A stretch of 64,000 nt of DNA from positions 1 through 64,000 of the forward strand of contig NZ_JACMYK010000024.1 of assembly GCF_020889785.1 (NCBI RefSeq), in the 5' to 3' direction. A program made the position numbers and the translations under genes. This DNA comes from Bradyrhizobium acaciae (GTDB taxonomy: Bacteria > Pseudomonadota > Alphaproteobacteria > Rhizobiales > Xanthobacteraceae). The first letter of the stretch is position 1; the number at the start of each line of letters is the position of its first letter. The notes beneath the pieces are model-generated. The model ran no database searches. It was not told where the DNA came from and saw only the letters and a program-made list of their open reading frames with translations. Shown here piece after piece: positions 1 to 64,000 of the stretch.

Positions 1-1
1 C

Positions 2-113
2 ACCCATAACCACAGGGTCGTGTCGTTGAAGCGAGCTGCGGCCCCAGCTCTGCATAAACAATTCGCATTGGTGGTTATGGGTCCCGGGTCGCGTTTCGCT
101 TGCCCCGGACGAC
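2..113. repeat. Intergenic palindromic repeat (Bradyrhizobium-type)
   Basis: ACCCATAACCAC at 2-13 and GTGGTTATGGGT at 71-82 form a perfect 12-bp inverted repeat. It runs directly into a second imperfect stem, GTCCCGGG at 81-88 against CCCCGGAC at 103-110. Sequences of this layout (hairpin followed by a Gly-rich-looking GTCCCGG...CCGGGAC stem) are common between genes in Bradyrhizobium and relatives; that is recollection, not a search. It lies downstream of the histidine kinase gene and could act as a terminator or mRNA stabiliser. The rest of 114-237 shows no gene. Confidence 0.6.
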
Positions 114-237
114 GTGGGGATCAACGCCGATTCACATCCCAAGCAGCGCAGCTCGAGGGTGGGTTGGAGAATCGTAGCCCGCTATCGTTCCGCGATGAGG
201 ATGGCGTTGGTGCGTTACGCCTTCCGCCGACCCCACC

Positions 238-1611
238 CTACGCCTCCGCCACGGGAAACACGAGCCTGCACAACAGCCCCGGCGCGTTGTCGCGCAGTTC
301 GATCCGCGCGCCGTGCAGGCTCGCGACCGCAGCAACCAGGCTGAGACCGAGTCCATTTCCCGGCGTATAGCGGCTCTGCTCGAGCCGATAGAAGCGCTTG
401 AAAACCCGATCGTGCTGCTCGGCGGGAATACCGGGGCCGTCATCGGCGACCGAAATCACCGGCCCGCTCTCGTCATTGTCGCAGGTTACCGTCACCCGTC
501 CGCCCGGGCGGCCATGCTTGATGGCGTTGTCGACGAGATTGGCAATGGCATCGAACAGCAGGTCGCGGTCGCCGGTGACCAGCACCGCCGGATCGCCGGC
601 AAGAACGAGGTGCGTGGTGACCTGTTCGGCCGCGGCATCATAGAGCTCGACCACCTCGCCTGCGATCTCGACCAGATTGACCGTGCGAAACGCCCCCTTG
701 CGGGCCCGCGTCTCGATCTCGGAAATCCGCGTGATCGATGCGAACATCCCGAGCACCGCATCGAGATCGGCGATGGTGTCGCCGATCAGCGCCGCATCCC
801 CTTCCCCGTTGCGTGGAGCATGGTAGGCCTTCTCCAACCGGCCGCGCATCCGGGTCAGCGGCGTGCGCAGATCGTGGGCGATGTTCTCGCTGACCTGCTT
901 GACGTCCCCCATCAGGGATTGGATGCGATCCAGCATCAGATTGAGGTTCTCGGCGACGCGATCCCATTCGTCATGGCTGCCGTGGAGCGGGATGCGCTGG
1001 TCGAGGCCGGAGAGCATGATGGCGCGACTGGTCGCATTGATCGACTCGATCCGGCTGACCGTTCGCTGCGTGACCCCGATGCTGGCAGCCGCCGCAAGCC
1101 CGATGATCAGCACAATAGCCGCGATGCCCGCGGCCCTGATCTGCGCCATGAAACCATCGAGATCGCTGATGTCGCGGCCGACTAGTAACCGATCGCCGTT
1201 CGACAGGGTCTCCGTCGCAGCTCGCACCAGAGCGGGTTCCGCGGAGAGCCGTGGCAGCGAGGCGCGGAATTCAGCCCATCCCTGCGCGGCAGCATCGTTT
1301 GGCCATTGCCCCAGATTTCCAGCGAGTACCGCGGAGCCGGGGCCAGCCAACAGATAGACATGATCGGCTACGTCCTTGTCCGCAATGCGCTGTTCGATCG
1401 ACGCGGCCAGGCCATCACGGCCGGATCGCGCATAGGCAGCATCGAGGCTCGCCTGCTCAGTCATGATTGCGCGATCGGACCTGTCGCGCACGTAGGACAG
1501 CGTCGACCAGTAGACGTAAGCGAAGATGGCGGACACGATCAGGCCGAAGATGCCGATGGCGATCAAGGCCAGGCGAAACGTCGATGACCCAAGGGTTTTA
1601 GCCAGGAGCAC
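238..1611 (-). CDS. Sensor histidine kinase
   Basis: An inner-membrane sensor kinase of 457 residues that should autophosphorylate on His and pass phosphate to the adjacent OmpR-type regulator. A first membrane helix lies at about residues 12-35. A periplasmic loop of roughly 120 residues follows, then a second helix near 160-182 and a HAMP linker. The H-box AHDLRTPLTRMR (about residue 246), N-box LVDNAIKHG, and ATP-lid motifs DDGPGIP and GNGLGLSL are all intact. The start overlaps the regulator stop by 14 bp, so the two are translationally coupled. The signal sensed is unknown; the neighbouring Gly/His-rich secreted protein might be related but nothing shows it. Confidence 0.93.
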   Translation of the reverse strand: MLLAKTLGSSTFRLALIAIGIFGLIVSAIFAYVYWSTLSYVRDRSDRAIMTEQASLDAAYARSGRDGLAASIEQRIADKDVADHVYLLAGPGSAVLAGNLGQWPNDAAAQGWAEFRASLPRLSAEPALVRAATETLSNGDRLLVGRDISDLDGFMAQIRAAGIAAIVLIIGLAAAASIGVTQRTVSRIESINATSRAIMLSGLDQRIPLHGSHDEWDRVAENLNLMLDRIQSLMGDVKQVSENIAHDLRTPLTRMRGRLEKAYHAPRNGEGDAALIGDTIADLDAVLGMFASITRISEIETRARKGAFRTVNLVEIAGEVVELYDAAAEQVTTHLVLAGDPAVLVTGDRDLLFDAIANLVDNAIKHGRPGGRVTVTCDNDESGPVISVADDGPGIPAEQHDRVFKRFYRLEQSRYTPGNGLGLSLVAAVASLHGARIELRDNAPGLLCRLVFPVAEA

Positions 1612-2290
1612 GGAGGCAGTACCCGATGCCGCGGATCGTGTGGATCAGCGGATAGGCTTGCTGGTCGTCGACCTTGCGGCGCACGCGCCCGACATAGACG
1701 TCGATGATGTTGGTCGAGGGATCGAAGTGCAGATCCCACACGTGCTGCAACAGCATGGCGCGCGACACAACACGGCCTTCATTCCGCGTGAGATATTCGA
1801 GCAGCTGGAATTCCTTCGGCAGTAGCGGAATCTTCCGGCCGCGGCGGCTTGCCGTCCGCGCGATCAGATCGACCGCAAGATCGCCGACCCGCAGGATGGT
1901 CTCCTTGGCAACGGTCTCGCTGCGGCGACCGAGCGCCTCGAGCCGCGCCAGCAGTTCGACAAAGGAAAACGGCTTGACCAGATAGTCGTCGCCGCCGGCG
2001 CGCAAGCCTCGCACGCGGTCGTCGACCTCACCGAGCGCGCTGATGATCAGAAACGGAACTGCGATGCCGTCGTCGCGCATCTGACGCATCACCGTGATGC
2101 CGTCGATATCGGGCAGCATGCGATCGATCGTGATCACGGCATAGTCGCGCGCCGCCCCCTGGCTCAGCGCCTCGCGGCCGTTCGCCGCAAGGTCCACGTC
2201 ATAGCCGCTGGTGGTGAGCTCTTCGACGAGTTGACCCGCGGTCTCCGGATCGTCCTCGACGACGAGAATGCGGCGGTGAACTCCGGTCAT
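1598..2290 (-). CDS. OmpR-family response regulator
   Basis: A DNA-binding response regulator of 230 residues. The receiver domain (about 1-120) has the acidic pair VVEDD, the phospho-acceptor Asp in TIDRMLPD, and the conserved Lys in LVKPFS. The C-terminal winged helix (about 130-228) ends in the typical HTIRGIGYCL. The ATG at 2290 is chosen because GGAGAG lies about 10 nt upstream; an in-frame TTG at 2299 is the alternative. It is the first gene of a two-gene operon with the histidine kinase. Targets are unknown. Confidence 0.93.
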   Translation of the reverse strand: MTGVHRRILVVEDDPETAGQLVEELTTSGYDVDLAANGREALSQGAARDYAVITIDRMLPDIDGITVMRQMRDDGIAVPFLIISALGEVDDRVRGLRAGGDDYLVKPFSFVELLARLEALGRRSETVAKETILRVGDLAVDLIARTASRRGRKIPLLPKEFQLLEYLTRNEGRVVSRAMLLQHVWDLHFDPSTNIIDVYVGRVRRKVDDQQAYPLIHTIRGIGYCLRAPG

Positions 2291-2404
2291 TGTGTTCAAC
2301 TCTCCGAGCGCCCGCCCCGCGACGATCGCCGCCAGACTATCCCATTCCGGGGCTGGATGGAACGTCTGGCGACGACCGCGACAACGGTGCGGTTGGTTGG
2401 GCGA

Positions 2405-2926
2405 TCACCAATAGTCACCGCACACATTGACCCATTGCAGACCGTAAGCCGTCCATACCCGGCGGTAACAGCCATCGTAGTAATCGGCATAGACGTAAGG
2501 CCCGCCGAAGAATGCGAAGCGATGGAAGCGGTGGTGATGGAAGAAGCCGCCGTGATGGAAGAAGCGTCCGCCATGGAATCCGGCTCCGGCAAATCGCGGT
2601 CCGAACGCAGGAGCGCCGGCAAAGCGCGCGCCGCCGAAGTGCCCGCCGGCAAAATGGCCGCCGCCGCCCATCGCGGCGAATGCCATGCTTCCGCCACGCA
2701 TACCGCCACCGAAACCTCCGCCATGCATTCCGCCGCCAAAGCCGCCACCGTGCATGCCGCCACCCATGGCGCCAGCGAAGCCACCGCCGTGGCCGCCACC
2801 GAAGCCACCACCGCCACCATGTCCGCCACCGCCACCGCCGCCACCTCTGGCCAGGGCTGCGGGTGCAAGCGCGACGCTGACCGCGAGCGTCGCCGCCGTG
2901 AGACATTTGAGAAGCCTGTTCTTCAT
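2405..2926 (-). CDS. Gly/His/Phe-rich secreted protein
   Basis: A 173-residue protein with a clear signal peptide (MKNRLLKCLTAATLAVSVAL, cleavage near ALA-RG). A low-complexity region (about 27-95) of repeated GGGMHGGGF and GGGHGGGF units follows. The C-terminal third is rich in His and Phe and ends in a short Tyr/Trp/Cys segment (YDGCYRRVW, VNVCGDYW). Proteins of this composition are widespread in alphaproteobacteria and uncharacterised; His clusters could bind metal, which is inference. It lies 114 bp upstream of the regulator gene on the same strand. The reverse-strand reading frames across it are artefacts of the GC-rich repeats. Confidence 0.8.
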   Translation of the reverse strand: MKNRLLKCLTAATLAVSVALAPAALARGGGGGGGGHGGGGGFGGGHGGGFAGAMGGGMHGGGFGGGMHGGGFGGGMRGGSMAFAAMGGGGHFAGGHFGGARFAGAPAFGPRFAGAGFHGGRFFHHGGFFHHHRFHRFAFFGGPYVYADYYDGCYRRVWTAYGLQWVNVCGDYW

Positions 2927-3377
2927 GAAATCCTCCCTGATTGGGACCGCGGCAAAATCTCGTATCGCCGCACGCGAGCATGATCAGAAGACGCAAGCGG
3001 ACCGCCGACTTCAACTTACAAATGCGCCAGATTCTGACAGCGGATTTAGGATCGGCACGAGGCTTTCTACTTGCCGTGGGCCTCGCGTGTCCGGTTCAAA
3101 TTCCGACGCGATCTTCGTGTCAATCATGACCGCTCGCCTTCAGGCTGTGCACACCGCCGGCGCAGCCCTTGATTTTGCGCGATCCCCGTGATAGCCAAGC
3201 GACATGATCAACGTCGTGCGCACCGCGAACCGTAAAAACATGACCCACTTTTGCTGGGCCGTGGAAGGAGTCGTGCACTAGGAATTCGACGACGCGATCT
3301 TTCACCAGGCCCCGCCGGCATCGGACGGGGCCTTTTGTTTGGCCACACTCCTGCCGGCACACCAGTAGGAGCGTGCG
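2927..3377. other. Intergenic region with orphan terminator and micro-ORF
   Basis: A 451-bp gap between divergent genes. The left part should hold the promoter of the Gly-rich protein. At 3204-3281 (+) there is a 25-codon ORF (MINVVRTANRK..., ending VVH) with no good ribosome binding site. It is followed by an intrinsic terminator at 3308-3340. Nothing else is recognisable. The arrangement suggests a short transcript upstream of the DUF1127 gene. Confidence 0.4.
3308..3340 (+). terminator. Rho-independent terminator
   Basis: GGCCCCG at 3308-3314 pairs with CGGGGCC at 3326-3332, followed at once by TTTTGTTT. This is a textbook intrinsic terminator for plus-strand transcription, yet no recognised gene precedes it on that strand. 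Confidence 0.75.
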
Positions 3378-3776
3378 ATGCCACCTCAACAGACGAACTT
3401 CATAGCCGAGCCCGGGCGCGCAGGGCTCAGCCGCGCCATCGCCTTGGCGAAAGATACCCCGGGCGATGCTGTGGCCGAGCCGTGCCCCGACGCCTCCATC
3501 GCAGCACGGAGAGACGCTTTCTCGGAAAAGCAAGCGGCTGGACCACCCGTCGCATCGACGCGGAGCGTCCCAGGTTTACTTCAGCGGTGCTGGCGTGCGT
3601 TCCGCACCTGGCGGCGACGCAAGAGGTTACGCGTGAGTTTGCGCGACCTGAGTGACAGACAACTGATGGATATCGGCCTGACGCCCAGCGACATCGACTA
3701 CATCGCGGCCCACCGAGCTCTCGAACGGCTCAGGGATAGCACCGCGCACCAATGGCTCTCTCGTGGTCTGACGTAA
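3378..3776 (+). CDS. DUF1127 domain protein
   Basis: A 132-residue protein whose last 55 residues match DUF1127: WRRRKRLRVSLRDLSDRQLMD followed by IGLTPSDI. The first 70 or so residues are not conserved-looking. Small DUF1127 proteins in alphaproteobacteria have been linked to phosphate and carbon metabolism, stress and RNA binding; here the Arg-rich stretch would fit nucleic-acid contact. It is preceded by an intrinsic terminator, so it should have its own promoter between 3340 and 3378 or arise by read-through. A shorter start within the frame cannot be excluded. It is convergent with tex. Confidence 0.75.
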   Translation: MPPQQTNFIAEPGRAGLSRAIALAKDTPGDAVAEPCPDASIAARRDAFSEKQAAGPPVASTRSVPGLLQRCWRAFRTWRRRKRLRVSLRDLSDRQLMDIGLTPSDIDYIAAHRALERLRDSTAHQWLSRGLT

Positions 3777-3896
3777 CTGACGGCAGGTCACCAGCAGTTC
3801 TGTGGCGTTCCATGGCAGACAACCGGGCGGATCCGCGAAGCGTGATCCGCCACAGTTCTGCAATCGCCGCGAGATGGCCGATGGCGCCAACGCGGC

Positions 3897-6236
3897 TCAG
3901 GTCGGCTTGCCGCGCCCGCTCTTCTCGGCTGCGCGGCGCAGCGCCTCCGCGAGCGCGCCGCCGCCGGACTGCTCCTGCGGGCGGCGCGGGGCCGACGACG
4001 TCATCTTGGCCGAACCACGTGAGAAATCGCGCGGCGGACCCGCATTGTCCTTCTTCGGACCGATCTCATCGTCAAGCCGCAAGGTCAGCGCGATGCGCTT
4101 GCGTGCGACCTCGACGTCCAGGACCTTGACCTTGACGATGTCGCCGGGCTTCACGACCTCGCGCGGATCCTTGATGAAGTTCCGCGACATTGCCGAGATG
4201 TGCACCAGCCCATCCTGATGCACGCCGATGTCGACGAAGGCGCCGAAGGCCGCAACGTTGGTCACGGTACCCTCGAGGATCATGCCCTTCTTGAGATCCT
4301 TGACCTCCTCGACGCCCTCCTTGAACACCGCCGCCTTGAACGCCGGGCGCGGGTCGCGGCCGGGCTTTTCCAGCTCGCGCAGAATGTCGGTGACCGTGGG
4401 CAGGCCGAACGTGTCGTCGACGAAGGTTTGCGGCTTCAGCCCGCGCACCACATCGGCGTTGCCGATCAACGCCTTGATGTCGCTCTTGGTCGCCTCGAGG
4501 ATACGGCGCACCACCGGATAGGCTTCCGGATGCACGCCGGACGAATCGAGCGGATCCTCGCCATTGCTGATGCGCAGGAAGCCGGCGCACTGCTCGAACG
4601 CCTTAGGTCCGAGCCGCGGCACTTCCTTGAGCGCCTTGCGCGACTTGAACGGGCCGTTGGCGTCGCGATGCTGCACGATGCTCTGCGCCAGCCCCGCGCC
4701 GATGCCCGACACCCGCGATAGCAGCGGCACCGAGGCGGTATTGGCATCGACGCCGACCGCGTTCACGCAGTCTTCCACCACGGCATCGAGCGAGCGCGCC
4801 AGCTTGGCCTCGCCGAGATCGTGCTGGTATTGGCCGACACCGATCGCCTTCGGATCGATCTTGACGAGCTCGGCCAGCGGATCCTGCAGGCGCCGCGCGA
4901 TCGAGACCGCGCCGCGAATGGTGACGTCGAGATCAGGCAATTCGTTCGAGGCGAAGGCGGAGGCCGAGTAGACCGACGCGCCGGCTTCGGAAACCACGAT
5001 CTTGGTCATCTTGCGCTCGGGCAGCCGCTTGACCAGCTCGGCGGCGAGCTTGTCGGTCTCGCGCGAGGCGGTGCCGTTGCCGATCGCGATCAGCTCGACC
5101 CCGTGCTCGATCGCGAGCTTGCCCAGAGTAGCGAGTGCCTCGTCCCATCGCCGCTGCGGCTCGTGCGGGAAGATTGCGGTGTGCGCCACCACCTTGCCCG
5201 TCGCATCGATCACCGCGACCTTGACGCCGGTACGATAGCCGGGGTCGAGCCCCATTGTGGCACGCGGGCCGGCCGGCGCTGCGAGCAACAGATCGCGCAA
5301 ATTCGAGGCGAACACCCGCACGGCCTCGGTCTCGGCCGCGGCCCACAGCCGCATCCGCAGATCGATATTGAGGTGAATCTGGATCTTGGTGCGCCAGGCC
5401 CAGCGCACCGTCTCGGTCAACCACTTGTCGCCCTTGCGGCCCTGGTTGGAGATCGCAAAGCGGTTCATGATCTTGAGCTCATAGAGGCCGGGTACGCCGA
5501 CGGCGGGCGCCTCGGCCTCCGGCTTGATCGCCAGGTCGAGAATCTCTTCCTTCTCGCCGCGGAACAGCGCCAGGATGCGGTGCGACGGCAGCTTCGGCAA
5601 CGGCTCCGAGAAATCGAAATAGTCCTTGAACTTCTCGCCTTCGGTCTTCTTGCCGGCGCGAACCGTCGAGGCCATGATGCCGTTCGACCACATCTCCTCA
5701 CGCAACGCGCCGATCAGATCGGCATCCTCGGCGAAGCGCTCAACCAGGATCGCGCGCGCGCCGTCCAGCGCGGCGGCAACGTCAGCGACCTGCTTCTCGG
5801 CATTGACGAAGGGAGAAGCGGCCTCGTTCGGATCGTTTTGCGGCTGCGTCAACAGCTGATCGGCAAGCGGCTCGAGCCCGGCCTCCTTGGCGATCTCAGC
5901 CTTGGTGCGGCGCTTCGGCTTGTACGGCAGATAGATGTCCTCGAGCCGGCCCTTGCTGTCGGCGGCCATGATCTGGGCTTCAAGCGCGGCATCGAGCTTG
6001 CCCTGCTCGCGGATCGAATTGAGCACCGCGGTGCGGCGCTCCTCGAGTTCGCGCAAGTACGTCAACCGCTCTTCCAGCGTGCGCAGCTGCGCGTCATCGA
6101 GCGCGCCGGTGAGCTCCTTGCGGTATCGCGCGATGAACGGCACCGTGGCGCCGCCGTCAAGCAGCGTCACCGCCGCCTCGACCTGCTCGTCGCGAACCCC
6201 CAGCTCCTGCGCAATCTGATGATGAATCTTTGCCAC
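3897..6236 (-). CDS. tex: Tex-family transcription accessory protein
   Basis: A 779-residue protein full-length for Tex, an RNA-binding factor acting with the transcription machinery. Domain order: N-terminal helical Tex_N (about 1-190), YqgF-like RNase H fold ([14 protein letters not shown] near 330), HhH modules ([19 protein letters not shown] near 505 and [14 protein letters not shown]), and a C-terminal S1 domain ([28 protein letters not shown] near 655). A Ser/Gly/Arg-rich tail follows. It stands alone, convergent with the DUF1127 gene. Long ORFs on the opposite strand are shadows. Confidence 0.95.
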
Positions 6237-6354
6237 GCCTCTCTCTCTGATCCCGTTGCACCGCCGGACCTGGACAGTGCGGACGCCGCTTATGAACCAT
6301 CCCGGATTGATTCATCAAGGCGCGCTGTGGATCAAATGAGGCGCCGCCTGCAAT

Positions 6355-7209
6355 CTATTTCCGGGATGTCGGCCGCCCGCGACTTGACAAATAGACCCAC
6401 GCCGCATTGCCGCCGAAAATCGCAGCTCTTGCCTCACTTGACAAATCAGCCAGCAAGGTCTCCGCCGCCGCGAACCAGTGCGCATAGCCGCCGGCGAGAT
6501 TGACGACGGGCCAATCGCTGCCCCACAGCATCCGCTCCGGCCCGAAGCAGGCCATCGCGTGATCGACGGCCTCGCGCAAATCCTTGACCTGCCAGTTCGG
6601 CGCCGCCTCCGTCGCAAGCCCCGAGAGCTTGCAGACGACGTTGGATCGTGTTGCAAGGTTTGCAATGTCGTCTTTCCAGGCCGCAATGTCGCCGGTGGCG
6701 AGCTGTGGCTTGCCGCAATGATCGAGCACGAATTGCAGATCCGAATGCTGATCGACCAGCTGGATGAGCCGCGGAAAATGGCGCGGTAGCACCAGCGCGT
6801 CGAACACCAGATCATGCCGCGCCATGGCCTCGAGCGGCGCCGCCAGCTCGGGCCGCAACAGCCAGTCGTCATCGGCGATGTCCTGCACCATCGGGCGCAG
6901 GCCGACCAGCAGCTCGCGCCCGGCGACGGCATCGACGCGCGCCGCGGCATCGGGCGCATCGAAATCGATCCAGCCGACCACGCCGCGCACCAGCTCGGTG
7001 CCCTTGGCGACGTCGAGCATGAATGCCGTCTCGGCCTCGGTCGGCGCGGCCTGCACCAGGATCGTGCCATCGATCCCGGCTGCGGCGAGATGCGGCGCCA
7101 GATCGGCCAGGCCGAAGTCGCGATAGATCGGACCGCGCTCCGGCGTCAGCCAGCCGTAATCGGCGCGCGCCAAGGTCCAGACATGGTGATGGGCGTCGAT
7201 CCGCATCAT
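6355..7209 (-). CDS. Amidohydrolase (L-fuconolactonase-like)
   Basis: A 284-residue TIM-barrel metal-dependent hydrolase of the amidohydrolase-2 type (COG3618). The N-terminal metal motif is IDAHHHVW, the barrel contains LDHCGKP, and the C-terminal motif is LWGSDWPV. Members hydrolyse sugar lactones such as L-fuconolactone, or 2-pyrone-4,6-dicarboxylate. The open frame runs further upstream, but the start is set at the ATG at 7209, which overlaps the stop of the aldo/keto reductase gene in an ATGA. That coupling to an NAD(P)-linked sugar dehydrogenase supports lactone hydrolysis; the sugar is inferred. Confidence 0.85.
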   Translation of the reverse strand: MMRIDAHHHVWTLARADYGWLTPERGPIYRDFGLADLAPHLAAAGIDGTILVQAAPTEAETAFMLDVAKGTELVRGVVGWIDFDAPDAAARVDAVAGRELLVGLRPMVQDIADDDWLLRPELAAPLEAMARHDLVFDALVLPRHFPRLIQLVDQHSDLQFVLDHCGKPQLATGDIAAWKDDIANLATRSNVVCKLSGLATEAAPNWQVKDLREAVDHAMACFGPERMLWGSDWPVVNLAGGYAHWFAAAETLLADLSSEARAAIFGGNAAWVYLSSRGRPTSRK

Positions 7210-8249
7210 GCCGGCACCGGCGCATGCTGGTCGAGCAATCCCTCGGCTTTCAAATCGCGCCATAGCGCGGCGGGCACGGGCAATGACAGGGCGGCGGCGT
7301 TGCGCTCGACCTCCTGCGGGGTCTGCGCACCGAGCACCAGGCTCGCGACCGCCGGATGGCCCAGCGCGAAATGCAGCGCAGCGGTCGGCAGCGCTACGCC
7401 GTGGGCGCGGCAGACGCGCTCGATCGCGGCGACCTTCTGCATCACGTCGGGCGGCGCGTCCTTGTAGTTGTACTTGGCGCCGGCAACCGCGCCGGTCGCC
7501 AGGATGCCGGAGTTGAATACGCCGCCGAGCATCATGCCGATGCCCTGCTTCTCCGCCAGCGGCAGGAACTCGGCGAGCGCCGGCTGCTCCAGCAGCGAGT
7601 AGCGGCCGGCGAGCAGCATGGTGTCGAACGAGCCTGCCTTGGCGAAGCGCACGCACATCTCGGCCTCGTTGACGCCGATGCCGATGCCCTTGACCACCCC
7701 CTGGGAACGCAGATTGTCGAGCGCGACATAGGCGCCCTCCATCGCCTCGCGAAACCGCGCCTCGATGGCGTCAGCACCATGGGTCCAGACGTCGACGTCG
7801 TGGATCAGGAGCAAGTCGATGCGATCGGTGCCGAGCCGCAGCAGCGACTGCTCGACCGAGCGCATGGTGCCGTCATAGGAATAATCGACCACCGCACGGT
7901 GCGGCTGCCCGCCCGCGAAATTGGAGCCGTCACCGCGGCCGTGAAACGGGTCCATCCAGCGCCCGACCTTGGTGCAGACGACGATGTCATCGCGGGCCAC
8001 GCGGCGCAGCGCCGTGCCGCTGCGGTGCTCGGCGAGACCATGGCCGTAGAGCGGAGAGGAATCCAGCAGGTTGACGCCCAGCGCAAACGCCCGCTCCGCC
8101 GCTGCGATCGCGGCGGTGTCGTCGAGCCGCGCAAAGAGATCGCCGAGCGGTGCCGTGCCAAAACCGAGAATGGAAACATCGAGCCCGGTGCGACCGAGCC
8201 TGCGGCGCGGCAGTGCGGGTGCTGGATCTGAAGATTGGTATTGGTTCAC
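7206..8249 (-). CDS. Aldo/keto reductase (D-threo-aldose 1-dehydrogenase-like)
   Basis: A 347-residue (beta/alpha)8 oxidoreductase. It opens with the family signature RRLGRTGLDVSILGFGTAPLG. The catalytic set Asp/Tyr/Lys/His is seen in NLLDSSPLYGHG, VVCTKVGRW and LLLIHDVD. Sequence style and pairing with a lactonase match D-threo-aldose (L-fucose) dehydrogenases, oxidising the sugar to its lactone for the next gene to open. A GTG at 8249 is chosen because AGGGAG lies about 9 nt upstream and it begins exactly before the conserved fold. A longer frame to 8378 has no support. Confidence 0.82.
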   Translation of the reverse strand: MNQYQSSDPAPALPRRRLGRTGLDVSILGFGTAPLGDLFARLDDTAAIAAAERAFALGVNLLDSSPLYGHGLAEHRSGTALRRVARDDIVVCTKVGRWMDPFHGRGDGSNFAGGQPHRAVVDYSYDGTMRSVEQSLLRLGTDRIDLLLIHDVDVWTHGADAIEARFREAMEGAYVALDNLRSQGVVKGIGIGVNEAEMCVRFAKAGSFDTMLLAGRYSLLEQPALAEFLPLAEKQGIGMMLGGVFNSGILATGAVAGAKYNYKDAPPDVMQKVAAIERVCRAHGVALPTAALHFALGHPAVASLVLGAQTPQEVERNAAALSLPVPAALWRDLKAEGLLDQHAPVPA

Positions 8250-8412
8250 CGTGTTGGCTCCCTGCAGTCTTCTTGCTTGCAGAGAGACTAGCCTCGCGGG
8301 CACGCCACGCACAAGCCGAAGCGTGCAGAGCCTCCCGCGAGCGATGCTCGCAATCCGGCCAGTGGTCGAAGGTTCCACAAGGGCCGTAGAGTCCAGTGTT
8401 ACAGCGCCTTAG

Positions 8413-8727
8413 CTACGCGTCGGCGAGAATTTGCTCGGCGACGTTGTCGACCACGACAGGACTCTCGAAATAAGTCACCGTCGGATCGGCGCCGTATTTC
8501 TCCCGGGCGCGGGCGCGCCATGCGTCGGTGTACAGCGCTTCCGCATCCGGCCTCGAGTTCCAGAAATAGACACCGCCGGCCGTCATCCCGTCCTCGGAAA
8601 TCATATAGGTCTTCCGAAACAGCCCCGACACGCCGCGATAGAACGGCGCCGTGCTCAGAAAGATGCTGCGCGCTTCCTCGCGGGTGATCGGCTTCGGCAA
8701 TCTGAACGTCGTGACGGCGGTAATCAT
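8413..8727 (-). CDS. YdhR-like monooxygenase fold protein
   Basis: A 104-residue single ferredoxin-like domain protein (dimeric alpha-beta barrel type). Conserved-looking features are ITAVTTFRLPKPITREEA, the YRGVSGLFRKTYMISEDG segment and GGVYFWNSRPDAEAL. Such proteins are annotated as putative monooxygenases, but no cofactor site is known. The ATG at 8727 has AGGAGAT 7 nt upstream. It is divergent from a TetR gene, and an inverted repeat in the 82-bp gap probably lets that regulator control it. Confidence 0.75.
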   Translation of the reverse strand: MITAVTTFRLPKPITREEARSIFLSTAPFYRGVSGLFRKTYMISEDGMTAGGVYFWNSRPDAEALYTDAWRARAREKYGADPTVTYFESPVVVDNVAEQILADA

Positions 8728-8749
8728 CCTGATCTCCTGTGGCATCATC

Positions 8750-8785
8750 CTTGACATGATTGTTAATCTTGACGATGATGTCAAG
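8750..8785. promoter_or_regulatory. Putative TetR operator in divergent promoter
   Basis: CTTGACAT at 8750-8757 and ATGTCAAG at 8778-8785 are a perfect 8-bp inverted repeat, centred in the 82-bp gap between the YdhR-like and TetR genes. Each arm contains TTGACA in the outward reading sense, so each could serve as a -35 hexamer. Repressor binding would then block both promoters. This also argues for the 8810 start of the TetR gene over the upstream ATG at 8756. Confidence 0.55.
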
Positions 8786-8809
8786 AATGAACGGGTGGAG
8801 CGAACCGAG

Positions 8810-9388
8810 ATGGCAGGTGTGCGTCAGTTTGATGAGGATGAGGTGGTGGCAACCGCGCTCGACGTGTTCTGGCGCAAGGGCCTGCACGACGCGACCATGC
8901 AGGACCTCGCCGCCGCGACCGGCGTCCAGCGCGGCAGCCTTTACAACGCCTATGGCGACAAGGAAGCGATCTTCCTGCGCGCCTTCGATCGATATGCCGA
9001 GCAATTCCTCGAAGCGGCCGGCAACGCGCTGGCGCAGGGCGATGCGGCGAGCGGGCTCAAGAGCTTCTTCGACATGATCATCGTCAACATGACCGACGGT
9101 TCGCCGCCGCGCGGCTGCCTGACCACCCGTACGGCGCTCGACGCGGCCATCTCAAGCACGGATGTGCAGCAGCGCGTGCAGGGCGTGCTCGCCCGGCTCG
9201 AACAGCTGATCGGCAAGGCCATAAACAGGGCCCCAGGCAAGCGGAGTGTTGCCGATGCGAACCGGCTGGCCCGCGTCATCGTGACGTTTACGCGAGGGTT
9301 GGCCGTGATGGAGCGAGCCGGCTACAGCCGCAAGCAATTGAGGGAGTCCGCCACGACGTTCATCGAGGCGGTCGTGGGCAACGCCTGA
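8810..9388 (+). CDS. TetR/AcrR-family regulator
   Basis: A 192-residue one-component repressor. The N-terminal helix-turn-helix is clear: VVATALDVFWRKGLHDATM, then DLAAATGVQRGSLYNAYGDK. The ligand domain contains SPPRGCLTTRTALD, a pattern common in AcrR-type regulators of redox or electrophile-responsive genes. The ATG at 8810 follows GGTGGAG; an in-frame ATG at 8756 would put the operator inside the gene. It is divergent from the YdhR-like gene, its likely target. Confidence 0.88.
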   Translation: MAGVRQFDEDEVVATALDVFWRKGLHDATMQDLAAATGVQRGSLYNAYGDKEAIFLRAFDRYAEQFLEAAGNALAQGDAASGLKSFFDMIIVNMTDGSPPRGCLTTRTALDAAISSTDVQQRVQGVLARLEQLIGKAINRAPGKRSVADANRLARVIVTFTRGLAVMERAGYSRKQLRESATTFIEAVVGNA

Positions 9389-9426
9389 GGCGCCGTTGCG
9401 CTGTCGCGGACGCGACGAAAGGCGGT

Positions 9427-10347
9427 TCAGCCTGGCGGCTTGCGCGACCATGCGCCGACAAAGGTCGGGAGTGCAAAGACGCCCTGCATGCCGACCACCT
9501 CGGTGCGCAAGCGTTCGGCAAAACTGTCCAGCGCCAGATCCGCTTCGGTCGCGATGCCGAGCTTGACGATATGCGGCAGATTGCTGCGCAAGCCGCTCGC
9601 CATGTAGTCGTAGCCGTCGAAATCCGCTCCACCTCCCGCCGGCGCGAACAGGCTCATGCGCGGCGCGGGAAGCCCGGACGCGACGAAGGCGCCGTGCAGC
9701 GACAATCCCATCCGGTTGTTCAGCCCCGCCCGTGCGAACATCTCCTTCACATAGCCCCACGCCTGCGACAGCAGCGGCGACGGCGGAATGGCGATCGGCC
9801 CCTCGCCCCAGTCGAGATCCTGGAACGCGACGATGCCACCAGGCTTGACGTGCCCAAGCAATTGCCGAAGCAGCGCGGCTGGGTCCTTCACATAAATCAG
9901 CACGAGCCGGCCGATGACCGCATCGAAATCACGCTCCAGCGCGATCGTATTGATGTCGCCGGCCCGAAACGAGACCTGATTCAGGCCGAGCGAGCGCGCC
10001 GTGCTTGCGGCTTCTTCGACGATGGCGGGGTTGCTGTCGACGCCGACGACCGCGCCGCTCTCGCCGACAACACCTGCGGCGATAAAGGAGACGTTGCCGG
10101 CTCCGCTTCCGACGTCGAGCACTTTCATGCCCGGCGAAAGTCCGGCCTCTTTCAGGAGCTGCCATGTCGACGGGTCGTAGAGCTGGGACTGCCGCCTGAG
10201 CCTGTCGGTCTCCGCGGTCGAGCGGCCCATCACGTAGTTCGGATCGTAGCCGGACGTCGCTTGCATGGGTGTACCCGTCTTCGGTTCATGAATGTGCGGT
10301 GCCGGATTGCCGGACGTCGTCACGGCATCGTTGTTGCGCGCGCTCAT
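9427..10347 (-). CDS. Class I SAM-dependent methyltransferase
   Basis: A 306-residue methyltransferase. The SAM-binding motif VLDVGSGAGNVS lies near residue 80, followed by VVGVDSNPAIV and FDAVIGRLVLIYV; the post-I acidic residue is present. The start at 10347 overlaps the hydrolase stop as ATGA, so the two genes are coupled. The substrate is unknown; the C-terminal part (SLHGAFVASGLPAP) resembles UbiE/arsenite-type small-molecule methyltransferases only loosely. The extended frame to 10614 overlaps the hydrolase and is rejected. Confidence 0.85.
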   Translation of the reverse strand: MSARNNDAVTTSGNPAPHIHEPKTGTPMQATSGYDPNYVMGRSTAETDRLRRQSQLYDPSTWQLLKEAGLSPGMKVLDVGSGAGNVSFIAAGVVGESGAVVGVDSNPAIVEEAASTARSLGLNQVSFRAGDINTIALERDFDAVIGRLVLIYVKDPAALLRQLLGHVKPGGIVAFQDLDWGEGPIAIPPSPLLSQAWGYVKEMFARAGLNNRMGLSLHGAFVASGLPAPRMSLFAPAGGGADFDGYDYMASGLRSNLPHIVKLGIATEADLALDSFAERLRTEVVGMQGVFALPTFVGAWSRKPPG

Positions 10348-11201
10348 TTCGACCGCAGGCCCGACAGGAAAGCTTCCAGATCCGCCGCGAAGCGTTGCGT
10401 GAATGCGATGGCGCGATGAGGTGAATGGCCGCACCCCTCGTAGCGAACGATGTCGGCACGCGGATTGCCGTGTGCGAAGCGCGACTCGTGGCCTTCCAGC
10501 AAGGCCGCGCCAGAGCCGGGATCGGCCTGAATAATCTTGACCGGGCACAAGAATTCCCGCTCGGTCGGAATCGCCGCAAGAACCGAGCCCGCAACGTCTC
10601 CGTCCGCCCAGCATCGCCCGTCTTGCCGCTGCAGCGCAGACGCATGACTGAGCAGATGGCGGGAGCCGAAATGATCGCTACCGATTCCACCCATCGGCGT
10701 TGGAGAGTCCGAAACGAACGCAAGGTACGTCCCGAGCGGCGCGCGCGCTTGCTGCCATGCGGCCTGACGCGCGCTGACGATCGCAAACAGTTTTGGGAAT
10801 GCCGATTTTTCCCACTCTCCCGGCTGCCCGAGAAACCACGGCGGATCTTCGAGAAAGGCTGCACACACGCTGGCGTCACCGCTCTGCGCCAGCACACCGA
10901 CAACGCAGCCGCCGAGCGAGTGCCCAACAATCACGGCCGGGCGCCCGATTGCGGCCAATGCCGTCTGCGCGTCCGAAACATAGTCGGCGAGAGCGTAGCT
11001 TGCAGCCCGGTCCGAGTGGCCGTGCCCCCGGAAATCAAGGGTCCAGACCCGATAGCGTTCCCTGAGCCGATCGCCGATTTCCTGCCAAGTGTCCCGGCTC
11101 AGCGACAGGCCGTGTAGAAACAGGATCGGTTCACCGTCCGTTGGGCCAGCAACGGACGCAGCAAGCCTGATGCCATTATTGTCGAGCGATAGATCGGTCA
11201 C
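10344..11201 (-). CDS. Alpha/beta-fold hydrolase
   Basis: A 285-residue alpha/beta hydrolase. Seen: the oxyanion motif LFLHGLSLSRDTW, DFRGHGHSD, nucleophile elbow GHSLGG with catalytic Ser, an acidic residue region IIQADPGSG, and the late catalytic His in YEGCGHSPHR. It is probably a cytoplasmic esterase or C-C hydrolase. The GTG at 11201 is preferred because GGAGA lies 8 nt upstream and the conserved region begins there. It precedes and is coupled to the methyltransferase gene. Confidence 0.85.
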   Translation of the reverse strand: MTDLSLDNNGIRLAASVAGPTDGEPILFLHGLSLSRDTWQEIGDRLRERYRVWTLDFRGHGHSDRAASYALADYVSDAQTALAAIGRPAVIVGHSLGGCVVGVLAQSGDASVCAAFLEDPPWFLGQPGEWEKSAFPKLFAIVSARQAAWQQARAPLGTYLAFVSDSPTPMGGIGSDHFGSRHLLSHASALQRQDGRCWADGDVAGSVLAAIPTEREFLCPVKIIQADPGSGAALLEGHESRFAHGNPRADIVRYEGCGHSPHRAIAFTQRFAADLEAFLSGLRSK

Positions 11202-11285
11202 CGAACATCTCCGTTGTGAAATACGATCAACACCATGCACTGGCCTTCCGGATTGCAGCTCGGCATGACCTGCCGTCCGCCGGTT

Positions 11286-12323
11286 TCAGCGTCCGATCTG
11301 CTTGAACTTGTCTGTGAGGCCATCGAGATAGCCAACCCAGGTCGAATTGATCGGCTGATTCTCGATCAGGGCGTGAAAGCGGATCATCATACAGATCAAG
11401 AACAGCGGCTGGATGAACGCCGCGCGCACCGTCACCGCCAGCAGGGTCGCGATGAAGACCGTGACCGAGGCGCCATACTCCCTGACAGCGTCCGGCAACC
11501 AGACCGTCACCACGCCCGCGGGGACCAGCAGCAGCAGGCACAGCAGGATACTCAGGACCCGCTCCACGATGACCATCCAGACCGACGTCGTCAGGATCGG
11601 CTTGGCGTTCTGGCAATAATAGACCAGGCCGTCCTGGATGTTGCGCCTGGGATCATCGCCGCCGCGCGCCAGATCGTAAGACAGCACCACCTTGTCCAGA
11701 TAGCGAGTCGCGGCCGACAAGATGGTGTTGAGCAGACCGACGATCGCCTTCATGCCGGGCGCCGGCAGCCATTCGCCAAGCGTATCGAGCGCATTGTGAA
11801 ACGCACGGAGCACGGCGCGGATCAGCGCATTGAGCCCGAACAGGACCGCGACCTCGCCGAACCGGTTCATCACGATCCGGCGGCCGTAGGCGAACTGCCC
11901 TTCGGTGCCGTTGCCGATGCGGCCGTGCATGATCAGTTCGGTCAGCACCGCGACATGGCCGCAGGCGATCATGTGAAGGGTGTAGCGCAGGACGGCGCCC
12001 CAGATCCAACCACCGAGCAGCAGGATGCCGAGCAGCCAGCAATAGCCGAACACGCTAGCAACGTGAGTGCCGAGCCACACTGCGCCGCCCACGGCGACAA
12101 TGGCCCAGACCAAGCAGGCCGCGGCAAAACCCAGCAACACGCCCCATCGCGCCAGCGCGTAAGGCAGGGTCTCGAGCAACAGTTTCAGCGCGGTGCCGAG
12201 ACCGTGATCGCGCACCAGCAGCGGATAGGAATGCGACGGTCCTTGCGACGGCCCGTTGCCGCGCCATTCGGCTGAACCGCCGCCACCCCGACCGCCGTTA
12301 TTGGTCAGACTCATGTCAGACAT
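11286..12323 (-). CDS. Uncharacterised multi-pass membrane protein
   Basis: A 345-residue protein with a Gly-rich cytoplasmic N terminus (NNGGRGGGGS) and about six hydrophobic segments, including GVLLGFAAACLVWAIVAVGG, FGYCWLLGILLLGGWIWGAV, VERVLSILLCLLLLVPAGVV and VTVFIATLLAVTVRAAF. No catalytic or transport signature is recognised. Spacing of hydrophobic blocks resembles choline-transporter-like (CTL) eukaryotic-type proteins, but this is weak. It is monocistronic in appearance. Confidence 0.7.
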   Translation of the reverse strand: MSDMSLTNNGGRGGGGSAEWRGNGPSQGPSHSYPLLVRDHGLGTALKLLLETLPYALARWGVLLGFAAACLVWAIVAVGGAVWLGTHVASVFGYCWLLGILLLGGWIWGAVLRYTLHMIACGHVAVLTELIMHGRIGNGTEGQFAYGRRIVMNRFGEVAVLFGLNALIRAVLRAFHNALDTLGEWLPAPGMKAIVGLLNTILSAATRYLDKVVLSYDLARGGDDPRRNIQDGLVYYCQNAKPILTTSVWMVIVERVLSILLCLLLLVPAGVVTVWLPDAVREYGASVTVFIATLLAVTVRAAFIQPLFLICMMIRFHALIENQPINSTWVGYLDGLTDKFKQIGR

Positions 12324-12460
12324 CTGGTGCTCTCTTCGTTTATCGGGATTGATTGCCGGATCGGTTCAACGCGACGGCCCTCAACGCGGATTCCCGGCTC
12401 GGCCGTCTTCCCGCTTTGCCGGCAATCGCGCCGGCAGGCGGATCACCGCACTGCCAGGCG

Positions 12461-12513
12461 TCACAGCGCCAACACCTCGGGGCTGGCAGAGGGTTGATCC
12501 GTTGGCGCTGTGA
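12461..12513. terminator. 13-bp inverted repeat, possible terminator
   Basis: TCACAGCGCCAAC at 12461-12473 and GTTGGCGCTGTGA at 12501-12513 are a perfect inverted repeat with a 27-nt loop, 54 bp beyond the stop of the LivK-type gene. There is no T run, so termination would be Rho-dependent, or the hairpin stabilises the mRNA. The rest of 12324-12566 holds nothing else I recognise. Confidence 0.4.
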
Positions 12514-12566
12514 GCCGGCGCAGCCGCGACATCGAACAGGGGAGCGTCGATGTCGCGGCCCAGCGA

Positions 12567-13685
12567 TCATTGACCAGCCGGCAGTTCGGCGTAGTTGCCG
12601 TCCTTGTCGCGGCGGTACACGACGTAGTCGATCAGGGTGATGTCACCCTTCGGCGTGTAGCTGATGTTGCCGAGCACGGTGTCCCAGCTGCCGGCCTTGA
12701 TGGCGGCTGCGACCTTCTTGGCATCCGTGGTTTTGGCACGGGTGACGGCCTGGCTCCAGATCTGGAAGGCCGCATAGCTGTAGAGCGTGTAGCCGTCGGG
12801 ATCGATGCCCTTGTCCTTGAACTTCTTCAAGGTCGCGGCCGCGGTAACCTTCTTGCGTGGATCGGGCGAGAAGGTAAACAGCGAACCCTCGGCGAGCGGG
12901 CCTGCGATCGCCGCGAACTGCTTGTCGACCAAAGCGTCGCCGCCCATCAGCACGGCATTGACGCCCTGCTCGCGCATCTGGCGCAGGATCAACGCGGCTT
13001 CGGCATAGTAGCCACCGACATAAACGAAATCGATCGACTCCTTCTTGAAGCGGGACACCAGCGCGGCAAAATCCTTGTCGCCCTTGGTGTAGGCTTCATA
13101 GAGCTTCTCTTTCACGCCCGCGGCGTTGATGGCGTTCTTGGTTTCGTCGGCGAGGCCTTTGCCGTAGGTCGTCTTGTCGTGGATGATCGCGACGTTCTTG
13201 GTCTTGTAGTTCTTGATGATATAGGCCGCAGCGACCATGCCCTGCTGGTCATCCCGGCCGCAGACGCGGAATGTGTTCCACAGCCCGCGCTCGGTGAACA
13301 GCGGGTTGGTCGAGCCCGGCGTGATCTCCAGCACGTTGCCCTCGGCGTAGGCGTCCGAGGCGGGAATCGAGGTCGACGAGCAGAAGTGCCCAACGACGAA
13401 CGGGATCTTCGCGCCGGCCATCTTCTCGGCGACCGACACGGCCTGCTTCGGATCGCAGGCGTCGTCTCCGACTTCCAGCTTGAGCTTCTTGCCGAGCACG
13501 CCGCCCGCCGCGTTGATGTCGGCAATCGCGAGATCGGCGCCGTTCTTGAACTGCTGGCCGAAGCTCGCCTCCGAGCCGGTCATCGGCCCGACCACGGCAA
13601 CACTGACATCCTGTGCCATGGCAGCACCGGACAACGCCAGGCTCGTGCCGAGCGCAAGAAAATATCCTCGAAGTGCAAACGTCAT
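12567..13685 (-). CDS. Branched-chain amino-acid ABC-type binding protein (LivK-like)
   Basis: A 372-residue periplasmic binding protein of the Leu/Ile/Val type. The signal peptide MTFALRGYFLALGTSLALSG ends near AMA-QD. The mature start DVSVAVVGPMTGSEASFGQQ is typical, as is the INAAGGVLGKKL motif. The ATG at 13685 follows GAGGAG. No permease or ATPase gene accompanies it, so it must feed a transporter encoded elsewhere or have a sensory role. Its promoter region carries copy A of the shared direct-repeat element, linking it to the AraC-type regulator nearby. Confidence 0.9.
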   Translation of the reverse strand: MTFALRGYFLALGTSLALSGAAMAQDVSVAVVGPMTGSEASFGQQFKNGADLAIADINAAGGVLGKKLKLEVGDDACDPKQAVSVAEKMAGAKIPFVVGHFCSSTSIPASDAYAEGNVLEITPGSTNPLFTERGLWNTFRVCGRDDQQGMVAAAYIIKNYKTKNVAIIHDKTTYGKGLADETKNAINAAGVKEKLYEAYTKGDKDFAALVSRFKKESIDFVYVGGYYAEAALILRQMREQGVNAVLMGGDALVDKQFAAIAGPLAEGSLFTFSPDPRKKVTAAATLKKFKDKGIDPDGYTLYSYAAFQIWSQAVTRAKTTDAKKVAAAIKAGSWDTVLGNISYTPKGDITLIDYVVYRRDKDGNYAELPAGQ

Positions 13686-13764
13686 CACATTCTCCTCGAT
13701 GGTCTTAAGTCGCCTCAATGCATCGCAATCGACTCATGTCGCCGGCTGCGACGATCACCGGGGG

Positions 13765-13834
13765 CTGCCTTTTATGCGCGCGGTAGCCGGCAGGCTCGGA
13801 CTGAGGCGACGGGGGATTGGACATATGCGACATC
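13765..13834 (-). promoter_or_regulatory. Shared regulatory element, copy A
   Basis: Upstream of the LivK-type gene. Two direct repeats GGAC-N4-GCGAC (plus-strand reading) lie at 13798-13810 and 13819-13831, exactly 21 bp apart. CTGCCTTTTATG at 13765-13776 reads CATAAAAGGCAG on the coding strand and is placed like a -10 region. The same parts with the same spacings occur at 15734-15803 and 17495-17564. Two tandem sites two helical turns apart upstream of a promoter are typical of AraC-family activators. Confidence 0.75.
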
Positions 13835-13940
13835 GTGCAACAATGTGAAACACGTTGCCGTGCATTGGTTTGTGGAATCGTCGACGGGTACGATCGGAGA
13901 CGATCCTGTGTGCGCGACAGCACATGGCTGATGTATTCGA

Positions 13941-14501
13941 TCACGGCCGCACCAGCGGCTCGGGCTGTGCGGGCTTGGCGTCCGCTCCGACCGGTGCGGC
14001 CGCCTCGACAGCGCCTTTCAACTCGATCTCGTAGTAACCACCGACCTTGATCGCGCCCCATTGCGTCGAGACCGCGAGATTTATTCTTTGTCGCGCCGGC
14101 AAATCGGCGTCGGTGTGCCGGTGGGCGACGCCGCCCTGAGACAGGACTTCGATATGGGACAGCCGAGCGCCGTCCGCGTTCCAGAAATCGAAGTTGAGAT
14201 GCTGCGGCAATGGACGGCCGAATACGCCCATCTCCTTGAAAGCGAGCTCGACATCGACATGGCCCGGCCCCGCCATGAACGTGTAGTAGTGTCCGCGGAC
14301 GTCATTGGTGATGTTGGCACGATTGACGCCAAGGCCAAGCACCGTCGGAAGACGAGGATCGGTGGACTGCGCCGGTGCCCGGCCGGCCAATGCGCCCGTC
14401 CAGAGAAGCAGGCAGAGCGCCGGCTTCACGACCAGCACGAGGATGCAGGCGATCGGCCGCTCACTGAGCAGGAGATACGGAACGCGCTTCATTGCGATCA
14501 T
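13941..14501 (-). CDS. Uncharacterised secreted protein
   Basis: A 186-residue protein with an N-terminal hydrophobic segment (ACILVLVVKPALCLLLWTGA, cleavage possible near RAPAQ). The mature domain is predicted beta-rich: RGHYYTFMAGPGHVDVELAF, LNFDFWNADGARLS, and GYYEIELKG. The pattern of an aromatic-glycine core resembles bacterial beta-sandwich (PPC-like) domains, without firm assignment. The start is uncertain: ATG at 14501 or 14492, both inside the 3' end of the acyl-CoA-dehydrogenase-like gene. It therefore looks coupled to that gene and to regulatory copy B. Confidence 0.6.
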   Translation of the reverse strand: MIAMKRVPYLLLSERPIACILVLVVKPALCLLLWTGALAGRAPAQSTDPRLPTVLGLGVNRANITNDVRGHYYTFMAGPGHVDVELAFKEMGVFGRPLPQHLNFDFWNADGARLSHIEVLSQGGVAHRHTDADLPARQRINLAVSTQWGAIKVGGYYEIELKGAVEAAAPVGADAKPAQPEPLVRP

Positions 14502-15675
14502 CCGAAAACAGCAAAGGCGTCGACCGCATGTCCGCGCCGAGATACGCCTCACCGGCCATTTGATAGTTGGCCGATGCCAAAGCGAGGTGCTGGACGGCAG
14601 CATGGACGTCGCGCATGCAGCGTTCGAGCCCACAACTCACGTCGAGCGAGGCCGAGCCGCCGGCACCGAACATCAGCTCGGTCGCCTGCTTGGCGGCGTT
14701 CGCCGCATGGGTCGATGCCAGCCACAGCGTGGCGCGCTCGGCAACGCTGAGCACCTTGCCGGCACTGACGGCCTGCCACGCCTCTCCCAGCGTGCCGTAA
14801 AGGAAAGCCCGTCCCGAGCCAAGCAAGGCCTCGGCACGCCCGAGATCGGCCTGGACCAGCGTGTCCTCACGGAGCAGCTTGCGCGAGCGCGACGCGACCT
14901 TTCGTCCGACAAGCTCCACCAGAATGTCGATCGCATGGCGGGCGATGCCGAGCGGCACGGCGGCGAGCGCCGCCCCGAACAACGCAATCGTCGGAAACGC
15001 ATAGAGCGGCCCCTGCTCCACCGGCGGCTCGCGAAACGAAAGTGACAGCGCGGATGGCACGAAAGCGTCCGCGATCGCATAGTCATGGCTGCCCGTGCCG
15101 CGCAGCCCGACACTGTGCCAGGTGTCGAGGATCTCGCACTGCGCAGTCGGAAACAGCATGAAGCGTAGCACCGGGGTGCCATCGGGATGCAATCGCGGTT
15201 GATCCCCGTCGAAGATCCGGCAATTGCCGATCATCCAGCCGGAATGCTGACAACCGCTTCCGAGCGGCCAGCGGCCCGTGACGCGATAACCACCATCGAC
15301 GACCCCGGCGGTGCCAAACGGCCGCAGGGCGCCCGCGGTTCGAACCAGCGGATCGCTACCGTAGATATCGCGCGCGGCGTCCTTCCCGAGATAGCCGCCG
15401 AACACGCCATGGGCGCCACCGATGGCCATACACCAGCCTGTGGCACCGTCGGCACGCGCGATCTCCTCGACCACCCGGACGAGGGTCATCGGGTCGGCCT
15501 CCTCGCCGCCGAATGCGCGCGGAATCCAGAGCCGGAACAGCCCTGCTCGTGCCATCGCTTCGATCAGCGGGACAGGCAGCCGCCGCGAGCGCTCGCTCTC
15601 CTGCACGGATGCCTGAACCTGCGGCGCGAGGGCCGCGGCAGCATCGACGAACGATGAAGTGGTGGTGTCAGTCAT
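14461..15675 (-). CDS. Acyl-CoA dehydrogenase-family flavoenzyme (DszC/HpaA-like)
   Basis: A 404-residue protein of the acyl-CoA dehydrogenase fold with the type 2 C-terminal domain found in flavin-dependent monooxygenases such as DszC and HsaA. Seen: ARAGLFRLWIPRAFGGEEADP, RADGATGWCMAIG, the beta-barrel region with VTGRWPLGSGCQHS, SVGLRGTGSHDY, and a helical C terminus with CMRDVHAAVQHLAL. Such enzymes use reduced flavin and oxygen to hydroxylate a substrate. No reductase is adjacent. The ATG at 15675 is the natural start after regulatory copy B. Confidence 0.82.
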   Translation of the reverse strand: MTDTTTSSFVDAAAALAPQVQASVQESERSRRLPVPLIEAMARAGLFRLWIPRAFGGEEADPMTLVRVVEEIARADGATGWCMAIGGAHGVFGGYLGKDAARDIYGSDPLVRTAGALRPFGTAGVVDGGYRVTGRWPLGSGCQHSGWMIGNCRIFDGDQPRLHPDGTPVLRFMLFPTAQCEILDTWHSVGLRGTGSHDYAIADAFVPSALSLSFREPPVEQGPLYAFPTIALFGAALAAVPLGIARHAIDILVELVGRKVASRSRKLLREDTLVQADLGRAEALLGSGRAFLYGTLGEAWQAVSAGKVLSVAERATLWLASTHAANAAKQATELMFGAGGSASLDVSCGLERCMRDVHAAVQHLALASANYQMAGEAYLGADMRSTPLLFSDDRNEARSVSPAQ

Positions 15676-15733
15676 TGGTGGCCTCGCAGTGTCGCCATCT
15701 GTAATTCCCTCCCGCAGCGTGATTCCGCGGGGG

Positions 15734-15803
15734 CCGCCTTTTAGGCGTCTCAACGATGCGAGGCTCGGACAAATGTGACGGGGAATAGGACGTACGCGAC
15801 ATC
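15734..15803 (-). promoter_or_regulatory. Shared regulatory element, copy B
   Basis: Upstream of the DszC-like gene. GGAC-N4-GTGAC lies at 15767-15779 and GGAC-N4-GCGAC at 15788-15800, again 21 bp apart. CCGCCTTTTA begins at 15734, 54 bp from the distal repeat as in the other copies. It is the most divergent copy (GTGAC for GCGAC, no ATG after TTTTA), which argues for conservation by function rather than recent duplication. Confidence 0.72.
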
Positions 15804-15842
15804 ACGCAGTCATTTTCGCAATCATTGCATTTCCTGCCCGCG

Positions 15843-16856
15843 CTAATTCGGGTTCGGAACAAAGATGACTATCTTCAGGTCTCGCGACGGCTTGAAGTTG
15901 GTATGCCGAACCTCGAAGCGCGTCGGGCCGGTCTTCTTGACGCCATCGGCGCAGAAGCTGACGAAATTGTTGGGCTCGCCCTTGTCGATGGTGAGGTGAA
16001 ATTCGCCGATCGGCGCCGCCCAGTTGGCGCCGGTCGAGAGCACATAAGCGATTGACCGTTCACTGAACGGCGGATAGGGAGCGCGCCTCGTCGCGCGCGC
16101 CCGCTCGATGCTGCGGATCAGGTCATCGTCGATGCAATAGGATGCGAGAAACGCCGGCGCTTCCGGGTTGCTGCGCCAGTTGTCGGCGCCGATGATCGTC
16201 TGCACGGAGCCGCCGACGCTCGGACGATAGGTCTGCTCGAAGATGATCTCGCGGCCCGCGGGAAAGGTCTGCGTCCAGGTATAGGCCGAACGCAGCGTCC
16301 AGGTCGGCACCAGATGATCCTGCATCGGGCCGCCCGACCCATAGGTCTCGATGGCGCCGACGCCGAGCTTGACGAGCTCCGGCCAGTTCGACTTCGGCAG
16401 CTTGTCCAGCAGCACGCCCGTGGGGCCCCTGATCGGCATCAGCGGAATTCCGAGCTTCCGCAGCAGCGCCGTCTGATCCACGTCATTCGCCAGCGCCGTC
16501 TGCTCGAGATGCGGCACGGCCGACTTGCCGTCGACGGTGACGTGGAAGTCAAAGATGTTTTCGGGATCGTCGGTCGGGAGTCCTATGTTTTCGTCATCTT
16601 GCTTGCCGGCGATGTCGGGCATCGGGAACGCGATCATGATGGTCTTGTCGGCCGCCGAGGTGTTGAAAAAGCGATAGACGATCCGGACCTGCTTCTCGGA
16701 GATGAACAGATCCTCGGAGCGCATCACGATGTCGGGGTCCTGCTTGAAACGGAGGCCCCCGGTTTCCAGCGCAGCGGACGTGTCATTCGCCCGCGCGCAC
16801 CAGGGCATCAGCCCGGCAAGCAGGACTAGAAAAGCCCCTTTGGCGATCGGAGGCAT
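15843..16856 (-). CDS. DUF4424 family secreted protein
   Basis: A 337-residue protein with a signal peptide (KGAFLVLLAGLMPWCARA-ND). The mature start NDTSAALETGGLRF and DIVMRSEDLFISEKQVRIVY is characteristic of DUF4424. The rest is beta-rich with a conserved-looking TWTQTFPAGREI and a late Cys pair. Family function is unknown. Two ATGs are possible at 16862 and 16856; AAGGA sits 6 nt before the second. It lies 42 bp after the 146-residue secreted protein gene, so both are probably driven from regulatory copy C. Confidence 0.82.
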   Translation of the reverse strand: MPPIAKGAFLVLLAGLMPWCARANDTSAALETGGLRFKQDPDIVMRSEDLFISEKQVRIVYRFFNTSAADKTIMIAFPMPDIAGKQDDENIGLPTDDPENIFDFHVTVDGKSAVPHLEQTALANDVDQTALLRKLGIPLMPIRGPTGVLLDKLPKSNWPELVKLGVGAIETYGSGGPMQDHLVPTWTLRSAYTWTQTFPAGREIIFEQTYRPSVGGSVQTIIGADNWRSNPEAPAFLASYCIDDDLIRSIERARATRRAPYPPFSERSIAYVLSTGANWAAPIGEFHLTIDKGEPNNFVSFCADGVKKTGPTRFEVRHTNFKPSRDLKIVIFVPNPN

Positions 16857-16898
16857 GGTCATTCCTTCTCTCTTGATTGGGGGCCAAACTCGCGGCAG

Positions 16899-17339
16899 TC
16901 AGTCGCATCCGTCCTTGACCGGGAAGAAATCGGAGACGTCGACGTGCGTCGTCTCGATCGGCAGCACGACCCAACTGTCCATCTCGAGATGACCGCAAAG
17001 CTTTACGACAGCGATCGATTTCCGGCCCTGCCAGGCCGTCACCGTGAATCCGATCGGGACAGCACTGCGCTCGAAAACATGCAGCTTGGCAATTCCGGCG
17101 GCAGCGCCGGCCGCAAGCGAGACCGTGATTTCTCCGGCGCTGGTGCCACCAGGCCGGATCGGCGATTGCCGCGGTGGCCCAAACGAGAGCTCGCTCCCGG
17201 CCGAGACCGCGACGGTCTGTTGGAACCCGTTCTCGATCCTGAGCACAGGTTTCGCACCCGCGGCCTCAGTGGCGATCGGCGCTATTCCCGCCAGAAGGCA
17301 GAGAATCACTGATGCTGATCGAGCGGACGAAATCGACAT
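16899..17339 (-). CDS. Uncharacterised secreted protein
   Basis: A 146-residue protein with a signal peptide (SASVILCLLAGIAPIATEA-AG). The mature part is short and beta-rich (VLRIENGFQQTVAVSAG, GEITVSLAAGAA, FTVTAWQG, SWVVLPIETTHVDVSDFF) with a pair of Cys residues, in KLCGH and KDGCD, that could form a disulphide. No family recognised. The ATG at 17339 has GGAAGGA about 8 nt upstream. It is the first gene of a likely operon with the DUF4424 gene, under regulatory copy C. Confidence 0.7.
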   Translation of the reverse strand: MSISSARSASVILCLLAGIAPIATEAAGAKPVLRIENGFQQTVAVSAGSELSFGPPRQSPIRPGGTSAGEITVSLAAGAAAGIAKLHVFERSAVPIGFTVTAWQGRKSIAVVKLCGHLEMDSWVVLPIETTHVDVSDFFPVKDGCD

Positions 17340-17494
17340 GAGCGCAATCCTTCCTGAATGAGTGCGCGCAGAGCCGAGCAGGTTCGCCGGGTCGTGATCT
17401 TTCTCCGACGACAATATTGATGCACGCACACGTGCGCCTTCGCTGCGAACGATATTGAATGGCAAGTACTCTTCCTGTCGCAATCAGACGGAAG

Positions 17495-17564
17495 CTGCCT
17501 TTTATGTGCTTCGCGGATATGCGGCACGGACCGACGCGACACCGATTTGGACATATGCGACATC
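17495..17564 (-). promoter_or_regulatory. Shared regulatory element, copy C
   Basis: Upstream of the 146-residue protein gene. GGAC-N4-GCGAC lies at 17528-17540 and 17549-17561, 21 bp apart. CTGCCTTTTATG begins at 17495, 54 bp before the distal repeat start. The distal block GGACATATGCGACATC is identical in copies A and C. The remainder of 17340-17695 shows no gene; a plus-strand small ORF begins beyond it. Confidence 0.75.
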
Positions 17565-17695
17565 GGTCGACGACGTGAACCGAATTTGTCGCCGCATGTT
17601 GCATCGCTGTCCGGCGGCAAGGTTGTATGCCGGCCGGCCGCCCGTTAATGATTGCCCGCCTCGGACGCTCCTGTGTCGAAGGACGGACAAGCGGC

Positions 17696-17983
17696 ATGCG
17701 CGGATCATATCGGCGGATATCCCGACCGCTCCCGTTGATTGGCGCGGCTCTGATCGTGACGGCCGCCACGACATCAGCACCCGAAAGCACGATCCGCTGG
17801 GATGCGAAGAACGCCTACCTCAAATGCGACGGCGCGATCGACGGCAGCATCACTTGGCCCGCCGAACCGGAGGCCGCGTGCGTCGCCATGTTGATGTGCG
17901 CGAATGAGCGAGCTTTGTCGGCAGAGCGTCAGCAGCGGCTGATCCAACAGATCCGGCGGGTGCGCGGATGCGACGAGCCGTAG
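17696..17983 (+). CDS. Small secreted hypothetical protein
   Basis: A 95-residue product with a basic start and hydrophobic stretch (LPLIGAALIVTAATTSA) acting as a signal peptide or anchor. A mature part with Cys residues (YLKCDG, EAACVAMLMCANE) and a helical C terminus (RQQRLIQQIRRVRGC) follows. The GAAGGA upstream is about 12 nt away, which is loose, and the frame remains open further upstream. No family recognised. It sits between the AraC-type gene and regulatory copy C, facing the other way. Confidence 0.45.
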   Translation: MRGSYRRISRPLPLIGAALIVTAATTSAPESTIRWDAKNAYLKCDGAIDGSITWPAEPEAACVAMLMCANERALSAERQQRLIQQIRRVRGCDEP

Positions 17984-18017
17984 GCCACACATCGCGCGAC
18001 CGCGCGACTAGGGCCGC

Positions 18018-18998
18018 TCAGGAACGCCGCGGCACCGCGCGGATATCCGATGGCGTCGCGCCGTAGTGCCGGCGGAAGGTACGGTTGAAGTAGGAGAGAT
18101 CACCAAACCCGACTTCGAACGCAATCGTGCCGATGGTGCTGCGGCTGTGGCGCGGATCGGTCAGCAAATGATGCGCGCGCGCCAGCCGCTGGCCGAGCAC
18201 GAATTCTGAGAATGTCGAGCCTACGCTCTCGAACAGCCGCTGGATATTGCGCGGCGTGAGCTTCAGCCGCGCCGCCACCGCAGGCAGTGTGAGGTCGCCA
18301 TAGCTCAGATTCTCGCTGATGTCGGCCTTGACCGCGGCAAGCCGCGCGGCCGCCAGCCCGCCATCCTCCGCGGCAACCGCCGCGTCGCGATTGGCGCCGA
18401 TGATCAGCGCCCCGAGATCGGTCAGATGCTTGACGACCGCGTTCCGCAGCTCGGGAGTCGAAAGCTGATAGCTGTCGTCGAGTTCCCTGATGTAAAGCGC
18501 AAGCAGCCGCATCGCCTCGGTGTTCGCCGGCAACGGGCGGATCAGCATGTCTTCGGGATCGTGAACCAGCGAGGCGAGCGCCTTGCGCGGCAACCGGAGG
18601 CCGACGAAGCGGCTCGGCGACACCGGGACCACCATGTTGGCGGCTTCCGCGCTCGACTGCAGTACGGCTTGACCCGGGCTGAGCTCGATGTCGCGGCCAC
18701 GCTGTGACGCGCGCACGTTGCCGCTCGTGATGATCGTCAGCACGAGGTCGTCATTACCGTCGAGCAATTCGCGCGGCCGCGCGATCTTGAGATTGCTGCA
18801 CGCCCAGGATCCGATCCCGAGCCCCGACAGTTCGCGCACACTCGCTTCGGCATGGAACGCGCCGTCGTCGAGCGGTTCCGGATCGAGCTTCACGATCATC
18901 CGCCCGATCTGCTCGCGGAAGATCGGCAAGCGGTCTCGCGCACCGAAGTGCGCGGTCGAGAATCGGAACCCGGTCATGTCGCCTGACTGCACTGTCAT
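18018..18998 (-). CDS. AraC-family transcriptional regulator
   Basis: A 326-residue regulator. The N-terminal region (about 1-190) fits the AraC-binding-like domain found in FeaR-type and NdoR-type activators. The C-terminal AraC DNA-binding domain has two helix-turn-helix units: LTLPAVAARLKLTPRNIQRLF and the signature IGTIAFEVGFGDLSYFNRTF. The ATG at 18998 follows AAGGCGG. It is the obvious candidate to bind the three direct-repeat elements at 13.8, 15.8 and 17.5 kb; its inducer is unknown. Confidence 0.9.
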   Translation of the reverse strand: MTVQSGDMTGFRFSTAHFGARDRLPIFREQIGRMIVKLDPEPLDDGAFHAEASVRELSGLGIGSWACSNLKIARPRELLDGNDDLVLTIITSGNVRASQRGRDIELSPGQAVLQSSAEAANMVVPVSPSRFVGLRLPRKALASLVHDPEDMLIRPLPANTEAMRLLALYIRELDDSYQLSTPELRNAVVKHLTDLGALIIGANRDAAVAAEDGGLAAARLAAVKADISENLSYGDLTLPAVAARLKLTPRNIQRLFESVGSTFSEFVLGQRLARAHHLLTDPRHSRSTIGTIAFEVGFGDLSYFNRTFRRHYGATPSDIRAVPRRS

Positions 18999-19380
18999 CG
19001 GACCGCCTTCATGGCGGCGGAAATCGCCGGTGATATAAGGCCGATTTGTGGCAGCACACACCAATCATGGTGGCCATGCAGCGCGGCTGTAAACGTGAAC
19101 CTTTCTCGGGTTCCGCCGATACCTCGATCTGACAACTGTCAAGCGCCGCGGATAACCATCGCAAATACGCGGTCTGGTGCAGCGAGCGAAATTGCTTCGA
19201 TCTTGATGTGTGTTTGTCGCGCCCGAATTCGCGATCGGGACTAGAATTGGCTCCGATCGGCCCGAAGACGCCGCCCGCACTGCCGCATGGATAATTATAA
19301 TTGACTGACCGGACGGTCAATAGTAATCCGATCGCAGGTCATGCGACCTTCGCTCATAGAAGGCGCAACGGGAGGTCATC
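18999..19380. other. Divergent intergenic region, araC-type gene and paaG
   Basis: A 382-bp gap between divergently transcribed genes. It holds a short inverted repeat TGACA-AC-TGTCA at 19130-19141 on the regulator side and a -10-like hexamer with an operator at 19296-19319 on the paaG side. I see no gene in it. Confidence 0.5.
19296..19319 (+). promoter_or_regulatory. paaG promoter -10 and TetR-type operator
   Basis: TATAAT at 19296-19301 is a consensus -10 hexamer. TGACCG-GA-CGGTCA at 19306-19319 is a perfect 6-bp inverted repeat immediately downstream, where a bound repressor would block initiation. A related site, TGACCA-TC-CGGTCG, occurs upstream of the TetR gene at 23154-23167. No good -35 is visible. 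Confidence 0.65.
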
Positions 19381-20178
19381 ATGGTCAGCGATCTGGTGTT
19401 GACCGATATCCGCGCCGGATATCGCGTCCTGACGCTCAACAGGCCCGACCGCCTGAATTCCTTCAGTGCCGATCTGCACGCCGCATTGATGGTCGCGCTG
19501 ATTGCGGCGGAGCAGGACAAGTCCTGCCGCGCGCTGATCCTGACCGGAACTGGGCGCGGCTTTTGTGCCGGGCAGGATCTTTCCGACGGCGTCTTCACGC
19601 CGGGCGAAACGCCCGATCTCTCGGCCCCGATCGAAAAATACTACAACCCGCTGGTGCGCAAGCTGCGCAGCATTCCGATGCCGGTCGTGTGCGCCGTCAA
19701 CGGCGTGGCCGCAGGTGCCGGCGCGAACGTCGCCCTGGCTTGCGATATCGTGATCGCCGCGCGGTCGGCCAAATTCATCCAGGCCTTTGCCAAGCTCGGC
19801 CTCGTCCCGGATTCGGGCGGCACCTGGTTCCTGCCGCGGCTCGTCGGCGGGGCACGGGCCCGCGCCCTGGGGATGCTCGCCGAGCCCATCTCGGCGGAAC
19901 GGGCGGAAGCGTGGGGCATGATCTGGAAGGTGGTCGAGGATTCCGACTTGATGACCGAAGCCCACGCCCTCGCCGCCTCGCTCGCAACGCAGCCGACCGA
20001 CGGTCTTGCGTTGATCAAGCAGGCACTCGATGCCTCCGAGACCAACACGCTCGATACGCAACTCGAGCTCGAGCGTGACCTGCAGGGCCGCGCAGGCCGG
20101 TCGGCGGACTACGCCGAAGGCGTCACCGCGTTCCTCGAAAAGCGCTCGCCACGCTTTGTCGGACGAGTTCAGGATTGA
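19381..20178 (+). CDS. paaG: Enoyl-CoA hydratase/isomerase PaaG-type
   Basis: A 265-residue crotonase-fold enzyme. Seen: GTGRGFCAGQDLSDG, the oxyanion-hole segment NGVAAGAGANVALACDIVIA, and the catalytic-Asp region KLGLVPDSGGTWFLPRLVG. The combination matches PaaG, which isomerises ring 1,2-epoxyphenylacetyl-CoA to oxepin-CoA in aerobic phenylacetate degradation. The next gene, paaZ, acts on that product. GGGAGG precedes the ATG. The stop overlaps a tandem GATTGAACGTTC repeat. Confidence 0.85.
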   Translation: MVSDLVLTDIRAGYRVLTLNRPDRLNSFSADLHAALMVALIAAEQDKSCRALILTGTGRGFCAGQDLSDGVFTPGETPDLSAPIEKYYNPLVRKLRSIPMPVVCAVNGVAAGAGANVALACDIVIAARSAKFIQAFAKLGLVPDSGGTWFLPRLVGGARARALGMLAEPISAERAEAWGMIWKVVEDSDLMTEAHALAASLATQPTDGLALIKQALDASETNTLDTQLELERDLQGRAGRSADYAEGVTAFLEKRSPRFVGRVQD

Positions 20179-20197
20179 ACGTTCTGATTGAACGTTC
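20173..20197. repeat. Tandem GATTGAACGTTC repeat before paaZ
   Basis: GATTGAACGTTC occurs at 20173-20184 and 20186-20197, a 13-bp period. Each unit contains the palindrome GAACGTTC. It spans the paaG stop and the 71-bp paaG-paaZ gap, so it may be a regulator site for an internal promoter. Confidence 0.55.
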
Positions 20198-20249
20198 AGC
20201 CGGCACGGCAAGACGCAACATAGATCACAGGTCAAAGGATTCAATTTCG

Positions 20250-22322
20250 ATGACACAGCCTCAATCCGGCGGCGCGCAGACCGCGGACACAGTCATGAAA
20301 CTCGACAGCTTCGTCCGCGGGAAGTGGAGCGGCGTCGGCGAGCCTGCGGCCGAGATTCGCAGTGCGGTGACCGGCGACGTCGTGGCGCTCACGACCAGGA
20401 GTGATCTCGCCATGCGTGAGATCCTCGCCTACGGCCGCACCGTTGGCGGCCAGAATCTCCGAAAACTGTCGTTCCACCAGCGCGCGGGCCTGCTGAAGAC
20501 GCTGGCCGACACTCTGAGCCAGCACAAGGACCGGCTCTACAAACTGTCATTCCATGCGGGAGCAACCCGCACCGATGCGATGATCGACGTCGATGGCGGC
20601 ATCGGCACGTTGTTTGCCTATGCCAGCAAGGGCCGCCGCGAGCTTCCGAACACCAAATTCCTGCTGGACGGCAATGTCGAGGGGTTATCCAAGGGCGGCG
20701 CGTTCGCCGGCCAGCACATCGTCACGCCGTTGCACGGCATCGGCGTGCACATCAACGCGTTCAACTTTCCGTGCTGGGGCATGCTGGAGAAGCTGGCGCC
20801 CGCGCTGCTCGCCGGCGTTCCCGTCGTCACCAAGCCTGCGACGGTCACATCCTATGTCGCCTACGAACTGGTGCGGATGATCACCGAATCCGGCGTGCTG
20901 CCGGAAGGCGTCCTGCAATTCATCGTCGGCTCGACCGGCGATCTGTTCGACCATCTCACCTGCCAGGACGTGGTGTCCTTTACGGGCTCGGCCGACACCT
21001 CGCAAAAGCTGCAACGGCATCCGGTCATCGCGCGCGAGGCTGTCCGGTTTATCGCCGAGCGGGATTCGCTCAACGCGGCGATTCTCGCACCGGACGCCGT
21101 GCCGGGAAGCCCTGAGTTCGACCTCTTCATCAAGGAGGTCGCGAAGGAAATGACGGTCAAGGCGGGCCAGAAATGCACCGCGATCCGCCGTGCGCTGGCG
21201 CCATCAGCGCAACTCGATGCCGTCATCACGGCGCTGCGCGACCGTCTCGCAAAGGTTACGATCGGCAATCCTGCGAACGACAAGGTCAGGATGGGACCGC
21301 TGGTTGGGCTCGCCCAGCGCAGCGACGTGCTTGCCCATGTGGCCCGGCTTCGCGCCGAGGCTGAACTGGTGGCCGGCGATCCCGACAACGTCCCGCTCGT
21401 CGATGCCGACGCCAAGCGCGGTGCCTTCGTGCCGCCGCTGCTGCTGCATTGCGCGAAGCCGCTCGCCGCAACCGCGGTGCACGAGATCGAGGCGTTCGGG
21501 CCGGTCTGCACCGTGATGGGCTATGACGATCTGGATCAGGCCATCGCGTTGACCAATCGCGGTGGCGGCAGCCTCGTGGCATCGGTCTACACCCACGACA
21601 TCCCGACCGCGACCGAGCTCACCTTCGGCATCGGCAGTTTTCACGGCCGTGTCGCGATCATCGATCGCGATTGCGCGACCGAGCACACCGGACACGGCTC
21701 GCCGATGCCGCAGATGGTTCATGGCGGCCCGGGCCGCGCCGGCGGCGGCGAGGAACTCGGCGGCATCCGCAGCCTCCAGCACTACATGCAGCGCACCGCC
21801 TTGCAGGGCTCGCCTCGCATGCTGAGCGGCGTCACCGGCCGCTGGTTCAAAGGCAGCCCGGTGCTCGAGGGCGACCTGCACCCGTTCCGCTATCACTACG
21901 ACGATCTCGAGATCGGGCGCACGCTGGTCTCGAAGTCGCGGCAGATCACGCTCGACGACATCGAGCATTTCGCGCACTTCACCGGCGACACTTTCTACGC
22001 CCATATGGACGAGGAAGCGACCAAGGGGCATCCGTTCTTCCCGGGCCGCGTGGCGCATGGCTATCTGCTGCTGTCGTTCGCGGCCGGCTTGTTCGTCGAT
22101 CCCGACTACGGACCGGTGCTGGCGAACTACGGCCTCGACTCGCTGCGCTTCGTCAAACCGGTCCAGCCGGGCGAACAGATCCAGGTGCGGCTGACCGCGA
22201 AGGAGAAGACGCCGCGCAACAAGCAGTACGGCGAAGTGCGCTGGGACGTCGAGATCACGACCGGCACCGGCGAGACCGCGGCGACCTACGAGCTGCTGAC
22301 CATGAATGCGATGCGGACGTAG
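20250..22322 (+). CDS. paaZ: Bifunctional oxepin-CoA hydrolase / aldehyde dehydrogenase PaaZ
   Basis: A 690-residue fusion, full-length against PaaZ (about 680). The N-terminal aldehyde dehydrogenase (about 15-530) has the catalytic Cys in KAGQKCTAIRR and the general-base Glu in AERDSLN. The GHGSPMPQ and HGGPGRAGGGEELGG segments are conserved in PaaZ. The C-terminal MaoC hydratase domain (about 550-690) has GDTFYAHMD and RVAHGYLLLS. It opens oxepin-CoA and oxidises the resulting semialdehyde. The ATG at 20250 begins at the usual N terminus. Confidence 0.93.
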   Translation: MTQPQSGGAQTADTVMKLDSFVRGKWSGVGEPAAEIRSAVTGDVVALTTRSDLAMREILAYGRTVGGQNLRKLSFHQRAGLLKTLADTLSQHKDRLYKLSFHAGATRTDAMIDVDGGIGTLFAYASKGRRELPNTKFLLDGNVEGLSKGGAFAGQHIVTPLHGIGVHINAFNFPCWGMLEKLAPALLAGVPVVTKPATVTSYVAYELVRMITESGVLPEGVLQFIVGSTGDLFDHLTCQDVVSFTGSADTSQKLQRHPVIAREAVRFIAERDSLNAAILAPDAVPGSPEFDLFIKEVAKEMTVKAGQKCTAIRRALAPSAQLDAVITALRDRLAKVTIGNPANDKVRMGPLVGLAQRSDVLAHVARLRAEAELVAGDPDNVPLVDADAKRGAFVPPLLLHCAKPLAATAVHEIEAFGPVCTVMGYDDLDQAIALTNRGGGSLVASVYTHDIPTATELTFGIGSFHGRVAIIDRDCATEHTGHGSPMPQMVHGGPGRAGGGEELGGIRSLQHYMQRTALQGSPRMLSGVTGRWFKGSPVLEGDLHPFRYHYDDLEIGRTLVSKSRQITLDDIEHFAHFTGDTFYAHMDEEATKGHPFFPGRVAHGYLLLSFAAGLFVDPDYGPVLANYGLDSLRFVKPVQPGEQIQVRLTAKEKTPRNKQYGEVRWDVEITTGTGETAATYELLTMNAMRT

Positions 22323-22410
22323 GCATGATCCGGAAACCTGCGAGCGGCTTCTCCAAGAGATGATGCTCGGAGAACGAGCAAAGCGCGATGACGATGTCAT
22401 CGTGCTCTAG
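22323..22410. repeat. Intergenic repeat with terminal hairpin
   Basis: The gap between convergent paaZ and the TetR gene is filled by a sequence of a type frequent in Bradyrhizobium-group genomes: GGCATGATCCGGAAA, then a GATGATGCTC block, then AAAGCGCGATGAC. AGCGCGATGAC at 22382-22392 pairs with GTCATCGTGCT at 22395-22405 with one wobble pair. The hairpin could terminate both genes. Confidence 0.65.
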
Positions 22411-23072
22411 TGGCCCGCTTCAGAGCAACTCGGCCTGCCGGCTCCGCCGGCCGATTTCGCCTTGCTGCGCGGCCGTATGACGGCCGCGCCCTCGGCACCG
22501 GCCAACACCAGCTGCGCGACGAAGTCGGCATATTCGGCGCGGGTCATCGGTCCGCCCTCACGGAACCACATGTAATGCCAGTTCAGCATGCCGAAGACGC
22601 TCATCGTCAGCGGCTTGAGAACGCGCTTCCGTTTCGCAGCCGGCACCGCCGCGGCGAGCGCATCCGCCATGATCCCGACCAGGATCCGCTCGCTCGCAAG
22701 CAACGGCTGCTGCTTGTCCTTCGGCAACAGCTTGAGGCTTGAGATCTGGACCTGATGCTCGGCGTCGGCGTGCCGGTATAGCTCGAGCAGGGTCGCAACG
22801 ATCGTCCTGAAGCACTCGACCGGATCGCCGGTCGAGGCACTCGCCTTGCGAACCGCCGCCACCAGCTTTTCGAGATGCGACGACAGGAGATCGAACAGGA
22901 TCGCTTCCTTGTCGGGATAGTAGTGATACAGCAACGCCTTCGAGACCCCGCACGCATCAGCGATGGTGTTCATCGAAGTGCCGACATATCCCGAGGCGGC
23001 GAACAACTCGGCCGAGCGATGCAGCATGGAGAGGCGCTTGTCGTCATAGTCCTTGGCGCGCGATCGGGCCAT
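22407..23072 (-). CDS. TetR-family regulator, probable paa repressor
   Basis: A 221-residue regulator. The helix-turn-helix is seen in SAELFAASGYVGTSM and IADACGVSKALLYHYYPDK. The C-terminal ligand domain with MSVFGMLNWHYMWFREGG is typical of TetR repressors of phenylacetate and fatty-acyl-CoA pathways, which respond to acyl-CoA. GGAAAGAC precedes the ATG. It is convergent with paaZ, and both its own upstream region and paaG carry a GACC-N4-GGTC operator. The name PaaR would be an inference. Confidence 0.82.
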   Translation of the reverse strand: MARSRAKDYDDKRLSMLHRSAELFAASGYVGTSMNTIADACGVSKALLYHYYPDKEAILFDLLSSHLEKLVAAVRKASASTGDPVECFRTIVATLLELYRHADAEHQVQISSLKLLPKDKQQPLLASERILVGIMADALAAAVPAAKRKRVLKPLTMSVFGMLNWHYMWFREGGPMTRAEYADFVAQLVLAGAEGAAVIRPRSKAKSAGGAGRPSCSEAGH

Positions 23073-23153
23073 GTCTTTCCGTTTCCACCAGTCGGCCGTG
23101 AAAGTTCTGGAACCACCGCCCTGCCGACGGGCCGCGTCCGAACCGCCATTTAT

Positions 23154-23167
23154 TGACCATCCGGTCG
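23154..23167. promoter_or_regulatory. TetR-type operator upstream of the repressor gene
   Basis: TGACCA-TC-CGGTCG sits 82 bp upstream of the TetR start and matches 10 of 14 positions of the site in front of paaG, including the GACC...GGTC core. This suggests autoregulation. Confidence 0.5.
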
Positions 23168-23229
23168 AACAATTCCATGGCTGAGTTGGAATGGCGCCTC
23201 TGTCGCCAAGTCGCGCCAGGACGAACGAA

Positions 23230-23258
23230 GGCCCCCAATGCCAAGCGCATTGAGGGCC
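23230..23258 (-). terminator. Strong stem-loop between metQ-like and TetR genes
   Basis: GGCCCCCAATGC at 23230-23241 pairs with GCATTGAGGGCC at 23247-23258 (one mismatch) around a 5-nt loop. On the minus strand it lies 22 bp beyond the metQ-like stop and is followed by TTCGTTCG. It is therefore a good terminator candidate for that transcript. Confidence 0.65.
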
Positions 23259-23280
23259 GGGTCGCCCGCCTCACATGCCT

Positions 23281-24078
23281 TTAGCTGTTAAAGCCCGCCG
23301 GGATGAACGCCGGCAGCTTCTCCTCGATGAAGTGCTTGACCTCCGGCGAGTTGAAGACCTGGATGAAGGCCTTCAGGCGCGGATCATCCTTCTTGTCCGG
23401 CCGCGCGGTGAAGCGCAGCACGAGGCCGTCATCGACCGTGCGGTCGATCAGCAACGCCGACTTGGGATCGCCGCCGGCCGGGATCAGATAGGTGATATTG
23501 ACCAGCGCAAGCGTGACGTCGTCGAGCGACCGGTAGGTCTGCGCCGGATCGAGCTCGACGATCTTCAAGTTCTTGGGATTGTCGATGACGTCGAACCGGC
23601 TGACCGCGAAGCCCTTGCCCGGCGCCAGCTTGATCAACCCGGCGCGTTCGAGCAGGATCAATCCACGCGCGCCGTTGAGCGGTTCGTTCGGGATCGCCAC
23701 GCTGTCGCCGGACTTGATCTCGTCGAGCGACTTGATCTTTTTCGAGAACAGCCCGACCGGCGCGATCACGCCGACCTTGTCGACCTGGATCAGGTTGAAG
23801 CCGCGCTGCTTGTTCTGGATCGCGAGATAGGTGCCGTGCTGGAACAGATTGGCGTCGACGTCGCCGCTGTTGACCACCTCGTTCAACGCGACCCAATCCG
23901 ATAGCTCGACGATCTTGACGTCCTGGCCCTTGTCCTTGGCGAGCTTGGCGGCAAACGCCGCCAGCTGACCGACCGGTCCGGCGCTGGTCGCGATCTTGAG
24001 AGGTTCGTCCGCGACGGCGGCCGCTGTCATCGCAAGCAGCACACCGGCTGCCTGTGCCAGGCGCAATAATGTCTTCAT
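23281..24078 (-). CDS. MetQ/NlpA-family ABC substrate-binding protein
   Basis: A 265-residue periplasmic binding protein of the D-methionine/NlpA type. The signal peptide (LLRLAQAAGVLLAMTAAAVA-DE) has no lipobox Cys, unlike enteric MetQ. Family segments: LKIATSAGPVGQL, DVDANLFQHGTYL, IPNEPLNGARGLILLERAGLI and NPKNLKIVELDPAQ. It is the first of four paralogues in the window. It lies 34 bp downstream of the MetY-type gene in the same direction, so the two probably form an operon. Confidence 0.88.
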   Translation of the reverse strand: MKTLLRLAQAAGVLLAMTAAAVADEPLKIATSAGPVGQLAAFAAKLAKDKGQDVKIVELSDWVALNEVVNSGDVDANLFQHGTYLAIQNKQRGFNLIQVDKVGVIAPVGLFSKKIKSLDEIKSGDSVAIPNEPLNGARGLILLERAGLIKLAPGKGFAVSRFDVIDNPKNLKIVELDPAQTYRSLDDVTLALVNITYLIPAGGDPKSALLIDRTVDDGLVLRFTARPDKKDDPRLKAFIQVFNSPEVKHFIEEKLPAFIPAGFNS

Positions 24079-24112
24079 GGTCTCGGTTCCAACTCCGTCT
24101 TTCGGTGATCGA

Positions 24113-25438
24113 TCAGGCGGCCTTGCGGCCGCTACCGCTTGCCTCGGCCTGGGCCAATGCCTGGGTGAGGTCGGCGAGGATGTCGTCGGGATGCTCGATG
24201 CCGACCGAGAGCCGCACATAGCCCGGCGTCACGCCTGCCGCGAGCTGCTCCGCGGAGCTCAGCTGCTGATGGGTGGTCGACGCCGGGTGGATCGCCAGCG
24301 ACCGCGCATCGCCGATATTGGCGACGTGATAGAACAGTTTCAGCGCATCGATGAAGCGACGGCCGGCTTCGACGCCGCCCTTCAGCTCGAAACCGACCAG
24401 CGCGCCATAGCCACCGTTGAGATACAGATCGGCACGGCGCCGGTTCTCACCGCTTTGCAATCCGGGGAAGATCACATGCGAGACGGCGGGATGCCGTGCC
24501 AGGAAATTCGCGACCTTGATCGCGTTCTCATTGTGCTGGCGCAGCCGCAGCGGCAGCGTCTCCAGCCCCTGGATGAACTGGAATGCGTTCTGCGGCGCGA
24601 TCGCGGCACCGAGATCGCGCAGCAGCTTGACACGCGCGCGCAGGATGTAGGCGATCGGGCCGAGCGGCTTGGCGGCCTCGGTCCAGATCGCGCCGTGATA
24701 GGCATCGTCCGGCTGCGTCAGCAGCGGGAAACGCTCGGCATGCGCGGCCCAGTCGAAATTGCCGCCGTCGACGATCGCACCGCCGATCGAGGTGCCGTGG
24801 CCGCCGATATATTTCGTGGCGGAATAGACGACGATCGCAGCACCATGGTCGAACGGGCGCGCGATGAGCGGCACGGCTGTGTTGTCGAGAATGAGCGGCA
24901 CGCCGAGCGAACGCCCGATATCTGCAACCTCCCGGATCGGGAACACGTTGAGCTTGGGATTCGGCAAGGTCTCGGCAAAGTAGGCCCGGGTCTTGGTGTC
25001 GGTCGCACGGCGGAAATTCTCCGGATCGGCCGGATCGACAAAGCGAACCTCGATGCCGAATTGCTTCAGCGTCTGCGACAGCAACGTCCAGGTGCCGCCG
25101 TAAAGATCGGTCGACGAGACGATGTTGTCGCCGGCTTGCGCGATGTTGAAGATCGCATAGGCCGTCGCCGACTGGCCCGACGCCACGGCCAGCGCAGCAA
25201 CGCCACCCTCGAGTGCGGCCAAGCGCTCCTCGAATGCGTCAGCCGTCGGGTTCTTGATCCTGGTGTAGATCTGCCCGAGCGCTTCCAGAGCGAACAGCCG
25301 CGATGCGTGATCGGTGCTCTCGAACTGGTAGGACGTCGTCTGATAGATCGGAACCGCCACGGCACCGGTCGCCGGGTCGAACCGGTACGAACCGCCATGC
25401 AAGGCGAGCGTCTCGACATTCTTGCTTTCGATCGGCAT
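24113..25438 (-). CDS. O-acetylhomoserine sulfhydrylase (MetY-type)
   Basis: A 441-residue PLP enzyme of the Cys/Met metabolism family. Seen: IYQTTSYQF, RIKNPTADAFEERLAALEGG, the PLP contact YGGTWTLL, NPKLNVFPI, and the Schiff-base Lys in VYSATKYIGGHGT. The AAL-SGQSAT region and length (about 430) fit O-acetylhomoserine aminocarboxypropyltransferase, which makes homocysteine from sulfide. The ATG at 25438 follows AGGAGA. It places sulfide assimilation at the edge of the organosulfur block. Confidence 0.9.
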   Translation of the reverse strand: MPIESKNVETLALHGGSYRFDPATGAVAVPIYQTTSYQFESTDHASRLFALEALGQIYTRIKNPTADAFEERLAALEGGVAALAVASGQSATAYAIFNIAQAGDNIVSSTDLYGGTWTLLSQTLKQFGIEVRFVDPADPENFRRATDTKTRAYFAETLPNPKLNVFPIREVADIGRSLGVPLILDNTAVPLIARPFDHGAAIVVYSATKYIGGHGTSIGGAIVDGGNFDWAAHAERFPLLTQPDDAYHGAIWTEAAKPLGPIAYILRARVKLLRDLGAAIAPQNAFQFIQGLETLPLRLRQHNENAIKVANFLARHPAVSHVIFPGLQSGENRRRADLYLNGGYGALVGFELKGGVEAGRRFIDALKLFYHVANIGDARSLAIHPASTTHQQLSSAEQLAAGVTPGYVRLSVGIEHPDDILADLTQALAQAEASGSGRKAA

Positions 25439-25851
25439 TTCCAAATCTCCTGAAATCCGTGGACGAGCATCAAAGGCAACGAATGATGCGCAGCAGCGTC
25501 CGCGGCTGTCGAGACATCGAAGAAAATAGCAATGAGCGTGCTGGCGGTGCATCTGATGGCGTCGCTAATTTTCAGCCCATGCACCGATCGCGTAGCATTT
25601 GTTTCGCTGCCCCAGCGCGCGCGGTGGATCAGCGGCACGACCAGCTTCCGGCCGATCGATTTCGCAAATCACCGCACGATGCCGGACACAACAGTCATTC
25701 CGAACAGTGCGACGACGTCGAACGAACCAATCTCTGCTGCGCCGGAACAGAGTCGGAGCACGAATTTGATCTTGCCTCGCCGAATAGAAAATAACGCCGC
25801 GCAGGTGACGTGATAAATCACCTTGCAGTCCTCAACTGTCGGAAGTGCGCG
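25439..25851. other. Divergent intergenic region
   Basis: A 413-bp gap between divergent metY-type and monooxygenase genes. It is visibly AT-richer than its neighbours and should hold both promoters. I looked for SAM-II and related riboswitch motifs and saw none. No gene is supported. Confidence 0.4.
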
Positions 25852-27252
25852 ATGACCAGACCGAAAGAACTTCGCTTCAATGCGTTCAACATGATGGCGC
25901 CGAGCCACAACTGGGCCGGCCTGTGGTCGCATCCGCGCGACACGTCGCTAAACTACAACACGCTCGACTACTGGGTGGACTACGCCCGGACGGCCGAACG
26001 CGGCCTGCTCGACGGCATCTTCCTGGCCGACGTCTTCGGTATCTATGACGTCTACGGCGATAGCCCCGAGACCGCACTGCGTCATGCCGTTCAGCTGCCG
26101 AACGCCGAGCCGACCCTGCTGGTCTCCGCCATGGCACACGTGACGAAACATCTCGGCTTCGGCATCACGTCCAACCTCACCTACGAACATCCTTACCAGC
26201 TCGCCCGCCGCTTCTCGACGCTCGATCACCTTTCTGGCGGCCGGATCGGCTGGAACATCGTCACCGGCTACCTCGACAGCGGTGCCCGCGGCATGGGTCT
26301 TACGGTTAACCGCGCGCATGATGAGCGCTATGAGGCGGCCGAGGAGTTTCTCACTGCGACCTACAAGCTCTGGGAAGGCAGCTGGGAGGACGGCGCGGTC
26401 CGCCGCGACCGGGCCGCGCGCATCTTCACGGATCCGGCAAAGATCCATCCGGTGCGGCATCAGGGACGCCACTACCAGGTCGACGGCATCCACCTAGCCG
26501 AGCCGTCACCACAGCGCACACCGCTGTTGTATCAGGCAGGAACCTCAAAGCGCGGGCGCACCTTCGCGGCCAGGCATGCGGAAGCGATCTTCCTCAACGG
26601 CCAGACCAAGCCGATCCTGGCCCGCGCCGTGCGCGAGATCAGGGAGGCCGCCCGGGACTTCGGACGCGATCCCTACGACATCCGTCTGTTCGCCGGCGCG
26701 ACCGTGATCGTTGCGCCGACGCGCGCCGAAGCCAACGACCTGCTCGAGGAGTACGCGGCGCATGTCGATCAGGCCGGCCAGCTCGCCCTGCTGTCGGGAT
26801 GGACCGGCATCGACTTCTCGAACTATCGCCCCGACCACGCGGTGCAGTATGTCGAGAGCAACGCGATCCAGTCGATGGTCGAGAATTTCACGGTGCGCAG
26901 CGACCGGCCGGTCAAGGTCGGCGACCTCGCCACCCTGAGCCGGGTTGGCGCGCGCTCGCCGTTCGTGGTCGGCTCGCCCCAGGATGTGGCCGATGAGCTG
27001 ATTGCCTGGGTCGATGAAACCGATGTGGACGGCTTCAACCTGTTCCGCCTGGTCGCGCCGGAATCGCTGACCTCATTCGTCGACCTGGTCGTTCCGGAAC
27101 TGCAATCACGCGGCGTCTACAAGACCGCCTATCGCGAAGGCACGCTGCGTGAAAAGCTGTTTCCCGGCCGCGGCCCCCATCTTGAAGCCACACATCCCGG
27201 CGCCGACTTCCGCCGCGCCCCGTCAACAGCGCGTGCTGAGGCCGCCGAATAG
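25852..27252 (+). CDS. LLM flavin monooxygenase (NtaA/SnaA/DszA type)
   Basis: A 466-residue FMNH2-dependent monooxygenase of the luciferase-like class. Family features: LRFNAFNMMAPSHNWAGLW, LDGIFLADVFGIYD, RRFSTLDHLSGGRIGWNIVTGYLDS, LLYQAGTSKRG and DGFNLFRLVAPESL. The group acts on nitrilotriacetate, dibenzothiophene sulfone and other substrates; in sulfur clusters it is thought to open C-S bonds. The ATG at 25852 has GGAAG upstream. It converges with the metQ gene at 27293 with a 40-bp gap. Confidence 0.88.
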   Translation: MTRPKELRFNAFNMMAPSHNWAGLWSHPRDTSLNYNTLDYWVDYARTAERGLLDGIFLADVFGIYDVYGDSPETALRHAVQLPNAEPTLLVSAMAHVTKHLGFGITSNLTYEHPYQLARRFSTLDHLSGGRIGWNIVTGYLDSGARGMGLTVNRAHDERYEAAEEFLTATYKLWEGSWEDGAVRRDRAARIFTDPAKIHPVRHQGRHYQVDGIHLAEPSPQRTPLLYQAGTSKRGRTFAARHAEAIFLNGQTKPILARAVREIREAARDFGRDPYDIRLFAGATVIVAPTRAEANDLLEEYAAHVDQAGQLALLSGWTGIDFSNYRPDHAVQYVESNAIQSMVENFTVRSDRPVKVGDLATLSRVGARSPFVVGSPQDVADELIAWVDETDVDGFNLFRLVAPESLTSFVDLVVPELQSRGVYKTAYREGTLREKLFPGRGPHLEATHPGADFRRAPSTARAEAAE

Positions 27253-27292
27253 ACTGAATTGCGGACCTCATCGGTGATGGACGATCAGCCCG

Positions 27293-28069
27293 TCACCAGG
27301 TCGCGATATAGGTGCCCTTGAAGCGCTTCTCGAGGAACGCCTTCACCTCGTCGGAACGATAAGCGTCAGCCAGCTGCTTGACCCAGGGCTTGTCCTTGTC
27401 CTCTTCACGCACGGCAAGGATGTTGACCCAGGGACCATCGGCCGCCTCACGCGCGATTGCATCGGTGGCGGGATTGAGCCCGGCCTGAACCGCATAGTTG
27501 TTGTTGATCGAGACCAGGTCGACGTCCTGCAGTGAGCGCGGCAGCTGCGCGGCATCGAGCTCGACGAAACGCAGCTTCTTCGGATTGTCAGTGATGTCGG
27601 CGATCGTCGAAGCGACGTTATTCGGATCCTTCAATTTGATCACGCCGTGCAGCGCCAGGATCATCAGGCCGCGCGCGCCGTTGGACGGATCGTTGGCAAT
27701 CGCTACCCGTGCGCCATCCGGAAGATCGGCCAGCTTCTTGTACTTCAAGGAGTAGACGCCCTGCGGCGAGGCAATCGTGCTGGCGACCTTGACGATCTTC
27801 CAGCCGGTCTTCGACAGCTGGTTCTTCAGGTAGGGCTCGTGCTGGAACGAATTGGCCTCGAGATCCCCGAGCGCGAGCGCCTGGTTCGGGATCACATAGT
27901 CGGTGAATTCGACCACCTTGATGTCGAGCCCGCGGCCGGCGGCAACCTTCTTCACGACATCAAGGATTTCGGCATGGGGTCCAGCCGTGACGCCGACGCG
28001 GACGGTCTCGGCCCTGGCCGCGCCGGTCAAAAGCACGACGACGGCAAGCGCGGTCATCAGGATACGCAT
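27293..28069 (-). CDS. MetQ/NlpA-family ABC substrate-binding protein
   Basis: A 258-residue periplasmic binding protein. Signal peptide ILMTALAVVVLLTGAARA-ET without lipobox. Family segments: VGVTAGPHAEILDVVKKVAA, GDLEANSFQHEPYLK, NDPSNGARGLMILALHGVI and NPKKLRFVELDAAQLPRSL. The ATG at 28069 is used; a TTG three bases upstream is less likely. It is the last gene of a probable operon running from the flavoprotein at 32690 and directly follows another MetQ paralogue. Confidence 0.9.
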   Translation of the reverse strand: MRILMTALAVVVLLTGAARAETVRVGVTAGPHAEILDVVKKVAAGRGLDIKVVEFTDYVIPNQALALGDLEANSFQHEPYLKNQLSKTGWKIVKVASTIASPQGVYSLKYKKLADLPDGARVAIANDPSNGARGLMILALHGVIKLKDPNNVASTIADITDNPKKLRFVELDAAQLPRSLQDVDLVSINNNYAVQAGLNPATDAIAREAADGPWVNILAVREEDKDKPWVKQLADAYRSDEVKAFLEKRFKGTYIATW

Positions 28070-28098
28070 CAATCTTTCCTCGGCAGTTGAATCGGTGA

Positions 28099-28881
28099 TT
28101 ACCAGCTCGGCAACACCGCGCCCTTGAACTTGGTCAGGACGAATTCCTTGATCTCGGGCGAGTGGTAACTATCGACCAGGATCTTGACCCAAGGCTTGTC
28201 CTTGTCGGCGGAGCGAACCGCGATCAGATTGACGTATGGCCCCTTCGGATCCTCGCGCAGGATCGGATCCTTGACCGGATCAAGGCCGGCTTGCGTCGCA
28301 TAGTTCGTGTTGATGACCGCAGCATCGACGTCGTCGAGCGCGCGGGGCGCCTGGGCAGCATCGACCTCGATGAATTTCAGCTTCTTGGGATTGTCAGTGA
28401 TGTCGATAACAGTCGGCTTGAATCCGACGTCGCTCTTCAGCTTGATTGCGCCCTTGTCGCGCAGCAGGAGCAGCGCGCGGCCGCCGTTCGTGGGATCGTT
28501 CGGGATCGAGACCTTGGCTCCGTCAGGGAGGTCCGTCCAGCTCTTGTGCTTGCGTGAATAGATGCCGATCGGGAAATTGACAGTCAGTCCCACCTGCTCG
28601 ATCTTGTAGCCGCGATCGGCTTTCTGGTTGTCCAGATAGGGCTGGTTCTGAAAGGAATTGGCCTGGATGTCGCCGGCGTCGAGCGCGGCGTTGGGCACGA
28701 CATAGTCCGAGAACTCGATCAGCTGGAGATCGAGCCCGCTCTTGGCCGCGATCGGCTTCACCGCCTCGAGGATTTGCGCATGCGGCCCGGGCGTAACCCC
28801 GATCTTGATCATTTCAGCCGCAACTCCGGTCGACCAGATCGCAACAATGCTCGTTAGCGCGAGAAAGGATCGAAACAACAT
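28099..28881 (-). CDS. MetQ/NlpA-family ABC substrate-binding protein
   Basis: A 260-residue periplasmic binding protein, signal peptide LALTSIVAIWSTGVA-AE, no lipobox. Segments GVTPGPHAQILEAVKPIAAK, GDIQANSFQNQPYLD and NDPTNGGRALLLLRDKGAI align with the neighbouring paralogue at 27293. It immediately follows the MetI-type permease gene (33 bp), so it is the most likely cognate receptor of the MetNI pair. The ligand could be methionine, its sulfoxide or another organosulfur compound. Confidence 0.9.
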   Translation of the reverse strand: MLFRSFLALTSIVAIWSTGVAAEMIKIGVTPGPHAQILEAVKPIAAKSGLDLQLIEFSDYVVPNAALDAGDIQANSFQNQPYLDNQKADRGYKIEQVGLTVNFPIGIYSRKHKSWTDLPDGAKVSIPNDPTNGGRALLLLRDKGAIKLKSDVGFKPTVIDITDNPKKLKFIEVDAAQAPRALDDVDAAVINTNYATQAGLDPVKDPILREDPKGPYVNLIAVRSADKDKPWVKILVDSYHSPEIKEFVLTKFKGAVLPSW

Positions 28882-28914
28882 CTTGGTCTCCGTGGAATAA
28901 GAATGACTATGGGG

Positions 28915-29580
28915 TCAGCGATTGCGCAGGCGGCGATTGACCCGGCGCGCCAGATAGTCGCCGGCCGTCTGCACGGTCTGGACCAGCGCGATCAGAACGA
29001 CGACGACGGCCAGCATCATTTCGGGCATGAAGCGCTGATAGCCGTAGCGAATGCCGAGATCGCCGAGACCTCCGCCGCCGACCGCCCCGACCATCGCGGA
29101 GTAGCCGAGCAGGCTGACCACCGCGAGCGTCAAGGCGAGCACCAGGCCCGGCAATGCCTCCGGGATCAGGACCTTGAACACGATCTGCAGCGGGCTCGCA
29201 CCGAACGAGGATGCCGTCTCGATCAGGCCGGCGTCAACCTCGCGGATCGCGGCCTCGACCAGGCGGGCGATGAACGGCGTCGCCGCGATCGTGAGCGGCA
29301 CGATGGCTGCGCCCGAGCCGATCGAGGTGCCGGCGATCAGGCGCGTGAACGGAATGATCGCGACGACCAGGATGATGAACGGCGTCGAGCGCGCAGCATT
29401 GACGATCACGCCGAGAATGCCGTTGGCCGGCGGTGCGGCGAACAACTCACCCTTGCGGCTGGTGGCCAGGAAGATCCCGAGCGGCAGGCCCAACACGGTC
29501 GCAACCAGGGCTGCGACCGAGACCATGAACAGGCTCTCGCCGGTGGCCTGAACGATCAGGTTGATGAGTTCACGCGACAT
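28915..29580 (-). CDS. metI: MetI-type ABC permease
   Basis: A 221-residue inner-membrane permease with about five helices. The EAA loop, which contacts the ATPase, is seen in LIETASSFGASPLQIVFKVLIPEALPG-like form; other typical MetI parts are NAARSTPFIILVVAIIPFTR and MVGAVGGGGLGDLGIRYGY. The ATG at 29580 overlaps the ATPase gene by 11 bp; the frame extends upstream to 29607 without support. It works with the MetN-type ATPase. Confidence 0.92.
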   Translation of the reverse strand: MSRELINLIVQATGESLFMVSVAALVATVLGLPLGIFLATSRKGELFAAPPANGILGVIVNAARSTPFIILVVAIIPFTRLIAGTSIGSGAAIVPLTIAATPFIARLVEAAIREVDAGLIETASSFGASPLQIVFKVLIPEALPGLVLALTLAVVSLLGYSAMVGAVGGGGLGDLGIRYGYQRFMPEMMLAVVVVLIALVQTVQTAGDYLARRVNRRLRNR

Positions 29581-30694
29581 AGCCGAGACGCTCCACCAGA
29601 ATGTCATGCTGAGACAGATAGGCCAGGGCTTGCCCGGCTGCAGCTTCGCCGCCGGGAATGCCCAGGATCAGCGAGCCGACATGCTGGCCGCCGATCTCGT
29701 CGATCCGCGCCGACAGCAACGCCACATCGTGGGACAGCTCGCGCGACAGCCGCGCCACCACCGTGTCGCCGGCTTCGGTGCCTCGCACCTGCACGCGAAG
29801 CACCGCCTTCCCACCGGCAACCGGCTGCAGCGAAATGCGGCTTGCCAGCGAGACCGGAACGCTGTCCCCGATCACCTCGGACAGGAAGGCCTGCGTGACC
29901 GCATGCCGGGGATGCGTGAAGATGTCGGCGACATGACCGCGTTCGACGACATGGCCACCGTCGATCACCGCGACCTCCTTGGCGAGCTGGCGGACAACCG
30001 ACATCTCGTGGGTGATCAGCACGATCGTGACACCGAGCTCGCGATTGATGTTGGCCAGAAGGTCCAGGATCGCGCGCGTGGTCTGCGGATCGAGCGCCGA
30101 GGTCGCCTCGTCGGACAGCAGCACGTTCGGCCGCGTCGCCAGCGCGCGCGCAATGCCGATCCGCTGCTTCTGGCCGCCGGACAATTCGGAGGGATAACGA
30201 TCGTATTTGTCGGCGATGCCGACGAGCGCGAGTAACTCCTCGACCCGAACGGCAATGTCAGCCCTGGACCAGCCGGCGATTTCGAGCGGCAGCGCGATAT
30301 TGTCCGCCGCCGTTCGCGACGACAGCAGGTTGAAATGCTGGAAGATCATGCCGATCGACCGTTGCGCCAGGCGCAGCTCGCGGCCGGCCAGCGCGGAGAT
30401 CTCACGACCGTCGACGACGACGCGACCGCTCGACGGCTTCTCAAGCCCGTTGATGAGGCGGACCAGGCTCGATTTGCCGGCGCCGGAACGGCCGATCACG
30501 CCGGTGATGGAGCCGCGCGCGATCGCGAAATCGATCGCCTGCAAGGCATGCACGCTCGGCTTGTCTCGATAGGCCGGATAGACCTTCGAGACGCCCTCGA
30601 AGCGGATCATGGCATCGCTTGCGCCTGATGCGAGCGAGATCGACGGCAGCGGCGCGACAGGCTGCGCCGTCGTCAGGGATTGATGTACGTTCAT
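29570..30694 (-). CDS. metN: MetN-type ABC ATPase
   Basis: A 374-residue ATPase. Walker A GRSGAGKSS, Q-loop FQHFNLL, signature LSGGQKQR, Walker B VLLSDEAT and H-loop ITHEMSV are intact. The C-terminal NIL domain (about 290-374), which in MetN binds methionine and inhibits transport, is present. An unusual N-terminal extension of about 28 residues precedes the ATPase core (MIRFEGVSKVYPAYRD), so a start at the internal ATG (residue 29) is also possible. It follows the ferredoxin gene by 50 bp. Confidence 0.92.
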   Translation of the reverse strand: MNVHQSLTTAQPVAPLPSISLASGASDAMIRFEGVSKVYPAYRDKPSVHALQAIDFAIARGSITGVIGRSGAGKSSLVRLINGLEKPSSGRVVVDGREISALAGRELRLAQRSIGMIFQHFNLLSSRTAADNIALPLEIAGWSRADIAVRVEELLALVGIADKYDRYPSELSGGQKQRIGIARALATRPNVLLSDEATSALDPQTTRAILDLLANINRELGVTIVLITHEMSVVRQLAKEVAVIDGGHVVERGHVADIFTHPRHAVTQAFLSEVIGDSVPVSLASRISLQPVAGGKAVLRVQVRGTEAGDTVVARLSRELSHDVALLSARIDEIGGQHVGSLILGIPGGEAAAGQALAYLSQHDILVERLGYVA

Positions 30695-30744
30695 TCAGTC
30701 GGTCCAACTGGGAAATGGCTTCGGTCGCCGGGCACAGCCCGAAC

Positions 30745-31065
30745 TCAATGACCAAAGAGCAGATAGCTGCGGTCGATGCCGCGGAGATCGCGCGTCTCGT
30801 CGGTCCAGCCGACCGCGCGGCGGTAACTGCCCAATGCGGCGGTTTCGCGTAGCGCGACTACGTCGGTCGGGCAAGGGGTATCCGCATGGGGCGCGACGTA
30901 AAGTGCGTCCTCGGGACAATAGAGTTCGCAGAGAAAGCAGGTCTGGCAATCGCTCTGGCGGGCGATTACCGGAATTCCATCCGTCTTGTCGAACACATTG
31001 GTCGGGCAGACATTCACGCAGATGTCGCAGGACGTGCAGCGTTCGGCGTCGATCACCTCGATCAT
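30745..31065 (-). CDS. 4Fe-4S ferredoxin, AprB-like
   Basis: A 106-residue protein with two cysteine clusters: CTSCDICVNVCPTNVF (C-x2-C-x2-C-x3-C) and CQTCFLCELYCPEDAL, enough for two 4Fe-4S centres. The length and second-half tail resemble the beta subunit of APS reductase and its uncharacterised relatives. The ATG overlaps the flavoprotein stop as ATGA, so it is almost certainly the electron-transfer partner of that protein. It lies inside the met transport operon. Confidence 0.9.
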   Translation of the reverse strand: MIEVIDAERCTSCDICVNVCPTNVFDKTDGIPVIARQSDCQTCFLCELYCPEDALYVAPHADTPCPTDVVALRETAALGSYRRAVGWTDETRDLRGIDRSYLLFGH

Positions 31066-32690
31066 TCCGCAGCCTCTGCGTAGCTGGCGTCAGCATGCGG
31101 CCGGACCGCGGTCCAGACCTCGTCCAATCCGCCGCTGGTCACGTAGTGGCGTTGCCGGTCGTCCTGATCCGGATAATCGTCGCGGCGATGCATGCCGCGG
31201 CTTTCGTAACGCGCCAGCGCGCTGCGATACATCCAGCGCGACGTCGCGAGCATCGCCGCGCTCTCGCGGGCGCGCAGCAGATCATCCTTGCTCGCCGCGT
31301 CGGCCGCCGATACGTCGACCCACGCCGCATCAAGCCGCGCCAGCGCGCCGTCGAGACGCGACGCATGCCGGAAGTAATTCAGCTCATACGGATAGACCTC
31401 GTCCTGAACCGCCTTCGCCAGCACGGCCGGCTCAAGCGGGCGGTTCGACCGGCTTCGGAACGCAACGGTCCCCGCGGAGGCCAGGTGTCGTTGCCGGGCC
31501 GGGCCAAGCTGCCGGGCAAAGTCTGCAGCGCCCCATCCGGCCCAGGTCCCTGACGACATCGCCCACGCAGCGTTGTGGCTGCCGCCGCCGGTGAAGCCGC
31601 CGCAGATCAATTCGCGCGTCGCCGCATCGCCGGCAGCGTAGAGCCCCGGCACGCTGGTGGCGCAGCTGTCGTCGACAATGCGAAGGCCTCCGGTGCCGCG
31701 CACGGTGCCTTCGAGCCGCAAGGTGACGGGAAAGCGATCCCTGAAGGGGTCGATAGCGGTGCGATCGAACGGCAAAAAGAAATTCGGCTGCGATGCCCGC
31801 ATGTCACGCTGCACGTTGCCATCCGCCTTGTCGAGACGGGCATACACCGGCCCCTGCAGCAATGCACGGGCGATCGCCGACCGCCCGCCCTTGGATGCCG
31901 CACCGGGAACGACACTGCCGTCCTCGTAGCTGAAGGTTGCCCAGCCGTAGAACAGCGTCTTGGTCACCGATCCAAATGCCGGCGAGATCGCGTAAGCGTT
32001 GGAGAACTCCATGCTGCTGAACTCGGCACCGACCTCCGCGGCCATCAGATAGCCGTCGCCGGTCAGCACGTTCGAGCCGAGCGTCCTGCTCAGGAAGGCG
32101 CAGCCGCCGGTCGCGATGACGACAGCCTTGGCGCGCACGGTCCAACGATCGTGCTTCTGCCGGCGAACGCCGCTGGCGCCTGCAACCGCGCCGTCATCGT
32201 CGACCAACAGCTCGAGCGCAGGGCTGTGATCGAGAATGGTGACGCCGGCCTGCTTGGTGCGCTTGCGCATCAGGCGCATGTATTCGGGCCCTTGCAACGA
32301 ATTGCGCTGCGGCTTGCCGCTGTCGTCGACCGGGTAAGGGTAACCCCAGGCCGCCAATCGATTGCTGTCCTGATAGGTCTGGTCGAGCACGCGCGCCATC
32401 CAGCGGCGATTCTGCAGATGTCCACCCAGCTTCTCGCGATTGGCCATGGCAGCTTCGCGCAACGCCGGATCGGGATCGACATACCAGACGCCGGTGCCGG
32501 CCGCCGCAGTGGCGCCTGACGTGCCGCAAAATCCCTTGTCGGCGAGCACGACCCGCGCGCCACGCTCCGCGGCGCTCACCGCAGCCCACGTGCCCGCCGG
32601 CCCGCCGCCGATCACCAGGACGTCAGCGTCGAACTCAACCGAGCCGCCCGGTGCGGGTCGTTGTTCGGCGCGTCGATCGTTGGTTGTCAT
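31062..32690 (-). CDS. FAD-dependent oxidoreductase, AprA/fumarate-reductase-like
   Basis: A 542-residue flavoprotein. FAD site VLVIGGGPAGTWAAVSAAERG at about residue 25; TAAAGTGVWY; AKAVVIATGGCAFL; late FAD contact GLYAAGDAATRE and GGGSHNAAWAMSSG. The C-terminal helical domain carries YESRGMHRRDDYP, as in fumarate reductase and AprA. Partnered with a 4Fe-4S protein, it resembles an AprAB pair, but key AMP/APS residues could not be verified. The reaction is unknown; context suggests an organosulfur redox step. GGAGAA precedes the ATG. Confidence 0.87.
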   Translation of the reverse strand: MTTNDRRAEQRPAPGGSVEFDADVLVIGGGPAGTWAAVSAAERGARVVLADKGFCGTSGATAAAGTGVWYVDPDPALREAAMANREKLGGHLQNRRWMARVLDQTYQDSNRLAAWGYPYPVDDSGKPQRNSLQGPEYMRLMRKRTKQAGVTILDHSPALELLVDDDGAVAGASGVRRQKHDRWTVRAKAVVIATGGCAFLSRTLGSNVLTGDGYLMAAEVGAEFSSMEFSNAYAISPAFGSVTKTLFYGWATFSYEDGSVVPGAASKGGRSAIARALLQGPVYARLDKADGNVQRDMRASQPNFFLPFDRTAIDPFRDRFPVTLRLEGTVRGTGGLRIVDDSCATSVPGLYAAGDAATRELICGGFTGGGSHNAAWAMSSGTWAGWGAADFARQLGPARQRHLASAGTVAFRSRSNRPLEPAVLAKAVQDEVYPYELNYFRHASRLDGALARLDAAWVDVSAADAASKDDLLRARESAAMLATSRWMYRSALARYESRGMHRRDDYPDQDDRQRHYVTSGGLDEVWTAVRPHADASYAEAAE

Positions 32691-33004
32691 CGTCCAGATT
32701 CTCCAAACGGCTCCGATCGCTTGCGATGCGCCGCAGCAACATCGTTACGCACGCAGGCGCCTCTGGCAATTTCAGATATTTGCGTGGACTTGGACGAAGC
32801 TTCCCCTGCCGCAGCCAAGGGAAGAATAATTATGCACCGGCGCGGAGGACATTTCGTTCAACGCCGAAGCAGAACACGAGTTTTGCCCGCGAACCGCGCG
32901 GTGGAGGCGGATATTTCTTTTTGCATGCACGCTTCGACCGTTCGTTTCCTTGCGACGCGACAAGCGATATCTCGAAAACCAACTCATTTCACCGCGTGGC
33001 AAGC
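32691..33004. other. Divergent intergenic region
   Basis: A 314-bp gap between divergent flavoprotein and monooxygenase genes. The reading frame of the monooxygenase is open back to 32651 but shows no family similarity there. It presumably holds the promoter of the seven-cistron-scale minus-strand operon. No specific motif recognised. Confidence 0.4.
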
Positions 33005-34345
33005 ATGTCCGATCGTCAGCTTCATCTCAATGTCAATCTGCTGCACTCCGGCGTCTATGCGTCGGCCTGGCGGCTGCCCGAAAGCGATCCGCGCGCCTGC
33101 TTCGATGTCTGCCACTACGTGCGCGTTGCGGAGATCGCCGAGCGCGGCAAGCTCGATGCGATCTTTCTTGCCGACACACCGGCGATCACCGACCGCATCG
33201 ACTATCGGTCCTTCATGTCGATGGAGCCGACGATCGTATTGGCGTCGGTCGCTGCGGCGACGAGCCATATCGGGCTGATCGCGACCGCCTCGACCACCTA
33301 TAACGAGCCCTACAATATCGCGCGCCGCTTCGCGACCCTGGACCTCGCGAGCGGCGGCCGCGCCGGCTGGAACGCGGTGACCACGGCCGACGCGGCAGCC
33401 AGCCGCAATTTCGGCCTCAACAACGTGCTCGAGCACAAGGCCCGCTACGAGCGCGCCAAGGAGTTCGCCGAAGTCGTCCATGCGCTGTGGGACAGCTGGG
33501 AGGACGATGCCTTTGTCGGCGACAAGACCACTGCCCGGTTTGTCGACACCGCTAAGGTTCATCCGATCGCGCATCGCGGCGCTCATTACTCCGTGGCCGG
33601 TCCGCTCAATGTGCCGCGCTCGCCGCAGGGCAGACCGGTGACCGTTCAGGCCGGCGGCTCGAGCGACGGCCGCGACCTTGCCGCGGCGCAGGCCGAAGCC
33701 GTGTTCACGCTGGCGCAGACGATCGAGGAAGGCGTCGCCTATGCGCGCGATCTGCGCGCTCGCGCCGCAGCTTACGGCCGCGCCAGCGACTCCATCGTCA
33801 TCCTGCCGGGCCTTGCCACCGTCATCGGCAGCACCGAAGCCGAGGCGAAACGGCGGCAGGATGAGCTGTGGGAGCTGGTCCCGATCGAGTACAGCCTTGC
33901 CCGCCTCGCCGGCACATTGCAGGTCGATGCTGCAATCCTCGAACTCGACAAGCCGCTGCCCGATCCGCTGCCGCTGCCGGCCAACGCCAACCACACCATG
34001 TTCCAGGGCACGGTGAACATCGCGCGGCGCGGCAACCTCACGGTCCGGCAATTGCTGCGAGCACTCGGCGGCGGGGTCGGACATCGGATCATCGTCGGCA
34101 CGCCCGAGCAGATCGCCGACGATATCGAAGCCTGGTTCAAGGCAGGCGCCGCCGACGGCTTCAATCTGATGCCGGACGTGCTGCCGACGGGATTGGAGGT
34201 CTTCGTCGACAACGTGGTGCCGATCCTGCAGCAACGCGGCCTGTTCCGAGCGGATTATGCCGGCACCACCTTGCGTGAGCATTTCGGATTACCGCGGCCG
34301 ACGAGCCGTTTTGCGCGCCGGATCGAGGCCGCGGCAACCGCGTGA
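33005..34345 (+). CDS. LLM flavin monooxygenase (NtaA/SnaA/DszA type)
   Basis: A 446-residue FMNH2-dependent monooxygenase. Seen: QLHLNVNLLHSGVYASAWR, KLDAIFLADTPAI, RRFATLDLASGGRAGWNAVTT, RPVTVQAGGSSDGRDLAA, and DGFNLMPDVLPTGLEVFVD. The start at 33005 is taken from family alignment. It is similar throughout to the monooxygenase at 45123, so they are paralogues probably differing in substrate. It converges with the next LLM gene with only 5 bp between stops. Confidence 0.88.
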   Translation: MSDRQLHLNVNLLHSGVYASAWRLPESDPRACFDVCHYVRVAEIAERGKLDAIFLADTPAITDRIDYRSFMSMEPTIVLASVAAATSHIGLIATASTTYNEPYNIARRFATLDLASGGRAGWNAVTTADAAASRNFGLNNVLEHKARYERAKEFAEVVHALWDSWEDDAFVGDKTTARFVDTAKVHPIAHRGAHYSVAGPLNVPRSPQGRPVTVQAGGSSDGRDLAAAQAEAVFTLAQTIEEGVAYARDLRARAAAYGRASDSIVILPGLATVIGSTEAEAKRRQDELWELVPIEYSLARLAGTLQVDAAILELDKPLPDPLPLPANANHTMFQGTVNIARRGNLTVRQLLRALGGGVGHRIIVGTPEQIADDIEAWFKAGAADGFNLMPDVLPTGLEVFVDNVVPILQQRGLFRADYAGTTLREHFGLPRPTSRFARRIEAAATA

Positions 34346-34350
34346 CGCAG

Positions 34351-35445
34351 TTACCGCGAGCCTGCCAGCAGCGCCGGAGCGCTATTCGCGACAGCCGGTG
34401 ATGCGGCGCGAACGCGCGGGATGATCTCTTTCGCAAAGCGCTCCATCTCGGCCTCGAAGGGCTGGAATTGCAGCATGAACAATTCGATGCCGGCGGCATG
34501 GAATGCCCCGATCCGGGCCGCGACCTCGTCATAGCTGCCGACCAGCCCTGCAGCGGTGCCGCCGTTGCTGCCGACCCGTTCCGACTTCTGCATGGTCTGC
34601 ATCATCACGACCTTCGGATCGGTGTTCTGACGCTGGATCGCCTTCACCGGTGCATCCTTTCGCGACAACTCAAGCAACCGCTCATAGGCAGCTTGCGCCT
34701 CGGCCTGCGTCTCGCGCGCGACGACGAAGGCGGACAGTCCGAAGCGAAGTGGCGATGATATCCGCTGCCGCGCAGCGACGTCGGCAATGAGGCCAGCCAC
34801 ATCCCCAAGCGGCTGCCCGTTGATGAACCAGACGTCGCCATGGTCGGCAACCAGCGCGCGCGCCGGCTCCGACTCGCCGCCGACATAGATCAACGGTCGC
34901 GGCCGATAGCGGCTCGTGGGGCGCAACAGATAGTCGCGGACGTCGAAATGCTCGCCCTTGTAGGTCAACCGTTCGCCTTGCATCAGGCGCGAGACGATCG
35001 TGATCCACTCCCGGCCATAAGCGTAACGGGCGTCGTGCTCGGCAAAGCCGATGCCGGCCTTGTCGAGCTCGGGCCGGTTCCAGGCATTGACCAGATTGAT
35101 CGCAAAGCGTCCGCGGCTGATGTTCTCGATCCCGAGCGCGAGCTTTGCGAGCACCACCGGGTGATAGAGATACGGCTTGATGGCCGCGATGATCTCGATG
35201 CGGCTCGTCAGTGCCGCAACGGCGGCCGCCGCGCTCCAGGCTTCGAGCTGATCGAAATCCTCCTGATGCGGATTGATCGTGTGCTGCGCAATCAGCGTGG
35301 AGTCGTAGCCCAGCGCTTCTGCGGCAAGCACGAGATCGCGATTGCGCTCCCACGATGCGTCATACGGCTCCTCCGGATCCTGATAGGCGGCGCGCGAACC
35401 ATGGACCAGTGCCCAGATGCCAAAGCGAAGCGGTCGTGCCGACAT
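34351..35445 (-). CDS. LLM flavin monooxygenase (SsuD/SfnG-like)
   Basis: A 364-residue protein, shorter than the DszA-type members and of the size of alkanesulfonate or dimethylsulfone monooxygenases. Seen: LRFGIWALVHGSRA, LGYDSTLIAQHTI, GIENISRGRFAINLVNAWNRPEL, PRPLIYVGGESEPARAL and GLVGSYDEVAARIGAFHAAG. It should use FMNH2 from a partner reductase such as the one at 37051. GGAGA precedes the ATG at 35445; the frame upstream to 35781 is rejected. Divergent from the DszC-like gene. Confidence 0.85.
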   Translation of the reverse strand: MSARPLRFGIWALVHGSRAAYQDPEEPYDASWERNRDLVLAAEALGYDSTLIAQHTINPHQEDFDQLEAWSAAAAVAALTSRIEIIAAIKPYLYHPVVLAKLALGIENISRGRFAINLVNAWNRPELDKAGIGFAEHDARYAYGREWITIVSRLMQGERLTYKGEHFDVRDYLLRPTSRYRPRPLIYVGGESEPARALVADHGDVWFINGQPLGDVAGLIADVAARQRISSPLRFGLSAFVVARETQAEAQAAYERLLELSRKDAPVKAIQRQNTDPKVVMMQTMQKSERVGSNGGTAAGLVGSYDEVAARIGAFHAAGIELFMLQFQPFEAEMERFAKEIIPRVRAASPAVANSAPALLAGSR

Positions 35446-35774
35446 GCCGTTTCTCCGATTTCCCTGACGTTCCACCGTGATCTTTTCGGAGAAGCACGAA
35501 GGCAGATCAAGCGGCGACGCATCAAAAGATTTTCCTTGCCGCCGCACGCGCGCGCATGAAGCAGAACAACTCTGCACCCAACGACAATTGGAATACCGCT
35601 CTATTTCGGTTCGGCACAAATCGTGGGACAGTTTGCGAAGCATGAACTGCGCGCTCCTTCGATCGACGGGCACCGTCGCTCGAGAGAACGAAGAACCATG
35701 TCGCGCAAGATCAATGTCACCGACCATCTTGCACGGCTCGATCAAAAACCGACCAATCAACCAACGCCATTCGG
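35446..35774. other. Divergent intergenic region
   Basis: A 329-bp gap between the SsuD-like and DszC-like genes, AT-richer than the coding regions. It should hold two promoters. I see no convincing repeated operator shared with the other sulfur-block gaps and no gene. Confidence 0.4.
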
Positions 35775-37013
35775 ATGACATCCATCAACAAGCCTGTATC
35801 CGTCACTTCGCTGGAGTCCTCCGACCGCCTCGGCAGTCACGCGCCCGATATCGACGCGCTGCTCGGTCGCATCGCCGAAGGGGCCAGCGACCGTGAACGC
35901 GAGCGCGTGCTGCCGTTCGCGGAGATCGACCTCATTCGCAAGGCCCGCCTTGGCGCTCTGCGGCTTCCGCTCGAGGCCGGCGGCGCCGGCCTGTCGATCC
36001 GCGCCCTGTTCGAGATCGTCATCCGCCTCGGCGAGGCCGACGCAAATGTCGCACATATCCTGCGCAACCATTTCAGCGTCGTCGAACGCCTGGTGCGCCG
36101 TCCGAAGGACGAACAGCACAGACAGTGGCAGAAGGCGGTCGCCGACGGCGCGATCATCGGGCTCGCCGCCACCGAGCTCGACACGCCGAAGGTCGGCAAC
36201 GTCACGCCGAACACGACGCTCACCGCCGACGGCGACGATTACCTGCTGAACGGCACCAAATACTACAGCACCGGCACGCTGTATTCGGACTATGTCCTCG
36301 TCCGCACCGCCGATGCAACCGCGACCAATGCGGCCGTACTGATTCCGGTCAAGCGCGACGGCATCGAGCTGGTCGACGATTGGGATGGTCTCGGGCAGCG
36401 GCTGACAGCGACCGGCACCACGCATTTCCGCAACGTGCGCGTCAAGCGGCAGGAGGTGGTGTTCGATGCACCGGATGCCGGCTACGGCATTCCCTACTCC
36501 AACACGTTTGCCCAGCTGTTCCTGACCGCGATCAACGCCGGCATCGCGCGTGCCGTGCTGCGCGACGCCACCGCCCTGGTGCGGGCTCGCAAGCGGACGT
36601 TCTACTATGCGCCGAGCGAGGTTCCGGTGGACGATCCGCTGCTGCAGCAGACCGTCGGCCAGATCGCGAGCGGCGCGTTCGCCGCCGAAACGGTCGTGCT
36701 CGCGGCAGCTGAAGCGCTCGATGCCGCCACCGACGCCTTCGATGCCGGCGACACAAACGCGGTCGAGGCCGCGCACAGGGCCGCGCTGCTGTCGGCCAAG
36801 GCGAAGATCGTTGCGGATGAATTCGCGATCCGGAGCGGCAGCCTGCTGTTCGACGTCGGCGGCGCCTCCGCCACCAAGAAGGCGACCAATTTCGACCGCC
36901 ACTGGCGCAACGCGCGCACGCTGGCGTCGCACAATCCGAACACCTTCAAGACGCGCTCGATCGGACAATACGAGATCAGCGGCACGCCGCTCCCCGCCAA
37001 GGGCTTCTTCTAG
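35775..37013 (+). CDS. Acyl-CoA dehydrogenase-family monooxygenase (DszC/SfnC-like)
   Basis: A 412-residue flavoenzyme. Seen: LIRKARLGALRLPLEAGGAGLS, GEADANVAHILRNHFS, LNGTKYYSTGTLYSDYVLV, GQRLTATGTTHFRNV, and C-terminal ATNFDRHWRNARTLASHNP, closely the DszC pattern. DszC oxidises a thiophene sulfur with reduced flavin; SfnC homologues belong to dimethylsulfone pathways. The flavin reductase that follows 37 bp later would supply FMNH2. It is first in a plus-strand operon with that reductase and the serine acetyltransferase. Confidence 0.88.
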   Translation: MTSINKPVSVTSLESSDRLGSHAPDIDALLGRIAEGASDRERERVLPFAEIDLIRKARLGALRLPLEAGGAGLSIRALFEIVIRLGEADANVAHILRNHFSVVERLVRRPKDEQHRQWQKAVADGAIIGLAATELDTPKVGNVTPNTTLTADGDDYLLNGTKYYSTGTLYSDYVLVRTADATATNAAVLIPVKRDGIELVDDWDGLGQRLTATGTTHFRNVRVKRQEVVFDAPDAGYGIPYSNTFAQLFLTAINAGIARAVLRDATALVRARKRTFYYAPSEVPVDDPLLQQTVGQIASGAFAAETVVLAAAEALDAATDAFDAGDTNAVEAAHRAALLSAKAKIVADEFAIRSGSLLFDVGGASATKKATNFDRHWRNARTLASHNPNTFKTRSIGQYEISGTPLPAKGFF

Positions 37014-37050
37014 CGAGGTCCAGTCCGGCGCGGCAAGAAGGAGACCCCCG

Positions 37051-37623
37051 ATGAACAAGCCGGATATCCACCTTGTCGATGCCGATCACGAGATCGAGCG
37101 GCAGTTTCGCCTTGTCATGCGCCGCCTCCCAGGTGGCGTTTGCATCATCACTGCAGGACAGGGCGAAAACATCACCGGCATGACGGTCACCTCGCTGACA
37201 TCGCTCAGTGCGAGCCCGCCCCGGCTGCTGGTCAGCATCAACCGGCAGGCATCGGCCTTCGCACCGATCGCCCGCCACCGGCAGTTTGGCGTCAACATCC
37301 TCGGCTCAGACCAGCAAGCCCTCGCCGAACGTTTCAGCAATGGCCAGCTCAGGGGCAGGGAGCGCTTCGAAGGGACCGACTGGACGTATGGAGCCTCCGG
37401 CGTGCCGCTGCTGCGGCGGTCGCTTGCCGTCGTCGAATGCCAGGTCGAGGAGATCATCGAGCGACATTCTCATGGCATCATCGTCGGCCGCCTCTCCAGC
37501 ATGGAGGTCTCGCATCGGCTTTCCGGGCTCACCTACTGGAACGGACAGTATGTCCAGATCGATCACGAAGCCGATCTCGATCTGTTGGCCGAAGTCAGCA
37601 TTCCCTTGGCGCATGTCCGCTAA
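37051..37623 (+). CDS. NAD(P)H:flavin reductase domain protein
   Basis: A 190-residue reductase of the HpaC/DszD type: RLVMRRLPGGVCIITAG, GMTVTSLTSLSASPPRLLVSINR, FGVNILGSDQQALAERFS and GQYVQIDHEADL. It should deliver reduced FMN to the DszC-like enzyme and probably to the four luciferase-like monooxygenases, none of which has its own reductase nearby. AAGGAGA 9 nt before the ATG at 37051 fixes the start; the frame is open far upstream and overlaps the previous gene, which is spurious. Confidence 0.92.
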   Translation: MNKPDIHLVDADHEIERQFRLVMRRLPGGVCIITAGQGENITGMTVTSLTSLSASPPRLLVSINRQASAFAPIARHRQFGVNILGSDQQALAERFSNGQLRGRERFEGTDWTYGASGVPLLRRSLAVVECQVEEIIERHSHGIIVGRLSSMEVSHRLSGLTYWNGQYVQIDHEADLDLLAEVSIPLAHVR

Positions 37624-37641
37624 CACAGGGAAAGGCACAGC

Positions 37642-38595
37642 ATGAAGCGCGAAACGCCACCACCCTCGCCCGCAGCGTTGGCCGGCGCGGTCGGCAGACG
37701 ACCGGGCCGCTGGCAGCTGGACCGCATCGTCGCTGAGTTGCGCACGTCCCGTGAGGAGACCCACAGCATCCGGCGTGACGGTGAGCCACGCCGTGCGCCC
37801 TCGCGCGACGCGCTCGAGGTGATCCTCGACGGCCTCACCGAGGCGTTGTTTCCGCGTCACTACGGCCAATCTGACCTCGACGGCGAGAACATCGACTATT
37901 TCGTCGGCAACACGCTGAGCACGGCACTTGATTCGCTCAGCGCGCAGATTCACCGCGGCGCATTGTTCGTCGGCGACGAGCTGGAGCCGGGCTTTGTCCA
38001 CGAGGAGGCGATCGAACTGACCCGAGGCTTCGCCACCCAGCTGCCACAGGTCCGCGGACTCCTGATCAACGATCTGCGTGCTGCGTTCGTTGGCGACCCG
38101 GCGGCGCGGAATTTTCCGGAGATCCTGATCGGCTATCCCGGAATGACTGCCATCATCCACCATCGCATTGCCCACCTGCTCTACCAGATCGGCGCTCGGC
38201 TGGTGGCTCGCCTGATGTCGGAGATCGCTCACACCAGGACCGGCATCGATATTCATCCCGGCGCCCGGATCGGCTCCGGTTTCTTCATCGATCACGGCAC
38301 AGGCGTCGTGATCGGCGAGACCGCCATCATCGGCAACAACGTCCGGGTCTATCAGGCGGTCACGCTGGGCGCGCGCCACTTCCCGACCGACGACGAGGGC
38401 CTTGTGATCAAGGGCGACGCGCGTCACCCGATCGTCGAGGACGACGTCGTGATCTATGCCGGCGCAACCATTCTCGGCCGGATCACGATCGGCCGTGGAT
38501 CGACCATCGGCGGCAATGTCTGGCTGACCAAGGACGTGCCGCCGAACAGCATTGTAACGCAGGCCACCGCACGAAACAGTTCGAGCGGCGGCTGA
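37642..38595 (+). CDS. Serine O-acetyltransferase (CysE/EpsC-type)
   Basis: A 317-residue left-handed beta-helix acetyltransferase. N-terminal helical region (about 1-180) with PEILIGYPGMTAIIHHRIAHLLY, then hexapeptide repeats GIDIHPGARIGSGFFIDHGTGVVIGE, active-site His in IDHGTG, and IVEDDVVIYAGATILG. It converts serine to O-acetylserine, the acceptor for sulfide in cysteine synthesis. Its place directly after the C-S cleaving enzymes couples sulfur release to assimilation. Convergent with the SsuC-type gene. Confidence 0.88.
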   Translation: MKRETPPPSPAALAGAVGRRPGRWQLDRIVAELRTSREETHSIRRDGEPRRAPSRDALEVILDGLTEALFPRHYGQSDLDGENIDYFVGNTLSTALDSLSAQIHRGALFVGDELEPGFVHEEAIELTRGFATQLPQVRGLLINDLRAAFVGDPAARNFPEILIGYPGMTAIIHHRIAHLLYQIGARLVARLMSEIAHTRTGIDIHPGARIGSGFFIDHGTGVVIGETAIIGNNVRVYQAVTLGARHFPTDDEGLVIKGDARHPIVEDDVVIYAGATILGRITIGRGSTIGGNVWLTKDVPPNSIVTQATARNSSSGG

Positions 38596-38604
38596 ACCGC
38601 GACC

Positions 38605-39480
38605 TCACTCCGAGACCGGCGCCTTCCATCGCATCAAGCGCTGCTCCAATGCCTCCAGGACGACATTGAATGCCAGCCCGATGACGGTGATCCCGATTAT
38701 GCCGAAATACATTTGCGGGATCAGGAAACTGTACTGGCTGTTGATGATGAGATAGCCGAGACCGGCCTTGGCCCCGACCATCTCGGAGGCTACCAGCACC
38801 AGCATGGCCGAGGCGCTGGCGAGGCGAATGCCGACAAAGATCGTCGGCAGCGCCGCCGGGAGGATCACCTTGCGGAACAGCTGTTGCGGCGTCGCCCCCA
38901 TGGTCCGTGCCGACTTGATCAGGAGCGGATCGACCTGCTTCACCGCAGCAATGGTGTTGAGCAGCAACGGCCAGGCGCAGCTGTAGACCACCATCGCGAT
39001 CTTCGAGAGCTCGCCGATGCCGAGCAGCAGGATGAACACGGGCAACAGCGCGAGCGGTGCGGTATTGCGGCAGATCTCGATGAACTGGTTCAGGAGATCG
39101 CCGAGCCGGGTGTACCAGCCCACGGCGAGTCCCAGCGGGACGAACAACACGACCGACAGCAGAAACCCGCTCAGAGCCCGGAGCAGGCTCGCGGAGACGT
39201 CGTCATAGAGTTCGCCGGTTTGCGCGAGCTGCCAGCCCGAAGCGATGACATCGGAGAATGGCGGCAGGAACACCGCGTCGATCCAGCCAAGCCTCGGAGC
39301 AGCCTCCCAGACGGCCAACAGAACGATCAGCAACAGGGAGCGGCGCCCGAAAGCGGTCAAGCCCGGGATCGCGGCGCGAGCCGCGCTCACGAGCGGTGAT
39401 GGTCGAGGATCCACCCCCGTGAACGTGTCTCGCCGCCCATGCGTGAGTTCCAGCAATGTCAGCATCTCCAGACTAGACAT
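38605..39480 (-). CDS. SsuC/TauC-type ABC permease
   Basis: A 291-residue permease with about six helices. Characteristic parts: FLPPFSDVIASGWQLA, SLLRALSGFLLSVVLFVPLGLAVG, the EAA loop in SARTMGATPQQLFRKVILPAALP and GIRLASASAMLVLVASEMVGAKAGLGYLI. The family imports aliphatic sulfonates, taurine, nitrate or pyrimidine precursors; the neighbours favour a sulfonate or sulfate ester. It overlaps the ATPase stop by 8 bp. The N-terminal 30 residues before the first helix are longer than usual. Confidence 0.88.
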   Translation of the reverse strand: MSSLEMLTLLELTHGRRDTFTGVDPRPSPLVSAARAAIPGLTAFGRRSLLLIVLLAVWEAAPRLGWIDAVFLPPFSDVIASGWQLAQTGELYDDVSASLLRALSGFLLSVVLFVPLGLAVGWYTRLGDLLNQFIEICRNTAPLALLPVFILLLGIGELSKIAMVVYSCAWPLLLNTIAAVKQVDPLLIKSARTMGATPQQLFRKVILPAALPTIFVGIRLASASAMLVLVASEMVGAKAGLGYLIINSQYSFLIPQMYFGIIGITVIGLAFNVVLEALEQRLMRWKAPVSE

Positions 39481-40339
39481 GAGCGACTTCCTTCACATTG
39501 CGGTCGACACGGCTCGCGTCAGCACTCCCGGTCGGTTGCCCCTGCTGCGCTTTCTGCACTTCCTCGCGAAGCAGGCTCCAGATCTCGTGACGCACAAGAC
39601 CGAATTCCGGCAGCGAGCGTACATCGTCGACTGCGCTGCGCAGGAGTTCTGGAATATCGACAATCTGCTTGATCCGCCCCGGGCGCGACGTCATGACGGC
39701 CACACGCTGTCCGAGCACGACCGCCTCATCGATGCCGTGAGTGATGAAGATGATCGTCTTGCCGGTGGCCCGCCAGATCCGGAGCAGCTCGCCCTGCAGC
39801 GTTTCGCGCGTTTGGGCGTCGAGCGCAGCGAACGGCTCGTCCATCAGCAGCACCTCCGGATCATAGGCGAGGCTCCGCGCGATCGCGACACGCTGCTTCA
39901 TGCCACCGGAGAGCTCATGCGGATAGCGGTCGGCAAAACCGGACAGACCCACCAGGTCGAGGAAATGCCGCGCGATGTCGCTGCGCTGCTTCGGCTTGAG
40001 GCCGGCGATATCGAGCCCAAACTCGACGTTCTGCGCGGCCGTGCGCCAGGGAAACAACGCGTATTGCTGGAACACGACGCCGCGGTCGCGCCCGGGCCCG
40101 ACGATCGGGCGCCCATCGAGCAAGATGCGACCGCTCGTCGGCGCCGCGAGCCCGCCGAGCAGATCGAGCAGGGTCGACTTGCCGCAGCCGCTTGGGCCGA
40201 CCAGGGTCAGGAATTCGCCGGAACGCACGTCGAACGTCATGTCTTCGAGCGCGGTGAAACGTCCCGCCGGGCGGCCCCCTTCGCCTCGCGTGACGAACTC
40301 CTTGCGGACGCTCTCGAAGCTGATCTTGACCGAGCTCAT
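39473..40339 (-). CDS. SsuB/TauB-type ABC ATPase
   Basis: A 288-residue ATPase. Walker A GPSGCGKST, Q-loop FQQYALFPW, signature LSGGMKQR, Walker B VLLMDEPFAALD and H-loop ITHGIDEAV are complete. This SsuB/TauB-type sequence pairs with the SsuC-type permease and SsuA-type receptor; all three genes overlap or touch (ATGA at 40336-40339). Confidence 0.92.
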   Translation of the reverse strand: MSSVKISFESVRKEFVTRGEGGRPAGRFTALEDMTFDVRSGEFLTLVGPSGCGKSTLLDLLGGLAAPTSGRILLDGRPIVGPGRDRGVVFQQYALFPWRTAAQNVEFGLDIAGLKPKQRSDIARHFLDLVGLSGFADRYPHELSGGMKQRVAIARSLAYDPEVLLMDEPFAALDAQTRETLQGELLRIWRATGKTIIFITHGIDEAVVLGQRVAVMTSRPGRIKQIVDIPELLRSAVDDVRSLPEFGLVRHEIWSLLREEVQKAQQGQPTGSADASRVDRNVKEVAHV

Positions 40340-41391
40340 CGCGCCTCCGCCGTCTTCCCGGGACGGAAATAGTTGAACTCATTGGTGTAGGTGTCCGAGG
40401 CCTTGATCTGGCCCGGCTTGAGCAGGCCATCCTTCACCAGCCAGTCGATCCAGATCTGCAGCTCGGCATCCGAGATCACGCCGCCCTTGGACGCAACGCC
40501 TGTGCTCTTCCAGTACTTGATCGATGAAGCATCCTCGTTGCGCTTGCGCTCCGCGATGATCCGGTCGAACCGGGCACGCACCTCATCCGGCGGTGTCGTC
40601 TGCGCCCACTGGATGGCACGTGATATCCCCTCCACCAGCTTGCGGGCGGTATTCGGATTGTCCTTGATGAACTTGTCCCGCAGCACATAGGCTCCGCCGG
40701 TGAACTGGCCGAACAGATCGGTATCGTTGAAGAGCGAATGGATCCCACCGCGCTCCAACGCCTTGTCGCGCAGCACGCCACTGAGCGCGCTGACCTCGAC
40801 CTGCCCCTGCCGGAGCGCCTGCTCACCGGTGACAGGCGGGACCGCCACCAACGTCACCTGCTTCGCCTCGCCGGCGCCGAGGCCGTTCCGCGCCAGATAC
40901 TCACGCAGCACGAACTCCAGATGGGCGCCAAGGGTATTGACCGCGACCTTCTTGCCGATCAGGTCGCGGGCCGTCTTGATCGGGCTGTCGTCCTTCACGA
41001 AGTAGCCGTAATAGGTGTTGGCGTCGGAGCCGTAATAGCCGACCACGGCCTTGATCGGTGCCTTCGCCGCGATCAGCTTGATGATGGCGCCATAGAAGGC
41101 GCCGCCGATGTCGATGTCGCCGGTGACGACGGTCTGGATGTCCTGGGGTCCGCTGATGGTGTTGCCGACCCATTTGAGCTTGAGCGGCGCCAGATAGCCG
41201 AGGTCTTCGGCAAGCTCGGTGAACGTCACCTGCCCGGCCCAGCCTTGATAGCGGATCTCGGTCTTCTCAAGCGGCGGCTCGGCGAAGGCCGGCGCGGCCA
41301 CACCCAACGCAAGGGCGCCGGCCAGCAGAGATCGCGCGGCCCTGCGCGCGGCGAGAAACCGCGCACGAAGGATCTTCATCATGGCATTCAT
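40336..41391 (-). CDS. SsuA/TauA-type ABC substrate-binding protein
   Basis: A 351-residue periplasmic receptor. Signal peptide with Arg-rich start (LRARFLAARRAARSLLAGAL, cleavage near FA-EP). Mature features: EIRYQGWAGQVTFTELAEDLGYL, VTGDIDIGGAFYGAIIKLIAAK, LIGKKVAVNTLGAHLEF and GEQALRQGQVEVSALSG. The ATG at 41391 follows GGAG; two further ATGs lie at 41382 and 41379. It follows the dioxygenase gene by 26 bp. Confidence 0.9.
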   Translation of the reverse strand: MNAMMKILRARFLAARRAARSLLAGALALGVAAPAFAEPPLEKTEIRYQGWAGQVTFTELAEDLGYLAPLKLKWVGNTISGPQDIQTVVTGDIDIGGAFYGAIIKLIAAKAPIKAVVGYYGSDANTYYGYFVKDDSPIKTARDLIGKKVAVNTLGAHLEFVLREYLARNGLGAGEAKQVTLVAVPPVTGEQALRQGQVEVSALSGVLRDKALERGGIHSLFNDTDLFGQFTGGAYVLRDKFIKDNPNTARKLVEGISRAIQWAQTTPPDEVRARFDRIIAERKRNEDASSIKYWKSTGVASKGGVISDAELQIWIDWLVKDGLLKPGQIKASDTYTNEFNYFRPGKTAEAR

Positions 41392-41417
41392 CCTGGTCAC
41401 TCCGAAAGCTGAACCGA

Positions 41418-42347
41418 TCAAGCAGCCCTGGCGGTCTGCGGCTTCGGCGATTTGATGCGTGTCACGCTGTGGCGACCGTCAACGCTACGCGGCACGTCGC
41501 CGTCGATGGTGGCGCGGCGGACCACGCGGTGCTGGTCACCGTAGTCGTTGACTGCGTAGTGTTGCGTCGCGCGATTGTCCCAGATGGCGACGTCTCCAGC
41601 ACGCCAGCTCCAGCGCGCGGTGTTTTCGGGCGCCGTGACATAGGACTGGAACAGATCGAACAGCTTCTGGCTGTCGTATTTCGGCAGACCGACGAACCGC
41701 TGGACGAAATTTCCGAGCACCAGGGTATGCTCACCCGTTTCTGGATGGACGCGCACGACCGGATGCTCGGTCTCAAAGATCGTTCCGGTGAACACCTCGT
41801 CGAAGTGCTTCCGGTCGGCATCGGTTGCGCGAGACTTCACCGCATAGTCATAGGCGTTGCTGTGAACTGCCCAGAGCTCGTCGGCGAGCTTGCGCAGCGG
41901 CGCAGGCAGGTCGAGATAGGCAGTCGCCGTGTTCGACCAGACCGTGTCGCCACCGTAGGGCGGGATCACCACACCGCGCAGCACCGAGATCTTCGGGTAG
42001 GCATCGACGAATGTGACGTCGGTATGCCACTGGTCGGCGCGGCCACCGCCCCGCCCTGAATCCAGCTCGAGGATCGACGACGTACCCTTGGTTGCGCCGA
42101 TCGTTGGATGCGGCACCAGCTTGCCGAGCCTGACTGCGAAACGCTCCTGCTCGGCATCATCGAGGTGACCCTGGTCGCGGAAAAAGATCACCTTGTGCTC
42201 GAGCAGCAGCTCGTTGATGGCGCGGATGACCTCGTCGGGAAGATCACCCGACAGCTTCACATTTCTGATCTCGGCACCGAGTCGGGCCGTGCGCTTGACG
42301 ACATCAGCGCGCGGGATGACGTTGTCGATGGTGGTCGTGTTGCTCAT
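41418..42347 (-). CDS. TauD/AtsK-type alpha-ketoglutarate dioxygenase
   Basis: A 309-residue Fe(II)/2-oxoglutarate dioxygenase. The iron ligands are seen as His/Asp in QWHTDVTF and the distal His in DNRATQHYAVNDYG; the 2-oxoglutarate Arg lies in DQHRVVRRATI. TauD releases sulfite from taurine and AtsK cleaves alkyl sulfates; this sequence (PHPTIGATKGTSSILELDS) looks closer to AtsK-like enzymes, which is an impression. It shares a likely operon with the SsuABC-type importer that would bring in its substrate. Confidence 0.9.
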   Translation of the reverse strand: MSNTTTIDNVIPRADVVKRTARLGAEIRNVKLSGDLPDEVIRAINELLLEHKVIFFRDQGHLDDAEQERFAVRLGKLVPHPTIGATKGTSSILELDSGRGGGRADQWHTDVTFVDAYPKISVLRGVVIPPYGGDTVWSNTATAYLDLPAPLRKLADELWAVHSNAYDYAVKSRATDADRKHFDEVFTGTIFETEHPVVRVHPETGEHTLVLGNFVQRFVGLPKYDSQKLFDLFQSYVTAPENTARWSWRAGDVAIWDNRATQHYAVNDYGDQHRVVRRATIDGDVPRSVDGRHSVTRIKSPKPQTARAA

Positions 42348-42444
42348 GATTAGGCTCTCGTCGCCGCGATCCCCTGGACAAGGCTCCGCCGTGCGCCGGT
42401 CGCGGAAGCGACGACGGAGATGAATGATGTGGTGGCGAACCTCG

Positions 42445-43881
42445 CTATTCCGCCGCGACGTGCTGTGGCGGCCGCCACACGGCCGGTGCATAAAGCTCGG
42501 CGGCGAAGTCCTCTGCTATCTCTCCGTTGATACGGGCCTCGTGAGCGGCGAGGTCGGCCAGGAACAGGTCGCGGCTGATCCTGGCCGTGATCCCGGGAAT
42601 GTCGCGCTTGAAGCTCGGCACGTCGCCGATCGGCATGCCGAAGCTGACAAACGCCGCGGGATTGAAGACGTGGATGTCCCTCAGATACGGCGCGCGGCCC
42701 GGCACCTTCTCCAGATATTCGTGGCCGGACCCGAGATACGGATAGGTCGCCAGCGTGTCGTCCTTCTCGCCGTCATGCGGCGTGAAGCGATCCCGCCACA
42801 GCAGGATTTCGTCGGTGAAATCGCGCAGCTCCGGCTGCGCACCGAGATCGACGGAATAGCCGGTCCCAGCAATCGCGAAATCGAACGCGAACTCCCCATG
42901 CGAGGTAATCGCGGCCGGTCGTCCGCCGTTCAATTGCGTCGAGATCCACGGCGCACCGAGATGCAGATGAAAATTCGGAAAGGCCACCGCGCGCGAGATC
43001 GCATCCGGTGGCGGGGTCGAGCCGGCCTGCCGGAATCGGACCGCCTGGTGCCAGCGCACCGCATCGGGCAGACTACCGTAGTTGTCGTAAGCACCAGGGT
43101 AGCCACGGATGCGAATGACCGGCAATGAAGCCAGGGTCGCCCTGCGTGCAAACAGACGAACGTCGCGCGCTCCGGCTTCGAGCGCCGTGGCGGCGGCATC
43201 GAAGGCCGATGCCGCACTCCCGATCACGGCAACGCTGAGGCCGCGCAACGCCCTGAAATCGATCTTCTCCGATGTGTGCGCATGGAATTGCTTCGGCAGG
43301 GCTCGCAGGACATCAGGGACGTAACCACCTCCGCTGCCTGCGAAACCGGTCGCGAGCACCAGCTTGCGTGTGGTCTCGATGGTCGTCGCGCCGTTGCGCT
43401 CCAAGTGGAGCCGCAGATGATCGGCCGCGGGTTCGATGCGGAGCAAACGCGTACCGTAGCGGATGGCGGCGCCGGTCGCGCGGCGATACCAGTCGAGATA
43501 GGCGGCCCAGTCGAGCCGCGGAATGCGGTCGAGCGCATCGAAGGCCGCCGCGCCATGGCGTGTCTCATACCATGCCTGGAAACCGAGACCGGTCAGGCCG
43601 AGTTCCGGACCCTGCAGCGTCTTCGGCGTGCGGAGCTTGTGCATTCGCGCGCTCGTCAACCACACACCGGCCTTGCTGGCGTCGGCCGCGGCATCGATGA
43701 CCGAAACCTTGCCGATCCCCGCCCGCCGAAGCGCAAACGCGAAGGCCGAGCCGGACTGACCGCCGCCGACCACAACGACGTTGTGATCGATGCCATCGCG
43801 ATCGGGTACCCAGTTCTGCGGGTCAGGCCCGATCAGCCGAAGGGCTTCGCGGGCGACGCTGTCGGGATCGGATTGCGGCAT
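42445..43881 (-). CDS. FAD/NAD(P)-binding monooxygenase
   Basis: A 478-residue flavin monooxygenase-like protein. FAD Rossmann motif HNVVVVGGGQSGSAFAFALRRAG near residue 34; second nucleotide site LSVAVIGSAASAFDAAATALEAG near 225; FAIAGTGYSVDLG; and C-terminal FNPAAFVSFGMPIGDVPSFKRDIPG. It resembles FMO/CzcO-type oxygenases and the NAD(P)-binding FAD proteins common in sulfonate clusters. GAGGTGG lies 8 nt before the ATG at 43881. It is the first gene of the minus-strand operon with the dioxygenase and importer; 97 bp separate them. Confidence 0.85.
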   Translation of the reverse strand: MPQSDPDSVAREALRLIGPDPQNWVPDRDGIDHNVVVVGGGQSGSAFAFALRRAGIGKVSVIDAAADASKAGVWLTSARMHKLRTPKTLQGPELGLTGLGFQAWYETRHGAAAFDALDRIPRLDWAAYLDWYRRATGAAIRYGTRLLRIEPAADHLRLHLERNGATTIETTRKLVLATGFAGSGGGYVPDVLRALPKQFHAHTSEKIDFRALRGLSVAVIGSAASAFDAAATALEAGARDVRLFARRATLASLPVIRIRGYPGAYDNYGSLPDAVRWHQAVRFRQAGSTPPPDAISRAVAFPNFHLHLGAPWISTQLNGGRPAAITSHGEFAFDFAIAGTGYSVDLGAQPELRDFTDEILLWRDRFTPHDGEKDDTLATYPYLGSGHEYLEKVPGRAPYLRDIHVFNPAAFVSFGMPIGDVPSFKRDIPGITARISRDLFLADLAAHEARINGEIAEDFAAELYAPAVWRPPQHVAAE

Positions 43882-44270
43882 GAATGGACCACCTCGCTTT
43901 GACGGGACAAATCGTAAAAGCGATCGACGTTCAGTCAATGAAACGAAACCAGCTTTGTTTTCGACGCCGGACAATGTTCACGTCGCCGACGACGCTTGCA
44001 TTGAAATATTTGCGATGATCGTAACCCGATCGACCATCTCGCGCACGTTGTGACCAACGGGATCGACGCGATCGAGCCGGAACAGGCTTCAAATTGCGCG
44101 TCGTTCGGATCGGTACGACCGCACTCATCTCCGGTAAACGACGAACTCATCACGTTCATGCTCGCTTGCTGCGCAACAACGCAAATTCATTTCATCGACG
44201 TCGACATAGAGTCGGGCGCAACGTACGCGCCTGATGTCAACGCGCGGCGAGAAACGATGGATCTACCGAC
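43882..44270. other. Divergent intergenic region
   Basis: A 389-bp gap between divergent genes, noticeably AT-richer in 43965-44020. A plus-strand frame at 44050-44376 overlaps the methyltransferase gene and lacks family similarity. Promoters for both sides are expected; none is distinct. Confidence 0.4.
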
Positions 44271-45095
44271 ATGCCGCGAACCGCAGGCGACATCAGTCTT
44301 GAGCACGATACTCCAGAGCTTGCCCGCTCCTATGACGAAGCGGGCCTCGTTCAATTCCGCCATGGCAAGTTCCTGATCGGACCGCTCGCCATCAAGTCAG
44401 GCGAACATGTGCTCGACATCGGGACAGGAACGGGACGGCTTGCGGAGTTCGTGGCGGGATTGGTCGGCCCGAACGGGCGCGTGATCGGGATCGATCCGCT
44501 CGCCGGCCGCATCGAGATCGCGCGCCTTCGGCAGGGGGATAATCTCCAGTTCGCGACCGGGCGGGCCGAAGATCTCGCGCGCTTCGATGACGCGCAGTTC
44601 GACGCCGTCTACCTCAACAGCGTCTTCCACTGGATCTCCGACAAGGATCGCGCCCTGCAGGAGGTCCGGCGGGTGCTCAAGCCCGGAGGCCGTCTCGGAT
44701 TGAATGTGCAGGATCCGTCGCATCCGCACCAATCGCGGGTGCTGCTTCGTCGCGCGATCGCCGAAGCGGGTCTTACCGGCGACCGCCAGGACTCCAACCC
44801 GGTACTTGGGTCGACGGACGAGGAGCTCAAATCTCTGTTCGCTGCACACGGCTTCACCGGATACCGCAGCGAGCTACGTGCGCTGATCGATATCCACGAC
44901 GATGCCACCTCGCTGCTGCAATGGTCCGAGGCAAGCGCATTCGGCAATTTTCTCGAAGCATTCACGACGAGCGAGCGCCAACAGATCCGCGGTGCATTTG
45001 CGCGGCTCGTCGAAGAGAAGCGGACACCCGAAGGCTTGAAGCTGGAGCGTTACCTGCGCTTCGCGTTCGCGCACAAGGCGCCGTCCCGTCAATAA
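44271..45095 (+). CDS. Class I SAM-dependent methyltransferase
   Basis: A 274-residue methyltransferase. SAM motif HVLDIGTGTGRLAEFV near residue 47, acidic residue in VIGIDPLAGRI, and motif FDAVYLNSVFHWISD followed by VRRVLKPGGRLGLNV. It resembles UbiE/Tam-type small-molecule methyltransferases. Its place 27 bp before an LLM monooxygenase gene suggests an operon, so a sulfur- or xenobiotic-related substrate is possible. Confidence 0.82.
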   Translation: MPRTAGDISLEHDTPELARSYDEAGLVQFRHGKFLIGPLAIKSGEHVLDIGTGTGRLAEFVAGLVGPNGRVIGIDPLAGRIEIARLRQGDNLQFATGRAEDLARFDDAQFDAVYLNSVFHWISDKDRALQEVRRVLKPGGRLGLNVQDPSHPHQSRVLLRRAIAEAGLTGDRQDSNPVLGSTDEELKSLFAAHGFTGYRSELRALIDIHDDATSLLQWSEASAFGNFLEAFTTSERQQIRGAFARLVEEKRTPEGLKLERYLRFAFAHKAPSRQ

Positions 45096-45122
45096 CAAGC
45101 AGCAGAATTTGCGAGCCTCGAC

Positions 45123-46463
45123 ATGAACAAACGACAGCTTTCCCTCAATCTCTTCATCTATCCCGGCGGCCATCACGAAGCGGCATGGCGCTACAAGGGG
45201 TCCGCCGCGGATCGAATCCTCGACGTGACCTACTATCAGGAGCTGGCGCAGCGCGCCGAGGCGCAGAAGTTCGACGCGATCTTCTTCGCCGACGGACCCG
45301 CGCTCGCCGACAACGTCCGCTATGCGCAGCGCTTCCGTTTCGAGCCGATCACCTGGCTGGCCGCGATTGCCGTCGCCACCAAACGCATCGGCCTGATCGC
45401 AACCGCATCGACCACCTACACCGAACCCTACAATCTTGCCCGCCTGTTCGCCTCACTCGATCATCTCAGCGGCGGCCGCGCCGGCTGGAACATCGTGACC
45501 ACGAGCAACGCGCTGGCGGCGCAGAATTTCGGGCTGCCCGAACACCCGCCCCATCACGAACGTTACGAGCGAGCGCGGGAATATCTCGATGTCATCACGC
45601 GGCTGTGGGACAGCTGGGAAGACGACGCCGTGGTGAACGATCCCGCGTCCGGCATTTTCGCCGACACCGGAAAGATTCATTCGATCGATCATGTCGGAAA
45701 GCATTTCCGGGTGCGCGGCCCGCTCAACATCTCGCGGACGCCGCAGGGACGGCCGGTTTATGTCCAGGCAGGCTCGTCCGATGACGGACGCGCCTTTGCC
45801 GCGCGCTTTGCCGAGGCGATCTTCACTGCGCATCAGACGCTCGCGAGTGCCCAGGAGTTCTATGCCGACATCAAGCGGCAGGCACGAGCCTTCGACCGCA
45901 GTCCCGATCAGGTCAAGATCCTGCCCGGTATCAGTCCCTTCATCGCCAGCACGCAGGCCGAGGCCGACCGGCTCCAGGACGAATTCAACGAGCTGATCCA
46001 ACCGGAATACTCGTTGACCCAGCTTCGTCAGATGATCGGGCTCGATCTCTCCGGCTTCGACCTCGACGGCCCCTTCCCGCGCCATCTGATCGACACCGGC
46101 AGCGCCCGCGGCGTGGCGAGCCGCTTCAAGCTCGTGGTCGACATCGTCGATCGCGAGAAGCCGACCATTCGCCAGCTCGTGCAGCGGCTGGCCGGTGCGC
46201 GCGGCCACTGGGTGATCGCCGGGCCGCCGGAGAAGATCGCCGACAACATCCAGACCTGGTTCGAGAACGGTGCCGCCGACGGCTTCAACGTGATGCCGCC
46301 CTGGCTACCCGGCGGCTTCGATATCTTCGCCGAGCAGGTGGTGCCGATCCTGCGCAAGCGCGGCCTGTTCCGCGAAGAGTACACCGGAGCGACGCTGCGC
46401 GACCATTACGGCCTGAGCAGACCGGAGAGCCTGTTCTCGGGATCGATCAAGGCGATCGCGTGA
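45123..46463 (+). CDS. LLM flavin monooxygenase (NtaA/SnaA/DszA type)
   Basis: A 446-residue FMNH2-dependent monooxygenase paralogous to the gene at 33005: QLSLNLFIYPGGHHEAAWRYKG, QKFDAIFFADGPAL, ARLFASLDHLSGGRAGWNIVTT, RPVYVQAGSSDDGRAFAA, DGFNVMPPWLPGGFDIFAEQ. It is likely part of an operon with the upstream methyltransferase and the downstream MetQ paralogue, which would import its substrate. The ribosome site is weak (GCGAG). Confidence 0.88.
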   Translation: MNKRQLSLNLFIYPGGHHEAAWRYKGSAADRILDVTYYQELAQRAEAQKFDAIFFADGPALADNVRYAQRFRFEPITWLAAIAVATKRIGLIATASTTYTEPYNLARLFASLDHLSGGRAGWNIVTTSNALAAQNFGLPEHPPHHERYERAREYLDVITRLWDSWEDDAVVNDPASGIFADTGKIHSIDHVGKHFRVRGPLNISRTPQGRPVYVQAGSSDDGRAFAARFAEAIFTAHQTLASAQEFYADIKRQARAFDRSPDQVKILPGISPFIASTQAEADRLQDEFNELIQPEYSLTQLRQMIGLDLSGFDLDGPFPRHLIDTGSARGVASRFKLVVDIVDREKPTIRQLVQRLAGARGHWVIAGPPEKIADNIQTWFENGAADGFNVMPPWLPGGFDIFAEQVVPILRKRGLFREEYTGATLRDHYGLSRPESLFSGSIKAIA

Positions 46464-46547
46464 TCGCCTGACGATGCCGCGGCACGGCCGGCCTCGTGTC
46501 GGCCGCGATCGATGTTTGCCTCAGCACCTAAGGATTTGACGGTTCCA

Positions 46548-47366
46548 ATGACGACGATGCGTTCCCTGTTCCGTTCCGCCGTTCTGCTTCTCGGCGCCCT
46601 CACCGGCGCTGCCCTGCACGCGGAGACACCAGCCAAAGCCGATCTGAAAGTCGGCTTCGTGCCGGGTCCCTACATCGATGAGTTCAAGGTTGGCGTCGCG
46701 CCGGAGCTGGAGAAGAAGGGGTACCGCATCCGCTATCTCGAGTTCTCGACCGGGTTGGAAGCCAACAATGCCGTGTTCAAGGGCGAGATCGACGCCAATG
46801 TCATGCAGCATACCATCTTCCTGAACTCGTACAACGAGCGGCAGCAGACCGACCTCGTTGGTATCGTCCACGTGCCGACGCCACCGATGGGGCTCTATTC
46901 GAAGAAGCACGCCGTGGGCTCGCCGATCAAACCCGGCTCGACCGTGGCCGTGCCCAACGATCCCGTCAATCTGCAGCGCGCGCTCTGGATCCTGCGCGAT
47001 CTCGGGCTCGTCGAGATTCGCGACTCCAAGCCGGTCGAAGTCAGCGAACTCGACGTGATCAAGAACCCGGGCGGCATCAAGATCGTGCCACTGGAGGCGG
47101 CCCAAGCACCGCGTGCGCTCGACGATGTCGACTTCGCCGCGATCCAGGGCAATTTCGCGATCTACAGCGGTCTGAAACTGACCAATGCGTTCGCCCTGGA
47201 GAATATGACGACGCCCTACATCAATGTGGTCGCAGTGAAAAAAGCCAACACGGATGCTCCGTGGGCACAGGACATCGTTGCCGGCTACAAATCGCAGACC
47301 TTCAGATCCGCGATCCTGTCGGATCGGTTCTATGACGGATTTACCCTGCCGGATTACCTGAAATGA
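46548..47366 (+). CDS. MetQ/NlpA-family ABC substrate-binding protein
   Basis: A 272-residue receptor, the most divergent of the four MetQ paralogues here. Signal peptide SLFRSAVLLLGALTGAALHA-ET without lipobox. Segments VGFVPGPYIDEFKVGVAPEL, GEIDANVMQHTIFLN, NDPVNLQRALWILRDLGLV and NPGGIKIVPLEAAQAPRAL. No transporter subunits are adjacent, so it may share MetNI at 28.9-30.7 kb. The start could also be the ATG at 46557. Convergent with the dehydrogenase gene. Confidence 0.88.
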   Translation: MTTMRSLFRSAVLLLGALTGAALHAETPAKADLKVGFVPGPYIDEFKVGVAPELEKKGYRIRYLEFSTGLEANNAVFKGEIDANVMQHTIFLNSYNERQQTDLVGIVHVPTPPMGLYSKKHAVGSPIKPGSTVAVPNDPVNLQRALWILRDLGLVEIRDSKPVEVSELDVIKNPGGIKIVPLEAAQAPRALDDVDFAAIQGNFAIYSGLKLTNAFALENMTTPYINVVAVKKANTDAPWAQDIVAGYKSQTFRSAILSDRFYDGFTLPDYLK

Positions 47367-47395
47367 CGATCTGACGGTAGTCCCGCCTGCGAGCG

Positions 47396-48154
47396 TTAGA
47401 CCCAGCCGCCATCGACGATGTAGTTCTGGTTGGTGCAGGCGCCGCTGTCGTCGGCGGCAAAGAACAGCACGACGCGGGCGATGTCGTCAGGCACGAGCTT
47501 GCGCTTGAGGCATTGCCGCTGCATCAGCTCGGCCACGCCTTCGGGCGTCAACCAGTTGTCCTGCTGCCGTTGGGTCATGATCCATCCGGGCAGAATGGAA
47601 TTGACCCGCACGTTGCTCGGACCGAGATCGCGGGCGAGCGCGCGGGTGAGCCCCTGAACCGCCGACTTCGCCGTCGTGTAGCAGGGCATGTTGCCCTGGC
47701 CGATCACCCAGCTCACCGAGCCGATATTGATGATCGAACCTCCGCCTGCCTGTTTCATGTCCGGTGCGACGGCCTGGGCGCTGAAGAACTGATGCTTCAG
47801 ATTGGTGGCGAACCGCTCGTCCCAATATTCCGGCGTGACATCCTCGATCGCGTGCCGGTCGTCGCGGGCCGCATTGTTGACCAGGATGGTGATCGGCCCG
47901 ATCGCTTCGCGGATGCCGGCGACTGCGCGTCGCAGGGCGGCGATGTCGCGCAGATCGGCGCGCTCGAAATGTACGCGGGACTGCGCCGGCAGGCTGGCAA
48001 GCAGTTGCTTTGATGCCGCCTCGTCGATGTCGATGAATCCGACCCGCGCGCCCTGGCTGACAAACTGGCGGACGATGGCCTCGCCGATGCCGGAGCCGCC
48101 ACCGGTTACCAGGACGGTCCGGTCCTTGAGGCTTGGATAGATGGCACCCTGCAT
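47396..48154 (-). CDS. Short-chain dehydrogenase/reductase
   Basis: A 252-residue classical SDR: nucleotide motif TGGGSGIGEAIV near residue 17, an acidic residue in GFIDIDEA indicating NAD preference, NNAARDD, catalytic Ser in NIGSVSWVIG, and Y-x3-K as YTTAK. The tail ends in IVDGGWV. Sugar dehydrogenases of this type oxidise xylose, arabinose, galactose or fucose. It lies 78 bp after the ROK regulator gene on the same strand and next to sugar importers, supporting a sugar substrate. Confidence 0.88.
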   Translation of the reverse strand: MQGAIYPSLKDRTVLVTGGGSGIGEAIVRQFVSQGARVGFIDIDEAASKQLLASLPAQSRVHFERADLRDIAALRRAVAGIREAIGPITILVNNAARDDRHAIEDVTPEYWDERFATNLKHQFFSAQAVAPDMKQAGGGSIINIGSVSWVIGQGNMPCYTTAKSAVQGLTRALARDLGPSNVRVNSILPGWIMTQRQQDNWLTPEGVAELMQRQCLKRKLVPDDIARVVLFFAADDSGACTNQNYIVDGGWV

Positions 48155-48232
48155 TGGCGTTCTCTCGATTTGGCGCCGGAAGCGCGTCGGTTGCGTTGCT
48201 GCGGCTCAGTCAAGCGCCGCAGCTCCCGAGAT

Positions 48233-49504
48233 TCACTCGGTCGTCTCCATGTGGTTTCGATCAACGACCCGCAGCGTCCGCCGCACCATGCCGTCGACAA
48301 TCGTCGCCGACTCGCTTGGACGCACGTATGTCGCCGTGGACTTGAGCAGCCACGGCAACACCGCCTGCTCGAGCCGTTCTTCATAGGCACTGCGCATCAT
48401 GTCGAACGCCTCCAGGCCGGGACCTGCGAGGATGACATGGTGCGGGCGCAGCACCGATATCGTCGTGGCGACCGCCTCGGCAAGCGCGTGGCCTGCCTGC
48501 CGGAATAATTGCTCGAGACGGGGATCGCCGGCGCGCGCCCGCGCGCGCAACAGAGCCATCTGCGCCTCGGACGGCTGCTGCGACACTGCCGGCGGCAGGT
48601 CGAGAAAGGTGCGCGCGTCGCGATAGAGCGCATAGTCGGCGAGATGAGCCTCGATGCAGCCGCGCTGACCGCAGCGGCATTGCGGACCGTTCGCCCCCAA
48701 CTTCACGTGGCCGATCTCGCTGCCCGCCCCGGCCCCCCAGCGCGCTTCACCGTCGACGACGATGCCCATGCCGATGCCGTGCCCGACCATGAGCGTCGCG
48801 GTGAGGCCCTGCGCCAGAGCCGGCTCGGCCGCCACGAGGGAGAGCGCGACCGCAACCGCATCGTTCGCCATCACAACCTCGACGCCGAACGCCTCGCGGA
48901 TCGGCTTCGCCAGATCGACGTCGGTAATCGACAGCGCCGGGCTCCACAGATGCCTGCCAGTGTCGGCGTCGACGATGCCTTGGAGCGCCATCCCGATTCC
49001 GAGCAGCCGATGTCGCGGCGTGGCGGTCGCATCAAGCATGGCTTCGATCTGCGCGATCACGAGATCGCACAACGCAGCTGCATCGAGCGCGCGCGTCGTG
49101 AGTTCAAGCCGCGATTGCGCCAGGGCAGAGCCGCTGTAATCCGCGATCAATGTCTCGATCAGATTCATGCGGAGCGAGACCGCAACGATGCGGCCGAACT
49201 CAGGGTTCAGGGTCAGCAAGACCGCCGGCCGGCCGCGGCGACGGCCGTTCAAGCCATCCGCATCCTCTTCGTCGGCGTCGTCGGGCCACAACGTCGCCGT
49301 CTCTGTCTCGGCTTCGCAGAGCAGCTCTTCCGCTATCAGTTTCGATGTGATGGCCGAAATGGCCGGAAAGCTCAGCCCCGTGCTGCGTGCGAGCTCGACG
49401 CGCGGCAATGGCCCCTGACGTCGCAAGACTTCGACGAGCCGGCCGCGGTTCGATCCGCGCGCCAAGCTTGAAGCTCGTCTGAGCGGCTCGGACTGTTCAT
49501 TCAT
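48233..49504 (-). CDS. ROK-family transcriptional repressor
   Basis: A 423-residue regulator. N-terminal helix-turn-helix (VELARSTGLSFPAISAITSKL), an acidic insert of about 25 residues (DDADEEDADG) before the GRPAVLL strand, and the ROK sugar-kinase-like domain with zinc motif CRCGQRGCIEAH and EIGHVKLG. XylR/NagC-like proteins of this kind repress sugar transport genes and respond to the sugar. The ATG at 49504 is preferred over a TTG at 49549. It is divergent from the importer at 49746, its probable target. Confidence 0.88.
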   Translation of the reverse strand: MNEQSEPLRRASSLARGSNRGRLVEVLRRQGPLPRVELARSTGLSFPAISAITSKLIAEELLCEAETETATLWPDDADEEDADGLNGRRRGRPAVLLTLNPEFGRIVAVSLRMNLIETLIADYSGSALAQSRLELTTRALDAAALCDLVIAQIEAMLDATATPRHRLLGIGMALQGIVDADTGRHLWSPALSITDVDLAKPIREAFGVEVVMANDAVAVALSLVAAEPALAQGLTATLMVGHGIGMGIVVDGEARWGAGAGSEIGHVKLGANGPQCRCGQRGCIEAHLADYALYRDARTFLDLPPAVSQQPSEAQMALLRARARAGDPRLEQLFRQAGHALAEAVATTISVLRPHHVILAGPGLEAFDMMRSAYEERLEQAVLPWLLKSTATYVRPSESATIVDGMVRRTLRVVDRNHMETTE

Positions 49505-49634
49505 ATCGGCTTTTTTAATTCGCTTGCTGAAATTATTCAACTTGGACAACTCAGATACAGGTCAAAAGGCGGCGATAGTGGCAGCAAAACATCACTATCA
49601 TACTATTCTCGCGTGAGGATGCGCGTTCGAACAC

Positions 49635-49679
49635 CCTTGACTGGACATTTCGTCGCGCTAATTTATTAGTTACGTGAAT
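49635..49679 (+). promoter_or_regulatory. Candidate promoter and ROK operator
   Basis: TTGACT at 49635-49640 with TAATTT at 49657-49662 (16-bp spacer) is a plausible sigma-70 promoter for the sugar importer. TTATT at 49661-49665 and AATAA at 49675-49679 form an AT-rich inverted repeat of the shape bound by NagC/Mlc-type ROK repressors, overlapping the start region. Confidence 0.45.
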
Positions 49680-49745
49680 AAAATAAGGCGTGAAAAGCGC
49701 CGGACGTGAAATCCCCTCGGCGGGGGTATCGATAGGGAGGTGCAT

Positions 49746-50711
49746 ATGTATGTCTCAACGAAACGATTGATCGTGCCAGTATTGGCGGGCGCAGCCGTGT
49801 TCGCAATGGCAATGGGGACGGCGCAGGCCCAGCAGAAGAAGACCATCGCGCTGGTGACCAATGTCGCGGCCGACTTCTGGACCATCGCAGGCCGCGGGCT
49901 CGAGAAGGCGCAGAAAGAACACCCGGAATACAATATCGAACTGATCGTCACCAATGAGGGGACGGCGGCCGGCCAGCGCCGCGAGTTGGACGACCTGCTG
50001 GTCCGCGGCGTCGCCGGCATCTCGATTTCGGTCGACGATGCCCCGCATGCAACCGAAGAACTCAACAAGGTTGCGGCCAAGACCGTGCTGATCACGACGG
50101 ATAGCGACGCACCGCAGAGCAATCGTCTCGCCTATATCGGCACCGACAACGTCGCAGCCGGGCGTCAGGCCGGCGAGGAGATCAAGAAAGCGCTGCCGAA
50201 CGGCGGCAAGATCGCGCTGTTCGTCGGAACGATGGACGCCGACAACGCCCGCGAGCGCGTGCAAGGCATCAAGGAAGCGATCGCCGGCACCAAGGTCGAG
50301 CTGGTAGACGTCTTCACCGACCAGGTCGACTTCGCCAAAGCCAAGGCGAACATGGAGAACGTGCTCGTCAAGTACCCCGACATCGCCCTGCTGTCCGGCC
50401 TCTGGAGCTACGAGACCCCACTGATCTATGACGCGGTGAAGGCCGCAGGCAAGGCCGGCAAGGTGAAGATCGTCGGCTTCGACGAGGACCAGCGCACGCT
50501 GCGCGGCATTTCCGACGGAACGATCGAATCGACGGTCGTGCAGCAGCCCTACGAGTTCGGCTATCTCTCCGCCACCAACATCATCAAGACGCTGAACGGC
50601 GACAAGTCCTGGATTCCGAAGGACAGCAAACTGATCGTTCCGACCAAAGTGATCAGCAAGACCAATGTCGCCGAGTTCGCCGGACAGATGAAAGAACTGC
50701 TGAAGAAGTAA
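49746..50711 (+). CDS. Sugar ABC substrate-binding protein (RbsB-like)
   Basis: A 321-residue periplasmic receptor. Signal peptide LIVPVLAGAAVFAMAMGTAQA-QQ. Type I fold parts: TIALVTNVAADFWTIAGRGLEKAQ, GVAGISISVDDAPH, TTDSDAPQSNRLAYIGTDNVAAG and LSGLWSYETPLIYDAVKAAGK. GGGAGG directly precedes the ATG at 49746. It heads an operon with the double-domain ATPase and a (frameshifted) permease. The hairpin after its stop would favour higher expression of the receptor. Ligand unknown, presumably a monosaccharide. Confidence 0.9.
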   Translation: MYVSTKRLIVPVLAGAAVFAMAMGTAQAQQKKTIALVTNVAADFWTIAGRGLEKAQKEHPEYNIELIVTNEGTAAGQRRELDDLLVRGVAGISISVDDAPHATEELNKVAAKTVLITTDSDAPQSNRLAYIGTDNVAAGRQAGEEIKKALPNGGKIALFVGTMDADNARERVQGIKEAIAGTKVELVDVFTDQVDFAKAKANMENVLVKYPDIALLSGLWSYETPLIYDAVKAAGKAGKVKIVGFDEDQRTLRGISDGTIESTVVQQPYEFGYLSATNIIKTLNGDKSWIPKDSKLIVPTKVISKTNVAEFAGQMKELLKK

Positions 50712-50724
50712 CTTCAGTCGGCGT

Positions 50725-50757
50725 CACCGCCCGGCCGCTACAGGCCGCCGGGCGGTG
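50725..50757 (+). other. Intercistronic stem-loop
   Basis: CACCGCCCGGC at 50725-50735 and GCCGGGCGGTG at 50747-50757 form a perfect 11-bp stem with an 11-nt loop between receptor and ATPase genes. No T run follows. Such hairpins protect the upstream receptor mRNA and give the usual excess of binding protein. Confidence 0.65.
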
Positions 50758-50775
50758 TGCAGGAGGACATGCCGA

Positions 50776-52298
<1,523 letters not shown>

Positions 52299-52302
<4 letters not shown>

Positions 52303-53341
52303 TGAAGAAGGAACTCGGACTGTTCTTGCTGCTCGCGGTGATCTCCGCCATCACGGGCGCGATCAATCCTGCCTTCCTGTCGTTCGTGAACCTGCTGAAC
52401 ATGGCCAATCTGATCGGCCTGTTCGGTGTGTTCGCGCTGGGCGAAGGGCTCGTCATCATCACCGGAGGCATCGACCTCTCGCTCGGCTCGATGTTCGCGC
52501 TGCTCGGCGTCGTCTTCATCGACCTTCTGACGACGTATCAGTGCCATGGCCCTTCGCGCTGCTGCTGGTGCTGATGGGCGGGCTGGCGCTCGGCGGCATC
52601 CAGGGCTTCCTGATCACACGGCTGAAGATGCAGCCCTTCATCGTGACGCTGTGCGGGCTTTTGATCTATCGCGGCGCGGCGCGCTACTACACCAGCGATT
52701 CGACGCGCGGCTTCGGCTATGGTGACGAGGCCAGCACGCTGAGCAATATCGCATCCGGCAATATCGGGGGCATTCCGAACACCTTCATCTTCCTGATCAT
52801 CCTTGCGCTGATCCTCGGCGTGCTGTTGCACCGCTCGGTCTACGGACGCTGGCTCTATGCCGTGGGCAAGAACGAGGAAGCGGCGCGCTTCTCCGGTATC
52901 AACACCAATCTCGTGATCGCAACCGCCTATGTCATCAGCGGCGGCCTAGCCGGCGTTTCGACCGTGATGTTCGTCTTCTATACCAACTCGGTCTCGCCGA
53001 GTTCCTTCGGCAACTTCTACGAACTCTACGCGATTGCGGCGGCCGTGCTCGGCGGCTGCAGCCTGCGCGGCGGCGAAGGCTCCATCCTCGGCATCGTGCT
53101 GGGGACAGCGTTGCTGCAAGTGCTGCAGAATCTCGTGAACATCCTGGGCATTCCCAATTCGCTGAACTTCGCGGTGATGGGGACCGTGATTCTGATCGGC
53201 GTGCTGGCGGATCAGCAATTGCAGGCCCGGCGGCGGCGCAAGGCAGCGTTGGCCGGCCTCGCCCGCACGGCGCCGAAGAAGGACAGCACCATTCTGCAAA
53301 GCGCTACTGCCCTGCCAACGAGGACGGGCGATCAGGCATGA
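52299..53341 (+). pseudogene. Sugar ABC permease (RbsC-like), frameshifted
   Basis: Two frames make up one permease of about 346 residues. The first (52299-52574) reads to IDLLTTYQ at 52541 and then runs into unrelated residues. The second, open from 52541 in the overlapping frame, continues with VPWPFALLLVLMGGLALGG. One missing G near 52541 (CAGTGCCATGG for expected CAGGTGCCATGG) would explain it. Segments LVIITGGIDLSLGSMFALLG, NEEAARFSGINTNLVIATAYVISG and AAAVLGGCSLRGGEGSILG are typical RbsC parts. It may be a sequencing error, a real mutation, or rescued by -1 slippage. Confidence 0.8.
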
Positions 53342-53541
53342 CAGCTCGATAAGGATATCCGCAGCCGGGAATATGGTCGCAGCTACGTGAGTAGAGGAAC
53401 AAGGGGAAGAGTTTGTGCGCGCAGATTCTATCTAAAGTTGACGAGCAGACAAACTGAACCGGAGCACGTTCCAGGCTGAAGGGCTTTGGGCGGGACGTGA
53501 CAGAAAATGGGACAAAGCCGGGGACGCTGGGAGTGCAGAAA
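53342..53541 (+). other. Intergenic region before the porin gene
   Basis: A 200-bp gap of moderate GC. The frame of the porin opens at a GTG at 53497, but the signal peptide starts at 53542. It should hold a porin promoter; none is clear. Confidence 0.3.
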
Positions 53542-54891
53542 ATGTTGCATAGGTCTTTAAACACCGCGCGGGCATGCGGCGTGGGGATCGCTTTGTTATC
53601 GCTGTTCGGCAGCGGCGCGCATGCGGCCGATCTGCTCACGAAGGCTCCGCCTGTACCTTACACAGAGACCGATGATTTCTGGACAAGACCGTATCTGTTC
53701 GGCGATCTCGGCAGGACGCAGCTGAAGGAGCGGGGCATCTCGCTGGCCCTGACGCTGGGCGACGAAGCCGTCACCAATTTGTCGGGCGGCAGCAGGAACA
53801 CCGGCGCCAACGCCGGGCAGTTGTTCTTTCAAGCCAAGTTCGACATGGCGAAGCTTGCCGGCATTCAAGGCGGTACGGTTGGCCTCACGCTGGTCGACCG
53901 CTTTGGCCGCAACCTGAATGACGAGGCAGGCATCCCGGCCCTGCAGTTGACCAACGAAGTGTTCGGCCGCGGCAATATTCTGCGCCTGACCGAACTCTAC
54001 TACTCACAGAAGCTGTTCGATGATCGCCTCGAACTCAAGGGCGGCCGTCTTCCAGTCGGTTCCGACTTCTTCTTCGGCCTGTGCGAGTTCATCAACCTGA
54101 CCTTCTGCGGCGGCCAGCCCGGCAACATCCAGGGTGGCTACATCTATAACTGGCCGGTGAGCCAGTGGGCTGGTGTCGCACACTACAACTTCACCAAGGA
54201 ATGGCAGCTGTCCATCGGCGTCTACGACGCCAACCCGAACTATCTGACGACCTCGGACTCCGCGACTTACTTCCTGCCTGGTGTCCCTGGCTCGAGCCGC
54301 GCCTCAGGCGTGCTGGTGCCGGTCGAGGTGGTCTGGGCGCCGAGCGGTCCCTTGAACGGGACGTGGAGGTTTGGCGGCTGGTACGACAGCGCGTCCACGA
54401 TTGACGGTGGCTTGCCGGGCATCATTGCAGCTATCCCGGGCGTCGATGGTGTCCCCGGCCAAAATCTGGGCGATCAACGCGGCCGCTATGGCGTCTATGA
54501 GTCGATCCTGCAGCGGCTGACCGTTGAGGGTGCAAAGGCACAAGGTTGGTATATGTTCCTCAATACGACCGTCGCCGATCACCGGACGTCGTATCAGGAC
54601 TACCAGGTCGCCCTGGGCTTCAGGCACACCGGAACCTTCTCCTGGCGCCCCGAAGACGAAGTCGGCTTCGCGGTGGGTACGACCCACGTGAACTCGGCCG
54701 CGCTCACCCTGAATGCAGGCGGCAACGAAGTTCCGATCGAAGCCTGGTACGGATGGCAGGCGACCGGCTGGATGAACCTCAAGTTCGACGCGCAGTACGT
54801 GATCAATCCCGGCGGGCGCGGCTACAATGCCGCCGGCATCAAGACCGAGAATGCCTGGGTCCTTGGTCTGCGCACGCTGGTGCACTTCTGA
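53542..54891 (+). CDS. Carbohydrate-selective porin, OprB family
   Basis: A 449-residue outer-membrane porin. Signal peptide RACGVGIALLSLFGSGAHA-AD. The mature part has alternating beta strands and OprB features: RPYLFGDLGRTQLKERGISL, RLTELYYSQKLFDDRLELKGGRLPVGSDF, GGYIYNWPVSQWAGVAHYNF, SILQRLTVEGAKAQGWYMFLNTT, and a C-terminal Phe (TLVHF) required for assembly. It admits sugars to the periplasm for the two flanking importers. GGGAG precedes the ATG at 53542. Confidence 0.9.
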   Translation: MLHRSLNTARACGVGIALLSLFGSGAHAADLLTKAPPVPYTETDDFWTRPYLFGDLGRTQLKERGISLALTLGDEAVTNLSGGSRNTGANAGQLFFQAKFDMAKLAGIQGGTVGLTLVDRFGRNLNDEAGIPALQLTNEVFGRGNILRLTELYYSQKLFDDRLELKGGRLPVGSDFFFGLCEFINLTFCGGQPGNIQGGYIYNWPVSQWAGVAHYNFTKEWQLSIGVYDANPNYLTTSDSATYFLPGVPGSSRASGVLVPVEVVWAPSGPLNGTWRFGGWYDSASTIDGGLPGIIAAIPGVDGVPGQNLGDQRGRYGVYESILQRLTVEGAKAQGWYMFLNTTVADHRTSYQDYQVALGFRHTGTFSWRPEDEVGFAVGTTHVNSAALTLNAGGNEVPIEAWYGWQATGWMNLKFDAQYVINPGGRGYNAAGIKTENAWVLGLRTLVHF

Positions 54892-54897
54892 ACCGGA

Positions 54898-54940
54898 GGG
54901 GTTACCAGCATGCCTGAGCGAGACCAGCCATGGTAACCCC
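54898..54940 (+). promoter_or_regulatory. Inverted repeat covering an ATPase start codon
   Basis: GGGGTTACCA at 54898-54907 and TGGTAACCCC at 54931-54940 are a perfect 10-bp inverted repeat. The right arm contains the TG of the ATG at 54930 and the next two codons, so the folded mRNA would hide the start of the ATPase gene. It could regulate translation or be a porin terminator. Confidence 0.55.
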
Positions 54941-55694
54941 TCACGATGCCGGGCTAGCGGTCCTGGAGTTGAAGGGCATTGGCAAGGAGTTCGGCGCCAT
55001 TCGCGCGTTGCATGGCGTCGACCTGCGCATTTCTCCCGGCGAGGTAGTCGGCCTGATGGGAGACAACGGCGCCGGCAAGTCCACGCTCGTCAAGATCATC
55101 GCCGGCAACTTCCCGCCAAGTCACGGCGAGATCCGCTTTGACGGCAAGCCGGTTCATTTCGGCCGTCCGATCGATGCCCGCGCGGTCGGCATAGAGGTGG
55201 TCTATCAGGATCTCGCGCTCGCCGACAATCTCACGGCAGCGGCCAATGTCTTCCTCGGCCGTGAACTCAAGCGCAAGCTTGGACCGTTCGCCTTGCTCGA
55301 TCACAAGGCAATGGCGGCGCGCGCGCTGGAGCTGTTCGGCGAGCTGCGCTCGGAAACCCGTCCGCACGATCTCGTCAAGCAGATGTCGGGAGGCCAACGC
55401 CAGGCGGTTGCGATCGCGCGGACGCGGCTATCCAATGCCAAGCTCGTGATGATGGACGAGCCGACGGCCGCGATCTCGGTCCGCCAGGTCGAGCAGGTCC
55501 TGAGCCTGATCCATCGCCTGAAGGAACAGGGCGTCGCGGTCATGTTGATCTCGCACCGCATGCCGGACGTGTTCGCGGTCTGCGACCGCGTCGTCGTCAT
55601 GCGTCGCGGCGAGAAGCGTGCCGACAAGGCGATCGGCGACACCAGCCCCGAGGAAGTCACCTCCCTGATCACGGGAGCGAAGGAGGCTGCGTGA
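54930..55694 (+). CDS. Sugar ABC ATPase, single domain (FrcA-like)
   Basis: A 254-residue ATPase with one nucleotide-binding domain: Walker A GDNGAGKST, MSGGQRQAVAIARTRL, Walker B LVMMDEPTAAI and ISHRMPD. Most sugar importers of the RbsA group have a two-domain ATPase; the single-domain form and gene order here recall the rhizobial fructose importer FrcBCA. Its stop overlaps the permease ATG. The start lies inside the right arm of an inverted repeat. Confidence 0.92.
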   Translation: MVTPHDAGLAVLELKGIGKEFGAIRALHGVDLRISPGEVVGLMGDNGAGKSTLVKIIAGNFPPSHGEIRFDGKPVHFGRPIDARAVGIEVVYQDLALADNLTAAANVFLGRELKRKLGPFALLDHKAMAARALELFGELRSETRPHDLVKQMSGGQRQAVAIARTRLSNAKLVMMDEPTAAISVRQVEQVLSLIHRLKEQGVAVMLISHRMPDVFAVCDRVVVMRRGEKRADKAIGDTSPEEVTSLITGAKEAA

Positions 55695-56776
55695 TGGCCA
55701 CGCCCCTGGACTCTTCCCTCACCTTCTCCAATGTCGGCAAGGACAAATGGTGGCGGAGCGGCTTCTTTGCCTCGCAGACCGGCTACGTCCTGCTGGCGCT
55801 GGTGGCGCTGTTCGTGGTGATGAACTTCGCCAGCCCCTACTTCCTGACCGAAGGCAACATGCAGAATGTGGCGAAGAACTTTTCCTTCATCGCCATTGCG
55901 ACGCTCGGCGTGACCTTCGTCATTATCACCGGCGGCATCGATCTTTCGGTCGGCTCGGTGATGTGCTTTTCGGCGATGATCACCTCGATGGTTATGACGC
56001 ACATTTCGACACCCGGCATGCCTGGAGCGGACTGGTTTGTGCATTTGGCCCCTGACGGCAAGACCGTGATCGCCAATATGCCCGGCTTGATCCTGCTCGT
56101 CTCGGTCCTGGCCGGCCTCGGTGTTGCGCTGGTGGTTGGCCTCGTCAACGGCTTCTGCATCGCGGTGCTCGGATTATCACCTTTCGTCACCACGCTCGGC
56201 ATGCTCTCGATCGTGCGCGGCCTCGGCTACGTCGTCTCCAACGGCCGCGGCAGCTTTCCCAGCGGCCCCGAAGCCAGTTATCTCTACACGCTGACATCGG
56301 GCGTCGTGTTCGGCATGCCGGCGCCGTTCATCTACCTCGTGGTCCTCGCGGTCGCGATGGCGGTCGTGCTGCATCACACCGGCTTCGGCCGCCACGTCTT
56401 TGCCGTCGGCGGCAATGAGAAGGCGGCCGCCCTGACCGGCATTCCGGTCGTGCGGGTGAAGATCGAGATCTACGTGATCTGCGCGCTCGCGGCAGGTCTG
56501 CAGGGCATCATCATCTCCGGCTGGCTGGGATCGGCACCGGCAAACATGGCGACGTCCTACGAGCTCAACGTGATTGCAGCCGCCGTGATCGGCGGTGCCA
56601 ATCTCGCCGGCGGCATCGGCGGCCCGCTCGGCGCCATCGTCGGCTGCGTGCTGCTCGAGGTGATCCGCAACGGCCTCGTGCTCGCGCAGGTCAACTCCTA
56701 CTGGCAGCAGACCCTGGTGGGCGTGATCATCATCGCGGCAGTGCTGGTCGATCGCCTCCGCTCGCGCATGGCCTGA
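55694..56776 (+). CDS. Sugar ABC permease (FrcC/RbsC-like)
   Basis: A 360-residue inner-membrane permease with about nine or ten helices: TGYVLLALVALFVVMNFA, ATLGVTFVIITGGIDLSVGSVM, GLSPFVTTLGMLSIVRGLGYVVSNG, GGNEKAAALTGIPVVRVKIEIYVI and IAAAVIGGANLAGGIGGPLGAIVG. Between helices 3 and 4 is a periplasmic insert (ISTPGMPGADWFVHLAPDGK) lacking in E. coli RbsC. The ATG at 55694 overlaps the ATPase stop; it is intact, unlike the permease at 52.3 kb. Confidence 0.92.
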   Translation: MATPLDSSLTFSNVGKDKWWRSGFFASQTGYVLLALVALFVVMNFASPYFLTEGNMQNVAKNFSFIAIATLGVTFVIITGGIDLSVGSVMCFSAMITSMVMTHISTPGMPGADWFVHLAPDGKTVIANMPGLILLVSVLAGLGVALVVGLVNGFCIAVLGLSPFVTTLGMLSIVRGLGYVVSNGRGSFPSGPEASYLYTLTSGVVFGMPAPFIYLVVLAVAMAVVLHHTGFGRHVFAVGGNEKAAALTGIPVVRVKIEIYVICALAAGLQGIIISGWLGSAPANMATSYELNVIAAAVIGGANLAGGIGGPLGAIVGCVLLEVIRNGLVLAQVNSYWQQTLVGVIIIAAVLVDRLRSRMA

Positions 56777-56870
56777 AGAGCTCGCTCCGGAGGATCATGA
56801 ACATCCGCCTGTCCGCCTCCGGGAGCCGCTGATTTCAACGGATGGGCACAAGAAAATGTGGAGGGAAGCA

Positions 56871-57803
56871 ATGAGGAAGACACTTCTTGCCGCCGCGGTC
56901 TTCGCCATGATGGCGACGCCCGGCTTTGCCCAGAGCTATAAATTCGTGATCGTACCCAAGGCGATGAACAATCCATTCTTCGACTTCGCGCGCGACGGCT
57001 GCCAGAAGCGTGCCAAGGAGCTCGGCAACATCGAATGCATCTACAAGGGCCCCGTCGAGCACGAGCCGGCGACGCAAGCCCAGATCATCCAGGATTTCAT
57101 CACCCAGAAGGTGGACGGCCTCGCCATCTCGGTCGCCGATGTCGCGGCGATGACCAAGTCGATCGAGGCGGCCACGGCTGCCGGCATTCCTGTCATCACG
57201 TTCGACTCGGACGCGCCGGCCTCGAAGCGGATCGGCTATATCGGCACCGACAACAAGGAGTTCGGCGTCGCGCTCGGCAAGCAATTGCTGAAGCTGCGGC
57301 CCGATGGCGGCAAATACGCCATGATCTCCGGCGGTCCGGGTGCGAAAAACCTCGCCGAGCGCGTCGACGGCGTCCGTGAAGCGCTGAAGGGCTCCAAGTG
57401 GACCGAAGTCGGGGGCTCCCCGACCTTCTGCAACGACGACCCCGCGCTGGGCGTCCAGCAGATGACCGATCTGCGCACCGCGACCCCCGATCTTGCGGCG
57501 ATCGTTCCGGTCGGCGGCTGGCCGATGTTTGCCCCGGAAGGCTTCAAGGCCTTCGCGAGCAAGAGCAAGAAGGACATCGACGCCGGCAAGTTCACGCTCG
57601 TCGTCGCCGACACCCTCAAGATGCAGCTCGAGCTTCTGAACGAGGGTTACGCCAATGCGCTGATCGGCCAGCGGCCGTTCGAAATGGGCGAGAAAGCGAT
57701 GGATACGCTCCTTGCCGTCAAGAAAGGTCAGAAGGTGCCGGAGATCATCCACACCGGCCTCGACGTTGTGACAAAGGACAACGTCGCGACGATGTTGAAG
57801 TAG
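56871..57803 (+). CDS. Sugar ABC substrate-binding protein (FrcB/RbsB-like)
   Basis: A 310-residue periplasmic receptor. Signal peptide KTLLAAAVFAMMATPGFA-QS. Type I fold features: KFVIVPKAMNNPFFDFARDGC, QKVDGLAISVADVAAMTKSIEAA, TFDSDAPASKRIGYIGTDN and IVPVGGWPMFAPEGFKAF. GGAGGGAAGC directly precedes the ATG at 56871. It is last in the ATPase-permease-receptor operon. Cys residues in DGCQKR, NIECIY and TFCNDD are more than usual and could pair. Confidence 0.9.
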   Translation: MRKTLLAAAVFAMMATPGFAQSYKFVIVPKAMNNPFFDFARDGCQKRAKELGNIECIYKGPVEHEPATQAQIIQDFITQKVDGLAISVADVAAMTKSIEAATAAGIPVITFDSDAPASKRIGYIGTDNKEFGVALGKQLLKLRPDGGKYAMISGGPGAKNLAERVDGVREALKGSKWTEVGGSPTFCNDDPALGVQQMTDLRTATPDLAAIVPVGGWPMFAPEGFKAFASKSKKDIDAGKFTLVVADTLKMQLELLNEGYANALIGQRPFEMGEKAMDTLLAVKKGQKVPEIIHTGLDVVTKDNVATMLK

Positions 57804-57850
57804 GTGCGGTGCCCGATCAGGCGCCGCAGTTTCGCGGAGAAATCGCGGAT

Positions 57851-57871
57851 GGGCTCGGAGCTTCCGAGCCC
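57851..57871 (+). terminator. Perfect stem-loop after the receptor gene
   Basis: GGGCTCGGA-GCT-TCCGAGCCC, a perfect 9-bp stem with a 3-nt loop, 48 bp beyond the receptor stop. The following bases are TCGTTAG, not a T run, so it is a weak or Rho-assisted terminator. Confidence 0.55.
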
Positions 57872-58115
57872 TCGTTAGCCGAGGTCCGCCACATCGCCAA
57901 ACCTGCTACCGCCCGGCTTGTCTTGGTGACGGCCCGATCCGTCGCGCCGCACCCGCGGTCCGGACGTCCCGTCAGCTGCGGTACCGCCGCTCGAACTCCT
58001 CGCGGGAAAGTTTGACGGAGGGCATGCCCTTCCGGATATTGCCGGCGCGGGGTGCGCGCCGCCAAAATATCGAAAACAACCCCATGCAAAGGAGCGGGCG
58101 GCCGGCGTTCTGCCC

Positions 58116-58145
58116 TTGACATGTGGGGCAACTCAGGGATATATT
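58116..58145 (+). promoter_or_regulatory. Orphan sigma-70 promoter
   Basis: TTGACA at 58116-58121 and TATATT at 58140-58145 with an 18-bp spacer form a near-consensus promoter. It reads into a gene-free stretch and then antisense to the Ntn-hydrolase gene ending at 58428. Confidence 0.5.
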
Positions 58146-58427
58146 TCTAGTATTCCGAAATCACGTAGACACAGCTTCGCCGCGCCAACGGGCCCGCCGG
58201 TTGCGCTTGCGCGCCATACGCCCACCGCACACATTGAAAGTACACCGACAACCCGTTCGGCAGGAGACTGTCACCTACGTCTCAGTTACGATCTGCTACC
58301 CATGTCTCCAGGCTGGACACGGGCCGCATGGTAGCGGGAGACCGAATCGTACGGTCCCCCACCCAATACGAGCCATTGTTTTCAAAGACCTACCTGGCTG
58401 CTTGACTTCAAGCGGGTGCGTGCATCC

Positions 58428-59450
58428 CTATTTCTTGTCCTTTAGGTCGAACACCGCATTAGCGCTAAAGGGCGTTTCCACGTTCAACACCGTGAACGCA
58501 AAATCACCGCCGCTCTTTGCCATTGCTCCGGCAGGCTTGCCGTGCTCATCGCGAAGGATTGTTAGGCTTTCCAGCGCGCCAAGGGGTACGTCGCTGAACC
58601 ACACCTCAACCGGCTTTCCGACCACATCAGAAGCTTTCGCACGAAATTCGGCCGGTATCCCATCAAACTCTTGCAGCTTATAGCCCTGCGCTTCTCGGAT
58701 TAGAATTAAACCACCGGGAATCTGTCGGTAGTAAATGGCCAAACCTTCGAGATTTCCAATCTCTGTAACGCTCAAACCGTAGCCACCGGCTTCCGCAGTC
58801 CCGTGAGGGACAACGGTTCCTGGCGACACTTTGTCCAAAATCGGGTCAGAGACGCTATGCATATACTGACACATGTAAACGGAGCCAGGCCCCAAAGTGT
58901 AGGTCACTGCCCATCCGCCGACATCTCGTTCGGCTCGCCGGAGAAACAAGCGAAGCATGCTGAGGGTTGATGTTGAGACCACGCTTGGCGGTTCACTTGG
59001 CGAACTCCCCGCGAACGCAAAGGCCTCGATAGACTTCGGGATGGGGTCCTCGGGGGCGTGACGAATGTTCTGGAATTGCTCGAATGCTCCCTTGTCGCCG
59101 ATATACGCGGCAGGGACCTCTAAAGCTTTACCACTCGATATTTTGTAAAGGTGAGGAACCGCCGTCTCGTCCAAATATATATAAACAAAATCAACTCCTG
59201 GATTGGCGACTTGCGCTTTGGCCAACATGCTAACAGTGTTTAAGCCGCTGGGCATAGCGGCGGCTTCTGCAATCAGCCTACCACCGCCGTGCGCGTCACC
59301 TGAGAAGGCGGCAAGAGAGCGGCGATCCTGTGCCGGAAGGCATTTTATCTGAAACTCACGCTCGCGTAGTTGAATAGTGCCACCAGTAATTAGCGTATCA
59401 GAAACAATAAACCCGATCCCTTCAACAACCCCCGCGACAACAAGCGTCAT
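58428..59450 (-). CDS. Ntn-hydrolase / proteasome-beta-like protein
   Basis: A 340-residue protein whose first 60 residues follow the proteasome beta-subunit plan. After Met removal the N terminus is TLVVAGVVEGIGFIVSDT: Thr1 as nucleophile, Asp17 at the canonical place in VSDT, and a Lys at 35 (canonical 33) in FQIKCLP, then SLAAFSGDAHGGG. No propeptide is seen, so Met excision alone would expose Thr. A C-terminal part (about 235-340) carries no known domain. It is larger than HslV or Anbu. It follows the HEPN-like gene by 72 bp. Substrate and role are unknown; base composition is AT-richer than the flanks. Confidence 0.62.
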   Translation of the reverse strand: MTLVVAGVVEGIGFIVSDTLITGGTIQLREREFQIKCLPAQDRRSLAAFSGDAHGGGRLIAEAAAMPSGLNTVSMLAKAQVANPGVDFVYIYLDETAVPHLYKISSGKALEVPAAYIGDKGAFEQFQNIRHAPEDPIPKSIEAFAFAGSSPSEPPSVVSTSTLSMLRLFLRRAERDVGGWAVTYTLGPGSVYMCQYMHSVSDPILDKVSPGTVVPHGTAEAGGYGLSVTEIGNLEGLAIYYRQIPGGLILIREAQGYKLQEFDGIPAEFRAKASDVVGKPVEVWFSDVPLGALESLTILRDEHGKPAGAMAKSGGDFAFTVLNVETPFSANAVFDLKDKK

Positions 59451-59522
59451 GCCCTACCTCGCTTTTTGGCCAGTCCGCGCGGACGCGTTCATCCGATCAG
59501 CGGAGATTCGCGTCGTCGTACC

Positions 59523-60428
59523 TCAGAATGGCTTGTTGCCCCATGCGATCAATCGCTTCACGAGACGCGGCATGCGCAGGCCCTTTTCCCTCGCCTTTCC
59601 TGGCTTGAACAGCCCGTTCTCCATAAAGAATGTTACCTCATGCTCGCCTACCTTGAAGTCTGTCTTGGGGAGAGCAACCGAATACGTCAACATTCGATAG
59701 CTGTAAGCCTTGTTGTGGATGTTGCCCTTCGGTATCGAAACAATCTCAGCATTCAACTGATCGAGATTGAACAGTGTCTCGGTCACGTTTGTCCTCCCGC
59801 TTGTCGTGAACCGATGTTGCAGGGCGGGCTCGTTGCTTTCAACGGATTTGTTGCTGGCTTCCGGATTCAGGTTACTCTGAACGAGATAGTCGAGCAGACC
59901 TTCGTGCATTACGGTTCTCGCTCGCTCCACGCATGCAGCCAGGTGCTCTTGCATAGCTTTTAGAAATTTCTGTCCGTTGGCCGAACTAAGTGAATATGAG
60001 CGCAGAGTCGCCACTATCGGCTTTGCCGCTTCTGTCGATTGTTCGATAGATACATTGAGAAGGCGCAGCGCGGGCGGCAGTTGCTCGCCATCGTCGTGCG
60101 CGATTAGTTTATTGCGAACGTCGACCAGATGACTGTGAATTTTTGGATCAAAGCGGGTGTCGAGCTTTAGGTGTCGGATAGGGTAAATCCGCTTCTCGCC
60201 GAATTTGCCATTGGACGAAAGAAATTGTCGAGCGTAGGTCACGACCGCGCTCATATAGAGTGCGCCGCGAACCTGCTCAGAAACTTCATCTTGACCGTCT
60301 GTGCCTTCGACCAAGCGGCTGACAAGAGCATACGCTGTTGAGAAATCCTCTAGCGCACGGATGTGGGCGAGCAGCTCTCGCTTTCGTGATTTGAACCAAA
60401 CAACCGTGCCGGTGTCCGCATCTGCCAT
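59523..60428 (-). CDS. Hypothetical protein with HEPN-like R-x5-H motif
   Basis: A 301-residue protein. The first 160 residues are helical (RELLAHIRALEDFSTAYALVS, AVVTYARQFLSSNGKFG) and contain DVRNKLIAHDD, with Arg105 and His111 in the R-x(4-6)-H arrangement of HEPN ribonuclease-type domains. The second half (about 195-301) is beta-richer, ending GLRMPRLVKRLIAWGNKPF. HEPN proteins often act in toxin-antitoxin or abortive-infection systems; that applies only if the motif is real. It is first of a two-gene unit with the Ntn hydrolase. TATTAT upstream could be a -10. No family recognised. Confidence 0.6.
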   Translation of the reverse strand: MADADTGTVVWFKSRKRELLAHIRALEDFSTAYALVSRLVEGTDGQDEVSEQVRGALYMSAVVTYARQFLSSNGKFGEKRIYPIRHLKLDTRFDPKIHSHLVDVRNKLIAHDDGEQLPPALRLLNVSIEQSTEAAKPIVATLRSYSLSSANGQKFLKAMQEHLAACVERARTVMHEGLLDYLVQSNLNPEASNKSVESNEPALQHRFTTSGRTNVTETLFNLDQLNAEIVSIPKGNIHNKAYSYRMLTYSVALPKTDFKVGEHEVTFFMENGLFKPGKAREKGLRMPRLVKRLIAWGNKPF

Positions 60429-60537
60429 TGGCTTTTTTCAACTTGACAACACGAGAACATAATAAGAACATCACGTCTTCACCTAGCACGGATTTGCCTT
60501 CAATGTCCACGGCAAGCGCGCCCATCCACAATCAGAC

Positions 60538-60687
60538 GTGGAGTGGCTGGAAACGGCTGCCGATCAGGCAATCGCGGCTTGCGGCGGTGACGCACGCGAA
60601 GCTGTGAAGGCGCTGTTGATTGCGAATGAGTTTCTAGAACGCGAAATGGAAGCTCGAGTGTCGCGTGGATGGGCATGCAGGCGGTAA
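60538..60687 (+). CDS. Small hypothetical ORF or fragment
   Basis: A frame open from 60487, with a GTG at 60538, encodes about 49 residues: WLETAADQAIAACGGDAREA followed by KALLIANEFLERE. The segment looks like real helical protein and resembles small unknown proteins accompanying mobile elements in rhizobia. There is no ATG or good ribosome site, so it may be a remnant. It overlaps the start of the recombinase remnant by a few codons. Confidence 0.4.
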   Translation: MEWLETAADQAIAACGGDAREAVKALLIANEFLEREMEARVSRGWACRR

Positions 60688-61659
60688 GGCGTATGGCTAC
60701 CAGACGGTACCGGGGAAACCGGGCGAACTTCAGATCGTTGCCGAGCAGGCCGACGTTATCTGCCGCATATTCAAAGAGTACGTCGACGTCGCGCCGTTCG
60801 CGATATCGCCGGACGCTTAAACCGAGACAAGATCGCGCCGCCTAGCGGGTTGCGTTGGAATGCTTCAACGATTCAAGGCAGCGCCCAACGAGGCAGCGGC
60901 ATCCTACAAAACGAAATCTATATCGGGCAGATCGTCTGGAACAAGGTCAGCATGGTCAAGGACCTGACGACCGGCAAGCGACTATCGCGCCCCAACCCAG
61001 CGTCAAAGCGCAAGCAGGTTGATGCGCCCCACCTCCGTATTGTCAGCGATGAAACCTGGGCAGCCGTGCGCGCAAAACGTCGGGCCATCGTAAAGCCGAC
61101 GATGCATCGCGTACCGCGTTTGCTCAGCGGCCTGCTCCGCTGTCCCGCCTGCGGTGGAGGCATGGGGTCTGTGGGCCTGCACCGTGGGGAGCCGCGCGTT
61201 CAGTGCTCGACATATCGCGAGAGTCGATCGTGTTCGAACAGCCGTATGGTCAACCGAAACAAGATTGAAGCGGCTGTGCTCGACGGCCTGCGGGAGGTGC
61301 TCAGGGACCCCGGTTATTGGAAGCACTATCTGAAGGTCTACAATGAGGAACGCCGCCTGCTGGCCAGCGGTGCTGTCCGTGACCGCACCAAGCTCGAAAG
61401 CCGAGTCGGACAGATCGAGCGCGAGACTGATAGGCTTGTCGACGCCATCGCTGAAGGCACCGCTCCCGCCGACGTGGTCGGACCGAAACTGCTAGCCCTA
61501 GAGGCTGAACGGCTATCGCTCGAAGAGCAACTCGCCGCTGCGGAGGATAAGGGTAAAGCGGTCGCGCTGCACCCGGCCGCGATTCGGAACAATTTGGCGA
61601 CGTTGGCGCTCAGATCGGAGGCGACGTTTTCCTATCGACGCCCAGTGAAGCTGGCTTAG
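60665..61659 (+). pseudogene. Large serine recombinase remnant
   Basis: A decayed large serine recombinase. The N-terminal catalytic resolvase domain is missing. From 60665 one frame reads VDGHAGGKAYGYQTVPGKPG and QADVICRIFKEYV before a stop at 60818. A second frame resumes with AVRDIAGRLNRDKIAPPSGL (the Recombinase domain) and runs on through NEIYIGQIVWNK, the zinc ribbon CPACGGGMG...C...C and a coiled coil (QIERETDRLVDAIAEG) to 61659. At least one frameshift lies near 60785-60800. The product cannot be active; it marks the area as a former integrated element. Confidence 0.85.
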
Positions 61660-61836
61660 CGGCGCTCCAATAATCCGCCAAATACGCAATCCAGCTGCGG
61701 TTTCGCAGGCTAGCGAACCGATTCAAATTATAAAGGCACAACCACCGATCTTGCGAATCCGAGGACGAAACGCTGCACTTCGAACCGAGTAGCGTTCGAT
61801 CTCAATGGCGAGGTAACCGCCGGCCATCCCGTCTGG

Positions 61837-63531
61837 TCATCCAGCCAAAACGGCGACCATGATCGATCCCCAGGTCGTCAGCAGAATGTTCGAGACCGGA
61901 TAGGCGGGCGTATAGCCGAGCACCACCACGGAACTCCCCGAGCGCTCCTGGATGGCGGCCATCGCGGCCGTCACCGTCTGCGCTCCCGTCAATGCTCCCA
62001 GCAAGAGGATCGGGTTCATGCGCAGCACGAAATGGCCGAAGCAGAAGCCGACGATCTGCGGCAACAGGGTGACGATCATGCCGCCCAGCAGCAGGCCGAT
62101 GCCCGACTCGCGGATCGCAGAAAGGAAGATCGGCCCAGCGTGAATGCCGGTCAGGCCGACGAAGGCAGCGAGCCCGAGCGCCGTCATCAGGCTGATGGCG
62201 CCGTCCGGGATCCGGCCGAAATACGGCAGTCGGGTGCGGAGGTAGCCGACCAGCAGTCCGGCGAGCAGCGTGCCGACGCTGGTGCTCAGAGAAATCGTGA
62301 CGCCGCCAACCGAAAAGCTCACGAGCACGCCAACGAGGCCGCCGAGGAAAATCGCAAGCCCGAGCACCACGAAATCGATGCTGGTGCTCGGCGCGACAAT
62401 GACGCCGATGCTCTTGCCAGCATTCTGCACTGCTGCTTCAGGGCCAACGATGCGAAGCAGATCCCCGCGTTCCAGGACCGTGCCGGCGGCGATCGGGATT
62501 GCTTCATCACCCCGGCTCATTGAGCGCAGATACAGGCCGCGCGACCAGCTCTGCTCCGACGCCTGCTGGAGACTGCTGCCCGCGAGCTCGGGGTTGATCA
62601 GGAACACGTCGGCCGAGATCAGGGGAATGTCGAGCAGCTCCCGGTCCTCGACCTCCTCACCGCGCGGTCCGATCAGCTCGACGATGGTCTGGCGCGGCGC
62701 GGATAGCGCGATCACGTCGCCGGCCGCGAGCGTCATCCCTGGCTCCGCCTCGAGGATGCGCTCGCCGCGGCGAATGCGGTGGATGAACACGCGTTGCTCG
62801 GGCACGCGAGCTTCGGCGGCGGCAACCGTCAGTCCGGCGATCGCCGCGCCGGCATCCAGCCGGTACGCGCGCAGCTCGAATTTGCGCCAGGCCGACGCCA
62901 GGCCGGGCTTGGCGCGCGTGATGCCCAAGGCTTGTTCCAGCTTGAGCGCTTCGGTCTTCAGATCGATCTTCAGCAGCGCCGGAACGACGATCGTGCAGAA
63001 TGTGATCACGCCGGCATAACCGAAGATGTAGCAGACCGCATCGGCCACCGCGACGTGCGAGACGAACAGCGCGCGCTGTGCTTCGGATACCGGCAGTCCG
63101 TTGATTGCGTCGGTCGCCGTACCCATCGCCGCGCTCTGGCTGAGCGCACCCGACATCAATCCGGCGGCAAAGCCGGGATCAAGCCGCAGCACCCGTGCCA
63201 CGACGATCGCCGCCGCAAGGCCGGTGAGGCTTACGACAATGGCCATCAGCACCGGCTTCAGCCCGTCGCGCTTCATCGCCAGCACGAATTGCGGACCGAC
63301 CGAATAGCCCACTCCGAACAGGAACAACAGGAACAGGAAGGATTTGGTCATGCCGGAGACCGGCACATGCGCGAAATCGCCGACCGCAAGGCCGGCAAAG
63401 AGCGCACCCGTCACCGGACCGAGGCTGAAAGCCCCGATCCTGAAGCTTCCAATCCAGTAACCCGCCGCGATCACCAGGAACAGCGCGAGCTCCGGATAAC
63501 GGACGAGAAACTGCTGCAGCCAGATCACCAT
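61837..63531 (-). CDS. AspT/YidE-family transporter
   Basis: A 564-residue inner-membrane protein, full-length for the aspartate:alanine exchanger family. Two membrane halves, each with about five helices (residues 1-180 and 370-564), flank two TrkA-C (RCK_C) domains at about 215-290 and 295-365. Family segments: FLFLLFLFGVGYSVGPQF, GLMSGALSQSAAMGTATDAI, GLAAFVGLTGIHAGPIF and LLGALTGAQTVTAAMAAI. Members swap dicarboxylates or amino acids. The next gene upstream, 15 bp away, encodes a second one, so the two may be co-transcribed. Confidence 0.9.
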   Translation of the reverse strand: MVIWLQQFLVRYPELALFLVIAAGYWIGSFRIGAFSLGPVTGALFAGLAVGDFAHVPVSGMTKSFLFLLFLFGVGYSVGPQFVLAMKRDGLKPVLMAIVVSLTGLAAAIVVARVLRLDPGFAAGLMSGALSQSAAMGTATDAINGLPVSEAQRALFVSHVAVADAVCYIFGYAGVITFCTIVVPALLKIDLKTEALKLEQALGITRAKPGLASAWRKFELRAYRLDAGAAIAGLTVAAAEARVPEQRVFIHRIRRGERILEAEPGMTLAAGDVIALSAPRQTIVELIGPRGEEVEDRELLDIPLISADVFLINPELAGSSLQQASEQSWSRGLYLRSMSRGDEAIPIAAGTVLERGDLLRIVGPEAAVQNAGKSIGVIVAPSTSIDFVVLGLAIFLGGLVGVLVSFSVGGVTISLSTSVGTLLAGLLVGYLRTRLPYFGRIPDGAISLMTALGLAAFVGLTGIHAGPIFLSAIRESGIGLLLGGMIVTLLPQIVGFCFGHFVLRMNPILLLGALTGAQTVTAAMAAIQERSGSSVVVLGYTPAYPVSNILLTTWGSIMVAVLAG

Positions 63532-63546
63532 CGTCGCCGGCCGCGA

Positions 63547-64000
63547 CTATGCCATCATCATCACCAGCACCATGCCCCAAATCGTCAACAGCGTGTTTCC
63601 GACCGCGTAGGTGACGGTATAGCCAAGGCCGGGAATCTGGCTCTTCGCACGGTCGTTGATCATGCCGAGCGACGCGGTCGTCGTGCGCGCACCGGAGCAG
63701 CAGCCGAGCAGGATCGCGTCGTGGAAACGGAACACATACTTGCCGACGAACATCGCCAGGATCAGCGGCACGGTGGTCACGACGACGCCCCACAGGAACA
63801 GACTGAAGCCGAGCTTTTGGAGTCCGGCCACAAATCCCGGGCCCGAGGAGATGCCGACCACGGCGATGAAGACGTTCAGGCCGACCGAATTCATGAACCA
63901 CACGGTGGGTGACGGGATGCGGCCGAAGGTCGGATGCACGGATCGGAGCCAACCGAAAAACAGACCGGAGATCAGCGCGCCACCGGAGGTGGACAACGTG
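63547..64000 (-). CDS. AspT/YidE-family transporter, partial
   Basis: The C-terminal 150 or so residues of a second AspT-type transporter; the 5' end lies beyond the window. Seen: [61 protein letters not shown], and [21 protein letters not shown]. These match the second membrane half of the neighbouring transporter (GALTGAQTVTAAM, GYTPAYPVSNILLTTWG). No stop or start is seen at the edge, so no start is assigned. Confidence 0.85.

Follow-up and report, generated by a model that had tools for sequence, protein, structure and literature searches.

The window, a 64,000-nucleotide stretch of the Bradyrhizobium acaciae genome (G000), carries two adjacent genes whose products resemble a HEPN-type RNase and a proteasome-type hydrolase, which raises the question of whether the two proteins act together or are separate passengers of the DNA that carries them. 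Both genes lie on the minus strand, the HEPN-like gene first. P0002 (59523–60428) encodes a 301-residue HEPN-like protein, a candidate RNase, with the motif R105-N-K-L-I-A-H111; after a gap of 72 bp, P0001 (58428–59450) encodes a 340-residue predicted divergent proteasome-like Ntn hydrolase with Thr2, Asp18, Lys36 and Gly51. No stop interrupts the 340 codons of P0001 or the 301 of P0002, and a GAGG sequence was recognized by eye 5' of the P0001 ATG. Both genes are AT-rich, with GC fractions of 0.525 (P0002) and 0.537 (P0001) compared with 0.62–0.65 in the four flanking genes measured, and GC3 fractions of 0.60 and 0.55 compared with 0.82–0.87 in the same four. The pair, its AT-richness and an R-x5-H motif in P0002 had been reported in a first-pass annotation of this DNA and are all borne out, the positions of Arg and His (RNKLIAH) exactly.

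The short gap and common strand fit co-transcription and count against the independence of the two genes. One reading is thus of a conflict module, a travelling stress or anti-phage unit in which the Ntn protein would use proteolysis or peptide transfer to restrain or release the HEPN RNase; strand, spacing, the GAGG before the Ntn ATG and the shared AT-richness are all in keeping with it. Its standing depends on what the two proteins are, on the DNA in which they lie and on whether they are found together elsewhere.

Numbering P0001 from Thr2 as residue 1 places Asp17, Lys35 (proteasome Lys33) and Gly50, the last at the oxyanion position, in proteasome-beta order, so that the spacing of Thr, Asp17 and Lys35 recognized in the first-pass annotation is confirmed and extended by a glycine. 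A methionine that precedes threonine is removed, which is expected to expose Thr2 of P0001. The same arrangement (Thr or Ser at position 2, Asp18, a lysine, and a glycine 14–15 residues past the lysine) is shared by P0001 and seven other aligned proteins including P0012, with the lysine column of the alignment placed by eye; the relative in G543 has Ser2 instead of Thr. A chance check used the pattern Ser/Thr at 2, Asp at 18, Lys at 33–46 and Gly 14–15 residues after that Lys on 675 ORFs of at least 150 residues from the window and the loci studied, with duplicates kept and each ORF read from its first start codon. The 15 ORFs that fitted represent six proteins, namely five of the P0001 family and the proteasome-like P0012, with no unrelated ORF among the 675; the G370 member was missed because its listed ORF starts upstream.

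Relatives of P0001 are few. A profile built from P0001 and P0003 matched nine of 265 genus genomes, and in seven of these (G000, G430, G545, G543, G525, G370 and the distant G423) the match takes in the N-terminal domain, those in G430 and G545 being full length; G395 and G349 matched in the C-terminal domain only. At the level of the order, where a six-member profile was run on 168 genomes, there were three matches (G000, G011 and G039). Besides the window, Ntn relatives are thus encoded at eight loci (in G430, G545, G543, G525, G370, G423, G011 and G039), a count that leaves out the C-terminal-domain-only matches in G395, G349, G187, G1127 and G1129. Single-sequence searches with P0001, with E values calculated per genome, matched two of 347 and three of 296 genomes, of which one match in each was judged to be chance: that in G148 (E 7.0e-4) lies inside a frame that we take to be fumarylacetoacetase-like and that in G578 (E 2.4e-4) inside a presumably antiporter-like frame. 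A search of 190 genomes with P0010 matched one, recovering P0001 in the genome of the window (E 2.2e-4). No relatives were found in the genome contigs (searched with P0001), in plasmids (searched with P0001, P0002, P0010 and P0012), in phages (P0001 or P0003) or in viral contigs (P0001, A1, A2 and A3).

Comparison of branches of the Ntn family with hhalign gave 97.4%, 96.2% and 93.3%, and on these profiles the relatives cohere as one family. A seven-member profile reached P0012 of G357 at E 4.8e-6, with the next unrelated ORF at 0.41 and an hhalign value of 89%; this similarity is strong with all members only, sub-profiles giving 4.1%, 38.7% and 0.8%. Against Pfam Proteasome (PF00227), P0001 scored E 0.024 and 14.7 bits, below the 22.4-bit cut-off, and P0012 scored E 2.7e-4 and 21.1 bits, just under it. 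Neither NCBIfam nor PADLOC returned anything for P0001 or P0002, and sequence searches of the PDB found no proteasome. The genome of the window encodes elsewhere what we take to be HslV and an Anbu-like protein. Profiles of HslV and Anbu from the genus gave hhalign values of at most 0.4% with the P0001 family, and since the HslV–Anbu control reached only 5.6% this test excludes a close HslV or Anbu member, not kinship.

The AlphaFold model of P0001 is poor (mean pLDDT 37), with values of 58–83 in blocks of ten over residues 41–110 and of about 30 at the catalytic N-terminus. A Foldseek search with this model gave 1015 PDB matches, 19 of them at E <= 0.001 (best E 3.7e-4, probability 1.0), and the 50 listed are all proteasome subunits; among these listed matches the full-length alignments are loose (TMq 0.21–0.27, r.m.s.d. 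11–17). The better part of the model superimposed in VIA-align with Z 8.5 and an r.m.s.d. of 1.9 over 79 residues, where Z values of 7–8 are common for models without a clear match. Because fold, catalytic register and family profile agree, the assignment of P0001 as a divergent proteasome-like Ntn hydrolase is supported, and the Ntn fold expected in the first-pass annotation holds at the level that a poor model, the listed PDB matches and the seven-member profile allow. Helices at residues 53–64 and 70–82 of the low-confidence model lie where H1 and H2 would be.

Proteasome-like homologues, 22 novel subfamilies among them, are described by Fuchs, Alva and Lupas (2021; PMC8665760), who report that the genomic surroundings of these homologues do not point to a particular function. 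P0001 resembles them in having equivalents of Thr/Ser1, Asp17, Lys33 and Gly47 and a proteasome-like fold match, in its few representatives, in that no AAA+ partner was recognized beside it, and in that its two closest relatives carry an extra C-terminal domain. A C-terminal extra domain also marks their RPC subfamily, which lacks helix H2.

These closest relatives bear on whether P0001 is intact. The proteins of G430 and G545 comprise 474 and 475 residues compared with 340 in P0001, a shortfall of about 120–135 residues. The alignment of P0001 with the G430 gene continues for ten codons beyond the P0001 stop, to 58398, and a conserved end site (58329–58397) starts there; this P0001 copy thus ends at the edge of the island described below. 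It is accordingly conceivable that the locus is a dead island in decay, with one or both genes non-functional and P0001 a truncated relic at the island edge, and a broken recombinase beside the pair points the same way. However, both frames are open throughout, the Ntn core is whole and Ntn relatives of 288–290 residues likewise have no C-terminal domain. The G000–G430 Ntn gene pair has a dN/dS of about 0.09, which is merely indicative because dS is near saturation, and it too speaks against a relic. Overall, decay to non-function is considered improbable. The C-terminal domain of the full-length Ntn proteins P0003 and P0007 also matches separate open frames of 125–135 residues (L019, L020, L021 and L025).

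The assignment of P0002 follows a different line of evidence. A search with P0002 matched five of 242 genus genomes, its own included. Three relatives were kept, in G386 (E 4.5e-9), G528 (1.6e-4) and G529 (0.0026), the last because it is like G528 and retains the motif; the G383 match (E 0.006) was dropped as it has four stops inside. A scan of the genome contigs gave no relatives of P0002. Across P0002 and the three relatives R-N-K-x-x-A-H is invariant (4/4), and His98, the R-N-K and A-H elements and Asp113 are among the invariant columns. An R-x5-H motif alone is weak evidence for a HEPN domain and is here backed by this invariance. P0002 itself matched no Pfam family, its only match in PHROGs has an E value of 0.23, and its AlphaFold model (mean pLDDT 37) is uninformative, with no PDB match at E <= 0.001. 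The three relatives matched Pfam HEPN_AbiU2 (PF18734) at E 0.012–0.047, below the cut-off.

AbiU2 genes are frequent in the genus, where 11 of 60 genomes have one above the cut-off, and a profile built from 11 AbiU2 members of the genus gave E values of 1.7e-5 for P0005, 2.1e-4 for P0004, 0.0046 for P0006 and 0.043 for P0002, the best unrelated of 559 background ORFs being at 0.085. In a larger set of 1526 ORFs the P0002 frame (0.11) was outranked by a chance ORF, L098_34 (0.046); thus the HEPN call rests on the motif and the relatives. P0002 is probably a HEPN protein, nearest to AbiU2. The HEPN identity proposed in the first-pass annotation is weakly supported, by the invariance of the motif and by the AbiU2 similarity, and P0002 on its own stays short of a family match. 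The relative in G386 (L009:562–1348) is split over two frames, a probable pseudogene or sequencing error, and lies beside a gene that is presumably uvrB-like; in G430 some 2.7 kb separate the Ntn relative from a uvrB-like gene.

Members of the HEPN superfamily carry an Rx4-6H motif with a polar residue after the arginine and are predicted to be RNases (Anantharaman et al., 2013; PMC3710099). Set against that work, which contains neither 'proteasom' nor 'Ntn', P0002 agrees with AbiU2 in the spacing of its R-x5-H and in the polar Asn after Arg, as well as in a weak profile match that is clearer in its relatives. Unlike AbiU2, it has about 100 extra C-terminal residues and no Pfam hit of its own, and no Ex3[KR] acidic motif could be recognized in it by eye.

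The DNA around the pair has the features of a small mobile element. An inserted stretch (58206–61836) is flanked by two genes whose counterparts in G350 are not linked but 2.7 Mb apart. In the relatives compared, flank homology ends at 57803–57808 and at 61836–61837, and since the repeat at 58038–58205 also follows the left flank gene in G350, the insert starts to the right of this repeat. A putative attachment end at 58329–58397 consists of a core (58329–58340) resembling the tRNA-Met(CAT) 3' end and a conserved arm, GTCCCCCACCCA...TTTTCAAAGAC, the near edge of which is 30 bp beyond the Ntn stop codon. The arm is shared with the far ends of islands in G363, G365 and G370, and the core is shared with the 3' end of tRNA-Met(CAT), whose gene in G365 and G370 overlaps the end of the recombinase gene. 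Neither a tRNA nor a partner copy of the end site was found in the window, so the right edge of the island is placed by inference; Rfam gave no family over threshold at 52–64 kb. A dispersed repeat at 58246–58320, a copy of which in G367 is about 260 bp away from an ORF encoding an rve integrase core, is probably an insertion-sequence remnant outside the attachment site.

On the other side of the pair is a decayed serine recombinase (60672–61605, plus strand) with a broken frame, which retains the Zn ribbon and a portion of the Recombinase domain but has no counterpart of the N-terminal Resolvase domain of its intact relatives; the remnant next door reported in the first-pass annotation is therefore real and has lost its catalytic domain. 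Among the long matches listed from 60 genomes, its DNA is 81% identical to the gene for an intact 567-residue recombinase in G363 and about 70% identical to those of G370 and G365, and DNA matches to the recombinase gene also occur in plasmids of Bradyrhizobium among other genera. A start-region fragment of a 71-residue ORF (60451–60670, plus strand; 81% DNA match to G360) runs into the remnant, and this boundary presumably marks a deletion junction. A related recombinase and the tRNA-end repeat are common to the window island and the sister islands in G363, G365 and G370, and together these features support the interpretation of the pair as cargo of a decayed serine-recombinase island at a tRNA-Met(CAT)-type 3' end. 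We take the element to be of the kind known as serine-recombinase genomic islands at tRNA genes. It resembles these in the large serine recombinase beside a tRNA 3'-end repeat and in its variable cargo, and differs in that the window copy is decayed, is shorter than 4 kb and has its tRNA partner absent from the window.

At least three sister islands were seen, one with a complete known defence system, their cargo being sampled as chosen ORFs (six proteins from G365 and ten from G370). The G365 island, whose recombinase spans two overlapping frames, encodes ZorA, ZorB, ZorC and ZorD (type I Zorya), a HEC-06/Orf5-like protein and a type I specificity subunit; it measures about 34.6 kb, from L096:3487 to L097:18142, between the tRNA-Met(CAT) gene and an end-like repeat. 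One of the ten G370 proteins matched PADLOC, as a restriction-type methyltransferase. In G363, where no tRNA was found, the recombinase is flanked by the core repeat, and the slot between the shared end site and the intact recombinase (L095:2856–4044) holds a 138-residue protein with no match of note and a 211-residue possible HEPN protein, membrane-anchored as judged by eye, with the motif RNAIAH and sub-threshold matches to HepT-like (E 0.033) and CARF_HEPN (0.0046) families. The variable slot of the sister islands can, as judged from these genes, hold defence functions. The mobile setting of the first-pass annotation is in this way broadened to an island family with a type I Zorya copy, and the capacity of that family for defence genes would suit a conflict module.

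Conservation of the pair should distinguish a module from chance neighbours. Within the genus both genes occur in G000 only (P0002 having been searched in 242 genomes), and none of the three other genomes with P0002 relatives is among the nine of 265 that match the Ntn profile. Profiles of the P0002 family and of AbiU2, which define the scope of this test and could miss other HEPN families, detected no recognizable relative among the 682 ORFs at the other eight loci with an Ntn gene (L016, L030–L034, L110 and L111), of which those around G011 and G039 were read over 10–11 kb. Both genes together were thus found at none of the eight (0/8), including the loci in G430 and G545, whose Ntn proteins are the closest relatives. 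The sole match at E <= 1 in these loci, L111_6 (E 0.055), is a kinase-like frame by eye. P0011, which in G525 is encoded upstream of the Ntn gene, was considered as a HEPN protein on the strength of LNAQIAH seen by eye and was set aside, having no arginine in place and no Pfam HEPN or AbiU2 match. The conserved adjacency that the first-pass annotation named as a check is therefore lacking at the other Ntn loci (0/8) and in the other genomes with a P0002 relative (0/3), and its suggestion that proteolysis controls a toxin is not supported in the sample. Since the pair stands together in no other genome examined, the two genes are probably separate passengers.

Other neighbours of the Ntn genes vary. 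The gene in G370 lies about 3.8 kb from another large serine recombinase, and between them is a trypsin-like gene (Pfam Trypsin_2; PADLOC RT-Protease_XI, E 7e-6), which clusters with the proteasome-like gene and one for a 502-residue protein at L033:2343–6189. In G011 (L111:4062–5308) a DUF4160 gene follows the Ntn relative by 110 bp on the same strand; DUF4160 is linked with toxin–antitoxin systems. In G357 (L055:4608–5890) a SocA_Panacea-like gene (E 0.13, below the cut-off) overlaps the distinct P0012 by four bases, and the two possibly form a two-gene unit. That the partners differ at each locus suits mixing of cargo at least as well as a module.

The neighbours in G357 and G011, as possible toxin–antitoxin-type genes, lend the conflict module some further plausibility; against it stand the occurrence of the adjacent pair in one genome only, the closest Ntn relatives with no P0002 relative nearby and the loss of the C-terminal domain from P0001, and control of the RNase by its neighbour is on balance unlikely. 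The reading we favour, with moderate confidence, is that an AbiU2-type RNase and a solo Thr hydrolase are separate passengers on a small decayed island, joined by an accident of its assembly. On this reading, a P0002 dimer would cut RNA at the R-N-x4-H site and growth would stop when it is triggered, for example by phage. Removal of the methionine would expose Thr1 of P0001, and this residue, together with Asp17, Lys35 and the oxyanion-position Gly50, may act in peptide-bond cleavage or transfer on a small number of substrates.

A bolder proposal is that solo proteasome-like Ntn hydrolases recur in conflict modules with changing partners, the HEPN gene in the window, the SocA/Panacea-like gene in G357 and the DUF4160 gene in G011, and that the Thr hydrolase here directly controls the HEPN RNase as its antitoxin or activator. 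To our knowledge no such role has been reported for the proteasome fold, nothing relevant stood among the titles listed by literature searches, and this proposal is considered very unlikely. If it were true, the HEPN link would be a new way to control a HEPN RNase, which the present data do not show.

With regard to the proteasome-like homologues, which according to PMC8665760 have no telling contexts, the island setting of P0001 is a modest new clue. The presence of a rare, divergent proteasome-like member on an island with an anti-phage sister copy is a modest hint that some solo proteasome-like hydrolases may have a role in defence, while others adjoin possible toxin–antitoxin-type genes.
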